Virus record (IMG/VR): IMGVR_UViG_3300042908_001241
Span: 1 to 36,568 of that record
DNA length: 36,568 nt
Strand: one strand, 5' to 3'
From: a virus
Shown here: piece by piece, positions 1 through 36,568 of the stretch
Numbering within the stretch: position 1 is the stretch's first letter
How the letters are laid out: the number at the start of each line of letters is the position of its first letter
The notes under the pieces: model-generated
What the model saw: the letters and a program-made list of their open reading frames with translations, nothing else
The model's database searches: none
Told to the model about the DNA's origin: nothing
Program-made: the position numbers and the translations under genes

Positions 1-131
1 CTTTAAAACGATCTGGTGTTAACTTAAATACTAGCAAGAAGAAAGCCAGCGGTTCTTTTTTTGGCTCAAAAAAACTTGATGAAAAAAATGTTTTAGAGCT
101 AAATAAAATCATCGATGACTCGAATAAGTAA
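1..131 (+). CDS. 3' end of an unknown CDS (5' truncated)
   Basis: An open frame runs in from the left edge (first full codon at base 3) and stops at TAA 129-131, giving the last 42 residues of a protein. The visible tail is lysine- and serine-rich with two Gly-Ser/Phe patches and ends in a short acidic helix-like stretch (LNKIIDDSNK). No domain can be recognised from so little. It is followed by a hairpin and then the next co-directional gene. The frame is supported only by codon use matching the neighbours, so the call is moderate. Confidence 0.55.
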   Translation, partial: LKRSGVNLNTSKKKASGSFFGSKKLDEKNVLELNKIIDDSNK

Positions 132-146
132 TTGTAATAATTGTAT

Positions 147-164
147 GGGGCTAGAAATAGCCCC
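147..164 (+). other. Intergenic 7-bp hairpin with GAAA tetraloop
   Basis: GGGGCTA (147-153) pairs perfectly with TAGCCCC (158-164) around a GAAA loop, a stable GNRA tetraloop. No T-run follows on either strand, so it is not a canonical intrinsic terminator. It lies 10 bases before the SD of the gene at 185. An mRNA processing or stabilising element, or a factor-dependent pause site, is more likely. Confidence 0.6.
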
Positions 165-184
165 AAAATACCAAGGAGGAAAAA

Positions 185-445
185 ATGGACTTCAAAAAAA
201 TTGCAAAAAAGAATGTTAAAGATTTTATTCAATCTGTAGATCAGTTCCATTCGTGTGCGGATAATTTATTGCACCTCTTGAAAAGTGTAAGGTCATCGTT
301 AAAAAATAATGAGACATGTTTTAATATTATGGAAGTACAATCTAATGTTGAAACATTAAATACCTTTATGGTTAACATGAATAGATTTTATGATAGAGTT
401 GAATTTATTGAAGAACTAGAATTCGAAAAGGCGTTTCAAAAATGA
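185..445 (+). CDS. Hypothetical helical protein, 86 aa
   Basis: The ATG at 185 sits 5 bases behind a strong AGGAGG (174-179). The product is 86 residues, rich in Lys/Glu/Asn with heptad-like hydrophobic spacing, so probably all-helical. No signal peptide, transmembrane segment or catalytic motif is visible, and I do not recognise a family. It overlaps the next gene by an ATGA junction (442-445), which implies translational coupling to the Thr-rich protein downstream. It could be a small structural partner or chaperone of that protein, but only the gene order suggests this. Confidence 0.7.
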   Translation: MDFKKIAKKNVKDFIQSVDQFHSCADNLLHLLKSVRSSLKNNETCFNIMEVQSNVETLNTFMVNMNRFYDRVEFIEELEFEKAFQK

Positions 446-1074
446 CTTTTAGATATCAAAGTTTTATCAGCTTTATAGCTTATGAAAACATAGAGCCTCT
501 TGCACAATTAAAGTTAAAATATTCTGCTAACTACGAAGATAGTCCAATAATGGCAAACTATGAAAATAAAGTAGAATATTTTTATGCGAGACAAATATAT
601 TCTGACAATGAAAATTTTGATATGGAAGAATATATTCTTTCTTTGCCAATTGTAAATATTGAAAACTCAAATGAATGCAACAATATTATTCAAATATGTT
701 TAAATAGAAAAATAGGTCAACTTGAAAACTATTTGAGAAACCAAGCATTCATGCAAGAAGTTTTTTCAGTTTTACCAACAAGCACAACAACCAGTACAAC
801 AACTGTTACAAGTACAACTGTTACAACAACACCATGTCCAACAGGTGTACCAAGTAGAATATATTATATAAACGCAACAAATGTTTGTGCAATTTGTGTA
901 GCAACAAATGAATTTGTATGCAGTCCATATGAAAATTACAATTATGTAAATTGTTTAAATTCAGCAAACAGTATCAATCAAGGAAACACAGATTGTACAA
1001 CAACAACAACAACAAGTACAACCACTACAACACTAGCACCAACATCGACTACACCTATAGGGCCACAGGGTTAA
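442..1074 (+). CDS. Thr-rich (mucin-like) protein with a Cys-containing island, virion-like
   Basis: 210 residues. Residues 1-110 form an ordinary acidic/aromatic domain. A Thr/Ser tract (about 113-130), a roughly 50-residue island with six cysteines, and a second Thr tract (about 186-204) follow. The last residues are PIGPQG, which resembles the first repeat of a collagen-like Gly-X-Y tract but stops there. Long Thr/Ser/Pro linkers of this sort are common in virion decoration or fibre proteins and are typical O-glycosylation substrates. That matters here because the window is rich in glycosyltransferases. Translation is coupled to the upstream gene (ATGA). Its TAA directly abuts the stop codon of the convergent gene at 1075. 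The structural role is inferred from composition only. Confidence 0.7.
   Translation: MTFRYQSFISFIAYENIEPLAQLKLKYSANYEDSPIMANYENKVEYFYARQIYSDNENFDMEEYILSLPIVNIENSNECNNIIQICLNRKIGQLENYLRNQAFMQEVFSVLPTSTTTSTTTVTSTTVTTTPCPTGVPSRIYYINATNVCAICVATNEFVCSPYENYNYVNCLNSANSINQGNTDCTTTTTTSTTTTTLAPTSTTPIGPQG
778..831 (+). repeat. ACA/ACT/AGT codon tract encoding the first Thr/Ser linker
   Basis: A low-complexity run of Thr and Ser codons, with the 9-base unit AGTACAACT partly repeated and interspersed GTTACA. It is slippage-prone and is expected to vary in length between related phages. Confidence 0.8.
997..1053 (+). repeat. ACA-rich tract encoding the second Thr/Ser linker
   Basis: Six consecutive ACA codons followed by AGT/ACA/ACC/ACT codons and a short Leu-Ala-Pro break. 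It is the second half of a pair flanking the Cys island of the gene at 442-1074 and has the same composition as 778-831. Confidence 0.8.
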
Positions 1075-1542
1075 CTATTGTTTAGCCATATATTCTTTAT
1101 GTCTTTTTTCAAATTCAATTATTTTGTCCTTTGGTCCAACATATGTAAATTCTTCTTTTTTATAATGTCTTACGAGGGCTAAAACATGCTTTGACAAAAG
1201 ATTTAAAACTTTTTGTGCATCACTACTAAGTAGAGCATCTGGCCAAACTTCTTGACCCATTAACATCGATAGTCCAAGATCATTATTCTCGGCAGTAACA
1301 GGATAAAACATAAGACCAAGATTATTTGGCCTTATTTCTTCTCCACCAGGAATTAAGTTTAAGATATATGCACATGACCAATCTCTACAAATGCTTGGCC
1401 TAGTGTCATAAACTCCACAACCACCATGATCTGCTCTATCTTTGCAATTACAAAAGGCTGGCTTGTTAAGCTCTCGAACCTCTAATATGTTGCAACACAC
1501 ATCACAATTGCCACATGTTTTTTCTACTTGTTTAAGTTCCAT
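1075..1542 (-). CDS. YkgJ-like CxxCxxCC cysteine-cluster protein
   Basis: 155 residues. The N-terminal half carries a dense cysteine set (Cys 10, 13, 16, 17, 31, 33, 42, 52, 57), including CGNCDVCC and a later RPSICRDWSC. This is the arrangement of the YkgJ/CxxCxxCC family (putative zinc or iron-sulfur cluster proteins, some acting on protein or flagellin N-methylation). The biochemical role in phages is unknown. The gene is alone on the minus strand between two plus-strand groups. Its stop abuts the stop of the Thr-rich gene, and it shares the 55-bp upstream gap with the divergent gene at 1598. Family call good; function open. Confidence 0.8.
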   Translation of the reverse strand: MELKQVEKTCGNCDVCCNILEVRELNKPAFCNCKDRADHGGCGVYDTRPSICRDWSCAYILNLIPGGEEIRPNNLGLMFYPVTAENNDLGLSMLMGQEVWPDALLSSDAQKVLNLLSKHVLALVRHYKKEEFTYVGPKDKIIEFEKRHKEYMAKQ

Positions 1543-1597
1543 AATTAACCTTGTTTGAATTTGTTTAAAAGTATAATATATATAAAAGGAGATAAAT

Positions 1598-1888
1598 ATG
1601 AAATGTTTTTTTTCAGCAATTGGTTTTATTTTACTGGCTTGTACATCAAATGCTCAACAGATTATGTACAGACCATTGCAGCAACAAGCGTACAGTTACA
1701 ACAACTATAATAGCTATAATAATACACAAAGGTATTATCCAAGCAATCCTATTCAGAAAACTCCAACTGGATATTTATATTACCCATTAACTAATTTGCC
1801 ACCATTGCAGTCAAGTGGATACACATTACAAAATACTCAGCCGTATATTGGAATGTATTACTATAGTCCTAGTTTATGGTTACAATAA
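1598..1888 (+). CDS. Small secreted Tyr/Asn/Gln-rich protein
   Basis: 96 residues. Residues 1-19 form a clear signal peptide (Lys-Cys-Phe start, hydrophobic core, Ser-Asn-Ala-Gln cleavage region). The remainder is very rich in Tyr, Asn, Gln and Pro, with repeated YNN/YNS-type units and no cysteines, giving a low-complexity, probably extended chain. SD AAAGGAG lies at 1585-1591. Because the signal region includes LLACTSNA it could also be read as a weak lipobox, but a Ser/Thr-rich position after Cys makes this uncertain. Its TAA is immediately followed by the ATG of the oxygenase gene, so the two are co-translated. The function is unknown; an envelope-exposed product is likely. Confidence 0.75.
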   Translation: MKCFFSAIGFILLACTSNAQQIMYRPLQQQAYSYNNYNSYNNTQRYYPSNPIQKTPTGYLYYPLTNLPPLQSSGYTLQNTQPYIGMYYYSPSLWLQ

Positions 1889-2635
1889 ATGTTTAACGAA
1901 GATGATTTACATAAGTGGAAAAGCTCAAAACCATTTAATCATTTAGTAATAGACAATTTTTTAGAAAGCTCATTGGCTATGCAAATAGCTGATGAGTTTC
2001 CTTCTATTAATGATGACTTTTGGTTTTACTATAACAATGCTGTTGAAGTTAAAAAAGCCTGTGATATGTGGTGTAAGTTTCCAAAATCAATATATAAAAC
2101 AATATTTGAATTAACCAGCAAAGAATTTGTAGACTCTTTATCTAATTTAGTTGGTAAACAGGTTTGGGCAGACTATGGGTTAAATGGCGGTGGCATACAC
2201 GCTATGGGCAATTCTGGAAAATTAAACCCACATTTAGACTACAACATACACCCAAAGCTTGGACTACAAAGAAAGATAAATTTAATAATATACTTAACAA
2301 AAGATTGGGATACATCTTGGGGTGGAGCTATAGAGTTATGGTCACACGATGAAGAAAACAATAAACCAAAACAGATAGATGTTAAAATAGATTGTGTTTT
2401 TAATAGGGCATTACTATTTGATACAACTCAAAACTCTTGGCATGGCATATCAGATCAGATCACATGTCCAATCGACAAATCAAGAAATTCAATAGCAATA
2501 TACTATGTTTGTGAGCCAGAAATTGGCAGCGAAAATAGGAATAAAGCTTTGTTTGCCCCAACAGAGAACCAAAAGGGAGATAAGGCAGTTGAAGAACTTA
2601 TAAGACAAAGACTTTTGGGTAAATACAAAATATAG
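1889..2635 (+). CDS. 2-oxoglutarate/Fe(II)-dependent oxygenase (prolyl-hydroxylase-like)
   Basis: 248 residues with the double-stranded beta-helix oxygenase signature: iron ligands His115 and Asp117 (HLD), the distal His185 (WHG) and the 2-oxoglutarate-binding Arg199 (SRNSIAIYY). Spacing and the surrounding LIIYLT and GGAIELW strands fit the 2OG-FeII_Oxy_3/prolyl 4-hydroxylase-like group. Such enzymes hydroxylate protein side chains, nucleobases or small molecules; the substrate cannot be read from sequence. It is translationally coupled to the secreted protein at 1598. A second, different oxygenase sits at 11974. Protein hydroxylation before glycosylation is one plausible role. Confidence 0.88.
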   Translation: MFNEDDLHKWKSSKPFNHLVIDNFLESSLAMQIADEFPSINDDFWFYYNNAVEVKKACDMWCKFPKSIYKTIFELTSKEFVDSLSNLVGKQVWADYGLNGGGIHAMGNSGKLNPHLDYNIHPKLGLQRKINLIIYLTKDWDTSWGGAIELWSHDEENNKPKQIDVKIDCVFNRALLFDTTQNSWHGISDQITCPIDKSRNSIAIYYVCEPEIGSENRNKALFAPTENQKGDKAVEELIRQRLLGKYKI

Positions 2636-2702
2636 TAAATATTAATGCACCTTAAGCGAATAGCTTGTTGTACAAAACATTTACTTTTTATAGGAGGATA
2701 CA

Positions 2703-3104
2703 ATGGAATCAAAAGCACCAATCGAAATCAATGGGGAAAAATATCTGCTGTTTGCAAGCGAAAATGTTAAAAGGCTTTTAAGAAAGAATAAGGTTGCAGC
2801 AGTAACTATTCTTGAAGAGTTCATTAATAAACCATTTACAAAGCTTGGAACATCTAATATTAAGAGAATTGCAGAAACAAACTTAAACATCTTGAACATT
2901 CAAGCAACAGAGTTTGAATCTCAAGAAGAAATCAAATGCTTTATCTTGCATTGTGTTGGTAACTATACGCAAATGTTGCCAATATATCCAAAGAAGTGGT
3001 CAGTAATGTTGGAATGTGGACATAAAGCAATATTTGATGAAACAGTTGATTATATCTGTAAAGATCATGTAGTCACATGTTTTAAGTGCAATAAAAATAA
3101 TTAA
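2703..3104 (+). CDS. Hypothetical protein with a C-terminal Cys/His cluster
   Basis: 133 residues. The first 90 are helical in character with an F/L-rich core. The last 35 carry CGHK, YICKDH and CFKC, a possible zinc-binding knuckle. SD TAGGAGG (2691-2697) is 5 bases from the ATG. It is followed by its own gap and then the cytosine methyltransferase. I do not recognise the family. The metal-binding tail would fit a nucleic-acid-binding or scaffold role, but this is inference. Confidence 0.7.
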   Translation: MESKAPIEINGEKYLLFASENVKRLLRKNKVAAVTILEEFINKPFTKLGTSNIKRIAETNLNILNIQATEFESQEEIKCFILHCVGNYTQMLPIYPKKWSVMLECGHKAIFDETVDYICKDHVVTCFKCNKNN

Positions 3105-3117
3105 TGCTTTTTAATCT

Positions 3118-3145
3118 GTAAGAAAAACGCATACATATTTCTTAC
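3118..3145 (+). other. 8-bp hairpin directly in front of the methyltransferase SD
   Basis: GTAAGAAA (3118-3125) pairs perfectly with TTTCTTAC (3138-3145), leaving a 12-base loop. The SD AAGGAGG starts at the next base (3146). No T-run follows, so it is not a terminator. The position suggests an mRNA-stability or ribosome-access element for the methyltransferase gene. Confidence 0.55.
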
Positions 3146-3156
3146 AAGGAGGTTTG

Positions 3157-4056
3157 ATGTTAAAGGTATATGATATGTTTTCGGGGATAGGTGGATTTGC
3201 TCTAGGATTTCAAAAGGAAGGCTTTGAAATAGCTGCTTTTGCAGAGTTAGATAAGTATCCTTCTGAAGTTTTGGCTAAGAATTTTCCAAATGTCCCCAAC
3301 TATGGAGATGTAACAAAAGTAGAGTATGAAAAAGATCAATTCGATTTAATTGTTGGGGGTTTTCCCTGCACAGATATATCTATAGCAAGTCAATCAAAGG
3401 AGGGCATTTATGGAAAAAGATCATTCTTGTGGAAAGAATTCTTCCGAGCAGTTAGAGATGTTCAACCAAAATACTGTGTCATTGAAAATGTCTTTATGCT
3501 GCTTGGAAGAGGGCTTGAAACGGTGCTACAAGACCTTGCCAGCATCGGGTACGATGCGACTTATACAACGCTCGATGCCCAATACTGTGGAACAGCCCAA
3601 CGAAGGCGTAGAGTTTACATTTTGGGAGTCCGTGATGGAATCCCCGCCAATAGCGATATATTCGAGTTTGGCCCTCGTAGTACTAGAACCTGTCAACAAA
3701 GCGTGGAACTTGTCAAAAAAAGCTTTGAATGGAATTTTAAAGAGAGCATGTGGTTCAAAGAAACCTTTGCCTACTTTACTCGCCAAAGAAGTGATCAATT
3801 TGATGAATGCGGAGTCTCGTCAACCTTAACAAAAAGAGATTATAAGTCTTTTACAGATTTAGTAGTCTCTGATGGTAATATACGCAGAGTAACGCCTACA
3901 GAAAGGCTTCGCCTTATGGGTTTTCATGACCATTGGCATATCCAAGATGCTTCTAATACAGATAAGTATAAATACAATGGTATGCATGTGCCTTCGGTTC
4001 AATATATAGCAAAATGTTTAAAGGAGTACGAAAGATGTTTGAATTTGCAAAAATAG
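3157..4056 (+). CDS. DNA (cytosine-5) methyltransferase
   Basis: 299 residues from the ATG at 3157; the in-frame TTG at 3154 lies too close to the SD AAGGAGG (3146-3152) to be used. Conserved C5-MTase motifs appear in order: motif I FSGIGGF (8-14), motif IV GGFPCTDIS with catalytic Cys71, motif VI ENV (110-112), motif VIII QRRRR (148-152), a short target-recognition region, and motifs IX/X (RRVTPTERLRLMGF, GMHVPSVQYI) near the end. It is full length for a phage Dcm-type enzyme and looks intact. No cognate restriction gene is adjacent, so self-protection or epigenetic marking is likelier than restriction-modification. The middle (about 3500-3720) is visibly richer in G+C than the flanks. Confidence 0.95.
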   Translation: MLKVYDMFSGIGGFALGFQKEGFEIAAFAELDKYPSEVLAKNFPNVPNYGDVTKVEYEKDQFDLIVGGFPCTDISIASQSKEGIYGKRSFLWKEFFRAVRDVQPKYCVIENVFMLLGRGLETVLQDLASIGYDATYTTLDAQYCGTAQRRRRVYILGVRDGIPANSDIFEFGPRSTRTCQQSVELVKKSFEWNFKESMWFKETFAYFTRQRSDQFDECGVSSTLTKRDYKSFTDLVVSDGNIRRVTPTERLRLMGFHDHWHIQDASNTDKYKYNGMHVPSVQYIAKCLKEYERCLNLQK

Positions 4057-4667
4057 CAGAAAAGTTTGATGAGCACTTGTCTGGACAACTATATTGGCAC
4101 AGCAATTTCGTTAATCATTTCTTGCCTGAGATTGCATCTGTTTTTATGGCAGAAGGAACAAATGTATATGATTTTGGTGCATCAACAGGTAATGTAGAGG
4201 TGGCTTTATCAAGTATGATTAAGTCAAGGGGCATAGATTTTATACCTGTGGAAAAATGTAAAGAGATGGCAGAAAGATATAAAGGCGAAAGCGAAGTGGT
4301 TGTTGATGATTTTTTAAATGTGTATATGGAAGAGTTTTCATTTGCCACATGTATTTTGTCTTTATGCTTTATCCATCCATCAAAAAGAGAAACATTTATT
4401 GATTCTTTAAAAAACAATTGTATGATTGGCGGTGCTTTTGTAGTTTTAGAGAAAATGAAATCTAAAGGAGGATATCTAGGCACAGCACTAAATAGAGTTA
4501 CATGGCGTAATAAGATTGAAAATGGTGAATCTTTAAAAATGGTAATCAATAAAGAGCTTTCGTTAAGTGGTGTGCAGTATCCTCTAAGTGAAAAAGAACT
4601 TGAAGGATTTGAGTTAATATGGGCGTATGGTGATTTTCGTGCTTATATTTGGTTAAAGGAGTTTTAA
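4035..4667 (+). CDS. CmoA-like class I SAM-dependent methyltransferase
   Basis: 210 residues. I chose the ATG at 4035 because an SD (AAAGGAG, about 4018-4024) fits it; the upstream in-frame ATG at 4014 lies before that SD and inside the preceding gene. Motif I is VYDFGASTGN (44-53), followed by an acidic strand end and a post-motif ILSLCFIHPSKRETFI. The arrangement and the later FVVLEKM strand resemble CmoA (carboxy-SAM synthase for tRNA wobble uridine) and phage relatives. Whether it makes carboxy-SAM or is an ordinary methyltransferase cannot be decided here. It overlaps the cytosine methyltransferase by 22 bases. Confidence 0.78.
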   Translation: MFEFAKIAEKFDEHLSGQLYWHSNFVNHFLPEIASVFMAEGTNVYDFGASTGNVEVALSSMIKSRGIDFIPVEKCKEMAERYKGESEVVVDDFLNVYMEEFSFATCILSLCFIHPSKRETFIDSLKNNCMIGGAFVVLEKMKSKGGYLGTALNRVTWRNKIENGESLKMVINKELSLSGVQYPLSEKELEGFELIWAYGDFRAYIWLKEF

Positions 4668-4668
4668 A

Positions 4669-4914
4669 ATGGAAGAAGAATTGGATTACCATTGTTCTGA
4701 ATGCGGTATTCAAATTTCAGAATGGATGCTTAGAGATGTCGATGGAGTCACAAATGACACATGTTTAAATTGTGCTATTAAAACATCATTGATGTCATGT
4801 CCTGTGTGCGATAAAAATATAGGTATGACAAATGTAGATCGTGCAAATAGAATACTTGGCGATGGATGGGAAGAAATGTGCGAAGACTGTGCAAAAGCAT
4901 TTATTGAAAAATAG
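4669..4914 (+). CDS. Small four-CxxC zinc-finger protein
   Basis: 81 residues with four CxxC pairs (Cys 9/12, 32/35, 44/47, 71/74), so two treble-clef or zinc-ribbon sites are likely. It is otherwise acidic and has no catalytic motif. It starts one base after the stop of the methyltransferase, with AAAGGAG in the end of that gene as SD. Such proteins in phages are usually of unknown function; nucleic-acid or protein binding is expected from the fold. The next gene, at 4950, is a second tiny zinc-ribbon protein. Confidence 0.75.
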   Translation: MEEELDYHCSECGIQISEWMLRDVDGVTNDTCLNCAIKTSLMSCPVCDKNIGMTNVDRANRILGDGWEEMCEDCAKAFIEK

Positions 4915-4949
4915 CCAAGTTTTATTGTGCTTACAATGGGGTATTTATA

Positions 4950-5087
4950 ATGGAAGACTTTAAAAAATGGTACATTTGTTCTTACTGTGCATTTAAATTT
5001 TATTGGGAAGGCTTAGAAGATCCAATACAATGTCCAAAATGTAGATCCGAAGAAATTATTTTAATAAAAGAAAATAAAATTTTGTAA
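4950..5087 (+). CDS. Tiny zinc-ribbon protein, 45 aa
   Basis: A 45-residue ORF with two CxxC pairs (YICSYC, Cys 10/13; CPKC, Cys 28/31) separated by 14 residues, which is enough for one zinc ribbon. The ORF fills most of the gap between the zinc-finger gene and the tail-tube gene. The SD is weak (AATGGGG, about 10 bases upstream). The cysteine spacing makes a chance ORF unlikely. Confidence 0.65.
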   Translation: MEDFKKWYICSYCAFKFYWEGLEDPIQCPKCRSEEIILIKENKIL

Positions 5088-5105
5088 AACTATAATGGAG
5101 CATAA

Positions 5106-6050
5106 ATGACAATCAACAGAAGAATATTTTATGCTTGCCAAGCGGTTGGAATTGGTGACAAAGACGGTGCAAATTTCACTGTAGCTCACGGTGTTCAGAG
5201 TGTTGGCATAAATACACAGTTTAACTTAGAACAAATTTTTGAAGTTGGGATGATTTCAATTTATGAAAATATTGAAAATGTTCCAGATGTTGAAGTAACA
5301 TTAGAAAAGGTTTTGGATGGAAGGCCACTTCTTTACAATTTAGCAACATCAAGTGCTGCTGGAACTAGTTTATCGGCAAAATCAGTGGCACAATGCTCTG
5401 TAGCATTAGCCATTTTTGATGACACATCTGTAGCTGCAACTGGTACAGCAAAAGCTAGTTGTGTAATGAAAAAATGTGTTGTAAGTCAAATAACATACAA
5501 AGTCGCAGTTGAAGGAAATGCAACAGAATCTATTACGCTTGTTGGAAATGAAAAAGTTTGGTCAAGTTCTTTTAGCCCATCAAATACAGAATGGTACATA
5601 GACAACCTTCCAGCAACAGATGTTCCAGACGATGAACCAAATTCAACTGTACAAAGAAGACAGCATGTTAATATGATTGCATCAAAAATACCAAGCTGCA
5701 TACCAGCAATATCATCATTTCAATCAATATCTGTTGGTGCAAACATAACTAGAGAGAAAATACTTGAACTTGGAAGTAAAGTTCCATATTTTAGATATGC
5801 AAAATTTCCAGTAGAAGTGACATCACAATTTGAAATCATAGCAAAAAAGGGTGATCAAATAGGCGTTGTTGAAGATGCCAATAATTTAACAGATGAAGAA
5901 ATAAAACTGGTTTTTTTAAATGGAACTACAATAGACCTTGGCAAAAAGAATAAGTTAGAATCTGCAAATTATCAGGGCGGTGGAACAGATGGTGGTAATG
6001 CAACAATAACATATAGCTTTAAGACATTTAACGATTTCACGGTAACATAA
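5106..6050 (+). CDS. Probable phage tail tube protein
   Basis: 314 residues, beta-rich, no signal peptide. The N-terminus has the pattern common in tail-tube and related virion proteins: a QxVxIG-type start, a segment like FEVGMISIYENIENVPDVEV, and then VTLEKVLDG. The C-terminus ends in alternating hydrophobic strands (ITYSFKTFNDFTV). Length suits tube subunits of large myoviruses with an extra inserted domain. I infer the role from these fold-level features, not from a decisive motif. A sheath or other virion protein is the main alternative. SD AATGGAG is 6 bases upstream. Confidence 0.55.
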   Translation: MTINRRIFYACQAVGIGDKDGANFTVAHGVQSVGINTQFNLEQIFEVGMISIYENIENVPDVEVTLEKVLDGRPLLYNLATSSAAGTSLSAKSVAQCSVALAIFDDTSVAATGTAKASCVMKKCVVSQITYKVAVEGNATESITLVGNEKVWSSSFSPSNTEWYIDNLPATDVPDDEPNSTVQRRQHVNMIASKIPSCIPAISSFQSISVGANITREKILELGSKVPYFRYAKFPVEVTSQFEIIAKKGDQIGVVEDANNLTDEEIKLVFLNGTTIDLGKKNKLESANYQGGGTDGGNATITYSFKTFNDFTVT

Positions 6051-6265
6051 TGAATACTACTGAGCAAAAAAAAATCAAAACTTTAGAAGCTTTTAATCTT
6101 GAATTGCAATTTCATTTTACAATACAAGACGAGAGAATTAAAAAGCTTGAACAAGCAATAAAAACTCATCAAGAAGAAATGGAAAATCATTGGCTGTATG
6201 CTGGTATAGACAAAAGACAAGTTCCTGATTGGGATACCAATAAAAAACTATGGGATTGTTTATAA
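6050..6265 (+). CDS. Small coiled-coil protein, 71 aa
   Basis: The ATG shares a base with the TAA of the tail-tube gene (TAATG), so translation is coupled. Residues 1-45 have a heptad-like pattern rich in Glu/Lys/Gln (coiled coil), followed by a short Trp-rich tail. A tail assembly partner is conceivable from position only. No family recognised. Confidence 0.65.
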   Translation: MNTTEQKKIKTLEAFNLELQFHFTIQDERIKKLEQAIKTHQEEMENHWLYAGIDKRQVPDWDTNKKLWDCL

Positions 6266-6269
6266 AAAC

Positions 6270-6416
6270 ATGAATACTGATGATTCCTATACAATTGTGT
6301 TCACAAATGAAATGCTTAAGTCTATCGGTATAGACACAGATCAAAATGATATTGATGTAAAAATAGTAATAGAAAATGGAACTATTAAAGTTTTGAGAAA
6401 AGAAAATGTTGTTTGA
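6270..6416 (+). CDS. Small protein with a weak AbrB/MazE-like look, 48 aa
   Basis: A 48-residue ORF that fits between two neighbours with a 4-base gap upstream. The segment MLKSIGIDTDQNDIDVKIVI followed by ENGTIKVLRK recalls one SpoVT/AbrB swapped-hairpin half (index: LGI, DVxV, ENGxIxV). The similarity is weak and no toxin partner is adjacent, so an antitoxin role is not supported. Codon use resembles the neighbours. Confidence 0.5.
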   Translation: MNTDDSYTIVFTNEMLKSIGIDTDQNDIDVKIVIENGTIKVLRKENVV

Positions 6417-6525
6417 CAACTATGTTTGTGCCTTTTTTCAGTATGTATGTTATGCAACAGTATATTTACTTATCATCAAACTAATAAAAGAAATATTAAA
6501 TGAGGATTCTGATAAATTTTTTTGA
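6406..6525 (+). CDS. Putative single-TM small membrane protein, 39 aa
   Basis: The ATG lies within the last codons of the previous ORF (11-base overlap). The product has one hydrophobic helix (about residues 7-26, Tyr/Cys/Phe/Val-rich) followed by KLIKEILNEDSD, a charged cytoplasmic-type tail. No SD is obvious, so expression would depend on coupling. Tiny TM proteins are common in phages, but this one could be a chance ORF. Confidence 0.4.
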   Translation: MLFDNYVCAFFQYVCYATVYLLIIKLIKEILNEDSDKFF

Positions 6526-6579
6526 GTGTTGAACGAATAACAATATGTGTAAGGAATACATAACCCAAGGAGAAAAGAT

Positions 6580-6867
6580 ATGATGATTTACGATTGGCTT
6601 TTTGGTAAGGAAAAAAAGAAGAATTGTGGTGGTTGCAAGCTAAAGCAACAAGAAAAATCAATAGAACAATTTGTTTCTGAGCTTAACTTGTTAAAAGCTA
6701 AATTTAACGATCTAGAGTTAGATTATATTGAGTTAGAAAATATTAATGCATCACTAAGTTCTTCTAATGAGGAACTAAAAACTAAAAATAACGAACTAAT
6801 ATCTGTACTGTTAAAAGTATCTGATATAGCAAGAGTTAGTGTTGAGTGTAATAAAAAAGGATATTAA
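6580..6867 (+). CDS. Coiled-coil protein with N-terminal CGGC, 95 aa
   Basis: 95 residues from an ATG 7 bases behind AAGGAG. It starts with a hydrophobic MMIYDWLFG segment, then KNCGGCKLK (a CxxC pair), then a long heptad-rich coiled coil (about residues 27-75) of Glu/Leu/Asn. No known family. It sits upstream of the RNA fold at 6874 and csrA, transcribed in the same direction. Confidence 0.65.
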   Translation: MMIYDWLFGKEKKKNCGGCKLKQQEKSIEQFVSELNLLKAKFNDLELDYIELENINASLSSSNEELKTKNNELISVLLKVSDIARVSVECNKKGY

Positions 6868-6873
6868 CTGAAA

Positions 6874-6943
6874 TTATAAGGTGTCTGGACTAATGACGGT
6901 GGGAAAGGTCTTACTAGTTGTGTTGACTAGAGACACCTTATAA
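6874..6943 (+). ncRNA. Compact three-way-junction RNA in front of csrA (class unknown)
   Basis: Arms 6874-6886 and 6931-6943 are perfect 13-bp inverted repeats (core AAGGTGTCT / AGACACCTT). They enclose 44 bases that can form GGAC/GTCT (6887-6890 with 6908-6911) and CTAGT/ACTAG (6914-6918 with 6926-6930, 7-base loop), that is, a three-way junction. The loop of the second stem holds an unpaired purine-rich GGTGGGAAAG. The SD of csrA (AGGAGG, 6951-6956) follows 7 bases after the fold, and no T-run follows. It may be a cis-regulatory leader or a small RNA. A GGA at 6887-6889 is a potential CsrA contact. It does not match hammerhead, purine, preQ1 or glutamine riboswitch cores that I could test by eye. 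Confidence 0.6.
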
Positions 6944-6963
6944 TAAACTTAGGAGGAATTAAT

Positions 6964-7194
6964 ATGGAAATTGGAAGTTTGGTTTTTGCTAGAAAGTTGA
7001 ATGAAGCTTTTACTATTTATACCGATTCTGGTGATATAGAGGTTACCATTAAAGAAATAAATACATCTTCAAATCAAGTTAGACTGCGTGTTAGAGCACC
7101 AAAAAACATTAAAATCATGCGAGATAATGCAGTTGATTTAAAACCAAAAGATATATTGTTCACACCAACAATTCCAAGATCGGAGAAAAGATGA
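6964..7194 (+). CDS. csrA: CsrA/RsmA-family translational regulator
   Basis: 76 residues, close to the 55-75 of bacterial CsrA. The N-terminal strand is SLVFARKLNEAF where CsrA has LILTRRxGE, so Arg10/Lys11 stand for the RNA-contacting Arg6/Arg7. The hallmark NQVRLRVRAPKNIKIMRD (about 37-54) aligns with NQVRIGVxAPKxVxVHRE, including the Arg equivalent to Arg44. CsrA dimers bind GGA motifs in hairpin loops near SD sites and repress or stabilise mRNAs. This copy therefore could control phage or host mRNAs. It is coupled by ATGA to the DUF1501 gene and sits behind a strong hairpin, suggesting autoregulation (inference). Confidence 0.88.
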   Translation: MEIGSLVFARKLNEAFTIYTDSGDIEVTIKEINTSSNQVRLRVRAPKNIKIMRDNAVDLKPKDILFTPTIPRSEKR

Positions 7195-8468
7195 ACAGAA
7201 GACATTTTATAAAACATACGGCTGGAATTTCCGCACTTTCTTTTGTGGATAAAGTTAAGGCACAAGAAGAAACACTTAAAAAGTCTGGAAAAAAGCTTAT
7301 TGTATTGTGGATGGGGGGTGGTCCTAGCCATATGGACCTTTGGGATTTAAAGCAGGGTCAAGCAAATGGCGGTGAATTTAAACAAATACTTACTTCAGCG
7401 AATGGAATTAGTATTAGTGAAGTTCTTCCAACAATCGCTTCTCAGTTTCACAATTTAGTTGCTGTTCGATCTCTTGTGACTAACGAAGGAAGTCATGAGA
7501 GAGGAACCGTTTTAATGAATACTGGGCATCAACCAAGCGTTGTTGTGCAGTATCCATCCATTGGATCGGTAACATCTTCGCTTTTAACATCAAAAGAACT
7601 ACCCTTACCAGGATTTATTGGTATTGGAAATTCAGCACAAAGAATTGGGCCAGGATTTTTAGGAACAAACCTTGCACCATTCACCGTTCAAAATGCTGGA
7701 ACTCCACCAGAGAATATTAAAGCACCAAAGGAAATAGATGATGAAGAAAGACTTAGACGAAGACAAAGACTGTTTTATACATTGGAAGACGATTTTTCGG
7801 AAAGAATTGCACCTCACATTAAAAATAGTGTGGCTAGAGAAGCTATGGGCAATCATGCTCAATCTCATTCTAATATCTATGGCAAAGCCTTTGATCTTAC
7901 ATTATCTCCGCTAAAAACAATCTTTGAACTAAAAGACGAAAATCCTAAAACGATTGAGTCTTATGGTGGTAGAGGAAATAACTTTGGAATGGGTTGTCTT
8001 CTTGCTAGAAAGTTAATTTCTAAGGGGGTTAGCTGTGTACAAATCGACCTGGGTGGATGGGATAATCATAGCAATATCTTTACTACTATTAGGAATGGGA
8101 ATGGGAATCGTCTTGATATGGGCATGGGATATCTGGTCAAGGACTTGGTAGATATGGGTATGTGGAAAGACACCGTAGTTATGTGGATGGGAGAGTTTGG
8201 TCGTACACCTAAGATTAATCAGAACGCTGGTCGTGATCATTGGGCTAGATGTTGGTCTGTGGTTCTTGGGGGTGGTACTATCAAAGGTGGACAGGTTTAT
8301 GGTTCTACAACCTCTGATGGCATGGACATTAAAGACAAGCCTTGCAGCATTTCAGATGTTTATGCTACAGTGTACAAAGCTTTGGGTTTAGACCCAATGT
8401 TTCAAATTAGGGATAATTTAGGGCGACCAATACCTATATCAGAAGGAAAACCGTTAGATATATTTTGA
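7191..8468 (+). CDS. DUF1501-family protein (sulfatase/alkaline-phosphatase-like fold) with Tat-like leader
   Basis: 425 residues. It begins with a twin-arginine-type leader (MNRRHFIKHTAGISALSF), then the DUF1501 hallmarks: WMGGGPSHMDLWD (40-52), the GSHERG segment (100-105), DLGGWDNHSNIF (286-297), GEFGRTPKI (334-342), GRDHW (347-351) and a C-terminal LGRPIPISEGKP. DUF1501 proteins have a sulfatase/phosphatase-like metal-hydrolase fold, are probably exported, and are greatly expanded in Planctomycetes. The enzymatic role is not established. It looks full length and undamaged. Finding one in a phage-like operon with csrA (4-base overlap) is unusual and is the strongest hint of a planctomycete host. 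Confidence 0.92.
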   Translation: MNRRHFIKHTAGISALSFVDKVKAQEETLKKSGKKLIVLWMGGGPSHMDLWDLKQGQANGGEFKQILTSANGISISEVLPTIASQFHNLVAVRSLVTNEGSHERGTVLMNTGHQPSVVVQYPSIGSVTSSLLTSKELPLPGFIGIGNSAQRIGPGFLGTNLAPFTVQNAGTPPENIKAPKEIDDEERLRRRQRLFYTLEDDFSERIAPHIKNSVAREAMGNHAQSHSNIYGKAFDLTLSPLKTIFELKDENPKTIESYGGRGNNFGMGCLLARKLISKGVSCVQIDLGGWDNHSNIFTTIRNGNGNRLDMGMGYLVKDLVDMGMWKDTVVMWMGEFGRTPKINQNAGRDHWARCWSVVLGGGTIKGGQVYGSTTSDGMDIKDKPCSISDVYATVYKALGLDPMFQIRDNLGRPIPISEGKPLDIF

Positions 8469-9400
8469 TTAATTATTCTTTATGCTTATATGGTAAATTT
8501 GTAAATTCTGTTGAAGAATCTTTAAACAGTATGGAAAGGTTCTCAACAGGATTGCTTGAATTTTTTTCAAAATTAAATCATATAAATTTAAAAGCTGTTC
8601 CATTTGATTGGAGAACAGAGCTTAATCCAGAAAAAACATTTAATAAAATTCCAAAAAGCGATTTTTTATTAACATCTTTATACACATCAAATGTTGTAAA
8701 CAATAATTGTTTAGCAAAAGAAAAAGTTAATTATAAAACTTCAACCTTTTTAGAAAATAAAAGTTTGTGGGATTATTCATTTGCAAATCTAAGGGAAAGT
8801 TCTCCAGAGTGTTATATTCCATACCCATGCTCAAAAAGATTGTTTAAATACGAAGAAAAAATAGCAAAAACAATTCTTTTAGACGATCACAATCAACAAA
8901 TAGGTTTTGGAAAAGACATATCTGTAGAAATAACAGATTGGTTAGAAGAAATTGTGAGTGAAGGATATAAGATTTATCAGCTTACAAAAAAAAATGATAA
9001 GCCACATTCAAAAATTATAGAACCAATATTTAAATGTAATTATAAAGAGTACATGGAAAAAACATCTAGAATAGAATCTTTTATACTGACACACCCAGGA
9101 AGTTACGAAAATTCTGTAATTGATATGGTTGCAAGAGGAACGAGAGTATTAGTTCCTATAGATCAAGGAACATTTAAAAGATATGACAAGACAGAGGGGT
9201 TTGTTCCAATAGAAATAATTAAAGACTTTGAATTAGGAACATTTAAAAATAAAGAACAATTAATAAATTTAATAAAAAAACCAATAGACAATTCCAATTT
9301 TGAAAAACATGTATCTATGATGACAGATATGGAAGAAGTTGTTTTGACAATAGATAGAGTTTTTCAAGATATAATAACAAACAGCAACAAAACATCTTGA
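8465..9400 (+). CDS. GT-B-like glycosyltransferase candidate with TTG start
   Basis: 311 residues. The only fitting start is TTG at 8465, overlapping the TGA of DUF1501 by 4 bases (coupled). The C-terminal half contains FILTHPGSYENSVIDMVARG and TRVLVPIDQGTFKR. These recall the donor-binding Rossmann lobe of GT-B enzymes, where a conserved Glu precedes a Gly-rich turn. The N-terminal half (FDWRTELNPEKTF...) is a plausible acceptor lobe. No signal peptide. The call is a fold-level impression; an uncharacterised phage protein is the alternative. Confidence 0.5.
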   Translation: MINYSLCLYGKFVNSVEESLNSMERFSTGLLEFFSKLNHINLKAVPFDWRTELNPEKTFNKIPKSDFLLTSLYTSNVVNNNCLAKEKVNYKTSTFLENKSLWDYSFANLRESSPECYIPYPCSKRLFKYEEKIAKTILLDDHNQQIGFGKDISVEITDWLEEIVSEGYKIYQLTKKNDKPHSKIIEPIFKCNYKEYMEKTSRIESFILTHPGSYENSVIDMVARGTRVLVPIDQGTFKRYDKTEGFVPIEIIKDFELGTFKNKEQLINLIKKPIDNSNFEKHVSMMTDMEEVVLTIDRVFQDIITNSNKTS

Positions 9401-9444
9401 TTATAAAATTTTTTTTGATAACCTAAATTTCTAACAGGAAGCAC

Positions 9445-9484
9445 GAATAGTATAACAATGGCATGTTGCCAGAAGTTTCTATTC
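9445..9484 (+). other. Two-stem leader hairpin upstream of the gene at 9504
   Basis: GAATAG (9445-9450) pairs with CTATTC (9479-9484). Inside it TGGCA (9459-9463) pairs with TGCCA (9467-9471) around a TGT loop. The SD AGGAGG (9492-9497) follows after 7 bases. The fold is weak compared with 6874-6943 but lies in the same position relative to an SD. Confidence 0.4.
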
Positions 9485-9503
9485 TAATCATAGGAGGTGT
9501 GTT

Positions 9504-9746
9504 ATGTTTAGTTTTGTTTTGGGTATCGCTTGTGCTGCGAGTGTTGAGTCCATTGACATTATTAAGATTCGTGGTGGATCTTCTTGCTCAAATGGATCGT
9601 GTTCTGGATCTGTTTTTACAGAAGCAACTAAATCTTCTAAGGTTGAAGTTGTTAAAAAACAGGAAGTTGCAACTAAATCTTGCAATCAGAACACAGCTTG
9701 TGCCAAGAAATCAAAATTTAAGATTTTTAAAAAGGCATGTCGTTAA
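9504..9746 (+). CDS. Small Cys-containing basic protein, possibly exported
   Basis: 80 residues from the ATG at 9504, 6 bases behind AGGAGG. A longer overlapping frame (9463-9789) has no SD and runs into the terminator, so I rejected it. The N-terminus (FSFVLGIACAAS) is a short hydrophobic stretch that may be an export signal. The rest has GGSSCSNGSCSGS, six Cys in all, and a Lys-rich tail (KKSKFKIFKKACR). No family recognised. A strong terminator follows 10 bases after the stop, so this is the last gene of its transcript. Confidence 0.7.
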   Translation: MFSFVLGIACAASVESIDIIKIRGGSSCSNGSCSGSVFTEATKSSKVEVVKKQEVATKSCNQNTACAKKSKFKIFKKACR

Positions 9747-9756
9747 AAATAAATGT

Positions 9757-9782
9757 AAAAGGGGGGCTTTTGCCCCCTTTTT
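9757..9782 (+). terminator. Strong intrinsic terminator
   Basis: GGGGGC (9762-9767) and GCCCCC (9772-9777) form a 6-bp G/C stem around a TTTT loop, flanked by AAAA upstream and TTTTT downstream (9778-9782). It can be extended by A-T pairs. Because of the A/T flanks it can act on both strands, but the plus-strand T-run and the stop codon at 9746 favour the plus strand. It separates the csrA/DUF1501 region from the next group of genes. Confidence 0.92.
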
Positions 9783-9804
9783 ATATTGAAATGGATAGTA
9801 AAAA

Positions 9805-10143
9805 ATGAACAAAGAATTAACAAATAGTTGGCAAGGTGGCAATAAAACAGAAATAGATTTAAGCAGATTAAATATTGATGGTTATAAAATAGATTACAAT
9901 AATGCAACTTTTTTAGGCAAACGATACGAAAAAGTTTTTAAACCACTAACAGGACTTTCTTTATATAATGTTCTTACAAATGAAGAAGTATTAAAATCAT
10001 CAGAGATTTTAAAAGCACACATTAAAAGAATTAAAGAAAATAAATCAAGTTTAAAAGATTTTGAAATTTGTGACCTTGAAAATTTTCAAACAATGTTAGA
10101 AATTTATGGCAATAATGGATTTTGCTTATATTCTTGGTACTAA
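9805..10143 (+). CDS. Hypothetical protein, 112 aa
   Basis: First gene after the terminator. 112 residues, Lys/Asn/Leu-rich, no signal peptide, TM helix or known motif; it begins with a W-Q-G-G-N patch that could be a turn. There is no strong SD, only GGATAG 9-14 bases upstream. It runs into the next gene with no gap (TAA 10141-10143, next ATG 10145). Function unknown. Confidence 0.6.
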   Translation: MNKELTNSWQGGNKTEIDLSRLNIDGYKIDYNNATFLGKRYEKVFKPLTGLSLYNVLTNEEVLKSSEILKAHIKRIKENKSSLKDFEICDLENFQTMLEIYGNNGFCLYSWY

Positions 10144-10144
10144 T

Positions 10145-10375
10145 ATGTATTACGCATATATTCAATATATTAACAACAATATGGAAGTTTGCAAAAAATC
10201 TATTGGAAAAATAGAAAACTCTGAAGATATATCTACAAAAGTTATTCAAGACATATATATGTTAGAGTATATGTATATGCCAATGGCAATTTTAATAGTT
10301 GAAGAAGATGGAAAAATAATATTAAAGTATTCAATAAAAAAAATTAATGAAAAATTCTTTCTTGTTTCGAGGTAA
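10145..10375 (+). CDS. Hypothetical protein, 76 aa
   Basis: I chose the ATG at 10145, one base after the previous stop; an upstream in-frame ATG at 10106 would overlap the previous gene by 38 bases with no SD. 76 residues; Tyr/Met-rich N-terminus followed by an alternating IL/VEEDGKIIL beta segment. No family recognised. Reinitiation after the preceding stop is the likely translation mode. Confidence 0.55.
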   Translation: MYYAYIQYINNNMEVCKKSIGKIENSEDISTKVIQDIYMLEYMYMPMAILIVEEDGKIILKYSIKKINEKFFLVSR

Positions 10376-10377
10376 AA

Positions 10378-10965
10378 ATGAACATTGATTCCTTCTTAGA
10401 AAGACTAAACAAAAAAATAAAAAATAGCATAACATTTAGAAAAACAGACGAAAAGATATTATTGATTTATTATAAAAATGAAGCATATAAAAGATTTTTA
10501 ACAAATCAAATTTTACATTTTTGCAATGAAAACAAACTAGAAACATTTGATGTATCTCCATATAAATGTGACATTGTTAATTCATGTCATCTATATAAAG
10601 AGAGTGATTTTTACCTAAATATGTTTTATGAAATAAAAATGAGTAAAAAAGTAGCTTATAATAACATTGTTGTTTTTAAGGATATTGACTCTTTTATTTC
10701 TGACGATAAAACAATTGGTTTGGTAGAATATATAAATGATTTTAAAAAATCAATTAGTGTCAATACAAAGTTTATAGTTGTTATGACTAACAAAAGGCAA
10801 ATAATGAAGCCGTTTTGTAAGATTGACCCAAGTTTTTTGGCTATTGATTTTTATGGTTGTTTGACAGAAGCAGCATTTTTTGATGCCCCTAAAAAAACAC
10901 CAGAAGAATCTTTAAAAGAATTAACTCAAGATGAAAACAAACTAGGAGAAATAAATGAGGATTGA
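10378..10965 (+). CDS. Hypothetical protein with a degenerate AAA-like core
   Basis: 195 residues. NIVVFKDIDSFISDD (about 96-110) looks like a Walker B/DExx strand, and FIVVMTNKRQIMKPF (about 132-146) resembles the sensor-1 strand of clamp-loader-type AAA proteins. There is no P-loop GxxxxGK anywhere, so ATP binding is doubtful. This would suit an inactive partner subunit of an AAA machine or a divergent phage protein. SD is weak (GAGGTAAAA). The call is tentative. The gene overlaps the next by 11 bases. Confidence 0.55.
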   Translation: MNIDSFLERLNKKIKNSITFRKTDEKILLIYYKNEAYKRFLTNQILHFCNENKLETFDVSPYKCDIVNSCHLYKESDFYLNMFYEIKMSKKVAYNNIVVFKDIDSFISDDKTIGLVEYINDFKKSISVNTKFIVVMTNKRQIMKPFCKIDPSFLAIDFYGCLTEAAFFDAPKKTPEESLKELTQDENKLGEINED

Positions 10966-11356
10966 TGTTTTGTCAAGAATGAGTTTTAAATCTGGAACAT
11001 TAATCTTAATTCAAATTGAAGACTTGAAAAGGTTAATAGATAAAAAAATTAACAAAAAGATAGATGAATATGAAATAATATGTGATGTGGTAGAAAATGG
11101 TGGTGAAATGGTTGGTATGGACCCATATGAAAATGTTTCCATAGGAAAAATGTATACTCTTGATGAAGATGGTGGAAATTCTACAATTTTAAGAGTTGGT
11201 CCAGTTATAAACAAATCAAGAAGACTTTTAAACACTGGTGAAAAAACAGCACAAGAATATTGCATATATAAAAAAAATAAAGAAAATATAGACATGAGTG
11301 AAATAGGTGATTTTTTCATGAAAGAGTTAGAGAATTATAAAAAGGAGATGCTTTAA
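10955..11356 (+). CDS. Hypothetical protein, 133 aa
   Basis: Begins inside the end of the previous gene, with TAGGAG as SD. 133 residues: a mixed helix/strand N-terminus, a central beta-rich region (GMDPYENVSIGKMYTL) that resembles a small-barrel turn, and a Lys/Glu-rich C-terminal helix. No signal peptide or catalytic motif. It belongs to the compact run 9805-12570, where nothing but the last gene is recognisable. Confidence 0.6.
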   Translation: MRIDVLSRMSFKSGTLILIQIEDLKRLIDKKINKKIDEYEIICDVVENGGEMVGMDPYENVSIGKMYTLDEDGGNSTILRVGPVINKSRRLLNTGEKTAQEYCIYKKNKENIDMSEIGDFFMKELENYKKEML

Positions 11357-11357
11357 A

Positions 11358-11981
11358 GTGAAAACTGATAAAATAACAACTAGAATTGAAAACGGTAATA
11401 GTTTAGCAGATAAAGTTGCTAAATATTTAAATTTTAGATTTAAGTATGAATTTGAAAAAGCCTCTATTGAAGAAGACAAAAAGTTAATGATTGATTATAA
11501 GTGTAAAAAAAGCAATAAAACTGCACAAATGAAATGTCGTGAAAATAAATCTGATATTATTTATGAGGCAAAAAGATTTTATTCTAACAATGCTTCATCA
11601 TACGAAGAAGCAAACGGCAGAGATGTTCGAACTGAGGCAACATTATACATATGTCTTTCAGCAGATAAGAGACAAATAATAGTTGCGGAAACAGAAGCAA
11701 TCAAAAAAATAGTCCAAAAAGAAATACAGAAATTAGAAATAACATTAAATCAAGTAAAAGAATATGAGCAGGAGTGTGCATTTACTAGGAACAAAACAAA
11801 AAAATTGGCTTCAAACAAATCTAGGATTGAAGTGTGGTTTAAAATTGATGAAGGAATAGACTCAAGACATTATAGTAAATTGCTTGTTTTTATACCTTAC
11901 TCTGCTATATTTGAATCTGTAGTGATTGATTTAAGAAACAATGAAAATATTGAAGATGAGAGGACTTGGAAAAATGGATGA
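11358..11981 (+). CDS. Hypothetical protein, possible PD-(D/E)XK-like core, GTG start
   Basis: 207 residues from GTG at 11358; AAGGAG 11-16 bases upstream and the stop of the preceding gene at 11354-11356 favour it. The segment KKLMIDYKCKKS, a few residues of turn, then AQMKCRENKSDIIYEAKR gives a D-x-spacer-(Q/E)xK pattern reminiscent of restriction-endonuclease-like folds, but the catalytic set is not convincing. The C-terminal half has beta-rich RIEVWFKID and LLVFIPYSAIF segments. Function unknown; a nuclease is only a hypothesis. Confidence 0.5.
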   Translation: MKTDKITTRIENGNSLADKVAKYLNFRFKYEFEKASIEEDKKLMIDYKCKKSNKTAQMKCRENKSDIIYEAKRFYSNNASSYEEANGRDVRTEATLYICLSADKRQIIVAETEAIKKIVQKEIQKLEITLNQVKEYEQECAFTRNKTKKLASNKSRIEVWFKIDEGIDSRHYSKLLVFIPYSAIFESVVIDLRNNENIEDERTWKNG

Positions 11982-12570
11982 TGAAATTATGTTTAATCAG
12001 AGAGTACCCAGTTTGCTTGTTGTTGACAACTTTTACAAAGATCCAGATTGGATAGTTGAAAAAACAAAAGATTTTGATTTTAAAGAAGAAAACAAATTCT
12101 ACAAAGGAAAAAGAACAACAGGTTGTTTGTTTCCTTATGTAAAAGAAGAATTTGAAAAGTTATTGCAAGTACAAATAGTAGATTGGTTAAATCAACCAAT
12201 GAATGGTGTTTTTCAAATAACATCTGGAAATGACCCATTGGTATGGCATAGTGATTCACAAGATTATGCAGCAGCAGTATACTTAACCAAAGATGGTCCA
12301 ACAAATGCTGGCACATCATTTTGGAAAGATAAAAAATATGGATGCAGAAGACCACCAAGCCATCCGTTAGAAAATAAACAAGGAATAAATGATTTAGACA
12401 TATACACACAATACAACTTATTAAATGAAGACAATTGGGAATTAGTGGACAGGGTTGGATCTGTATACAATAGACTGGTTCTTTGGGATGGAAAAATGAT
12501 TCATTCAGCCACAATGTACGGTGAGTTTTCTAGGTTGGTTCAACTGTTCTTTTTTAATGTGAGAAAATAA
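11974..12570 (+). CDS. DUF6445-like 2OG-Fe(II) oxygenase
   Basis: 198 residues from the ATG at 11974; an in-frame ATG at 11941 lacks an SD, whereas GAGAGG (11958-11963) fits 11974. It has His92/Asp94 (WHSD), distal His177 (MIHSAT) and Arg187 (SRLVQLFFFN), the iron and 2-oxoglutarate ligands of a double-stranded beta-helix oxygenase. The pattern of an N-terminal VVDNFYKDPDWIVE and central LTKDGPTNAGTSFW matches the DUF6445-type phage/marine oxygenases. It overlaps the upstream gene by 8 bases and the GT2-methyltransferase gene by 1, which suggests a link to glycan or protein modification. Substrate unknown. Confidence 0.8.
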   Translation: MDDEIMFNQRVPSLLVVDNFYKDPDWIVEKTKDFDFKEENKFYKGKRTTGCLFPYVKEEFEKLLQVQIVDWLNQPMNGVFQITSGNDPLVWHSDSQDYAAAVYLTKDGPTNAGTSFWKDKKYGCRRPPSHPLENKQGINDLDIYTQYNLLNEDNWELVDRVGSVYNRLVLWDGKMIHSATMYGEFSRLVQLFFFNVRK

Positions 12571-13826
12571 TGCCATACTTTTCTATAGTTACACCAACAC
12601 ACAATACACAGTTTCTTGCTAGACTTTCTCGCTCTATAGCAAGGCAAACATTTAAAGATTTTGAATGGGTGATTGTTCCAAATGGAAACGCCAACATTGA
12701 TATTGAATCTTTGGCTTTTAAACCAAGGGTTGTAGAATCAAAAAACCCTAATTCAAAATTAATTGGACTCTTTAAAAAAGAAGGGTGCATGGCATCAAAT
12801 GGAAGTGTAGTAGTTGAAGTTGATCATGATGATGAATTAACAGAAGATTGCTTGCAGGAATTATATAACACATTTAATCTTGAATCAGATGAACCAATTG
12901 ATTTTGCATATTCGAATTGTGCAGAAATAGACCCTGATGGGAAACCATTTGTTTATTCTGATTATTATGGTTGGAGAAATAGACCTTTTAAGTATCACGG
13001 AAAAGATCTTCTAGAATTAATATCTTTTGATTCAACTCCAGCATCATTTTCTAAAATTTGGTTTGCCCCAAATCATGTTCGTGCTTGGAAAAAATCGTTT
13101 TATGAAAAGATTGGTGGTCATGATGAAACGATGGAGGTTTTAGATGATCACGATATTCTTTGTAAAACATACATACAAGGAAATGTTAAACATATAGATA
13201 AGTGCTTGTATATTTACTATAAGCACAAGAACAATACCTGTTACGGTGAAAAGAATGCTTTCATTCAAGAAGAAACATTAAATATTCATGATAGGTATAT
13301 CTATTCATTAGCTGAGAAATGGTGTGATCTTAATGGTTTGCTTAAGATAGACCTTTGTGGTGGTTTTAATCCTCCAAAGGGGTACAAGTCGGTAGACATG
13401 CAGAACGCAGAAATTATACACGATTTAAACGATCCTTGGCCTTTTAAAGATGGCGAAGTGGGATTGATAAGGGCACATGATGCACTTGAGCATTTAAAAG
13501 ATCCAATTCATGTGATGAAAGAAGCTTATAGATGCCTATGTCCAATGGGTTGGTTTTTAACACAAACTCCATCTACAGATGGCAGAGGTGCTTTTCAAGA
13601 TCCAACACATATATCATTTTGGAATAGCAACAGCTTTTGGTACTACACAAAAAGAGATCAGGCAAAATATATTGGAACACCAGTAAGGTTTCAAGCAAAT
13701 AGAATTAAAAACTTTTATCCAAGCGAGTGGCATAAGACACACAATATTCTTTATGTAAAAGCCGATATGTTAAAAGTTCCAGATGAAATATTAAAAATGA
13801 GAGTACCAGGAGAGGTTTCAATATGA
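12570..13826 (+). CDS. Bifunctional GT2 glycosyltransferase + SAM methyltransferase
   Basis: 418 residues. Residues 1-235 are a GT-A glycosyltransferase family 2 domain: FSIVTPTHNTQFLARLSRSI at the start and the metal/donor motif VDHDDEL (84-90). Residues about 255-418 are a class I methyltransferase: motif I DLCGGFN (261-267), acidic loop KSVDMQ, and RAHDALEHLKDP (301-312). Both domains look intact with no frameshift between them. The enzyme presumably transfers a sugar and then methylates it, or acts on two steps of one pathway. It is coupled to the oxygenase before it and the DUF6165 gene after it (ATGA). Confidence 0.9.
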   Translation: MPYFSIVTPTHNTQFLARLSRSIARQTFKDFEWVIVPNGNANIDIESLAFKPRVVESKNPNSKLIGLFKKEGCMASNGSVVVEVDHDDELTEDCLQELYNTFNLESDEPIDFAYSNCAEIDPDGKPFVYSDYYGWRNRPFKYHGKDLLELISFDSTPASFSKIWFAPNHVRAWKKSFYEKIGGHDETMEVLDDHDILCKTYIQGNVKHIDKCLYIYYKHKNNTCYGEKNAFIQEETLNIHDRYIYSLAEKWCDLNGLLKIDLCGGFNPPKGYKSVDMQNAEIIHDLNDPWPFKDGEVGLIRAHDALEHLKDPIHVMKEAYRCLCPMGWFLTQTPSTDGRGAFQDPTHISFWNSNSFWYYTKRDQAKYIGTPVRFQANRIKNFYPSEWHKTHNILYVKADMLKVPDEILKMRVPGEVSI

Positions 13827-14188
13827 TACATAATTCATTTATTGGCACTGGTGAATTAATTGATAAAATAACAATTTTAAAAATAAAATGCTCAGTAATA
13901 AATAATGAAAATAATATTAATCAATTAGAAAGTCTTTTAACTATTTATAATCAAATGCCAGAAAATTTAAGGATTAAGATTATTGAATTTGAAGAAGAGC
14001 TTTTTTATATAAATAAAGTAATATGGAAATATGAGAATATTGTAAGATCAAAAGTTAACGATGAAGAAATTTTAAAAGCTGCAAAATCTATATTTGAGTA
14101 CAACGACAAAAGAAACAAATTAAAAAAGTTAATAGACGAAGAAACAATAAGCGGTTTCTTTGATGAAAAAATGCATGAAATAAATTAA
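13823..14188 (+). CDS. DUF6165-like protein
   Basis: 121 residues, all-helical. The start GTGELIDKITILKIK and later VIWKYENIVR ... YNDKRNKLKK match the DUF6165 pattern (GELxDKITIL, LWxxEDxIR, NDxRAxLK). That family is found near glycosyltransferases and lipopolysaccharide genes in bacteria; its function is unknown. It is coupled to the GT2-methyltransferase (ATGA at 13823) and converges tail to tail with the DUF5672 gene (4-base overlap of the 3' ends). Confidence 0.75.
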   Translation: MIHNSFIGTGELIDKITILKIKCSVINNENNINQLESLLTIYNQMPENLRIKIIEFEEELFYINKVIWKYENIVRSKVNDEEILKAAKSIFEYNDKRNKLKKLIDEETISGFFDEKMHEIN

Positions 14189-14862
14189 TTTTTCCATTTT
14201 TCTTCAAGACTATTGTAAATTTTTTCTCTAAAATCAAAGTGTTTTTCTATAGAATTACATGCAGCCAAATGAAATCCAAAAGAGTCATCTTTTGTTTTTG
14301 ACCAATGTTGTTCAACTGAAAACTTACAAGCCGTATCAATATCTGCATATTTGAAACCAAGATCTATCATTCTCTTATATATTGTACAGCACAAGAAAAC
14401 ATCTTCAGCATGATCACAATATAGGTCGCCAATAATTTTTGATGCTTGATCCATAAATGCTTTTGATCTTAAAGAAAATCCACCGTTGCCAACATGGTTT
14501 ATGCCATTTGGAGAATGAGGCCAAGTAGCACCAATGTAATCGTATTTTAAAAAATCATCTGTCCATTTTTCTGTTTTATAAATTAAACCATCGTGTTGAA
14601 CAATTAATGCAAATTTTGTTTCTATGTATTTTGGAAATTCTTTAATCATAAAATTATCGTATTCTCTAGCAGACGATATTTTATTTATGTTTACATATTC
14701 AATATCATATTCTTTTAACTTATAATGTTTTATGTCTGAAAAATAAATTGCTTTATTAAAAATAATTCCACAATTTGAAAAACAATGAATTATTGATTTT
14801 GCAGCATTGTTATAGTTCTTGCAATCGACTATACAAATTGTTATATCGTTTAAATTAATCAA
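14185..14862 (-). CDS. DUF5672-like glycosyltransferase, TTG start
   Basis: 225 residues from TTG at 14862, directly behind TTGGAG. Upstream in-frame codons to 14961 would reach into the ribosome-binding region of the divergent gene at 14939 and look like non-coding. The core FALIVQHDGLIYKTEKWTDD, YDYIGATWPH and VGNGGFSLRSKAFM is the DUF5672 hallmark: a GT-A-like domain with QHDG where classical enzymes have DxD, and the NGGFSLR acceptor loop. DUF5672 occurs in viral and bacterial glycan clusters. Its neighbours support a sugar-transfer role. It is the first gene of the minus-strand glycan genes. Confidence 0.82.
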   Translation of the reverse strand: MINLNDITICIVDCKNYNNAAKSIIHCFSNCGIIFNKAIYFSDIKHYKLKEYDIEYVNINKISSAREYDNFMIKEFPKYIETKFALIVQHDGLIYKTEKWTDDFLKYDYIGATWPHSPNGINHVGNGGFSLRSKAFMDQASKIIGDLYCDHAEDVFLCCTIYKRMIDLGFKYADIDTACKFSVEQHWSKTKDDSFGFHLAACNSIEKHFDFREKIYNSLEEKWKN

Positions 14863-14938
14863 AATACTCCAATCAATTAAATAATTTGACAGATGTACGA
14901 ATATTAATATATTACATATTCTAAAGGAGTTAAACAAC

Positions 14939-15148
14939 ATGAAAGTTATAATAAAAGACATTGGTGGAAATTATTTTTGCAGAGAACCAGAAGTTGGATT
15001 AACAAATGTTAAAAAAAATGCCTATGTTTTTGATTGTTATAATGAAGAACATTCAAAATTAATATTAGAAAAAACAAAAATGTTTATATCTAATACTGAT
15101 TTAACATTAGAATTTGTTGAAAAAACAGAAATAAACTTAAGTTTTTAA
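14939..15148 (+). CDS. Hypothetical protein, 69 aa
   Basis: The ATG is 8 bases behind AAAGGAG (14924-14930). 69 residues with an alternating beta/alpha pattern (KVIIKDIGGNYFC, then NVKKNAYVFDCY) and no motif known to me. The upstream gap carries CGAATA (14898-14903) and a TATATTAC-like AT box, perhaps the promoter. Confidence 0.6.
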   Translation: MKVIIKDIGGNYFCREPEVGLTNVKKNAYVFDCYNEEHSKLILEKTKMFISNTDLTLEFVEKTEINLSF

Positions 15149-15156
15149 AGGAAAAA

Positions 15157-15627
15157 ATGAACATATTTGTATTAGATAAAAACCCAAAACAAGCTGCTGA
15201 GTGGCATATGGACAAACACATAGTTAAAATGCCTTTGGAAACAGCACAAATTTTATGCACCATTCTTAATGGTCATGGCGTTATGACACCTTATAAATCA
15301 ACTCATGTTAATCATCCTTGCACACTTTGGGCAGGAAAAAGTATGGGAAATTTTATTTGGTTGTGCGAACTAGGGATACATCTTTGTGATGAGTATTCTT
15401 ACAGATATGAAAAAGAACATAAGTGTAAAAGAATTATAGAAGAATGTTTGACATTCGCATGTAAAATACCAAATATTGAGATGACAGAATTTGTTCAAGC
15501 TATGCCAGAAGAAATAAAGTCAAAAGATCCAATAGAGTCATATAAAATGTATTATATAAAATTTAAATCCCATATAGCAAAATGGAAAAAAAGAGAGATC
15601 CCAAATTGGTACAATGTGATATTATGA
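15157..15627 (+). CDS. Phage-conserved protein of unknown function (MNIFVLDxNPxxAAxxHxDKH family)
   Basis: 156 residues. The N-terminus MNIFVLDKNPKQAAEWHMDKH, KMPLETAQIL, STHVNHPCTLW and CELGIHLCDEYSYRY are features I recognise from a family common in T4-like and cyanophage genomes, usually annotated as hypothetical. The invariant Asp/His pairs (DKHIVK, HVNHPC) suggest a metal or catalytic site. A glycosylase-like role has been suggested for some phage relatives but I cannot confirm it. It starts 8 bases after the previous stop, behind AAAGGA, and overlaps the next by an ATGA. Confidence 0.72.
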   Translation: MNIFVLDKNPKQAAEWHMDKHIVKMPLETAQILCTILNGHGVMTPYKSTHVNHPCTLWAGKSMGNFIWLCELGIHLCDEYSYRYEKEHKCKRIIEECLTFACKIPNIEMTEFVQAMPEEIKSKDPIESYKMYYIKFKSHIAKWKKREIPNWYNVIL

Positions 15628-15812
15628 AAATTAAAAAAAATAGGCAAAAAAAAGCCAGACGAATAATGATATTGGCATCTATTAGAATGTCAAAAAGCAT
15701 TGGAGTAAAGTTCAATAGAGTTTGTATGGAAGAAATAAGAGATGTTTATATGGATATGTTTGGAGTGGATAGTTTAATCAAACGATTTGATATAGCAAGC
15801 ATTGTTGCCTAA
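15624..15812 (+). CDS. Small basic protein, 62 aa
   Basis: I chose ATG 15624, which overlaps the previous stop (ATGA); an in-frame ATG at 15582 would overlap by 46 bases. 62 residues starting with a very Lys/Arg-rich segment (KIKKNRQKKARR), then a helical region. Its stop overlaps the 3' end of the minus-strand methyltransferase by 4 bases. Nucleic-acid binding is possible from charge only. Confidence 0.5.
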   Translation: MKIKKNRQKKARRIMILASIRMSKSIGVKFNRVCMEEIRDVYMDMFGVDSLIKRFDIASIVA

Positions 15813-16372
15813 TTGTTTTTTTTTCTTTTGTCTACAATAAATAATATATCATCAGCCCTATTTTTTATATCTCTAAGATCATGAACATAAATGTTATCAA
15901 TTAAATCTTCATGAACATGTTCTATTAATGTGTCAATCCAAGAAATTTCTTGAACATCTTCTATTATAATAATTCCATTTTCATTTAATTTACTTTGATA
16001 ACCATCTAAAAATGAAGTCATGCTTTTTAAGGTATGAGGACCATCATCAATAATTAAATCAAAAATATTTTCTGGAATAGAGCTTATAAATTTTTCATCA
16101 TAAGCATCTCTATGCAATATTTTCAATCTTTCTTTTTCTTTAAAAATATTATTTTTATTATTTATATCTATTCCATAAATTGTAGCATTCGAAAAATAAT
16201 CTTTCCACAATAATATACTTCCACCATGATCAATACCTATCTCTAAAATATTTTTAGCAGACTCTTGTATTTCATGAAATAGTTTAGAGTAAATTTCATC
16301 AATATAAGAATGAACCGTGTTTTTATCGGTGTAAAAATGTTTTGAACTATAAATTTCAGATAATGTTTTCAT
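15809..16372 (-). CDS. Class I SAM-dependent methyltransferase
   Basis: 187 residues. NILEIGIDHGGS (motif I, about 42-53), then IYGIDINN, FDLIIDDGPHTLKSM (motif IV-like) and GIIIIEDV complete a Rossmann methyltransferase of the Methyltransf_24/cephalosporin-hydroxylase-like type seen in glycan clusters. It is the last gene of the minus-strand group that starts at 18503, so it probably methylates a sugar or related group. AAAGGT on the minus strand serves as SD. Substrate unknown. Confidence 0.85.
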   Translation of the reverse strand: MKTLSEIYSSKHFYTDKNTVHSYIDEIYSKLFHEIQESAKNILEIGIDHGGSILLWKDYFSNATIYGIDINNKNNIFKEKERLKILHRDAYDEKFISSIPENIFDLIIDDGPHTLKSMTSFLDGYQSKLNENGIIIIEDVQEISWIDTLIEHVHEDLIDNIYVHDLRDIKNRADDILFIVDKRKKNN

Positions 16373-16377
16373 TGTTG

Positions 16378-16770
16378 TTACCTTTTTGGCGACTTGGTTT
16401 TAATTCCAACTTTATTGTATTCGCTACGCATTTTTGGATTATCATCTATGGCGAAAAGAACTTTTTCTTTAATGCTTTCAGCATGTTTTTTCTTAGATTC
16501 ATTTTGATCTTTTGGATTACCACCAATGTTATTCATCATTAATCGATTGTATTTAACTCCAGCTTTTTTAAGTGCTTCTACTGTGTCTTTCCTATCTTTT
16601 TCTGGTCTGCCTGTTATTATATAGATTTTATTTTGTTTTGATAACTCATTAACATAATCGACCATTTTTTTAATTGGATATATACCATTACGCAAAATAG
16701 TGTTGTCAATATCGACAATTACTACATTTGCATTAGATAAGTACAGTTGTATGTCTTCTATTATGCCCAT
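16378..16770 (-). CDS. HAD-superfamily phosphatase (T4 Pnkp phosphatase-like)
   Basis: 130 residues with all four HAD motifs: DIDNT (20-24), TGRP (53-56), a lysine in the KKKHAESIK region (about 93-101), and IDDNPKM (108-114). The TGRPEKDR loop and small size resemble the phosphatase domain of T4 polynucleotide kinase and similar phage phosphatases that remove 3'-phosphates from nucleic acids. In this minus-strand glycan operon, dephosphorylation of a sugar-phosphate is the alternative. There is only a 5-base gap to the methyltransferase gene and a 91-bp gap upstream. Confidence 0.85.
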   Translation of the reverse strand: MGIIEDIQLYLSNANVVIVDIDNTILRNGIYPIKKMVDYVNELSKQNKIYIITGRPEKDRKDTVEALKKAGVKYNRLMMNNIGGNPKDQNESKKKHAESIKEKVLFAIDDNPKMRSEYNKVGIKTKSPKR

Positions 16771-16861
16771 ATTAATTTATTGTAAACATGTTTGTAAAAT
16801 TTGAATTTTTCATTTATACATTTCCTTAATATTTATATACACCAAAAAAACAATTGTAATT

Positions 16862-17440
16862 TTAATTGTGTCTACCTATTATCTTATCAAAAAACCCAAT
16901 TTTTAAATTATTTTTTAAACAATATTTTTCTACATCTTTTATAAAATAAGAATCTGCCATATATGATGAACTCCATTTTATTTTTTTTGCTATTTCTGTT
17001 TTAACCATAGCATTTAATGTATCTATATTACCAATATTGATTTCGTTTTTTTGAGGAACAATTTTAAAAATATTGTGAGATATTTTAAATATTAACATGC
17101 CGTAGTCTCTGTTATAAATTTCATCATGTGAAAATGAAAAATAGTCTTCTTCAATAACATTGTCATCGTCTAACCATATTGTGTAATCTCCAGTGCATTT
17201 TAAAATCATTGCATTTCTTTGAACATTTCCATAATTTTGATTTTTTGGTTTTTCTGTAAAATTGTAAGTAAAACGACTATCGTTCATATTTAACACACAA
17301 CATTGATCATCCTGACTATATCCATCAGAACAAACAAAAACTTCATAGTTATCATAATCTTGATTTATAACACTGGTCATTGCACGATTAAGCAAAGCAA
17401 CTCTTTTGTATGTTGGAATTATTACTGAAAACTTTATCAT
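16862..17440 (-). CDS. GT2-family glycosyltransferase
   Basis: 192 residues with the GT-A family 2 start FSVIIPTYKRVALLNRAM, the QDYDNYEVFVCSDG strand and the donor/metal motif LDDDN (90-94). The short length (usual GT2 domain about 220-300) suggests a minimal catalytic domain without a membrane anchor. It ends six bases downstream of the neighbouring GT-like gene in the same operon. Confidence 0.88.
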   Translation of the reverse strand: MIKFSVIIPTYKRVALLNRAMTSVINQDYDNYEVFVCSDGYSQDDQCCVLNMNDSRFTYNFTEKPKNQNYGNVQRNAMILKCTGDYTIWLDDDNVIEEDYFSFSHDEIYNRDYGMLIFKISHNIFKIVPQKNEINIGNIDTLNAMVKTEIAKKIKWSSSYMADSYFIKDVEKYCLKNNLKIGFFDKIIGRHN

Positions 17441-17446
17441 TTTTAA

Positions 17447-18082
17447 TTAAGTTCTCTCTAAATAGTTTTTAAAAATTGGAAGCTTATTGTTGTTTACAAT
17501 TTCATTTTTATAGCCTTCTTTTGTTAAAATTATTCCAAAAATTCTTTCAAAAGCACAAGAATCTATTTTATTTTGTGGTAACAAATTTTCTATTCCGTTT
17601 TTATAAATAATATTTAAAACTGTTTTTTTTGCAAACAATATAGATCCAACAATTGTTATAAATTCTTCTGGTATTTTAAACCATTTTGTTTGATTTAAAT
17701 ATTTTATTGTTGATTCAACATGAATATCTTCGCATCCAATCCAATCATAAACATAATCATAAACATATACATTGCCATCTAATTTTTTTATGTTTTCTTT
17801 TAATTCGCAAGAATCATGAATAAGTAAAAATCTTTTGTAATCAAAATTTTTATACGCATATAACAATGCACCAGCTTCATAATTTTTATTTTTAATATCT
17901 GCCACAATTATTTTTTCAGAAGAAATATTAAAATGATATTTTATTTTGCTATCAGAATCAACAATTAAAATTTTGTCATCATTCTCCATAAGGTCAGATA
18001 TGCTTTTTACACATTTTTTTAAATGATCTAAATGATTCAATGTAATTATTTTGCATGGTATTACATAAAGTATATCATTCAT
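17447..18082 (-). CDS. Glycosyltransferase-like protein (GT-A fold)
   Basis: 211 residues. The N-terminal ILYVIPCKIITLNHLDHLKK and KILIVDSDSK look like the nucleotide-binding half of a GT-A enzyme, with a later AGALLYAYKNF and LLIHDSCELKEN in place of a DxD motif. It is the kind of divergent transferase found in phage and bacterial capsule-type clusters. The weak metal motif means activity is not certain. It overlaps the cytidylyltransferase gene by 8 bases, so co-translation is likely. Confidence 0.65.
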   Translation of the reverse strand: MNDILYVIPCKIITLNHLDHLKKCVKSISDLMENDDKILIVDSDSKIKYHFNISSEKIIVADIKNKNYEAGALLYAYKNFDYKRFLLIHDSCELKENIKKLDGNVYVYDYVYDWIGCEDIHVESTIKYLNQTKWFKIPEEFITIVGSILFAKKTVLNIIYKNGIENLLPQNKIDSCAFERIFGIILTKEGYKNEIVNNNKLPIFKNYLERT

Positions 18083-18503
18083 TTATTAACCTTTTTTTAA
18101 TTTCAGTTGTTGATATTGTTTTTGTGTATGGAACATACATCATATATATGTTGTTATAATCTAACCAATCTTGTGTAAAACCCATTTGTTTATAATAGTC
18201 TTTTTTTGCCCAATCAGAACCAACTATAATGATGTTTGGATTAACTTGAAGTATTGCAATTTTTGAATCTTCATTTCCAATATTTGGTATTACAAAATCA
18301 ACATATTTGCAAGAAAGTAAAACGCTTTTTCTTTCTTCATATGAACAAGTTGGACTTATTCCTTTATATGATTTGATAAATGAGTCTGTGTTTAGTGAAA
18401 CAAAAACTAAACCATTATTTCCAGATATTTCTTTACATATTTTCAAAAAATTTGCATGGCCAGAATGGAATAAATCAAAAGTTCCACCAGTATATATTTT
18501 CAT
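18075..18503 (-). CDS. TagD/PCYT-like cytidylyltransferase
   Basis: 142 residues. GGTFDLFHSGH (6-16) contains the HxGH CTP-binding motif, SYEERK (54-59) is the second conserved segment, and ISTTEIKKR (130-138) the ISTTxI signature. These identify a nucleotidyltransferase related to glycerol-3-phosphate cytidylyltransferase (TagD) and ethanolamine/phosphocholine cytidylyltransferases. It makes a CDP-activated alcohol or sugar alcohol for transfer by neighbours. As first gene of the minus-strand operon it may supply the donor used by the transferases downstream. The acceptor (glycerol-P, choline-P, other) cannot be told. Confidence 0.9.
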   Translation of the reverse strand: MKIYTGGTFDLFHSGHANFLKICKEISGNNGLVFVSLNTDSFIKSYKGISPTCSYEERKSVLLSCKYVDFVIPNIGNEDSKIAILQVNPNIIIVGSDWAKKDYYKQMGFTQDWLDYNNIYMMYVPYTKTISTTEIKKRLINE

Positions 18504-18584
18504 GGTTTTACTTCTTGTTTAAATATAGTTTACTATTATAATAAACACCTTATTTAAAATAAAGTCTTTAATTATTGGAGTTTT
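18504..18584. promoter_or_regulatory. Divergent intergenic region with TATAAT boxes
   Basis: An 81-base gap between the divergent starts at 18503 (minus) and 18585 (plus). ATTATAAT at 18535-18542 is palindromic and can serve as a -10 box on either strand. No convincing -35 or operator is visible. AAT-rich throughout. A TTGGAG SD for the plus-strand gene lies at 18575-18580. Confidence 0.4.
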
Positions 18585-18860
18585 ATGAAATACCTTTATG
18601 AAATATGGATAAGGGTAGAAGGAAAAAATAAAAAAAATAAAGCTTCTATAGATAAAAATGGAAGTTTTTGTATTGCACTATGTGCTTCATCAAATAAAGA
18701 GGCAATTCTTATTTTGCAAGAGGTATTTTTAAGTTGTGATAAAAGACCAATAGGAAATAAAAAGAAAATAAAACACTTTAGGTTGAAAGACGGTTGCTCT
18801 AAGTATATATTTCTTCTATGTAAGGAAAATGTCGAAAGTTATAAAAGAGAATGTGATTAA
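18585..18860 (+). CDS. Hypothetical protein, 91 aa
   Basis: 91 residues, ATG behind TTGGAG. It has Lys-rich patches (EGKNKKNKAS) and beta segments (YEIWIRVEG, FCIALCASS, KYIFLLCKEN) with 5 cysteines in total. The beta-hairpin-like start resembles the small protein at 24025 (FEVWATEPNG...), but the similarity is slight. It lies just before the structured RNA region. Confidence 0.6.
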   Translation: MKYLYEIWIRVEGKNKKNKASIDKNGSFCIALCASSNKEAILILQEVFLSCDKRPIGNKKKIKHFRLKDGCSKYIFLLCKENVESYKRECD

Positions 18861-18861
18861 A

Positions 18862-19169
18862 AGCAACTGCGTTAACAATTCAAGCATACGGTTCTTCCGC
18901 AGTTTTTATACCGAAATGAATCACATCACCAGGGGATAACCCCAAGGATTGCCAGAGAGTAGCCAAACTCTCAACAGGGTGGCACGAAATAGTTTAGAAA
19001 GATTATTATACTAGAATTTGAGTGACCACTTCTCATACTAGACCTGATACTTTACAAGTACCTTCTTTCTAATGTCCTGTTTGGTCAAAATTTTATAACA
19101 AACTGCTTGTTCTAGGAACTTGCTGGTAGTAGTACTATCAGGGAGAAGAAGTGGCTTATTGCCTATAAG
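18862..19169. ncRNA. Large structured RNA candidate (about 300 nt, class unknown)
   Basis: This is the one stretch over 300 bases without a good gene, and it is clearly richer in G+C than its surroundings. Nested helices: AACTGCG/CGCAGTT (18865-18871 with 18898-18904); GGGG/CCCC (18932-18935 with 18940-18943); TGCCA/TGGCA (18950-18954 with 18980-18984) enclosing GAGAGT/ACTCTC (18955-18960 with 18967-18972). A long arm is built from CCACTTC/GAAGTGG (19026-19032 with 19148-19154), CCTGATA/TATCAGG (19043-19049 with 19136-19142), CAAGT-A-CCT/AGG-A-ACTTG (19055-19063 with 19114-19122) and GTTTG/CAAAC (19079-19083 with 19099-19103). A final CTTAT/ATAAG hairpin sits at 19155-19169. The loop at 18962-18966 could pair with 19081-19085. 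Strand cannot be fixed; the pseudoknot would favour plus. It overlaps the 3' end of the convergent gene by 7 bases. Confidence 0.7.
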
Positions 19170-19447
19170 TAATCTGCTGTTATATCGGAAAAAAACCAAA
19201 CAACAGTTTTTTCAATAAATCCTTTAGAATTAAAATCATTTACATTTTTACCAATAATTGATAGCAATGAAATAAATTCAGATTCTGATATAATACCATT
19301 TAAATAAGATTTTCTTGTTATTTTTAACAGTAAATCAAAAGTTTCATTTGAACAAATGTCGTTTTTTGATATAGAATTAAGTATTGTTATTGAGTTTGAA
19401 AGTTTTTTTGTTAACTTTTTACAAGCATAGTCTATTCTATTTTTCAA
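19163..19447 (-). CDS. Hypothetical protein, 94 aa, TTG start
   Basis: 94 residues, start TTG at 19447 behind AAGGA on the minus strand. Helical, Asn/Ser/Lys-rich, with no recognisable motif; one Trp-Phe pair near the end. It is divergent from the GNAT gene with only 23 bases between starts, so its promoter would lie inside that gene. Its 3' end touches the structured RNA region. Confidence 0.5.
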   Translation of the reverse strand: MKNRIDYACKKLTKKLSNSITILNSISKNDICSNETFDLLLKITRKSYLNGIISESEFISLLSIIGKNVNDFNSKGFIEKTVVWFFSDITADYL

Positions 19448-19470
19448 AATTATTTTCCTTGAGGTTTATA

Positions 19471-19974
19471 ATGGCTAAAAAGAAAAAACAAATTTCAAGT
19501 GAAATAAAACTTCTTTTAAAAAAGAACCTAAGATCTATAGTAGAAATAGAAAAGAAAAATTGCACTATAGAAGATCCAGATTTTGGAGAAATGGTTTCAA
19601 AAAAAGCTTGGAATTCATCTGATTTTGTTGATTTTGTTAAAAAAAAGAACACATACACTTACACAATAAGTGAAGGTTTAATAATTGTTGGATTTTTACT
19701 TTTTGAAGTTAAAGAAAACGAATTGTTAATTGAAAGAATATGTATAGACAAAGATTTTAGAAGATCAGGTTTTGGTAAAGATTTTTTAGATTTTATATAT
19801 AACAAAAAATACAGAAATAAAATTGTTTTTTATTGTAAAGAAGATGATGTTAATACAATTAAATTTTTTAAGAAAAATGACTTTACAGCCAATTTAGAAA
19901 AAAATTACTTTGGAATAGATGATGATGCGATTAAGTTTACGAAGGAGGTTTTTTATGAAGAAAACAAAAAATAA
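19471..19974 (+). CDS. GNAT-family N-acetyltransferase
   Basis: 167 residues from the ATG at 19471 (GAGG SD at 19461-19464); the same frame is open further upstream without an SD. The acetyl-CoA motif A is IERICIDKDFRRSGFGKDF (about 87-105, R/Q-x-x-G-x-G/A as RRSGFGK). Then NKIVFYCKEDDVNTIKFFKK fits motif B, all of RimI/GNAT type. A basic N-terminal leader (MAKKKKQIS...) is unusual and may be an acceptor-binding extension. Substrate could be an amino sugar in the glycan pathway or a protein N-terminus. Confidence 0.85.
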   Translation: MAKKKKQISSEIKLLLKKNLRSIVEIEKKNCTIEDPDFGEMVSKKAWNSSDFVDFVKKKNTYTYTISEGLIIVGFLLFEVKENELLIERICIDKDFRRSGFGKDFLDFIYNKKYRNKIVFYCKEDDVNTIKFFKKNDFTANLEKNYFGIDDDAIKFTKEVFYEENKK

Positions 19975-20134
19975 AATACTTGTGAATTGTTTAGGTTGGT
20001 GCAATAAACAATTTCTAAGTTGTGATCCAGCAACAAATAGAATCTGTAAAAAGTGCAAAGAAAAAATGGATAATAAAAAAAATGAAATGGGTAAAAATTA
20101 CTTTTACGAAAAAAAAATAGAGATAAATGAGTAA
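19955..20134 (+). CDS. Small zinc-ribbon-like protein, 59 aa
   Basis: 59 residues from the ATG at 19955, 6 bases behind AGGAGG, inside the end of the GNAT gene (20-base overlap). Cysteines in CLGWCNKQFLSC and CKKC give two metal-ligand pairs. The remainder is Lys-rich. Function unknown. It overlaps the GT4 gene by 8 bases. Confidence 0.65.
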   Translation: MKKTKNKILVNCLGWCNKQFLSCDPATNRICKKCKEKMDNKKNEMGKNYFYEKKIEINE

Positions 20135-21167
20135 ACCAAAGATTGCACTTATAACACCGTCATTAGGTATGGGTGGTGCTGAAAGATGGATAGTAACTCT
20201 TGCAAAATTCTTTAAGAGACTAGACCCTTATTTAATTTTAAATTTAAGTGGTCAAAGCGATTCAATTTTATTAGAAGAAGTTCCAAAAACAACAAAAATT
20301 TTGTCTAATTTTTATTCAAATCCAGAAAAAATTATAAGTTTTTTGAGTGATGCTGATGCAGTTATATCTTGGTGTTTTAATTTAAACATAAACTTAAAAA
20401 ATAATTTAAAATGTCCAACTATAGATGTTTCACATAGTGATCCATCTTGGAAAGATCATAAGTTATTAATAAATCAAACATACAAAAATTCAAAATATCA
20501 TGTTGGTGTAAGTAAAGTTGCTGCTTCAGCATTTAGTGAAAATGATGCAACTGTAATATACAATGGAATAGATATAAATAGACTTGAAGAATTGAAAGGA
20601 AGAGTAAAACAAAGAAAAGAATGGGGTTGTGAAGATAATAAAGTTGTTTTGTTTTTAAGTAGATTATCAGAAGAAAAAAATCCAAAAATTCTTGTTCAAT
20701 GCTCAGAATTATTTGATGAAAGTTGGAAATTTTTATTTGTTGATACTGGTTCTTTAAAAAAAGATTTTCAATTGATAAAAAAACAAAATATTCAATTAAT
20801 TAAAAAAACAAAAAACATTGGAGATTACTATGCTGGTGCAGATGTAATTGTCCTTCCTTCAGATGTAGAAGGTATGCCGTTAGTACTATTAGAGTCTTGG
20901 TTTTGTGGTGTTCCAATTGTAACAACTCAATATAACTCTTATTTAGAGTTAATGAATTTACATGGTGAATTGTGTTTATCAACCAAGGTAAGACCAACAG
21001 CAGTTGAATTTTCAAATAAAATAAAAAAAGCTTATAACCAAGGAAGAAAATCTGAAATGGTCGTTTTAGCTAAATCTATTGTAGAAAGTAATTATACACA
21101 TAAAACAATGATTAAAAATTGGGAAGATTACATATTTTCAAAAATAAAAGAATGTAATGATACTTAA
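20127..21167 (+). CDS. GT4-family glycosyltransferase (GT-B)
   Basis: 346 residues. N-terminal GxGGAER motif (GMGGAERW, 14-21), middle SHSDPSWK, C-terminal donor lobe with GVSKVAA, YNGIDINRLEEL, FLSRLSEEKNP and the conserved E-x7-E (EGMPLVLLE, 248-256) that binds the nucleotide-sugar. Full length for the family. Coupled on both sides (8- and 11-base overlaps), with the sulfotransferase next. It likely elongates the glycan that the sulfotransferase modifies. Confidence 0.93.
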   Translation: MSKPKIALITPSLGMGGAERWIVTLAKFFKRLDPYLILNLSGQSDSILLEEVPKTTKILSNFYSNPEKIISFLSDADAVISWCFNLNINLKNNLKCPTIDVSHSDPSWKDHKLLINQTYKNSKYHVGVSKVAASAFSENDATVIYNGIDINRLEELKGRVKQRKEWGCEDNKVVLFLSRLSEEKNPKILVQCSELFDESWKFLFVDTGSLKKDFQLIKKQNIQLIKKTKNIGDYYAGADVIVLPSDVEGMPLVLLESWFCGVPIVTTQYNSYLELMNLHGELCLSTKVRPTAVEFSNKIKKAYNQGRKSEMVVLAKSIVESNYTHKTMIKNWEDYIFSKIKECNDT

Positions 21168-21768
21168 CAAAAAAAAGAAATGGCTTTACATAGGACCACC
21201 AAAGACTGGTAGTACAGCCATATCATATGTTTTAACGGATGGAAAGTATAACAATAATGCTTTTATTCAAGATTTAAATGTTAATTTTGAAGGCATAGAA
21301 ATAAATGGTCAACACACCCCTTGGCCTCCTGACGAATTAAGTTCTGAATATGATGGCTATAATGTTTTTATAAGTGTAAGAAATCCTTTTTCTAGAATAG
21401 TTTCTCTTTACAATCATTGGAAGTATGGACAGAATTACGAAAATGAATTTTTGTTAAAAGAAAAAACTTTTGAAGAATTTATAGGTCTTGTTTTAAATAA
21501 AAAACTTTCTAACGATGGTTTTTTCCATTATACAATAACAGAATGGGTGTCTAAATATCGTTCATTTATAAAACAGGAAAACCTGCAAAGTGATTTAAAA
21601 ATGCTGAATATTCACTCTATAGATTTTAATGTTCCAATAATAAATGAGAAATTAGGATCGACAAAACATTGGAAAGAAGAGCACAATAAAAAAACAATTG
21701 AAATGACAATTGAATGGGCAGAAAAAGATTTTTATAATTTTGAATACAGCAAGGACATTAATGTTTAA
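21157..21768 (+). CDS. PAPS-dependent sulfotransferase (Sulfotransfer_2-like)
   Basis: 203 residues. The 5'-phosphosulfate loop IGPPKTGSTAISY (12-24) and the 3'-phosphate-binding FISVRNPFSRIVSLYNHW (71-88) are both present. This is the signature of carbohydrate and other sulfotransferases that move sulfate from PAPS. It is slightly shorter than typical (about 230-300). It directly follows the GT4 gene. Nothing for PAPS synthesis is in the window, so PAPS would come from the host. A phage-encoded sulfotransferase is unusual. Confidence 0.9.
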   Translation: MILNKKKKWLYIGPPKTGSTAISYVLTDGKYNNNAFIQDLNVNFEGIEINGQHTPWPPDELSSEYDGYNVFISVRNPFSRIVSLYNHWKYGQNYENEFLLKEKTFEEFIGLVLNKKLSNDGFFHYTITEWVSKYRSFIKQENLQSDLKMLNIHSIDFNVPIINEKLGSTKHWKEEHNKKTIEMTIEWAEKDFYNFEYSKDINV

Positions 21769-22477
21769 GTGTTTTTTTGATTTTTTTGGTTCTGATCGTT
21801 CTGGTAAATGGTGGACTCTTCGTTGTCAACACATTAAAGATAATCCATCATGTATAGGTTGTGGCACAAAAAAAGAGGTTCAAGTTCATCATATAATACC
21901 AGTTAGTGTTGATTCATCTAAAGAGTTATGTAGAAACAACTTATGTACTCTTTGCAAACATTGCCATTTTGTTTTTGGGCACTTGCACAACTATAAAAAT
22001 TACAATCCAGAAGTAATTAGGGATTGCCAAGAGCATTACAAAAGAGTAAAACAATTTAGAGTTAAGACTTTTCAAAAACCTATTTCTTTATGGAGGACTA
22101 TTATGAGCAAGTTTTTTGGTTCTATTGCGTTAGTTTTTTTAGGATATTCAATTTATGTTAGCCATATGTATGTGGTAGAAACTAATAAAAATATAACGGT
22201 TAAAGAACTTTTTGCTGCTGAAAACAGACTATTGAAAGATGAAATTTATGCAGAGAGAAGCAAACCAACTTATGAAAATGGCTATAGGGATGCTATTTTA
22301 AGGGCTGGTTCACCAACTGGATCTGGTTCATATCGTGATGGTTGGGAGGCTTGTGCAAAGCTTTATACAGACGGTTCATGGACAAGCGGTTATCATACGG
22401 CACTAGAACAATTTGGTTGGAAGAATGAATCAACAGCATTCAAAAATTCAAATCCTCAAGCTGTTTCTATGAAATAA
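21761..22477 (+). CDS. HNH protein fused to a membrane/peripheral domain
   Basis: 238 residues from ATG 21761 (AAGGA SD; an earlier in-frame ATG at 21710 would overlap the sulfotransferase deeply). Residues 20-90: CIGCG (31-35), VQVHHIIPV (41-49), NNLCTLCKHCHFVFGH (59-74), the HNH nuclease fold with two Cys pairs; close to planctomycete HNH proteins. From residue 115 (MSKFFGSIALVFLGYSIYV) there is a TM helix, then a soluble Gly/Tyr-rich C-terminus. An SD-like GGAGG precedes residue Met115 by 6 bases, so the gene may express two products. Whether the full fusion is real or a lost stop codon cannot be decided. Confidence 0.75.
   Translation: MFKCFFDFFGSDRSGKWWTLRCQHIKDNPSCIGCGTKKEVQVHHIIPVSVDSSKELCRNNLCTLCKHCHFVFGHLHNYKNYNPEVIRDCQEHYKRVKQFRVKTFQKPISLWRTIMSKFFGSIALVFLGYSIYVSHMYVVETNKNITVKELFAAENRLLKDEIYAERSKPTYENGYRDAILRAGSPTGSGSYRDGWEACAKLYTDGSWTSGYHTALEQFGWKNESTAFKNSNPQAVSMK
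22092..22105 (+). promoter_or_regulatory. Internal SD + ATG inside the HNH gene
   Basis: GGAGG (22092-22096) followed by ATG at 22103-22105, six bases apart. This is an optimal ribosome-binding site in the same reading frame as the HNH gene. It would give a 124-residue membrane protein (22103-22477) on its own. Confidence 0.6.
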
Positions 22478-22491
22478 TCTTTAATGATTTG

Positions 22492-22518
22492 CCCTCATAC
22501 TGTGTATTAGTATGGGGG
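22492..22518 (+). promoter_or_regulatory. Hairpin sequestering the SD of the gene at 22524
   Basis: Bases 22492-22501 and 22509-22518 form a continuous 10-bp stem (one G-T pair) around a 7-base GTGTATT loop. The 3' strand includes the GGGGG that is the only SD for ATG 22524, and an alternative ATG at 22512. Ribosome access would need the hairpin opened. There is no T-run, so it is not a terminator. Confidence 0.6.
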
Positions 22519-22523
22519 TAATC

Positions 22524-22898
22524 ATGAAAAAGAAATCACACAATAGCAAAGCTTTTGGCGAAATTTCTGGAAAATATTGGGCTTCATTAAGAAAAAACGC
22601 AAAAAAAAGAAACATACAAATAAAAGTAACAATAGAAGAAGCTTGGGAAATTTTCCTAAAACAAAACAAAAGATGTTTTTATACTGGCTTAAAAATAACC
22701 CATAAAAAATATTTAAAAAGAATTAATAATAAAGATATTTATTCTTTAGGAACAGCATCGTTAGATAGGAAAAACAGTAGCCTTGACTACACTAAAGAAA
22801 ATATACAGTGGGTTCATAAAGATGTTAACTATATGAAGATGAGTTTAAACGAAAAGTATTTCGTAAAACTTTGCAAGCTTATATCTAGGAGATTTTAA
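22524..22898 (+). CDS. HNH-type phage endonuclease-like protein
   Basis: 124 residues (ATG 22524 chosen over 22512, which is buried in the stem and precedes GGGGG). CFYTGLKI and SLDRKNSSLDYTKENIQWVHKD then VNYMKMS is the phage HNH variant pattern (SLDRxxxxxGYTxxNxQWVxxxVNxMK). Lys-rich overall. Likely a DNA-nicking/cutting enzyme, free-standing or formerly mobile. Expression may be limited by the upstream hairpin. Confidence 0.82.
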   Translation: MKKKSHNSKAFGEISGKYWASLRKNAKKRNIQIKVTIEEAWEIFLKQNKRCFYTGLKITHKKYLKRINNKDIYSLGTASLDRKNSSLDYTKENIQWVHKDVNYMKMSLNEKYFVKLCKLISRRF

Positions 22899-23239
22899 TG
22901 AATTTTCAATCGCATGAAGATCTTTACATTCAACTTTCAAAAGACGAAAAAGAATTAGCTAATTCACTTATTTCATTGTCTCAAAAAGTTGGTCCGATCA
23001 ATAAATCTGATGGTATTTGGGTTGGATATGAAAATGCAGATAACAATCCTACTAAAAATATTGGTGTTAAGTGTGGAAATTGTGCATTACACAAATCAGA
23101 AAACACATGCATTATACTTGATCAACAAATAGAAATGGATGGTGTTTGCAGATTTGCAGTTATACCAGATGGTTATGTTAATGTTGTTAAAGTAGAAAAG
23201 GACATAGAAGAATACCTTAATGAAAATAATAATAAATAG
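22898..23239 (+). CDS. Cys-cluster protein, HiPIP-like segment
   Basis: 113 residues. GVKCGNCALHKSENTCIIL and GVCRFAVIP match a small cysteine-cluster pattern (KCGNCxxxxxxxxC...GxCRxxVIPxGYV) common in phage proteins and likened to high-potential iron-sulfur proteins. The N-terminal 45 residues are helical. Coupled to the HNH gene (TAATG). Metal type and role unknown; it may be a virion or accessory protein. Confidence 0.65.
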   Translation: MNFQSHEDLYIQLSKDEKELANSLISLSQKVGPINKSDGIWVGYENADNNPTKNIGVKCGNCALHKSENTCIILDQQIEMDGVCRFAVIPDGYVNVVKVEKDIEEYLNENNNK

Positions 23240-23705
23240 TCCTGTTTTAAAAACAAAATGCAAAGAAGTAGATTTAAAAAAGGGAAAGACTATTGCCAAA
23301 AGAATGTGGCAATTTTTAAACCTTTACAATAAAAAAAACGAAGTAAAAGCTGTTGGTTTAGCAGCAAATCAATTTGGAATAGATGCTTCAGTTGCCATAG
23401 TTCTTAAAAACAACAAACCATTTATTTTAATGAATCCTAAAATAATAAATTTTTCTCAAATAAAAATTTGTAAAAAAGAAGGATGCTTAAGTTTTCCAGA
23501 TGAACAACTTGATGTCTATAGACATATGTGGATTGAAGTTGTATGTTTAAATCATCCTAATCCTATTTTCTTTGGAAGTAGACCAGAAGAAAGCAATGAT
23601 AATTTTTTGGAAAGTTGTGTTGCTCAACATGAAATAGCACACTTAAACGGTTTGACTTTTCATGATTTTCAATGGAATAATTCAATAACACCTAACGATT
23701 GGTAA
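23220..23705 (+). CDS. def: Peptide deformylase
   Basis: 161 residues with all three PDF motifs: VGLAANQFG (45-53), EGCLSFP with metal ligand Cys89 (87-93), and QHEIAHLNG with His137/Glu138/His141 (136-144; HExxH). It removes the N-formyl group from nascent proteins. Phage deformylases are known from cyanophages and other large phages. It looks complete and active. It overlaps the previous gene by 20 bases with the start inside its 3' end. SD is weak, so translation is probably coupled. Confidence 0.95.
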   Translation: MKIIINSPVLKTKCKEVDLKKGKTIAKRMWQFLNLYNKKNEVKAVGLAANQFGIDASVAIVLKNNKPFILMNPKIINFSQIKICKKEGCLSFPDEQLDVYRHMWIEVVCLNHPNPIFFGSRPEESNDNFLESCVAQHEIAHLNGLTFHDFQWNNSITPNDW

Positions 23706-23706
23706 A

Positions 23707-23976
23707 ATGAAAAACCACTATACAAAAGTAAAAAACGCTGTAGATTTTAAAATATACAATGAGCTTGAGAGTTTTGTTTACAACTCTTTAGTTGAAGATG
23801 AGTTAACATCTGAAGAAAATTTGCGTTCTTTAATTGTTTCTCAGGTAAAAAGAGAACATGGTAGCCTTATTTATTCGAGCATAGAAATAGAAGATACTAT
23901 AAAAAATCTAATTATTAGAAAAATTATTAAAGAAGCGATTGGTATAAAGTTGTCCAAGTTTATTCATAGTCAATAG
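23707..23976 (+). CDS. Hypothetical helical protein, 89 aa
   Basis: 89 residues, one base after the deformylase stop. Acidic/hydrophobic helices (VDFKIYNELESFVYNSLV, then IEDTIKNLIIRKIIKEAI). No motif recognised. It ends before the hairpin at 23992. Confidence 0.6.
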   Translation: MKNHYTKVKNAVDFKIYNELESFVYNSLVEDELTSEENLRSLIVSQVKREHGSLIYSSIEIEDTIKNLIIRKIIKEAIGIKLSKFIHSQ

Positions 23977-23991
23977 TTAGGGGTATTTATA

Positions 23992-24027
23992 CATGGGCTT
24001 TATCCTTTTAAAAGGAGGTATCCCATG
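23992..24027 (+). promoter_or_regulatory. Hairpin that includes both SD and start codon of the gene at 24025
   Basis: CATGGG (23992-23997) is the exact complement of CCCATG (24022-24027), which contains the ATG of the next gene. The interior has CCTT/AAGG pairing (within 24004-24015) and holds the SD AAAAGGAGG (24010-24018), so both SD and AUG could be masked. A translational switch or a target for an RNA-binding protein such as CsrA (the GGA sits at the loop side) is plausible. Confidence 0.55.
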
Positions 24028-24198
24028 CAAACTTATTTTGAAGTTTGGGCAACAGAGCCTAATGGCAAAACAAGAATAAAAATAGCAGAGTACGAAGAAA
24101 TTTTTTGGCAAAGAGCAGAAAAAAAAGCTTTATCATTAGAGTTACAAGGATATACTAAGATAGTTGTTTTTGAAAAAATGAGGACTACAAACAAATAA
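24025..24198 (+). CDS. Small protein, 57 aa
   Basis: 57 residues from the ATG at 24025, 6 bases behind AAAAGGAGG. Starts QTYFEVWATEPNGKTRIKIA, a beta-hairpin-like segment, followed by a Lys/Glu-rich helix and a beta KIVVFEK end. Codon use and a strong SD make it a real gene. No family recognised. A similar N-terminal beta start (YEIWIRVEGKN) is in the gene at 18585. Confidence 0.68.
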   Translation: MQTYFEVWATEPNGKTRIKIAEYEEIFWQRAEKKALSLELQGYTKIVVFEKMRTTNK

Positions 24199-24223
24199 GT
24201 TTGATTTGCATAAGGAGGATACT

Positions 24224-25288
24224 ATGGATATAAATCTCAGTTGCCCAATAAATCAGCTTGGGTATGGTGTCGTTGGTTTAAATGTTTTTTTAAATTTACA
24301 AAAAAATCATAATGTAGCACTATGGCCAATTGGACCAGTAGATTGCGAAGAATCAAAACATGATGCATTAAGAGCATCTATTGAAAAAACAAAAACATTT
24401 AATTACACAGCACCAAGTTTAAAAATATGGCATCAGTTTGATATGGCATCTCATGTTGGAAATGGCAAAAAATTTGGTTTAACATTTTTTGAAACCAATA
24501 AAATAAAAGAAAATGAAATTCATCATTTAAAATTTTTAGAAAAAGTATTTGTTACATCCTCTTGGGCAAAAGAGGTTCTTATAAATTCTGGTTTAGAAAG
24601 TTCAAAAATAGTAGTTGTAAAACTTGGTGTAGATAAAGTAATTTTTCCAGAATCTAAAATAGATGATAAAAAAACAACCAAAATAGTTTGTGTTGGTAAA
24701 TGGGAAATAAGGAAAGGTCATGATCTTATCATAGATATTATAGAAAAAACTTTTGATAAAGATGATGATTTCAAACTTATAATGTGTTGCTCTAATCCGT
24801 TTTTGTCACAAGAAGAACAAAATCACTGGATTTCATTTTTTGAAAAAAGCAAATATTTTGATAAGATAATTGTTTTGAAAGAAAGATTAAAATCTCAAGC
24901 AGATGTTAATAGGCTTATGCATGGTTCTGATGTTGGCATATTCCCATATCGTGCAGAAGCTTGGAACTTAGAACTTTCTGAAATGTTGTCAATGGGCAAA
25001 CATTGCATTGCTACAAATTATTCTGGTCCAAAAGAATTTGCTAATGATGCTGGTGCGATTTTAATTAACTCAGAAGGTATGGAAAGTGCTTACGATGGAA
25101 AATGGTTTGATGGTTCAGCAGAATGGGCCAAACTAGGAAAAAAATATGTGGAAGAATTTTCTTCTGCCTTAAGAAATATTCATGAGCAAAAACAAAAGGG
25201 TGATTTAAAAATAAACTCTAAGGGTATAGAATATTTTAATCAAAACACTTGGGAAAAATCTTGCGAAACAATAGTGGGTGAACTATGA
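24224..25288 (+). CDS. GT4-family glycosyltransferase (GT-B)
   Basis: 354 residues from ATG 24224, 5 bases behind AAGGAGG (the upstream in-frame TTG is before the SD). It has a GT-B organisation: N-terminal YGVVGLNVF, linker FFETNKIKENE, then donor lobe VFVTSSWAKEVL, KLGVDKVIFPES, VCVGKWEIRKGHD, and the E-x7-E near EAWNLELSE, with GKHCIATNYSGPKEF following. Full length, intact. Coupled to the Nudix-like gene by an ATGA. Likely part of the same glycan route as the GT4 at 20127. Confidence 0.92.
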   Translation: MDINLSCPINQLGYGVVGLNVFLNLQKNHNVALWPIGPVDCEESKHDALRASIEKTKTFNYTAPSLKIWHQFDMASHVGNGKKFGLTFFETNKIKENEIHHLKFLEKVFVTSSWAKEVLINSGLESSKIVVVKLGVDKVIFPESKIDDKKTTKIVCVGKWEIRKGHDLIIDIIEKTFDKDDDFKLIMCCSNPFLSQEEQNHWISFFEKSKYFDKIIVLKERLKSQADVNRLMHGSDVGIFPYRAEAWNLELSEMLSMGKHCIATNYSGPKEFANDAGAILINSEGMESAYDGKWFDGSAEWAKLGKKYVEEFSSALRNIHEQKQKGDLKINSKGIEYFNQNTWEKSCETIVGEL

Positions 25289-25683
25289 ATTTGACAGTAT
25301 CATTTTTAATATGCAGAACAGACGAAGGTAAAGAACCATCAATTTTATTTTTAAAAAATGAAAATGGTAATTATGAATTGCCAAGTTTTCAAATGAAAGA
25401 CGATGAGTATGATGTTGATGAATTTGTTGGCAGAACATTTAAATCAATCACTGGTGTTCAAGTAATAGACAAAAGAGGTTTTGGTTGGATTAACTTGTTT
25501 TTATCTGGAACCATAGTATCAAATAAAAAATATAGTTTTGTTTATATGTGTAAGCTTCCAGATGTTATAAATATTGAAATTTATGAAAGTATAAAAATGA
25601 GTTCTCTTCTTGAATCACAAAATTTTGAAGAGGATTATATTTCTCAAGTTATTCACTGTTTTAATAATTTATACATTAGATAA
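25285..25683 (+). CDS. Nudix-fold-like protein with degenerate Nudix box
   Basis: 132 residues. The N-terminus TVSFLICRTDEGKEPSILFLKN and YELPSFQMKDDE correspond to the strands ahead of a Nudix box. Where Gx5Ex7REUxEExGU is expected there is EYDVDEFVGRTFKSITGV: the Arg-Glu-x2-Glu-Glu catalytic core is missing while the hydrophobic spacing stays. The fold may be kept for binding only. Alternative: an unrelated alpha/beta protein. Confidence 0.55.
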   Translation: MNLTVSFLICRTDEGKEPSILFLKNENGNYELPSFQMKDDEYDVDEFVGRTFKSITGVQVIDKRGFGWINLFLSGTIVSNKKYSFVYMCKLPDVINIEIYESIKMSSLLESQNFEEDYISQVIHCFNNLYIR

Positions 25684-25684
25684 C

Positions 25685-25993
25685 ATGAAAAACATAAAAA
25701 TAATTTTTGATGTAAATTTAAGCGATGTTATAACAACATTTGTATTTCCAGAAATAATAGACAAAGAAGAAAAATCTGTTTTATCTGAAAAAACAGCATC
25801 TTTTCTTTCTTCTCTGCAAACTGGAGGTGTGATGACATCAATAATACATGGTGTTGTTGAAGGTGGAATTATTTCTGACGATAAAGGTTTATCTGATTTA
25901 ATAATTAAAAAAATGCTTTCTAATTTTTTAGTTACATCAGATGAAAAACCATTGATTCTTCCAAGTGAAGCATTTGTTTTTAAGGAAAAATAA
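25685..25993 (+). CDS. Hypothetical protein, 102 aa
   Basis: I chose ATG 25685, one base after the previous stop; an earlier in-frame ATG at 25610 lies deep in the Nudix-like gene. 102 residues, Ser/Lys/Ile-rich with a GGVMTSIIHGVVEGGIIS middle. Coupled to thyX by TAATG. Unknown. Confidence 0.58.
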   Translation: MKNIKIIFDVNLSDVITTFVFPEIIDKEEKSVLSEKTASFLSSLQTGGVMTSIIHGVVEGGIISDDKGLSDLIIKKMLSNFLVTSDEKPLILPSEAFVFKEK

Positions 25994-26796
25994 TGACGAT
26001 AGAAGCAAAGATAATTTCAGACTCGATATCTATTTACGACAGAAGAATAACCACTATGGTTATTAAGTATCCAAGGTTTATACATTCTGAATTTATGACA
26101 CATAGAATTTTTTCTAGAAATGCGAGTAGTAGCCGAGCTATACCAGTTGATAAAATGATTGATGATATTAAACACGACATGGCAAAACCAAGCATTTGGG
26201 CAAAAAATCAAAAAGGAATGTCATCTGGCGAAAGGTTAGATTATAACAAAGAAGTTATGTGTAATCATGTTTGGCAAGAAGCAGCAGAATTTGTTATTAA
26301 AAAATGTGCATTGTTAAAAGAACTTGGTGTTCACAAAAGTATAGCCAATAGAATACTAGAGCCTTTTTCTCACATAACAACAATTGTTACTTCTACAGAA
26401 TGGGATAATTTTTTTAAATTGAGGATAAGCCCTGATGCACAACCAGAAATATGTGAATTAGCAACAAAAATGAAAGTCGTATTAGATGAATCAACCCCTA
26501 AGATTAAAAACTTTGGTGATTGGCATATTCCATTTGGTGATGCTTATGTAGATGATGGTGTACCAATAGAAAAAATGCTTAAAATAAGTGTCGCTCGTTG
26601 TGCTAGAGTTAGCTATCTTAATTTTGAAGGAAAAATAGACAATGAAAAAGATTATGATCTTCATGACAAATTAATGGAAGAAGGTCATTGGAGTCCTTTT
26701 GAACATTGTGCTACTCCTACATCATCTGATATCTATAGCGGAAATTTTTTAGGTTGGCTACAATATAGAAAATTTGCGGATAGAAAGAATGATTAA
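25993..26796 (+). CDS. thyX: Flavin-dependent thymidylate synthase ThyX
   Basis: 267 residues. The ThyX signature appears as THRIFSRNASSSRA (36-49), the form with THR in place of RHR that several phage and bacterial enzymes show; ISPDAQPEI further on and CARVSYLNFEG with GHWSPFEHCATP near the end complete the FAD/dUMP-binding set. It makes dTMP from dUMP using methylene-tetrahydrofolate and FAD. Coupled to neighbours on both sides (TAATG before, 8-base overlap after). Fits with the class II ribonucleotide reductase for oxygen-independent dNTP supply. Confidence 0.95.
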   Translation: MTIEAKIISDSISIYDRRITTMVIKYPRFIHSEFMTHRIFSRNASSSRAIPVDKMIDDIKHDMAKPSIWAKNQKGMSSGERLDYNKEVMCNHVWQEAAEFVIKKCALLKELGVHKSIANRILEPFSHITTIVTSTEWDNFFKLRISPDAQPEICELATKMKVVLDESTPKIKNFGDWHIPFGDAYVDDGVPIEKMLKISVARCARVSYLNFEGKIDNEKDYDLHDKLMEEGHWSPFEHCATPTSSDIYSGNFLGWLQYRKFADRKND

Positions 26797-27361
26797 AAAA
26801 ATACAATGGCTGAAGTGGGAAGATCCACTTACGCCAAATAAAGAAGACATTGATCTTGAAACGAAATCTCATAAAGACAGCTTTAAAGAATTTGATGATT
26901 CTGAAGAAAGACATGTCAGATTAGTTGTCGGCCCTTATGGTCTTTTGCCACTAAATGAAAATGCTGTTACGGCAAAACTTTATAAGCTTTGGGTTGGTCA
27001 TTGTAACTTTGAAATAACCGATACAGTCAAAGAAAAAATAGAATCTGTTGCTGGAGTAGAAGTTTTACGAATATGGACAAGATATAGGTTTTGGTTAGGT
27101 GTAGCAAATCTTTTTGATGATTCAGATGTTCAAAGCGATATTGAAAAACTTTTAACTGAAGAGAAAGAATTAAAGAATAAAAATATTGCACTTAAAGCTT
27201 TGGTAAAAGTTTTAAAAAATAAATATAAATTTTGGGCAGTTTTTTTAGAAAAGAATGGTGAATTAAAAACTGTTGGTAGTGAAAATATTGAAGATGTAAA
27301 AAAAGAAACAGAATTGAATAAAAATTTAAACATATTGGCTTGCAGTTGGAAAAATGATTGA
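26789..27361 (+). CDS. Phage-conserved hypothetical protein (VGPYGLLPLNENxxxxKLYxxWVGHxNF)
   Basis: 190 residues from the ATG at 26789, overlapping thyX by 8 bases. The middle RLVVGPYGLLPLNENAVTAK, then KLWVGHCNFEIT (by position about 50-80) and VEVLRIWTRYRFWLGVANLF is a pattern I know from hypothetical proteins of T4-like and cyanophages. C-terminal half is a coiled coil plus WAVFLEKNG. Function unknown. It lies between thyX and the envelope/lysis-like module. Confidence 0.7.
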   Translation: MIKKIQWLKWEDPLTPNKEDIDLETKSHKDSFKEFDDSEERHVRLVVGPYGLLPLNENAVTAKLYKLWVGHCNFEITDTVKEKIESVAGVEVLRIWTRYRFWLGVANLFDDSDVQSDIEKLLTEEKELKNKNIALKALVKVLKNKYKFWAVFLEKNGELKTVGSENIEDVKKETELNKNLNILACSWKND

Positions 27362-27400
27362 TATATTGTATTTATCCATTACTCAAAAGGAGATTTCGCT

Positions 27401-27661
27401 ATGTCTGATGTTGTAAAAAGCTTTAATCCTGATCAAGTTGCAAAGTCTGTAGCTATTATTGTGTCTACCTTAAAATGGGTTTCTACCATTATTCCAGGTG
27501 ATTCAGACGATAAAGTTGTTGCTCAAATTGTTAAAATTGCTGAAGAGCCTTGGTTTGTTACGGCTTTGACTTTTTTAATTAACAAATTTGATGGCGATAT
27601 GAGTCAAATAAAAGCTGAAGACTTTATCCTTGCTGCTAGAACGGCTCAAGGAAAATACTAG
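27401..27661 (+). CDS. Small helical protein, 86 aa
   Basis: 86 residues, ATG behind AAAAGGAG (27387-27394). Amphipathic helices, one hydrophobic run (AIIVSTLKWVSTIIPG) too short and polar to be a confident TM. No family recognised. Its TAG overlaps the GTG of the next tiny membrane gene by one base, so the two are co-translated. Confidence 0.65.
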   Translation: MSDVVKSFNPDQVAKSVAIIVSTLKWVSTIIPGDSDDKVVAQIVKIAEEPWFVTALTFLINKFDGDMSQIKAEDFILAARTAQGKY

Positions 27662-27804
27662 TGCTTAAGTTTTTAATTGAACTTATCTCTAATATTGTAA
27701 TAGCTATTTTTTTAGCGATTATATTTATATTGTTTTATGTTTCAGACAGTTTAAAAAAACATAAGCATAATAAAGAATGTTTTATTGATAAAACCAATAA
27801 GTAA
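27661..27804 (+). CDS. Small single-TM protein, holin-like in size, GTG start
   Basis: 47 residues. GTG overlaps the preceding TAG (TAGTG). Residues 4-28 form one strong hydrophobic helix (Ile/Leu/Phe-rich), followed by KKHKHNKEC and a basic tail. The N-out/C-in topology and position before a secreted protein and a peptidase are compatible with a class III-type holin or spanin-like role, but small TM proteins have many functions. No SD is needed because of coupling. Confidence 0.55.
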   Translation: MLKFLIELISNIVIAIFLAIIFILFYVSDSLKKHKHNKECFIDKTNK

Positions 27805-27820
27805 ATTATAGGAAATTAAC

Positions 27821-28600
27821 ATGTTTAAGAAATCATTGTTTTTTTTGTTGGTGTTTTGCAATTTTGCTTTTGCAGAAAATTTTGTAATTCCAGAGCAAAA
27901 AATCGTTGGAGCAGAAATTCCTATTCCTTTGGGTGAGCTTGTAGATTTGTCTATAAGCCCAATTCAATCCACGCCAAAGTTTTTAGTTTCAACTACATAT
28001 GCATGGAAAGTATTTGACGGTTATACAGAAAAAAGAATTCGTAATTATGAAAATGGTGTTTTCTTTGGTTCTGGAATACAAGCAAAAAGACTCAAGGTTA
28101 TTGTTTCAATAACTCATTTGTACATAGTTAAAGAAAACGAAAAGCTTTTAGAGGCTGCTACTAGAACTAATTTTATTTCAACAGATGTTTTTATTGGTGA
28201 ACAAGAACCTGATACTCCACTAGAGCCAGAGGTTGAACCAGAATTTGGAGAATCAAAGTATCAACTTTCTAAATTTATTTATGACAATGTTAAGATTTTA
28301 AAAATATCAAAATCAGATAAGGTAAAACAATCTACTGCTATTGCAACATCTTTTGATAGCATGGCTGCTGCTATTGCTGCCGGAACAATTGCAACACTTG
28401 AAGACATACTGAAAAAGACAGCAGAATCAAATAAATTAGCATTAACAAAATCTGGTGGAGATAGAACAAAATGGGAACCACTATTTACAGAAATACAAGA
28501 AAAGCTTTTTGACTTGTATAAAACTAATAAGATGCAAACCAAAGAAGATTTTGCTATTGCGTGGAGAGAAATATCATCTGGTCTTAAATTAATAAAATAG
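27821..28600 (+). CDS. Secreted protein with planctomycete-type C-terminal helical region
   Basis: 259 residues. A clean signal peptide (residues 1-18, FFLLVFCNFAFA then Glu). An N-terminal beta-rich domain (about 20-125) with an acidic linker (EPDTPLEPEVEPEF), then a C-terminal helical region around AAAIAAGTIATLEDILKKTA, ending FAIAWREISSGL. The last pattern is one I know from planctomycete genomes and their phage-like islands, function unknown. GGAAATTAAC is the weak SD. Its neighbours suggest an envelope-located role in the lysis or virion module. Confidence 0.72.
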   Translation: MFKKSLFFLLVFCNFAFAENFVIPEQKIVGAEIPIPLGELVDLSISPIQSTPKFLVSTTYAWKVFDGYTEKRIRNYENGVFFGSGIQAKRLKVIVSITHLYIVKENEKLLEAATRTNFISTDVFIGEQEPDTPLEPEVEPEFGESKYQLSKFIYDNVKILKISKSDKVKQSTAIATSFDSMAAAIAAGTIATLEDILKKTAESNKLALTKSGGDRTKWEPLFTEIQEKLFDLYKTNKMQTKEDFAIAWREISSGLKLIK

Positions 28601-28607
28601 GTGAAAC

Positions 28608-29531
28608 ATGTCTGAATTATCAAAGTTAGGTGGTTGGGCAGGAAAAGACAATCCTTCGCTTGTTGAAAGTGAATTCAATTTAATTAAAGATGGTGGATCA
28701 TTTAGAGATTTTAATGTTTATGGCAAAAGCCAAGACACTAAAGGCAAAAAAATGATGTTGTATGATGTTGTTCGTAAAGTTCTTGGTAAGGATACTCCTA
28801 ATTACGCTCAAGAAATTGGTGACTGCGTAAGTTTTGGTGCTAAAAATGCCATTGAATACTTAATGGCTACTGAAAAACTTATGAAGGGCGATCACGAAAA
28901 ATTTGAATTTGTTTTTCCACCATATCTTTATGGCACAGGAAGAGTTCTTGTTGGTCGTGGACAACTTAATGGTGAAGATGGATCTCTTGGGAGTTGGATG
29001 GCAGATGCTGTTATTAAATATGGGGTTCTTCGTAGTAATTTTGATGGTCTTCCTAAGTATGCTGGAAGCGTAGCCAAAAAATGGGGCGATACACCAGGAC
29101 CAGACAAGAAGTTTGTTGAAGAAGGAACTAAACACCCAGTAAAGTCTGCTGCTCAAATTAAAAATTGGGATCAATTAGTAGAGGCTATTGTAAATGGTTA
29201 CCCCTGCACAACTGCTAGTGATGTAGGGTATGAAATGGAACCAGAGTCTGATGGTTTTCATAGCCAGACAGACAATTGGGGCCATCAAATGTGTTTTATA
29301 GGCGTTGACGATAGAGCTAAAGACCCATACGCAATTATTGTTAATAGTTGGGGTGATGCTCACGGTCATCTTAAAGACTTTGACACTGGAGAAAATCTTC
29401 CTGTCGGAGTTTTAAGAGTTAAAAAGAAAGATGCTGAAAAACACATTAGGGCTGGTGAAACTTTTGCTTATAGTAATTTCGAAGGTTTTCCAGAACAGTT
29501 GATAGATAAAAAATTATTTATGCTTATTTAG
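28608..29531 (+). CDS. Papain-like (C1-type) cysteine peptidase
   Basis: 307 residues. The catalytic set is visible: QEIGDCVSFGA with Gln68 (oxyanion) and Cys73 (nucleophile), His226 in WGHQMCFIGVDD, and Asn246 in IIVNSWGD; NSWG is the classic papain tetrad end. No signal peptide; the first 60 residues may be a propeptide or head. It could be an endolysin-like protease, a virion protease or a host-protein cleaver. It is between the secreted protein and the basic protein at 29543. Phage-encoded C1 peptidases are uncommon. Confidence 0.85.
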   Translation: MSELSKLGGWAGKDNPSLVESEFNLIKDGGSFRDFNVYGKSQDTKGKKMMLYDVVRKVLGKDTPNYAQEIGDCVSFGAKNAIEYLMATEKLMKGDHEKFEFVFPPYLYGTGRVLVGRGQLNGEDGSLGSWMADAVIKYGVLRSNFDGLPKYAGSVAKKWGDTPGPDKKFVEEGTKHPVKSAAQIKNWDQLVEAIVNGYPCTTASDVGYEMEPESDGFHSQTDNWGHQMCFIGVDDRAKDPYAIIVNSWGDAHGHLKDFDTGENLPVGVLRVKKKDAEKHIRAGETFAYSNFEGFPEQLIDKKLFMLI

Positions 29532-29542
29532 AAGGGTTTAAT

Positions 29543-30433
29543 ATGACAAATAAATCTGAAGGTTTACAGTATGGAAAGCCAGACAAGGATGATCCAAGAA
29601 AAACTCCAGCAAAACCAGAAGAGCAAAAAAAGGGTTCTAAAAAAAACCCAAAAGACTCTGCCAATAAGCCAAATAAAGATATTGAGTTATCAAAAGAAAC
29701 CGAAGATAAAATTAAAGTTTTGATGCAAAAGCATAACGACAAAGATCCAGAATTTAAAGCCAATATGGGCCAATTAAAATCTGTCTTTAGAAGAGGTGCT
29801 GGAGCATTTTCTACTAGTCATGCACCAAACATGAATAGAACAGGGTGGGGTTTAGCTAGAGTAAGAGCTTTTTTATATTTGCTCCGCAATAAAAGAGCAT
29901 CAAATCCGAATTACAAGCAAGATAATGATCTATTGCCAGAAGGTCATCCAAAAAGCACAAAAAAACCTTCAGCGTCTTACTTAAATGAAGAAATTGATTA
30001 TTCTGAGTTTCTAAATTCTATTAAAGATATAATTGTAAAAAACAAAGAAAGAAGTAAAGCTTTTTCAGATATTGAAAAATATTTTACTAAATCTTCTGAA
30101 GGTTACGATGCACCAGAATCTGCTAGAAATAATGCAAGAAAAGTTTTAGAGTGGAAAGAAAAGTATGGGAAAGAATGCAAAGGTATGACCGCTGTAGGTT
30201 GGGCCAGAGCTAGAGATTTGGCTGGAAATGCTATGTTATCTGCTGATACAGTAAAAAGAATGGCTCAATTTAATAGGCATGGATCTAATTATGAAAAAGC
30301 AAAATCTAAACCAGAGTATAAAACTAAACCTTGGAGTATTCCAGCGGTGGTTGCATGGTTAGGTTGGGGTGGAACATCTGGTATTGAATGGGCAATGAGA
30401 ACAAGTCAATCCATTATAAAAAACAAAAAGTAA
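29543..30433 (+). CDS. Phage structural/maturation-type protein with paired GAxSTSHAPN and AWxGWGG motifs
   Basis: 296 residues. A Lys/Pro-rich disordered head (1-60) precedes FRRGAGAFSTSHAPNMNRT (about 87-105) with WGLARVRAFLYLL, and a C-terminal GWARARDLAGNAMLSADTVK, then AVVAWLGWGGTSGIEWA. Both patterns occur in phage proteins encoded near portal and maturation-protease genes (the second resembles TVKRMxxFxxRH...AWxxWGGDAG), so a head-module role is possible. I cannot name a function. A strong SD is lacking (AAGGG 7 bases upstream). Confidence 0.6.
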   Translation: MTNKSEGLQYGKPDKDDPRKTPAKPEEQKKGSKKNPKDSANKPNKDIELSKETEDKIKVLMQKHNDKDPEFKANMGQLKSVFRRGAGAFSTSHAPNMNRTGWGLARVRAFLYLLRNKRASNPNYKQDNDLLPEGHPKSTKKPSASYLNEEIDYSEFLNSIKDIIVKNKERSKAFSDIEKYFTKSSEGYDAPESARNNARKVLEWKEKYGKECKGMTAVGWARARDLAGNAMLSADTVKRMAQFNRHGSNYEKAKSKPEYKTKPWSIPAVVAWLGWGGTSGIEWAMRTSQSIIKNKK

Positions 30434-30436
30434 ATC

Positions 30437-30607
30437 ATGTTAAGCTTAATGCTTTTTTTGTTGTTTGATCAAACTATAAGCAAAGAACAATTTGTGCTAA
30501 TAGAGAAAGATTCTATTTCATTTTCTAAACTCATAAATCAACTACCAAAATCAAAAGTATCCTTATCAGTAATCATAAATGCAAATCAAGAAGAGTGTTT
30601 TACTTGA
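30437..30607 (+). CDS. Small protein with hydrophobic N-terminus, 56 aa
   Basis: 56 residues starting four bases after the previous stop. The first 10 residues are a hydrophobic stretch (MLSLMLFLLF) that may be a signal or anchor, followed by a polar domain ending VSLSVIINANQEEC. It fills the gap to the next gene and overlaps nothing important. The VIINAN end recalls ExbD/TolR periplasmic strands only faintly. Confidence 0.5.
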   Translation: MLSLMLFLLFDQTISKEQFVLIEKDSISFSKLINQLPKSKVSLSVIINANQEECFT

Positions 30608-30621
30608 CGGAGAAGAAAATA

Positions 30622-30969
30622 ATGCGGTCGCATAAAAAAATACAAGAAATATTAGAAAAATCAGAAGTTATTAAAAAGTATGATGCTGTTGGTGTTATAA
30701 CAATAATAATGATTGTTAGTCTTATATTTGAAGGCATAAAACTAATACAGTATTGCAAGTCTTCTAAAATAACAGCATCAATAATTAAAAGAGGTGGACC
30801 TTTAGTTAGAATGTTTATTAGAAACAACCTTTATAAAAATATTATTAAAGCAAATGTTCCAGCAGAACACGCCAAGATCATATCTGATACAATAGTCGAG
30901 TTGATGCAATCTTTGTCTGTTGATGAAATAGTTTCGCTTTTAAATATGGTTTACAATGAAAATAGTTAA
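30622..30969 (+). CDS. Single-TM protein, 115 aa
   Basis: 115 residues from ATG 30622 with GGAG 9 bases upstream; an in-frame GTG at 30595 overlaps the previous gene. One TM helix (VGVITIIMIVSLIFEGIKLI, about 23-42) with charged flanks, then a helical cytoplasmic-type tail (ISDTIVELMQSLSVDEIV). No family known. Its end overlaps the glycosyltransferase-like gene by 14 bases. Possible membrane component of the nearby lysis/envelope module. Confidence 0.6.
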   Translation: MRSHKKIQEILEKSEVIKKYDAVGVITIIMIVSLIFEGIKLIQYCKSSKITASIIKRGGPLVRMFIRNNLYKNIIKANVPAEHAKIISDTIVELMQSLSVDEIVSLLNMVYNENS

Positions 30970-31846
30970 GGCTACATATGGTCCAAAAGATGTAACGGAA
31001 TATGTTGCAAGTATTTTCAAAGACGAAAGTTTAAACATTTATGTTTCCAACGCTATTTTTGGCGACACAAATCATGGCGTATTAAAAAAATTGATTGTTG
31101 AATTTGATGATGGTTCTAAATTAGAAACAAATGAAAATGAATTTTTAATTTACCCAAAAATTTTTGATGAAAGAATTGGTGTTTTTTATACAAACAACAA
31201 TGACACAAGAAAAGAAAAAGCTTTATATGCTAGTTTAAAAAGTTTAGCTATTTCATCAGAAAAAAAAGCTAGAATAATTACATCTGTATGGAATAAAATA
31301 CCAGAAAATCCATTTTGTGAAATAGTTTCTCAAACCAAGAATAGTAGCCATTTAAATCAAGTTTTACAAATATTGCATTTGCTTTATTTTGTAAGAAAAA
31401 ATTCAACAAATGTCAAATATGTTAGTTTTTTAGAACATGATTGCCTTTATCCAGAAGGGTATTTTGAATATGATGATTTTGAATGCGATTCTATATCAAA
31501 TACTAATTATATAGGATTGTGTTCTTTTGGTTGGCAACCTAAAAATGGTGCAGCAAAAGCAACATCTCAAGTGACTATGAAGTTTACCAGTGCCATTAAA
31601 CATTTTGAAAACATATTTCCAAATGCGTTATTGAAAAACTCTGGAAGTTTAGAACCTTGGTATTCAAAAGAAGCTTCTTTTACACCATTAAGCTGGAAAA
31701 ACAAAGATTGGTTTTGTAAAAATCCATCGGTTCACATAAATCACGGCTATGCATTCACATCGCATTTTGAAACTTTTCAAAAGGTTTTTTCTGAATCAAA
31801 TGAATACTGGGGTGATTATTCAGAATATGCTTATCTTTTTTCTTAA
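30956..31846 (+). CDS. GT-A-like protein with N-terminal DUF3395-like beta domain
   Basis: 296 residues. Residues 1-70 (KATYGPKDVTEYVAS, SNAIFGDTNHGVLKKLIVEF) resemble the DUF3395-type beta domain found in some glycan-related and DnaJ-associated proteins. The C-terminal part has YVSFLEHDCLYPEGYF with EHD (160-162) in place of DxD and CSFGWQPKNG, the look of a GT-A enzyme. A two-domain organisation of this sort is known from planctomycete and phage proteins. Activity not certain. It is the last gene before the reductase leader. Confidence 0.62.
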   Translation: MKIVKATYGPKDVTEYVASIFKDESLNIYVSNAIFGDTNHGVLKKLIVEFDDGSKLETNENEFLIYPKIFDERIGVFYTNNNDTRKEKALYASLKSLAISSEKKARIITSVWNKIPENPFCEIVSQTKNSSHLNQVLQILHLLYFVRKNSTNVKYVSFLEHDCLYPEGYFEYDDFECDSISNTNYIGLCSFGWQPKNGAAKATSQVTMKFTSAIKHFENIFPNALLKNSGSLEPWYSKEASFTPLSWKNKDWFCKNPSVHINHGYAFTSHFETFQKVFSESNEYWGDYSEYAYLFS

Positions 31847-31888
31847 TTTTTCTACAAAAAACATTTGATTAAAAGTCATAAAATAGTC

Positions 31889-31916
31889 TTGCCACAATAA
31901 AAAAAATAAGTAAGAT
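31889..31916 (+). promoter_or_regulatory. Candidate sigma70-type promoter of the reductase gene
   Basis: TTGCCA (31889-31894) and TAAGAT (31911-31916) are separated by 16 bases, the best -35/-10 pair in the 187-base gap. Transcription would begin around 31922, within the first strand of the leader helix described at 31910-32025. The -10 is not perfect and no extended -10 is seen. Confidence 0.4.
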
Positions 31917-32025
31917 TTTGATCTGTCTTACCTACAATCATGGGTGTATTTATTTCCGCTGGTAATCGCCAGCATTACATTCCTTTAGAGTTCCGCTTAT
32001 CCTTGCGATAGCAGGGCAGATGGAG
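31910..32025 (+). promoter_or_regulatory. Structured leader before the ribonucleotide reductase (riboswitch-like)
   Basis: ATCTGTC (31921-31927) can pair with GGCAGAT (32015-32021), immediately before the SD GGAG (32022-32025). Inside are GCTGG/CCAGC (31958-31962 with 31969-31973) overlapping a rival GTAAT/ATTAC (31962-31966 with 31974-31978), and CCTTGC/GCAGGG (32001-32006 with 32011-32016). GTAAGA/TCTTAC (31910-31915 with 31926-31931) would compete with the first helix if transcribed. Competing folds next to an SD are what a riboswitch does. No B12-box (GCCACTG) is present, so this is not a standard cobalamin riboswitch even though the enzyme needs AdoCbl. Confidence 0.5.
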
Positions 32026-32033
32026 TTTTTTTC

Positions 32034-34325
32034 ATGTCTATTAAAGAATTGCAAAAATATACGGCTGTTTCCAAATATGCTAGATGGATTGAATCTGAAA
32101 AAAGAAGGGAAACTTGGGATGAAAGCGTACAAAGAATAAAGGATATGATGATAGAAGTTCATCCATCCTTGCGTAAAGATATTGAAGAACATTACGAAAT
32201 GATCAGAGATCAAAAAATATTAGGTTCACAAAGAGCACTGCAATTTGGTGGTAAGCCAATCATTAAACATAATGCAAGAATATTTAATTGCTCTGCTAGT
32301 TATTGCGATAGATTGCGATTTTTCCAAGAATGTTTTTACTTATTGCTTTGTGGATCTGGAACTGGGTTTAGTGTGCAAAAACATCATGTTGAGTTGTTGC
32401 CAAAGTTTTCATCTACTAGATTAAATCCAGAAACATGTTGTTATGAACATCATATTTATAGGGTTGAAGATTCAATTGAGGGTTGGGCAAATGCTCTTGG
32501 AGTTCTTCTTTCTTCATATTTTGAAACTCCGATAAAAGAGTTTGAAAGATACAAAGATATTGCAGTTGGATTTAGTTATGAAGACATAAGGGAAAAGGGT
32601 GCTCCTTTAAGTTGTGGTATAGGTAATGCTCCTGGTTATGAACCACTAGAAAAAGCTTTAGAAAACACTAGGCGTTTACTTGATAAATGTATTGCAAATG
32701 GGCAGACAGAATTAAGAACAATAGATGCATTTGATATAGTTATGTTTGCTGCTGATGCCGTTATTTCTGGAGGTGTTCGTAGATCTGCAACCATAGCTTT
32801 GTTTTCTGCTGATGATGAATTAATGATCAACGCAAAAACTGGCGATTGGTATTTTACTAATCCTCAAAGGGCTAGGGCAAATATATCTGCGTTACTTCAC
32901 AGGAAAGATACTTCTAAAGAAATTTTTGAAAATCTTTTTAAAGCTACTAAAGAGTTTGGTGAACCTGGATTTTTCTTTGCTGATTATTATGACACGCTAT
33001 GTAATCCATGTTGTGAGATTTCATGGATAACAAAACACTTTTACAAGAAAAATGATCCAGAATTAGCCAAAGCTTTGTCATTATATGAAGGACCAATAAC
33101 AACAAAAGAGTCATGCAAAGACGATATGCCAGCAGACGAAGTTGGTCTTTCTGGTTGGGGATTTTGCAATTTATCAACAATCAATGGAAAAACCGTTACA
33201 TCGGAACAAGACTTCTATGAAAGATGTGCTGCTGCTGCCTTTATTGGTACATTACAAGCATCTTTTACCAATTTCCCATACTTGGGTCATGTGACAGAAC
33301 TTATTGCTCGTAAAGAGGCATTATTGGGCGTTTCAATTAATGGTATGCAACATCACCCTAAAATACTATTAAACTCAACAATTCAGCAAAATGGGGCAAA
33401 AATAGTTAAAGACACAAACAAAAAGTACGCAGAAATATTGAACATAAGTCCTGCTGCAAGAACAACTTGTATAAAACCAGAAGGTAATTCTGCTGCTTTG
33501 TTAGGGTCTGCTTCTGGTATTCATCCAGATCATTCTAAAAGATATTTTAGAATTGTTCAAGCTAATCAGATGGAATCTCCTTATCAGCACTTTAAAAGCA
33601 TTAACCCTCAAGCATGTGAAGAATCGGTATGGTCATCAAATAAAACAGATGATTGCATAAGATTTTGTGTACAAAGCCAAGATGGAACAGTACTTAAGGA
33701 AGACATAGATGCTATATCTATGCTTGATGATGTTTTATCAACCTATAAAAATTGGGTTGTTGCTGGAAAAAACGAACATCTTTGTGTTAGAAAAGAACTA
33801 AACCACAATGTATCTAATACAATACATGTAAAAGATAATGAGTGGGATAAGGTAAAAGAATACATTTATAATCATCGTGTAGAACTTGCTGGAATATCTC
33901 TTATAGCTGCTACTGGCGACAAGGATTACAATCAAGCTCCATTTACAGCAGTTTATTCAATTGAAGAGCAAATAACCAATTGGGGTTTTGAAGCTACGGC
34001 TAAGGCTTATGAAACTTACCCAAAATTTTCTGAATATAATTTTAATTCTTTATGGGATGCATGTTCATGTGTTCTTGGCTATTTTGAACCAAAAGACGAT
34101 AAGCAAAAATCTTGGAAAACTATGGTGCAAAAATATGCAGATGAGCATTTTTCTTCTGATGTTAAATACGCTACTTATGCACTTAAAGATGCTTATAATT
34201 TAGATTTGTGGAACAAATTAATAAACAATTATTCTGATGTTAATTATTTAAATGCTTTTGAAAATAGTGCTACAATAAACATTCAAGGAGAACTTGCTTG
34301 TGCTGGTGGAGCCTGTTTAATATAA
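32034..34325 (+). CDS. nrdJ: Adenosylcobalamin-dependent ribonucleoside-triphosphate reductase (class II)
   Basis: 763 residues, the monomeric RTPR type (L. leichmannii enzyme is 739). NCSASY with Cys86 (equivalent of Cys119), NPCCEI with radical Cys326 and Glu328, GFCNL with Cys378 (equivalent of Cys419), and the C-terminal thiol pair CAGGAC near the end (equivalent of Cys731/736) are all present. There are 51 residues between Cys326 and Cys378, far more than the 10 in the L. leichmannii enzyme, so an insertion sits in this loop. It reduces NTPs to dNTPs without a small subunit and works with or without oxygen. SD GGAG is 8 bases upstream, directly after the leader fold. Confidence 0.96.
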   Translation: MSIKELQKYTAVSKYARWIESEKRRETWDESVQRIKDMMIEVHPSLRKDIEEHYEMIRDQKILGSQRALQFGGKPIIKHNARIFNCSASYCDRLRFFQECFYLLLCGSGTGFSVQKHHVELLPKFSSTRLNPETCCYEHHIYRVEDSIEGWANALGVLLSSYFETPIKEFERYKDIAVGFSYEDIREKGAPLSCGIGNAPGYEPLEKALENTRRLLDKCIANGQTELRTIDAFDIVMFAADAVISGGVRRSATIALFSADDELMINAKTGDWYFTNPQRARANISALLHRKDTSKEIFENLFKATKEFGEPGFFFADYYDTLCNPCCEISWITKHFYKKNDPELAKALSLYEGPITTKESCKDDMPADEVGLSGWGFCNLSTINGKTVTSEQDFYERCAAAAFIGTLQASFTNFPYLGHVTELIARKEALLGVSINGMQHHPKILLNSTIQQNGAKIVKDTNKKYAEILNISPAARTTCIKPEGNSAALLGSASGIHPDHSKRYFRIVQANQMESPYQHFKSINPQACEESVWSSNKTDDCIRFCVQSQDGTVLKEDIDAISMLDDVLSTYKNWVVAGKNEHLCVRKELNHNVSNTIHVKDNEWDKVKEYIYNHRVELAGISLIAATGDKDYNQAPFTAVYSIEEQITNWGFEATAKAYETYPKFSEYNFNSLWDACSCVLGYFEPKDDKQKSWKTMVQKYADEHFSSDVKYATYALKDAYNLDLWNKLINNYSDVNYLNAFENSATINIQGELACAGGACLI

Positions 34326-34426
34326 TGTCAAAAAGAATTGCAAAGATTTCAAAAACTAAAAAAGCAAAATTGGTGAAAAAAAATGCCGAAAAAAGGAAAA
34401 GTAAAAGGCATAGGTTCCCCTTTTAA
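34325..34426 (+). CDS. Very basic 33-aa peptide
   Basis: ATG 34325 shares a base with the reductase TAA (TAATG). 33 residues, about half Lys/Arg (KISKTKKAKLVKK, EKRKSKRHR). It overlaps the next gene by 44 bases in another frame. Charge suggests nucleic-acid binding. It could be a chance ORF in a Lys-codon-rich region. Confidence 0.35.
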   Translation: MSKRIAKISKTKKAKLVKKNAEKRKSKRHRFPF

Positions 34427-35246
34427 TCTTAGTTTTTCAAGTTGTTCAAACAACAGCCCAAAGCTTTTTGATTGGTCTAATGAAGATTCAGATTTTTCTG
34501 TTTTCATGGATTATTCAATTCTTGATTGTTACAAATACCCAAAAGTTAAAAATGTTCCTAGATTTGGATGGTTGTGTGAATCTATAACAATATTTCAAAA
34601 CTTGTATGATAAAATAAAATATGATTACAAAAAAATATTCAACGATATAGATTACATATTTACTTCTGACGAATATTTGCTTTCTTTAGATTCAAGATTT
34701 AAATTTTGTTATTCGTGCAGCAATATTCCTTGGTCAAAAAAAGAAAGTTGGAACATTTATAAAAAAACAAAAATGTGTTCAATGATATGTTCAAATAAGT
34801 TAAGTTGTAATTTTCATGCTATTAGACAAAGTATAGCAAAAAACAATGTTAAAAAATTTGATTTGTTTGGCGGTTTTTTAAATTCGCCTTATACTGGTGA
34901 AAAATATGATGGTTTCTATAAAAAAGATAATGCACTAAAAGACTATATGTTTACTGTTGTTATTCAGAATAATAATCAACCATATTTTTTTGCTGAAATG
35001 TTAACAGATTGTTTTTCATTTGGAACAATACCTATTTATTTAGGTAATCCTAAAATAGACTTGTTTTTTGATTCAAATGGAATAATATCTATAGGTTCAG
35101 AGGAAGATCTTGATAAGATTGTTCTTAATGAAGAATTATATTGGTCTAGGTTTGATGGTGTAAAAAACAATTTTCAAAAATTGCAGACAATGGAAATGAG
35201 CGATGATTATCTTTATCAGCAATGTTTAAAGCTTATGGAGGTTTAA
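34383..35246 (+). CDS. GT10-like (alpha-1,3-fucosyltransferase-type) glycosyltransferase
   Basis: 287 residues. The C-terminal lobe has DYMFTVVIQNNNQPYFFAEM, TDCFSFGTIPIYLGNPKI and GIISIGSEEDL, which correspond to the GT10 donor-binding part (FxxxxENxxxxxYxTEKxxxxxxxGxVPVxxG) with Asn/Gln changes. N-terminal VPRFGWLCESITIF and FTSDEYLL are acceptor-lobe segments. It may transfer fucose or a related deoxysugar. The start is not certain (short Lys-rich head, SD GGTG); ATG 34383 is used. It follows the reductase in the same direction. Confidence 0.72.
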   Translation: MPKKGKVKGIGSPFNLSFSSCSNNSPKLFDWSNEDSDFSVFMDYSILDCYKYPKVKNVPRFGWLCESITIFQNLYDKIKYDYKKIFNDIDYIFTSDEYLLSLDSRFKFCYSCSNIPWSKKESWNIYKKTKMCSMICSNKLSCNFHAIRQSIAKNNVKKFDLFGGFLNSPYTGEKYDGFYKKDNALKDYMFTVVIQNNNQPYFFAEMLTDCFSFGTIPIYLGNPKIDLFFDSNGIISIGSEEDLDKIVLNEELYWSRFDGVKNNFQKLQTMEMSDDYLYQQCLKLMEV

Positions 35247-35247
35247 T

Positions 35248-35484
35248 ATGTCTTTATTTAATATTGGTGATATAGTTGCTTTAAAATCTGGTGGAATGCC
35301 AATGACGGTTGTTGCTTTTGGAGAAGAAACAAAAGAGGTTTTAGTTGTTTATTTTGATTTGGATGCTAATGTTATGCGAGATGGTTTTCCAGCAGAATCA
35401 TTAGAGTTTACAGAAAATAGATGGAAGATGAAATATTGTGTTGATATAAACGAAGAAGATTATACAGATGATGAGGAATTTTAA
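35248..35484 (+). CDS. DUF2158/YodC-like small protein
   Basis: 78 residues. FNIGDIVALKSGGMPMTVVAF and VVYFDLDANVMRDGFPAESLEF is the DUF2158 (YodC) pattern (FxxGDxVxLKSGGxxMTV...). The acidic tail (NEEDYTDDEEF) is unusual. Function of the family is unknown; it occurs in many phages. SD GGAGG lies before the ATG, in the end of the previous gene. Confidence 0.8.
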   Translation: MSLFNIGDIVALKSGGMPMTVVAFGEETKEVLVVYFDLDANVMRDGFPAESLEFTENRWKMKYCVDINEEDYTDDEEF

Positions 35485-35846
35485 TGCCATACTATGAATT
35501 TTCTTGTGGGTCATGCGAATACAGTTTTGAGATTAAGCTTTCTTTTTCTGAAAGTCATCCTAAAGATTGTCCAAAGTGCAAAAAAGGAAAAGTAAATCAG
35601 GTTTATGATGGAAACACCATTGTCTGTATCAAAGGTGGAGATACAATAGGTCAAGTAGGTGAAGCTAATTATAAGAAAGCTGGTGGAAAAATTAAAGAAC
35701 ACATGGCTAAAAAACAAGAATTGAAAGATTCAAAGTTGCCTTGGTGGAGATCAGGAAAGGTTACTGGATTAAGCAAAAAGGATAAACCTTTAAACTTATC
35801 TAAAATTAAAGATGTTAAAAATTACATAGAAACAGGAGAAGAATAA
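35484..35846 (+). CDS. FmdB-like zinc-ribbon protein
   Basis: 120 residues. MPYYEFSCGSCEYSFE (Cys 8/11) and CPKCKKGK (Cys 29/32) form the FmdB/zf-C9 single zinc ribbon, usually found at protein N-termini. The rest is Lys-rich and disordered-looking. In bacteria FmdB-like proteins are regulatory; phage versions are of unknown role. Coupled to neighbours by TAATG on both sides. Confidence 0.82.
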   Translation: MPYYEFSCGSCEYSFEIKLSFSESHPKDCPKCKKGKVNQVYDGNTIVCIKGGDTIGQVGEANYKKAGGKIKEHMAKKQELKDSKLPWWRSGKVTGLSKKDKPLNLSKIKDVKNYIETGEE

Positions 35847-36094
35847 TGGCTTTAATTCCTAAAGCTGGAGAAGAATCACCTCATACAGCTATAGTTAGAA
35901 TACATTGGGAGGTTCTTCCAATCAGTTCTGATGGTTCATACGGATCAAATCAACCAGTTGATATTGGTTTAATATTGCTGAGAGCAGATGGAACTTCTTT
36001 TCAAGAAGCTAAAGTTAAACTTGAATCTTTTTTGAATAATTCTATTGATGACAAAAATTTTGCACATATTTGGAAAAGAGGGCAGTCATCATGA
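35846..36094 (+). CDS. Hypothetical protein, 82 aa
   Basis: 82 residues; beta-rich start (AIVRIHWEVLPISSDG), a SYGSNQPVDIGLILLRADG middle and a helical C-terminus. No motif known. ATG overlaps the preceding stop, and its own stop overlaps the next ATG (ATGA), so it is in a tight translational operon. Confidence 0.6.
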   Translation: MALIPKAGEESPHTAIVRIHWEVLPISSDGSYGSNQPVDIGLILLRADGTSFQEAKVKLESFLNNSIDDKNFAHIWKRGQSS

Positions 36095-36384
36095 AAATTG
36101 AAGATCATGGAAATCTTATTATAAGCTGTAGTAATTGTAATAAACCACTTGTTGATTTATTTATAACTAATACAGACGCAGATATTTATTGGAAATGCGT
36201 TGCAGAATGCTGTTATTGTGGCGATAAAAGCTTTGTAAAAGATGTTAAAGGTATTTTTAGACCAGGTGGATGCGTTACTGTAGACAGAGAAAATCCAGAT
36301 TTTTTTACACAAGACACTCTTTTAACAGATATTGTTACTGAAGAAAATAAAATAATATTCAAAACACAGAAAGGAAAAAAATAA
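36091..36384 (+). CDS. Zinc-ribbon-type protein, 97 aa
   Basis: 97 residues from the ATG 36091 (ATGA overlap with the previous gene). CSNC (Cys 13/16) and CCYC (about Cys 41/44) make one zinc-ribbon; the second half is beta-rich and acidic. Such proteins are frequent in large phages, with unknown function. GAGGG in the end of the previous gene can act as SD. Confidence 0.68.
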   Translation: MKIEDHGNLIISCSNCNKPLVDLFITNTDADIYWKCVAECCYCGDKSFVKDVKGIFRPGGCVTVDRENPDFFTQDTLLTDIVTEENKIIFKTQKGKK

Positions 36385-36568
36385 TGTTTTCTGTAATTGG
36401 GTTTGATAAAAATGGTAAAGAATGCGATCATGAAAACTTCTTGTCTCTTGCTAAAAAAAGCACTGATACAGAGTTGAAGAGTGAAAAATTTTGGGTTAAA
36501 GTTTGCACCAATGGAATAGATTCTGGAAAACTTTTTGATCCATCTTCAAACTTGCTAGAAGACTTGAA
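36384..36568 (+). CDS. 5' part of an unknown CDS (3' truncated by window end)
   Basis: ATG 36384 overlaps the previous TAA (TAATG). The visible 61 residues begin MFSVIGFDKNGKECD, with a KKSTDTELKSEKFWVKVC segment, and read on past the window end without a stop. Not enough to name a family. Confidence 0.6.
   Translation, partial: MFSVIGFDKNGKECDHENFLSLAKKSTDTELKSEKFWVKVCTNGIDSGKLFDPSSNLLEDL

Follow-up and report, generated by a model that had tools for sequence, protein, structure and literature searches.

What fills the gap between an upstream open reading frame (ORF) and the csrA gene of this phage, and does it control the gene that follows? Some phages are known to carry csrA; one survey recorded the gene in 30 of 2517 phage genomes (PMC7366521). 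In the literature we found no report on how phages control their own copies. The window analyzed here, i.e. the whole stretch of DNA under study, is an IMG/VR virus record of 36,568 bases; the features of the csrA locus given below lie on its plus strand.

The csrA locus and the fold of the intercistronic element

The csrA gene (positions 6964–7194, 76 aa) was identified by its match to PF02599 (E = 7.9e-10, above the curated cut-off). A profile match to solved CsrA/RsmE proteins was also obtained (best E 2.5e-6), and the residues aligned with the APK...R segment of CsrA are retained in the phage protein. AlphaFold gave a poor model of the monomer, with a mean pLDDT of 69.7, from which a structure search yielded nothing informative. 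The Shine-Dalgarno (SD) sequence of the gene, AGGAGG (6951–6956), contains GGA, is unpaired in the model of the leader and has a conserved spacing; both the start of csrA and the position of its SD agree with the preliminary description of this locus. The upstream ORF (95 aa, 6580–6867) ends with a stop codon 5 nt 5' of the element.

The start of the downstream gene, encoding a DUF1501 protein (7191–8468; PF07394, E 2.7e-91), overlaps the end of csrA, and this csrA-DUF1501 synteny is the same in relatives. The nearest relatives of the phage DUF1501 protein are Planctomycetota proteins (65–71% identity), and no csrA-like ORF was found adjoining the DUF1501 gene in those relatives. The phage gene was probably acquired from a host, and, because its closest relatives are Planctomycetota, planctomycete bacteria are the likely hosts of these phages. 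In each of two IMG/VR contigs (3300024509_000007 and 3300024358_000009), about 150 kb separates two distinct csrA-DUF1501 loci; such a record represents either one phage with both loci or a fusion of two phages. Further downstream in the window, after an ORF ending at 9746, a strong stem resembling an intrinsic terminator was observed (AAAAGGGGGGC TTTT GCCCCCCTTTTT, 9747–9804).

The gap between the upstream ORF and csrA is filled by a three-way junction closed by a perfect inverted repeat, whose arms (P1; ATTATAAGGTGTCT at 6873–6886 and AGACACCTTATAAT at 6931–6944) are separated by 44 nt. The preliminary description had reported this repeat and its 44-nt interior correctly; the length of the arms is 14 bp instead of 13 bp. 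The pairs of P1 are kept in relatives and recur in the consensus fold. In the 36.6-kb window this is the longest perfectly complementary, non-overlapping inverted repeat within 150 nt. The folding energy of the 70 nt is -24.6 kcal/mol (z = -4.28), and none of 200 dinucleotide shuffles folded as well. Similarly, when each of four leaders, that of the window among them, was shuffled 5000 times, no shuffle reached the observed score of a three-way-junction descriptor.

Within the junction, stem P2 is formed by GGACT (6887–6891) and GGTCT (6907–6911), and encloses a 15-nt loop (AATGACGGTGGGAAA, 6892–6906) with a conserved GGTGGGA at 6898–6904. It is followed by the P3 hairpin CTAGTT-GTGTT-GACTAG (6914–6930). 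Of the two interior stems proposed in the preliminary description, P3 was retained, and P2 (drawn there as TAATGAC/GTCTTA with the loop GGTGGGAAAG) was replaced by the pairing found in relatives. For the window sequence, the minimum free energy fold and the consensus lie 1.9 kcal/mol apart, and single-sequence energy models leave the interior unsettled; this part of the fold therefore rests on comparison. The 5' arm of P2 is assigned from the consensus of six sequence types, in which its last pair covaries, and it also covaries with the more distant relatives described below; the 3' arm is assigned from the consensus fold and the joint alignment. A candidate 16-codon ORF (MTVGKVLLVVLTRDTL, 6893–6943) overlaps the element.

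Conservation of the element in related phages

A search of IMG/VR with the csrA query yielded 15 loci, and the DUF1501 query added further phages, in which DUF1501 is 72–73% identical and CsrA approximately 40% identical to that of the window. All 27 related phage csrA loci obtained from IMG/VR carry a structural counterpart directly upstream of the gene, so the fold passed the test by which the preliminary description could have been refuted. The sequences form two groups: clade A, which contains the window, and clade B, comprising other, more distant phages. The latter contributed three members to a set of nine P2-bearing types, two of them located at csrA of distant phages.

RNAalifold analysis of the six clade A types gave a P1 of 14 bp, a P2 of GGACY/RGUCU, a UA joint and a P3 of CUAGUU-GUGUU-GACUAG, with no broken pairs and one double-changed pair in each helix. 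In clade B, P1 is GGGCGGU/ACCGCCC, and the stems of P2 and P3 differ from those of clade A; the loops are GGUGGGA in P2 (GGCAGGGA in a copy preceding a methyltransferase gene, see below) and UUGUU in P3. Within this clade all three copies, two at csrA and one at the methyltransferase gene, have the P1 pairs in common, and P2 and P3 differ with the pairing kept.

Across the nine P2-bearing types (types L009 and L010, which have lost P2, were excluded from the count), 205 of 206 pair cells hold standard pairs and 34 cells are double-changed, the double-sided changes falling in 14 of the 25 pairs. None of 20,000 strand permutations reached the observed pairing, although this permutation ignores the relatedness of the sequences. 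Since MAFFT could not align clade B with clade A, the joint pair counts come from a manual alignment that leans towards structure; the pair statistics thus constitute strong, but not independent, support for the fold. The clade B copies obtained covariance-model scores of 17.9, 15.7 and 9.8 bits, and an unrelated hairpin scored 15.5. The bit scores alone are not decisive, and the putative homology of these copies rests on fold, loops and synteny.

The single-sided changes observed in clade A convert A-U or G-C pairs into G·U on the csrA-sense strand, and would leave A·C mismatches on the antisense strand. Because all of them are G·U-compatible on the sense strand, they point to RNA of that strand, rather than DNA, as the conserved molecule. 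On this comparative evidence, the element is a new structured RNA family of phages, absent from Rfam, with a real fold kept by matching mutations.

Searches beyond these phages were largely negative. The Rfam covariance models gave no match at gathering thresholds, and with E up to 10 only eukaryotic miRNA and snoRNA models were returned, far below their own thresholds. Among GenBank phages, similar DNA was limited to short, weak matches at chance level, located at the far end of the query (E about 5), and the phage csrA protein query found no match. An exact 20-mer of P2/J23/P3, searched across all IMG/VR, recovered only the already known csrA contigs. A pattern search with the P1 of clade B found the csrA and methyltransferase sites, and twice matched GC-rich coding DNA of prophage-like character by chance. 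No match was detected in 9 of 9 and in 293 of 294 planctomycete genomes (strict filters were used over 40 genomes, and weak copies could escape them), and the single weak hit does not fit the fold. Genomes related to one Planctomycetota MAG gave 1 to 11 csrA matches each; the csrA loci fetched from planctomycete relatives showed no such fold, and no such element was present at seven csrA genes of other phages.

Variable and invariant parts of the element

Every type has P1 and a P3 hairpin capped by a [GU][UC]GUU loop. P2 with its GGUGGGA loop has been lost in two lineages (L009 and L010/L011), which keep P1, a GUGUU-capped P3 and an intact csrA. The stack of P1 and P3 survives this loss; it comprises 20 bp in the window and, with a P1 of only 7–8 bp, about 13 bp in clade B. 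GGTGGGA was found in eight of the nine P2-bearing types, counting the GGCAGGGA loop, and is GGTGGGC in the remaining type, L015; GGGA is present in the same eight types and GGGC in L015. In every type listed, a GGA lies 8–15 nt 5' of the start codon used, where an ordinary SD supplies GGA too.

The placement of the element is equally constant. It is intercistronic in all types and starts 3–8 nt after the upstream stop codon, and the distance from the end of P1 to the start codon is 16–20 nt (for L009, 19 nt counted to the first ATG, or 22 from a later codon), i.e. P1 ends just outside the footprint of the initiating ribosome. The region 6266–7250 contains no terminator-like site (a G+C-rich stem followed by a T run) and no recognizable promoter on the csrA strand. 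Reading the element as an intrinsic terminator was therefore dropped.

A second three-way junction of the same design was detected in one clade B phage (L159:909–977), before a gene for a DNA-cytosine methyltransferase. The methyltransferase gene of clade A is preceded by an unrelated 9-bp hairpin abutting the SD (TGTAAGAAA...TTTCTTACA, window positions 3117–3146), the stem of which is unchanged across the clade A relatives compared. Two other sites were noted during the scans. At L159:4715–4795 the descriptor matched a stretch that precedes another ORF and contains a hairpin capped by GTGTT; this stretch is AT-rich, has no counterpart seen in the window and is probably a chance match. A site picked up by the inverted-repeat scan (L201:11578–11653) resembles a tRNA gene.

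Possible functions and known counterparts

The element most probably acts in cis on the downstream gene. We favor a cis element because it has a fixed position adjoining the ribosome site, its conservation is that of the sense strand, and neither a terminator nor a recognizable promoter was found; the same position in all 27 loci, the compensatory changes and the fixed spacing to the start codon uphold the preliminary description on this point. The explanation that we consider best, and by a modest degree probable, is a cis-acting structured RNA within a polycistronic phage mRNA, setting the output of csrA and, in one related phage, of a DNA methyltransferase. It would act on translation initiation and on how fast the downstream segment of the mRNA decays.

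As to how, a dimer of the phage CsrA might grip the GGGA of the P2 loop and reach the GGA in the SD, so that the ribosome would be excluded and csrA would limit itself, as CsrA limits glgC in Escherichia coli; P1 and P3 would then provide a scaffold or a second contact site. Among specific mechanisms we place such autoregulation, with CsrA spanning the P2 loop and the SD, first, although only tentatively since the data partly contradict it. L009 and L010/L011 have an intact csrA but neither P2 nor its loop, and GGGC replaces GGGA in L015. SELEX has shown that CsrA prefers an ANGGA core in small loops (PMC7652899), whereas the csrA copies have UGGGA in loops of at least 13 nt, AGGGA being present only in the methyltransferase copy; the preferred combination is thus not seen at the csrA copies. 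Moreover, the conserved GGUGGG block exceeds the needs of a CsrA site, and the copy preceding the methyltransferase gene would require a wider regulon. Of the cis repression by CsrA suggested earlier, the cis action is supported; for CsrA as the ligand, the GGGA of eight of the nine P2-bearing types is set against the loss of P2, the GGGC loop and the methyltransferase copy. It is conceivable, with a rather low probability, that phages reuse this element as a control module through which one RNA-binding regulator, perhaps the phage CsrA, governs both csrA and a DNA methyltransferase gene. If so, planctomycete phages would possess a small Csr regulon of their own, with its own RNA code.

The same observations bear on other readings. 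The element could be an mRNA processing or stability element, a hairpin cut by RNase III or shielding a processed 5' end, by which csrA is uncoupled from the upstream gene. We regard this as possible but doubtful: its intercistronic position in every type and the survival of the P1+P3 stack after P2 loss are in keeping with it, and the unrelated stem abutting the SD of the clade A methyltransferase gene suggests that a stem at such a site may matter, but an RNase III site needs neither the conserved loop letters (GGUGGGA and [GU][UC]GUU) nor a third arm, and the P1 of clade B is short for it. Somewhat less plausible is a site for another phage or host protein, read mainly through the universal P3 hairpin and its loop. 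Besides P1, only these recur throughout, even in the methyltransferase copy and the types devoid of P2; however, there is no candidate protein, and a purely structural role would explain the retention of P1 and P3 equally simply.

Translation of the 16-codon ORF, reshaping the fold or coupling it to csrA, is improbable. The ORF is kept in the P2-bearing clade A types, five of nine substitutions fall at third codon positions, the indels of L015 sum to 3 nt, and CsrA control through a short upstream ORF has a precedent in iraD (PMC5574718), but the third-position excess is weak and overlaps the pairing constraints, the P2-less types lack the ORF, and the short ORFs of clade B are unrelated and in other frames. 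The other readings of the preliminary description, a free small RNA titrating CsrA or a small ribozyme or aptamer, have in their favor a compact fold with a purine-rich loop. There is a single exposed GGA loop, the csrA strand has no recognizable promoter or terminator, only 3–8 nt separate the upstream stop codon from P1, and the Rfam searches returned nothing beyond miRNA/snoRNA noise, all of which makes either a self-cleaving ribozyme, a known aptamer or a free small RNA highly improbable.

The cis-acting RNA favored here is a compact family found in a single place, with good comparative support, associated with csrA and, in one instance, with a methyltransferase gene. Since the leader is only about 100 nt long, self-regulation by phage CsrA is open to direct experiment in E. 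coli.

Several known systems share parts of this design. In phage T7, RNase III sites form stable stems between genes, and the element likewise fills a gap between phage genes with a stable stem, but has in addition conserved loop sequences and a third arm. With sponge RNAs of the CsrB/RsmZ type it shares a GGA-containing loop; these RNAs are independently transcribed and have many GGA hairpins and their own terminator, whereas the element exposes one such loop, lacks a promoter and terminator and is fixed upstream of csrA. The iraD leader of E. coli, in which CsrA acts via a short upstream ORF (PMC5574718), is similar in that a short ORF overlaps the leader structure, although here neither clade B nor the P2-less types conserve the ORF, and the model leaves the csrA SD unpaired. 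In the glgC leader of E. coli, a GGA hairpin loop just 5' of the SD is bridged to it by a CsrA dimer (PMC7652899). The element differs from this leader in that it is intercistronic, forms a three-way junction closed by 14 bp, and has a larger loop with UGGGA, a predicted CsrA site and a P2 that some relatives have lost. It resembles the leader in that, in eight of the nine P2-bearing types, one GGA is displayed by a hairpin 5' of the SD, and in that another GGA lies within the SD itself.

Follow-up and report, generated by a model that had tools for sequence, protein, structure and literature searches.

A compact RNA with three pseudoknots, probably a new noncoding class, in what seems to be one family of large phages

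The stretch of DNA analysed here (the window) is an IMG/VR virus record of 36,568 bases. In it two genes converge on a gap of 302 bases (18861-19162), bounded by a plus-strand ORF at 18585-18860 and a minus-strand ORF at 19163-19447. The features of the locus are as follows.

18585-18860, plus strand: ORF of 91 aa, pI 9.4; its stop codon lies directly before helix P1 of the RNA
18861-19154, plus strand: predicted structured RNA core, 294 nt; its ends are set by the outermost supported helices
19163-19447, minus strand: convergent conserved ORF, 92-96 aa; its stop adjoins the 3' end of the RNA; seven relatives are 43-89% identical to the window copy
19471-19974, plus strand: GNAT acetyltransferase, counted from its ATG (Pfam Acetyltransf_7/10/1)

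An initial annotation had described the gap as less AT-rich than its flanks, and so it is: the GC fraction is 0.394, whereas the window averages 0.303 and the sequence immediately outside the gap about 0.20-0.28. Among sliding windows of 294 bases, 139 of 3628 match or exceed the element in GC, those lying over the element being counted in. The same annotation took it for the only gene-free stretch of about 300 bases, which is incorrect, as a second, AT-rich gap of 314 bases (6266-6579, GC 0.268) also lacks a main ORF. Elsewhere the window encodes a 425-aa DUF1501 protein (7191-8468, plus strand; E 2.7e-91), of a family unusual in phages; glycosyltransferase, methyltransferase-like and nucleotidyltransferase-like genes lie to the left of the 91-aa ORF (12570-18503). 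The convergent ORF carries ESEF and GFIEK motifs, and its window copy matches no Pfam or PHROG family.

The gap had been read as a large, multi-helix RNA of no catalogued class between convergent genes. The RNA and its setting survive re-examination; the fold as drawn in detail, like the uniqueness of the gap, does not. No Rfam family reaches its gathering threshold anywhere in the window, and relaxing the search to E up to 10 gave only weak matches far below the cut-offs, both in the region itself and in two diverged homologues (L030 and L041). ARAGORN reports no tRNA or tmRNA in the window; tmRNA, RNase P RNA, 6S RNA and SRP RNA are without a match in either Rfam or ARAGORN. Folding energy gives no signal on either strand of the single sequence: on the plus strand z is -0.7 for 18862-19169 (23 of 100 shuffles fold as well) and -0.5 for 18861-19156 (61 of 200), and on the minus strand -1.6 (6 of 100). 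As the single sequence folds no better than its shuffles, the stems picked out in the initial annotation are by themselves no proof; the evidence comes from homologues, and judged by sequence comparison the structured RNA element is real.

The RNA is carried by 39 IMG/VR contigs besides the window, phages of 206-221 kb included. An exact 17-base pattern led to 12 contigs, all true; six near relatives, compared base by base, show 0-2 differences in 18861-19154, in surrounding alignments that are 89-96% identical. A search with the 91-aa protein returned 18 loci, diverged ones included, with the RNA 3' of the ORF in 18 of 18 (one cut by a contig end). An RNA pattern found 31 contigs, 30 of them true and one (L046) false; two further patterns recovered the identical 30, one exactly and a looser one with five chance matches in addition. 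An ORF profile search gave 31 loci. Contig ends fall inside the RNA in L007/L022, which is the ORF contig beyond these 30, and in L044/L061. A search with the GNAT family added eight contigs (L136-L143), two of them of 206 and 221 kb, and a covariance model built without these (R1) detects the RNA in all eight, at 75 bits (E 6.6e-20) in L136 and 64 bits in L140. The L136 RNA is 44% identical to that of the window and 51% to that of L030 over the alignment, and rises to 92 bits with a corrected nested-structure model.

The RNA appears as a single copy, with one strong match per record in 23 of 24 records (the 24th is the false match L046) and in 5 of 5. Weak second matches in G014, G025 and G026 (E 0.27-0.49) and a match in G031 (18.8 bits, E 0.05) were taken as chance. 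A pattern scan of bacterial genomes produced 16 matches, none with a convincing model match (best E 1.1); counted by phylum, the three phyla covered gave 0 of 395, 0 of 398 and 0 of 296 genomes (1,089), a weak negative obtained with strict filters and no positive control. DNA searches of NCBI phage and plasmid records found nothing, or only brief matches with E no better than 0.5. Literature listings, with little subscription content among them, showed no description of such an RNA.

Absence of covariation in homologues would, on the terms of the initial annotation, have counted against its reading; the outcome is the opposite. An unbiased scan for stacked covarying pairs was run on 14 distinct full-length sequences with 100 column-shuffled controls. 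Five runs have at least two double-substituted pairs (null mean 0.75, maximum 3), and two have at least four (null 0), namely P11 with six and P5 with four; runs with at least three occur at most once in any shuffle. The scan also lists P3 (two double-substituted pairs) and P4, P1, P8 and P10 (one each). There are 17 runs with one such pair, where shuffles give 8.4 on average and 19 at most; these runs are thus not above chance, and P1, P4, P8 and P10 depend for their support on the wider alignment. Two scan runs with at least two double-substituted pairs (columns 154-157/209-212 and 87-90/225-228) are absent from the final structure. RNAalifold, applied to seven sequences, missed P3, P4, P9 and P11 and chose another partner for 19043 onward; the scan replaced it.

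The final alignment draws on 18 sources and holds 16 distinct sequences; the two RNAs cut by contig ends, and copies identical over the first 300 bases, were left out before counting, and gaps had been moved by hand in some rows of an earlier helix count. Over the 16 sequences, 12 helices comprise 70 pairs: 97.6% of 1105 cells are paired, and 41 pairs have changed on both sides. Not one of 500 shuffles scores as high on any of the five measures used, and sliding the partners gives at most eight double-changed pairs. Because the alignment was made to fit the nested helices, it is biased towards them; P2, P8 and P10 lie outside the alignment model, yet show one, two and four doubly changed pairs. 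Misfits come mainly from L041 and L140, in part as register shifts in P8, P9 and P10; in the window, mismatches lie at the ends of P11 and P9. Read on the plus strand there are 19 G-U cells against 7 A-C cells, an excess that favours this strand. The parts of the RNA, all on the plus strand and in window coordinates, are these.

18861-18863 and 18865-18871 with 18898-18907: P1, hairpin with a large loop; 100% of cells paired, 4 of 10 pairs with double change
18889-18891 (P1 loop) with 18911-18913: P2, pseudoknot; 100% paired, 1 of 3 with double change
18892-18896: UUCUU, single-stranded in the P1 loop; identical in 18 of 18 aligned rows, L136 and L140 included
18928-18931 with 19082-19085: P3; 2 of 4 with double change, both from L041; poorly aligned in L136 and L140
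18932-18943: P5, hairpin GGGG-AUAA-CCCC; 4 of 4 with double change
18945-18949 with 19074-19078: P4; 3 of 5 with double change
18950-18954 with 18980-18984: P6; 3 of 5 with double change, all from L136/L140; invariant in the lineage of the window
18956-18960 with 18967-18971: P7, hairpin; 3 of 5 with double change, all from L136/L140
18961-18966: AGCCAA, P7 loop; identical in 18 of 18 rows
18994-19002 with 19064-19072: P11; 9 bp in the window and up to 12 in relatives, 9 of 12 with double change; the strongest run of the scan
19011-19014 with 19038-19041: P9; 4 of 5 with double change
19019-19022 with 19032-19035: P9a; 2 of 4 with double change
19043-19049 with 19136-19142: P10, pseudoknot outside the alignment model; 4 of 7 with double change
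19026-19031 (P9a loop) with 19149-19154 (3' end): P8, pseudoknot outside the alignment model; 2 of 6 with double change

The diverged L136 RNA re-forms P1, P4, P6, P7, P8, P9, P9a, P10 and P11 by compensatory change: its P11 is AAUAGUAAAU/AUUUACUAUU, its P9 UUGAG/CUCAA, its P10 CCUAGAU/AUCUAGG and its P8 ACCCCC/GGGGGU. It keeps the usual letters in P2 and P5; the double change in P2, from C-G to A-U, is found in L041 only. Comparison of the aligned sequences shows a 5' hairpin with an H-type pseudoknot (P1/P2), followed by a stacked stem (P3, P5, P4) that leads to a junction with the P6/P7 hairpin and the long helix P11; it likewise shows a P9/P9a hairpin, and two long-range pseudoknots, P10 and P8, that anchor the 3' end to the interior.

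Several stems of the earlier fold reappear here: homologues support CCACTT/AAGTGG (19026-19031 with 19149-19154), CCTGATA/TATCAGG, GGGG/CCCC, TGCCA/TGGCA and AGAGT/ACTCT. The tip GTTTG/CAAAC fares otherwise, CACAC or CGCAC standing there in 10 of 14 aligned relatives. A loop-loop contact had been drawn between 18962-18966 and 19081-19085; 19082-19085 pairs instead with 18928-18931, with two compensatory changes, and the loop-loop version that was counted (18963-18967 with 19080-19084) is possible in 69 of 70 cells, never covaries and is broken in L041. Nor do the stems simply nest, as had been supposed, the 3' end being tied in by two long-range pseudoknots; the revised fold differs from the earlier one in its three pseudoknots, P2, P8 and P10, and in the 9-12 bp helix P11, which had been missed.

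One way to understand an element that fills the gap between convergent genes is as a bidirectional terminator, or as a DNA-level element such as a border at which the variable upstream gene island recombines. Gene content on the left side of the 91-aa ORF does vary even among close phages (the upstream parts of L021, L024, L030 and L058), L030 and L058 differing there though their terminase regions are 99% identical, and the left homology border between phages often falls near the start of the ORF. The L030 and L058 groups also have nearly identical RNAs beside 91-aa ORFs that are about 45% identical, which suggests, from these alignments, recombination near the ORF/RNA junction. However, the 41 doubly changed pairs, the three pseudoknots and the preference for G-U over A-C bespeak selection on RNA; the element lies between co-directional genes in other phages; and the window locus has no intrinsic-terminator-like site. 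Such an element is thus a very improbable account of the whole. At L136, too, neither a promoter nor a terminator was found; the one promoter candidate in the window, a 10-of-12 site inside the ORF at 18783-18811, is not convincing, counts being near chance (9 against 6.6 in shuffles).

To the right of the RNA, the recurrent neighbours in the lineage of the window are a cupin gene (in some phages), the GNAT gene and a small ORF that looks Zn-ribbon-like by eye; the convergent ORF of 92-96 aa is the right-hand neighbour in most loci listed, L025 being an exception. The GNAT gene is the neighbour common to this lineage and the 221-kb phages, the L136 protein being 39-40% identical to that in G006, G008, G009 and G010. 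In L136-L143 the arrangement is inverted: the RNA lies on the strand opposite the GNAT gene and starts about 60 bases from its start codon. A methyltransferase gene begins 4 bases after P8 in L140, and none does in L136. The 221-kb phage contig G025 has a second GNAT block, with a GNAT 77% identical and the methyltransferase in place; an unfiltered model search found no RNA in that stretch (best 6.3 bits). The two copies of the block (GNAT / Zn-ribbon-like / HNH / 121-122 aa; L150, G025:C1:191500-196500, and L151) are 82.5% identical over 1186 bases, with the RNA beside one only. Downstream of its GNAT gene L136 encodes a 101-aa HNH protein, and its minus-strand segment 944-1624 matches the C terminus of arginine-tRNA-protein transferase (PF04377, E 1.4e-7).

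All carriers seem, from their shared genes, to belong to one phage family. The terminase of G009, which is the phage of L030, shares 65% identity with those of G025 and G026; G006 and G008, the contigs nearest the window among those searched, gave no terminase match, so that membership of the window rests on the shared RNA, ORF and GNAT. Against 50,697 NCBI phage records the terminase has no near relative, identities being 24-29% among the matches listed. If the carriers are indeed one family, counts of linkage do not represent independent events.

A second perspective supposes that the RNA is a cis-acting translational leader. P8 pairs the G-rich 3' strand, which would be the ribosome-binding site of the next gene, with the P9a loop; folding, perhaps with a ligand or protein, would hide the start. 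That would fit 11 of the 16 distinct RNAs, in which a gene starts 4-8 bases after P8 (10 cupin, one methyltransferase) and the 3' helix strand of P8 could serve as its ribosome-binding site, as in translation-controlling leaders and riboswitches: AAGGGG stands about 8 bases before the cupin ATG in 10 distinct RNA types, GGGGG stands 4 bases before the methyltransferase ATG in L140, and the P8 pairing is preserved by compensatory changes. The window is not among these cases. Together with L024, L041 and L025 it has AAGUGG and no plus-strand gene directly after (a convergent gene instead, or in L025 the GNAT gene about 95 bases on), yet among the relatives of the window the RNA is almost invariant. 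L136 keeps an ATG at this place, but no ORF of at least 50 aa starts from it. Unlike the target of a leader or riboswitch, the downstream gene is not fixed and may be absent, the RNA persisting with none, and the paralogous methyltransferase/GNAT locus does without the RNA. A leader is rather unlikely as an explanation of the RNA, though it is the chief rival reading.

The 91-aa ORF suggests a third possibility, an RNA-protein pair, in which the RNA would be complexed with this basic protein or, across the whole family, with the GNAT acetyltransferase. In the lineage of the window the linkage is strict: the RNA is found directly 3' of the ORF at 31 of 31 ORF loci (two cut by a contig end) and the ORF at all 30 RNA-pattern loci, despite the divergence of the ORF to about 45% between phages with near-alike RNAs. 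Five variants of the ORF have pI 9.2-9.7, and GNAT lies near the RNA in both lineages. Against this, a pI of at least 9 is not rare, being shared by 11 of 51 other window ORFs listed; another copy of GNAT stands without an adjacent RNA; and the linkage, seen at a single locus of a single phage family, may reflect synteny and nothing more. Searches of Pfam, PHROG and PDB gave nothing significant for the ORF (best PHROG E 0.011; ribosomal L38e E 0.57), and its AlphaFold models from two jobs (pLDDT 75 and 56) disagree and have no significant structural match. A resemblance to ribosomal LX/eL20 in the first model (Z 4.4) was dropped, four of five models having pLDDT below 51 and the second job disagreeing. 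The ORF was not found in G025 or G026, and in L136-L143 none adjoins the RNA. In the lineage of the window the RNA may form a complex with the 91-aa protein, but this cannot be the general mode. The 206-221 kb phages carry the RNA without the ORF; as an explanation of the RNA, pairing with either protein is unlikely.

Comparison with known RNAs places the element closest in kind to GOLLD and ROOL, likewise large, pseudoknotted, covariation-supported phage RNAs whose function is not known. Those two form homo-oligomeric complexes. GOLLD often exceeds 800 nt, both RNAs often lie near tRNA islands, and the function of both is still given as not known, according to PMC12286853. The present RNA is about 295 nt long, has no Rfam match at gathering threshold or at E up to 10 (window, L030 and L041), and ARAGORN finds no tRNA in the window or in 13 of 13 related loci, the loci only being covered.

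The crossing helices P11 and P10 resemble in outline the core of a group I intron. Such introns are laid out around a crossing of their own P3 and P7, with the letters of the guanosine site in P7. No such letters are seen in the present RNA, which also has no Rfam match and lies between complete ORFs, with no exons. Omega RNAs of TnpB and IscB, HEARO and RAGATH-18-derived RNAs share with it a position beside or behind an ORF; the likeness to omega RNAs stops there, as there is no TnpB- or IscB-like nuclease among the flanking proteins tested, no Rfam match and, in close relatives, no hypervariable guide-like 3' stretch, and the 101-aa HNH protein of L136 is far below IscB size. In type III toxin-antitoxin systems a tandem-repeat RNA lies upstream of an endoRNase toxin; here the RNA lies behind, not before, the 91-aa ORF, which has no significant family match. 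GOLLD, ROOL, an intron, an omega RNA and a catalogued riboswitch were accordingly rejected on the Rfam and locus-context tests. On this comparative evidence the element is taken to be a new class of RNA within a kind already known, the large pseudoknotted phage RNA.

What recurs across these settings is the RNA itself. The alignments show it maintained in phages that lack the 91-aa ORF, and with no one gene fixed downstream of it, and its independence is illustrated from both sides, by L136-L143, with the RNA and no adjoining 91-aa ORF, and by the paralogous methyltransferase/GNAT locus, with no RNA. That the fold is kept with or without the ORF, and before a cupin gene, a methyltransferase gene or nothing on its strand, argues for a free-standing RNA that acts in trans. 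Probably, then, the element represents a new noncoding RNA class, about 295 nt long, read from the plus strand and present as a single copy in large phages, free-standing and trans-acting, with two candidate binding loops. In such a scheme the RNA would be transcribed during infection as a free-standing molecule. It would form a compact scaffold that works in trans; its invariant loop sequences, UUCUU in P1 and AGCCAA in P7, would be candidate sites shown to a host or phage partner, which would be bound, recruited or sequestered by the RNA.

To our knowledge, phage RNAs as large and complex as this are few. This one is smaller than GOLLD and ROOL and has a three-pseudoknot fold backed by comparison, and its size suits cryo-EM. 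Nature supplies variants that have or lack the 91-aa ORF and that have or lack a downstream gene, together with a paralogous locus devoid of the RNA, and this set makes the function of the RNA directly testable. We lean, with a little more than even confidence, towards a new, compact, triple-pseudoknotted RNA that would be a core part of a jumbo-phage family, serving during infection as an independent trans-acting scaffold, decoy or ribozyme in which UUCUU and AGCCAA would be the active or binding sites.
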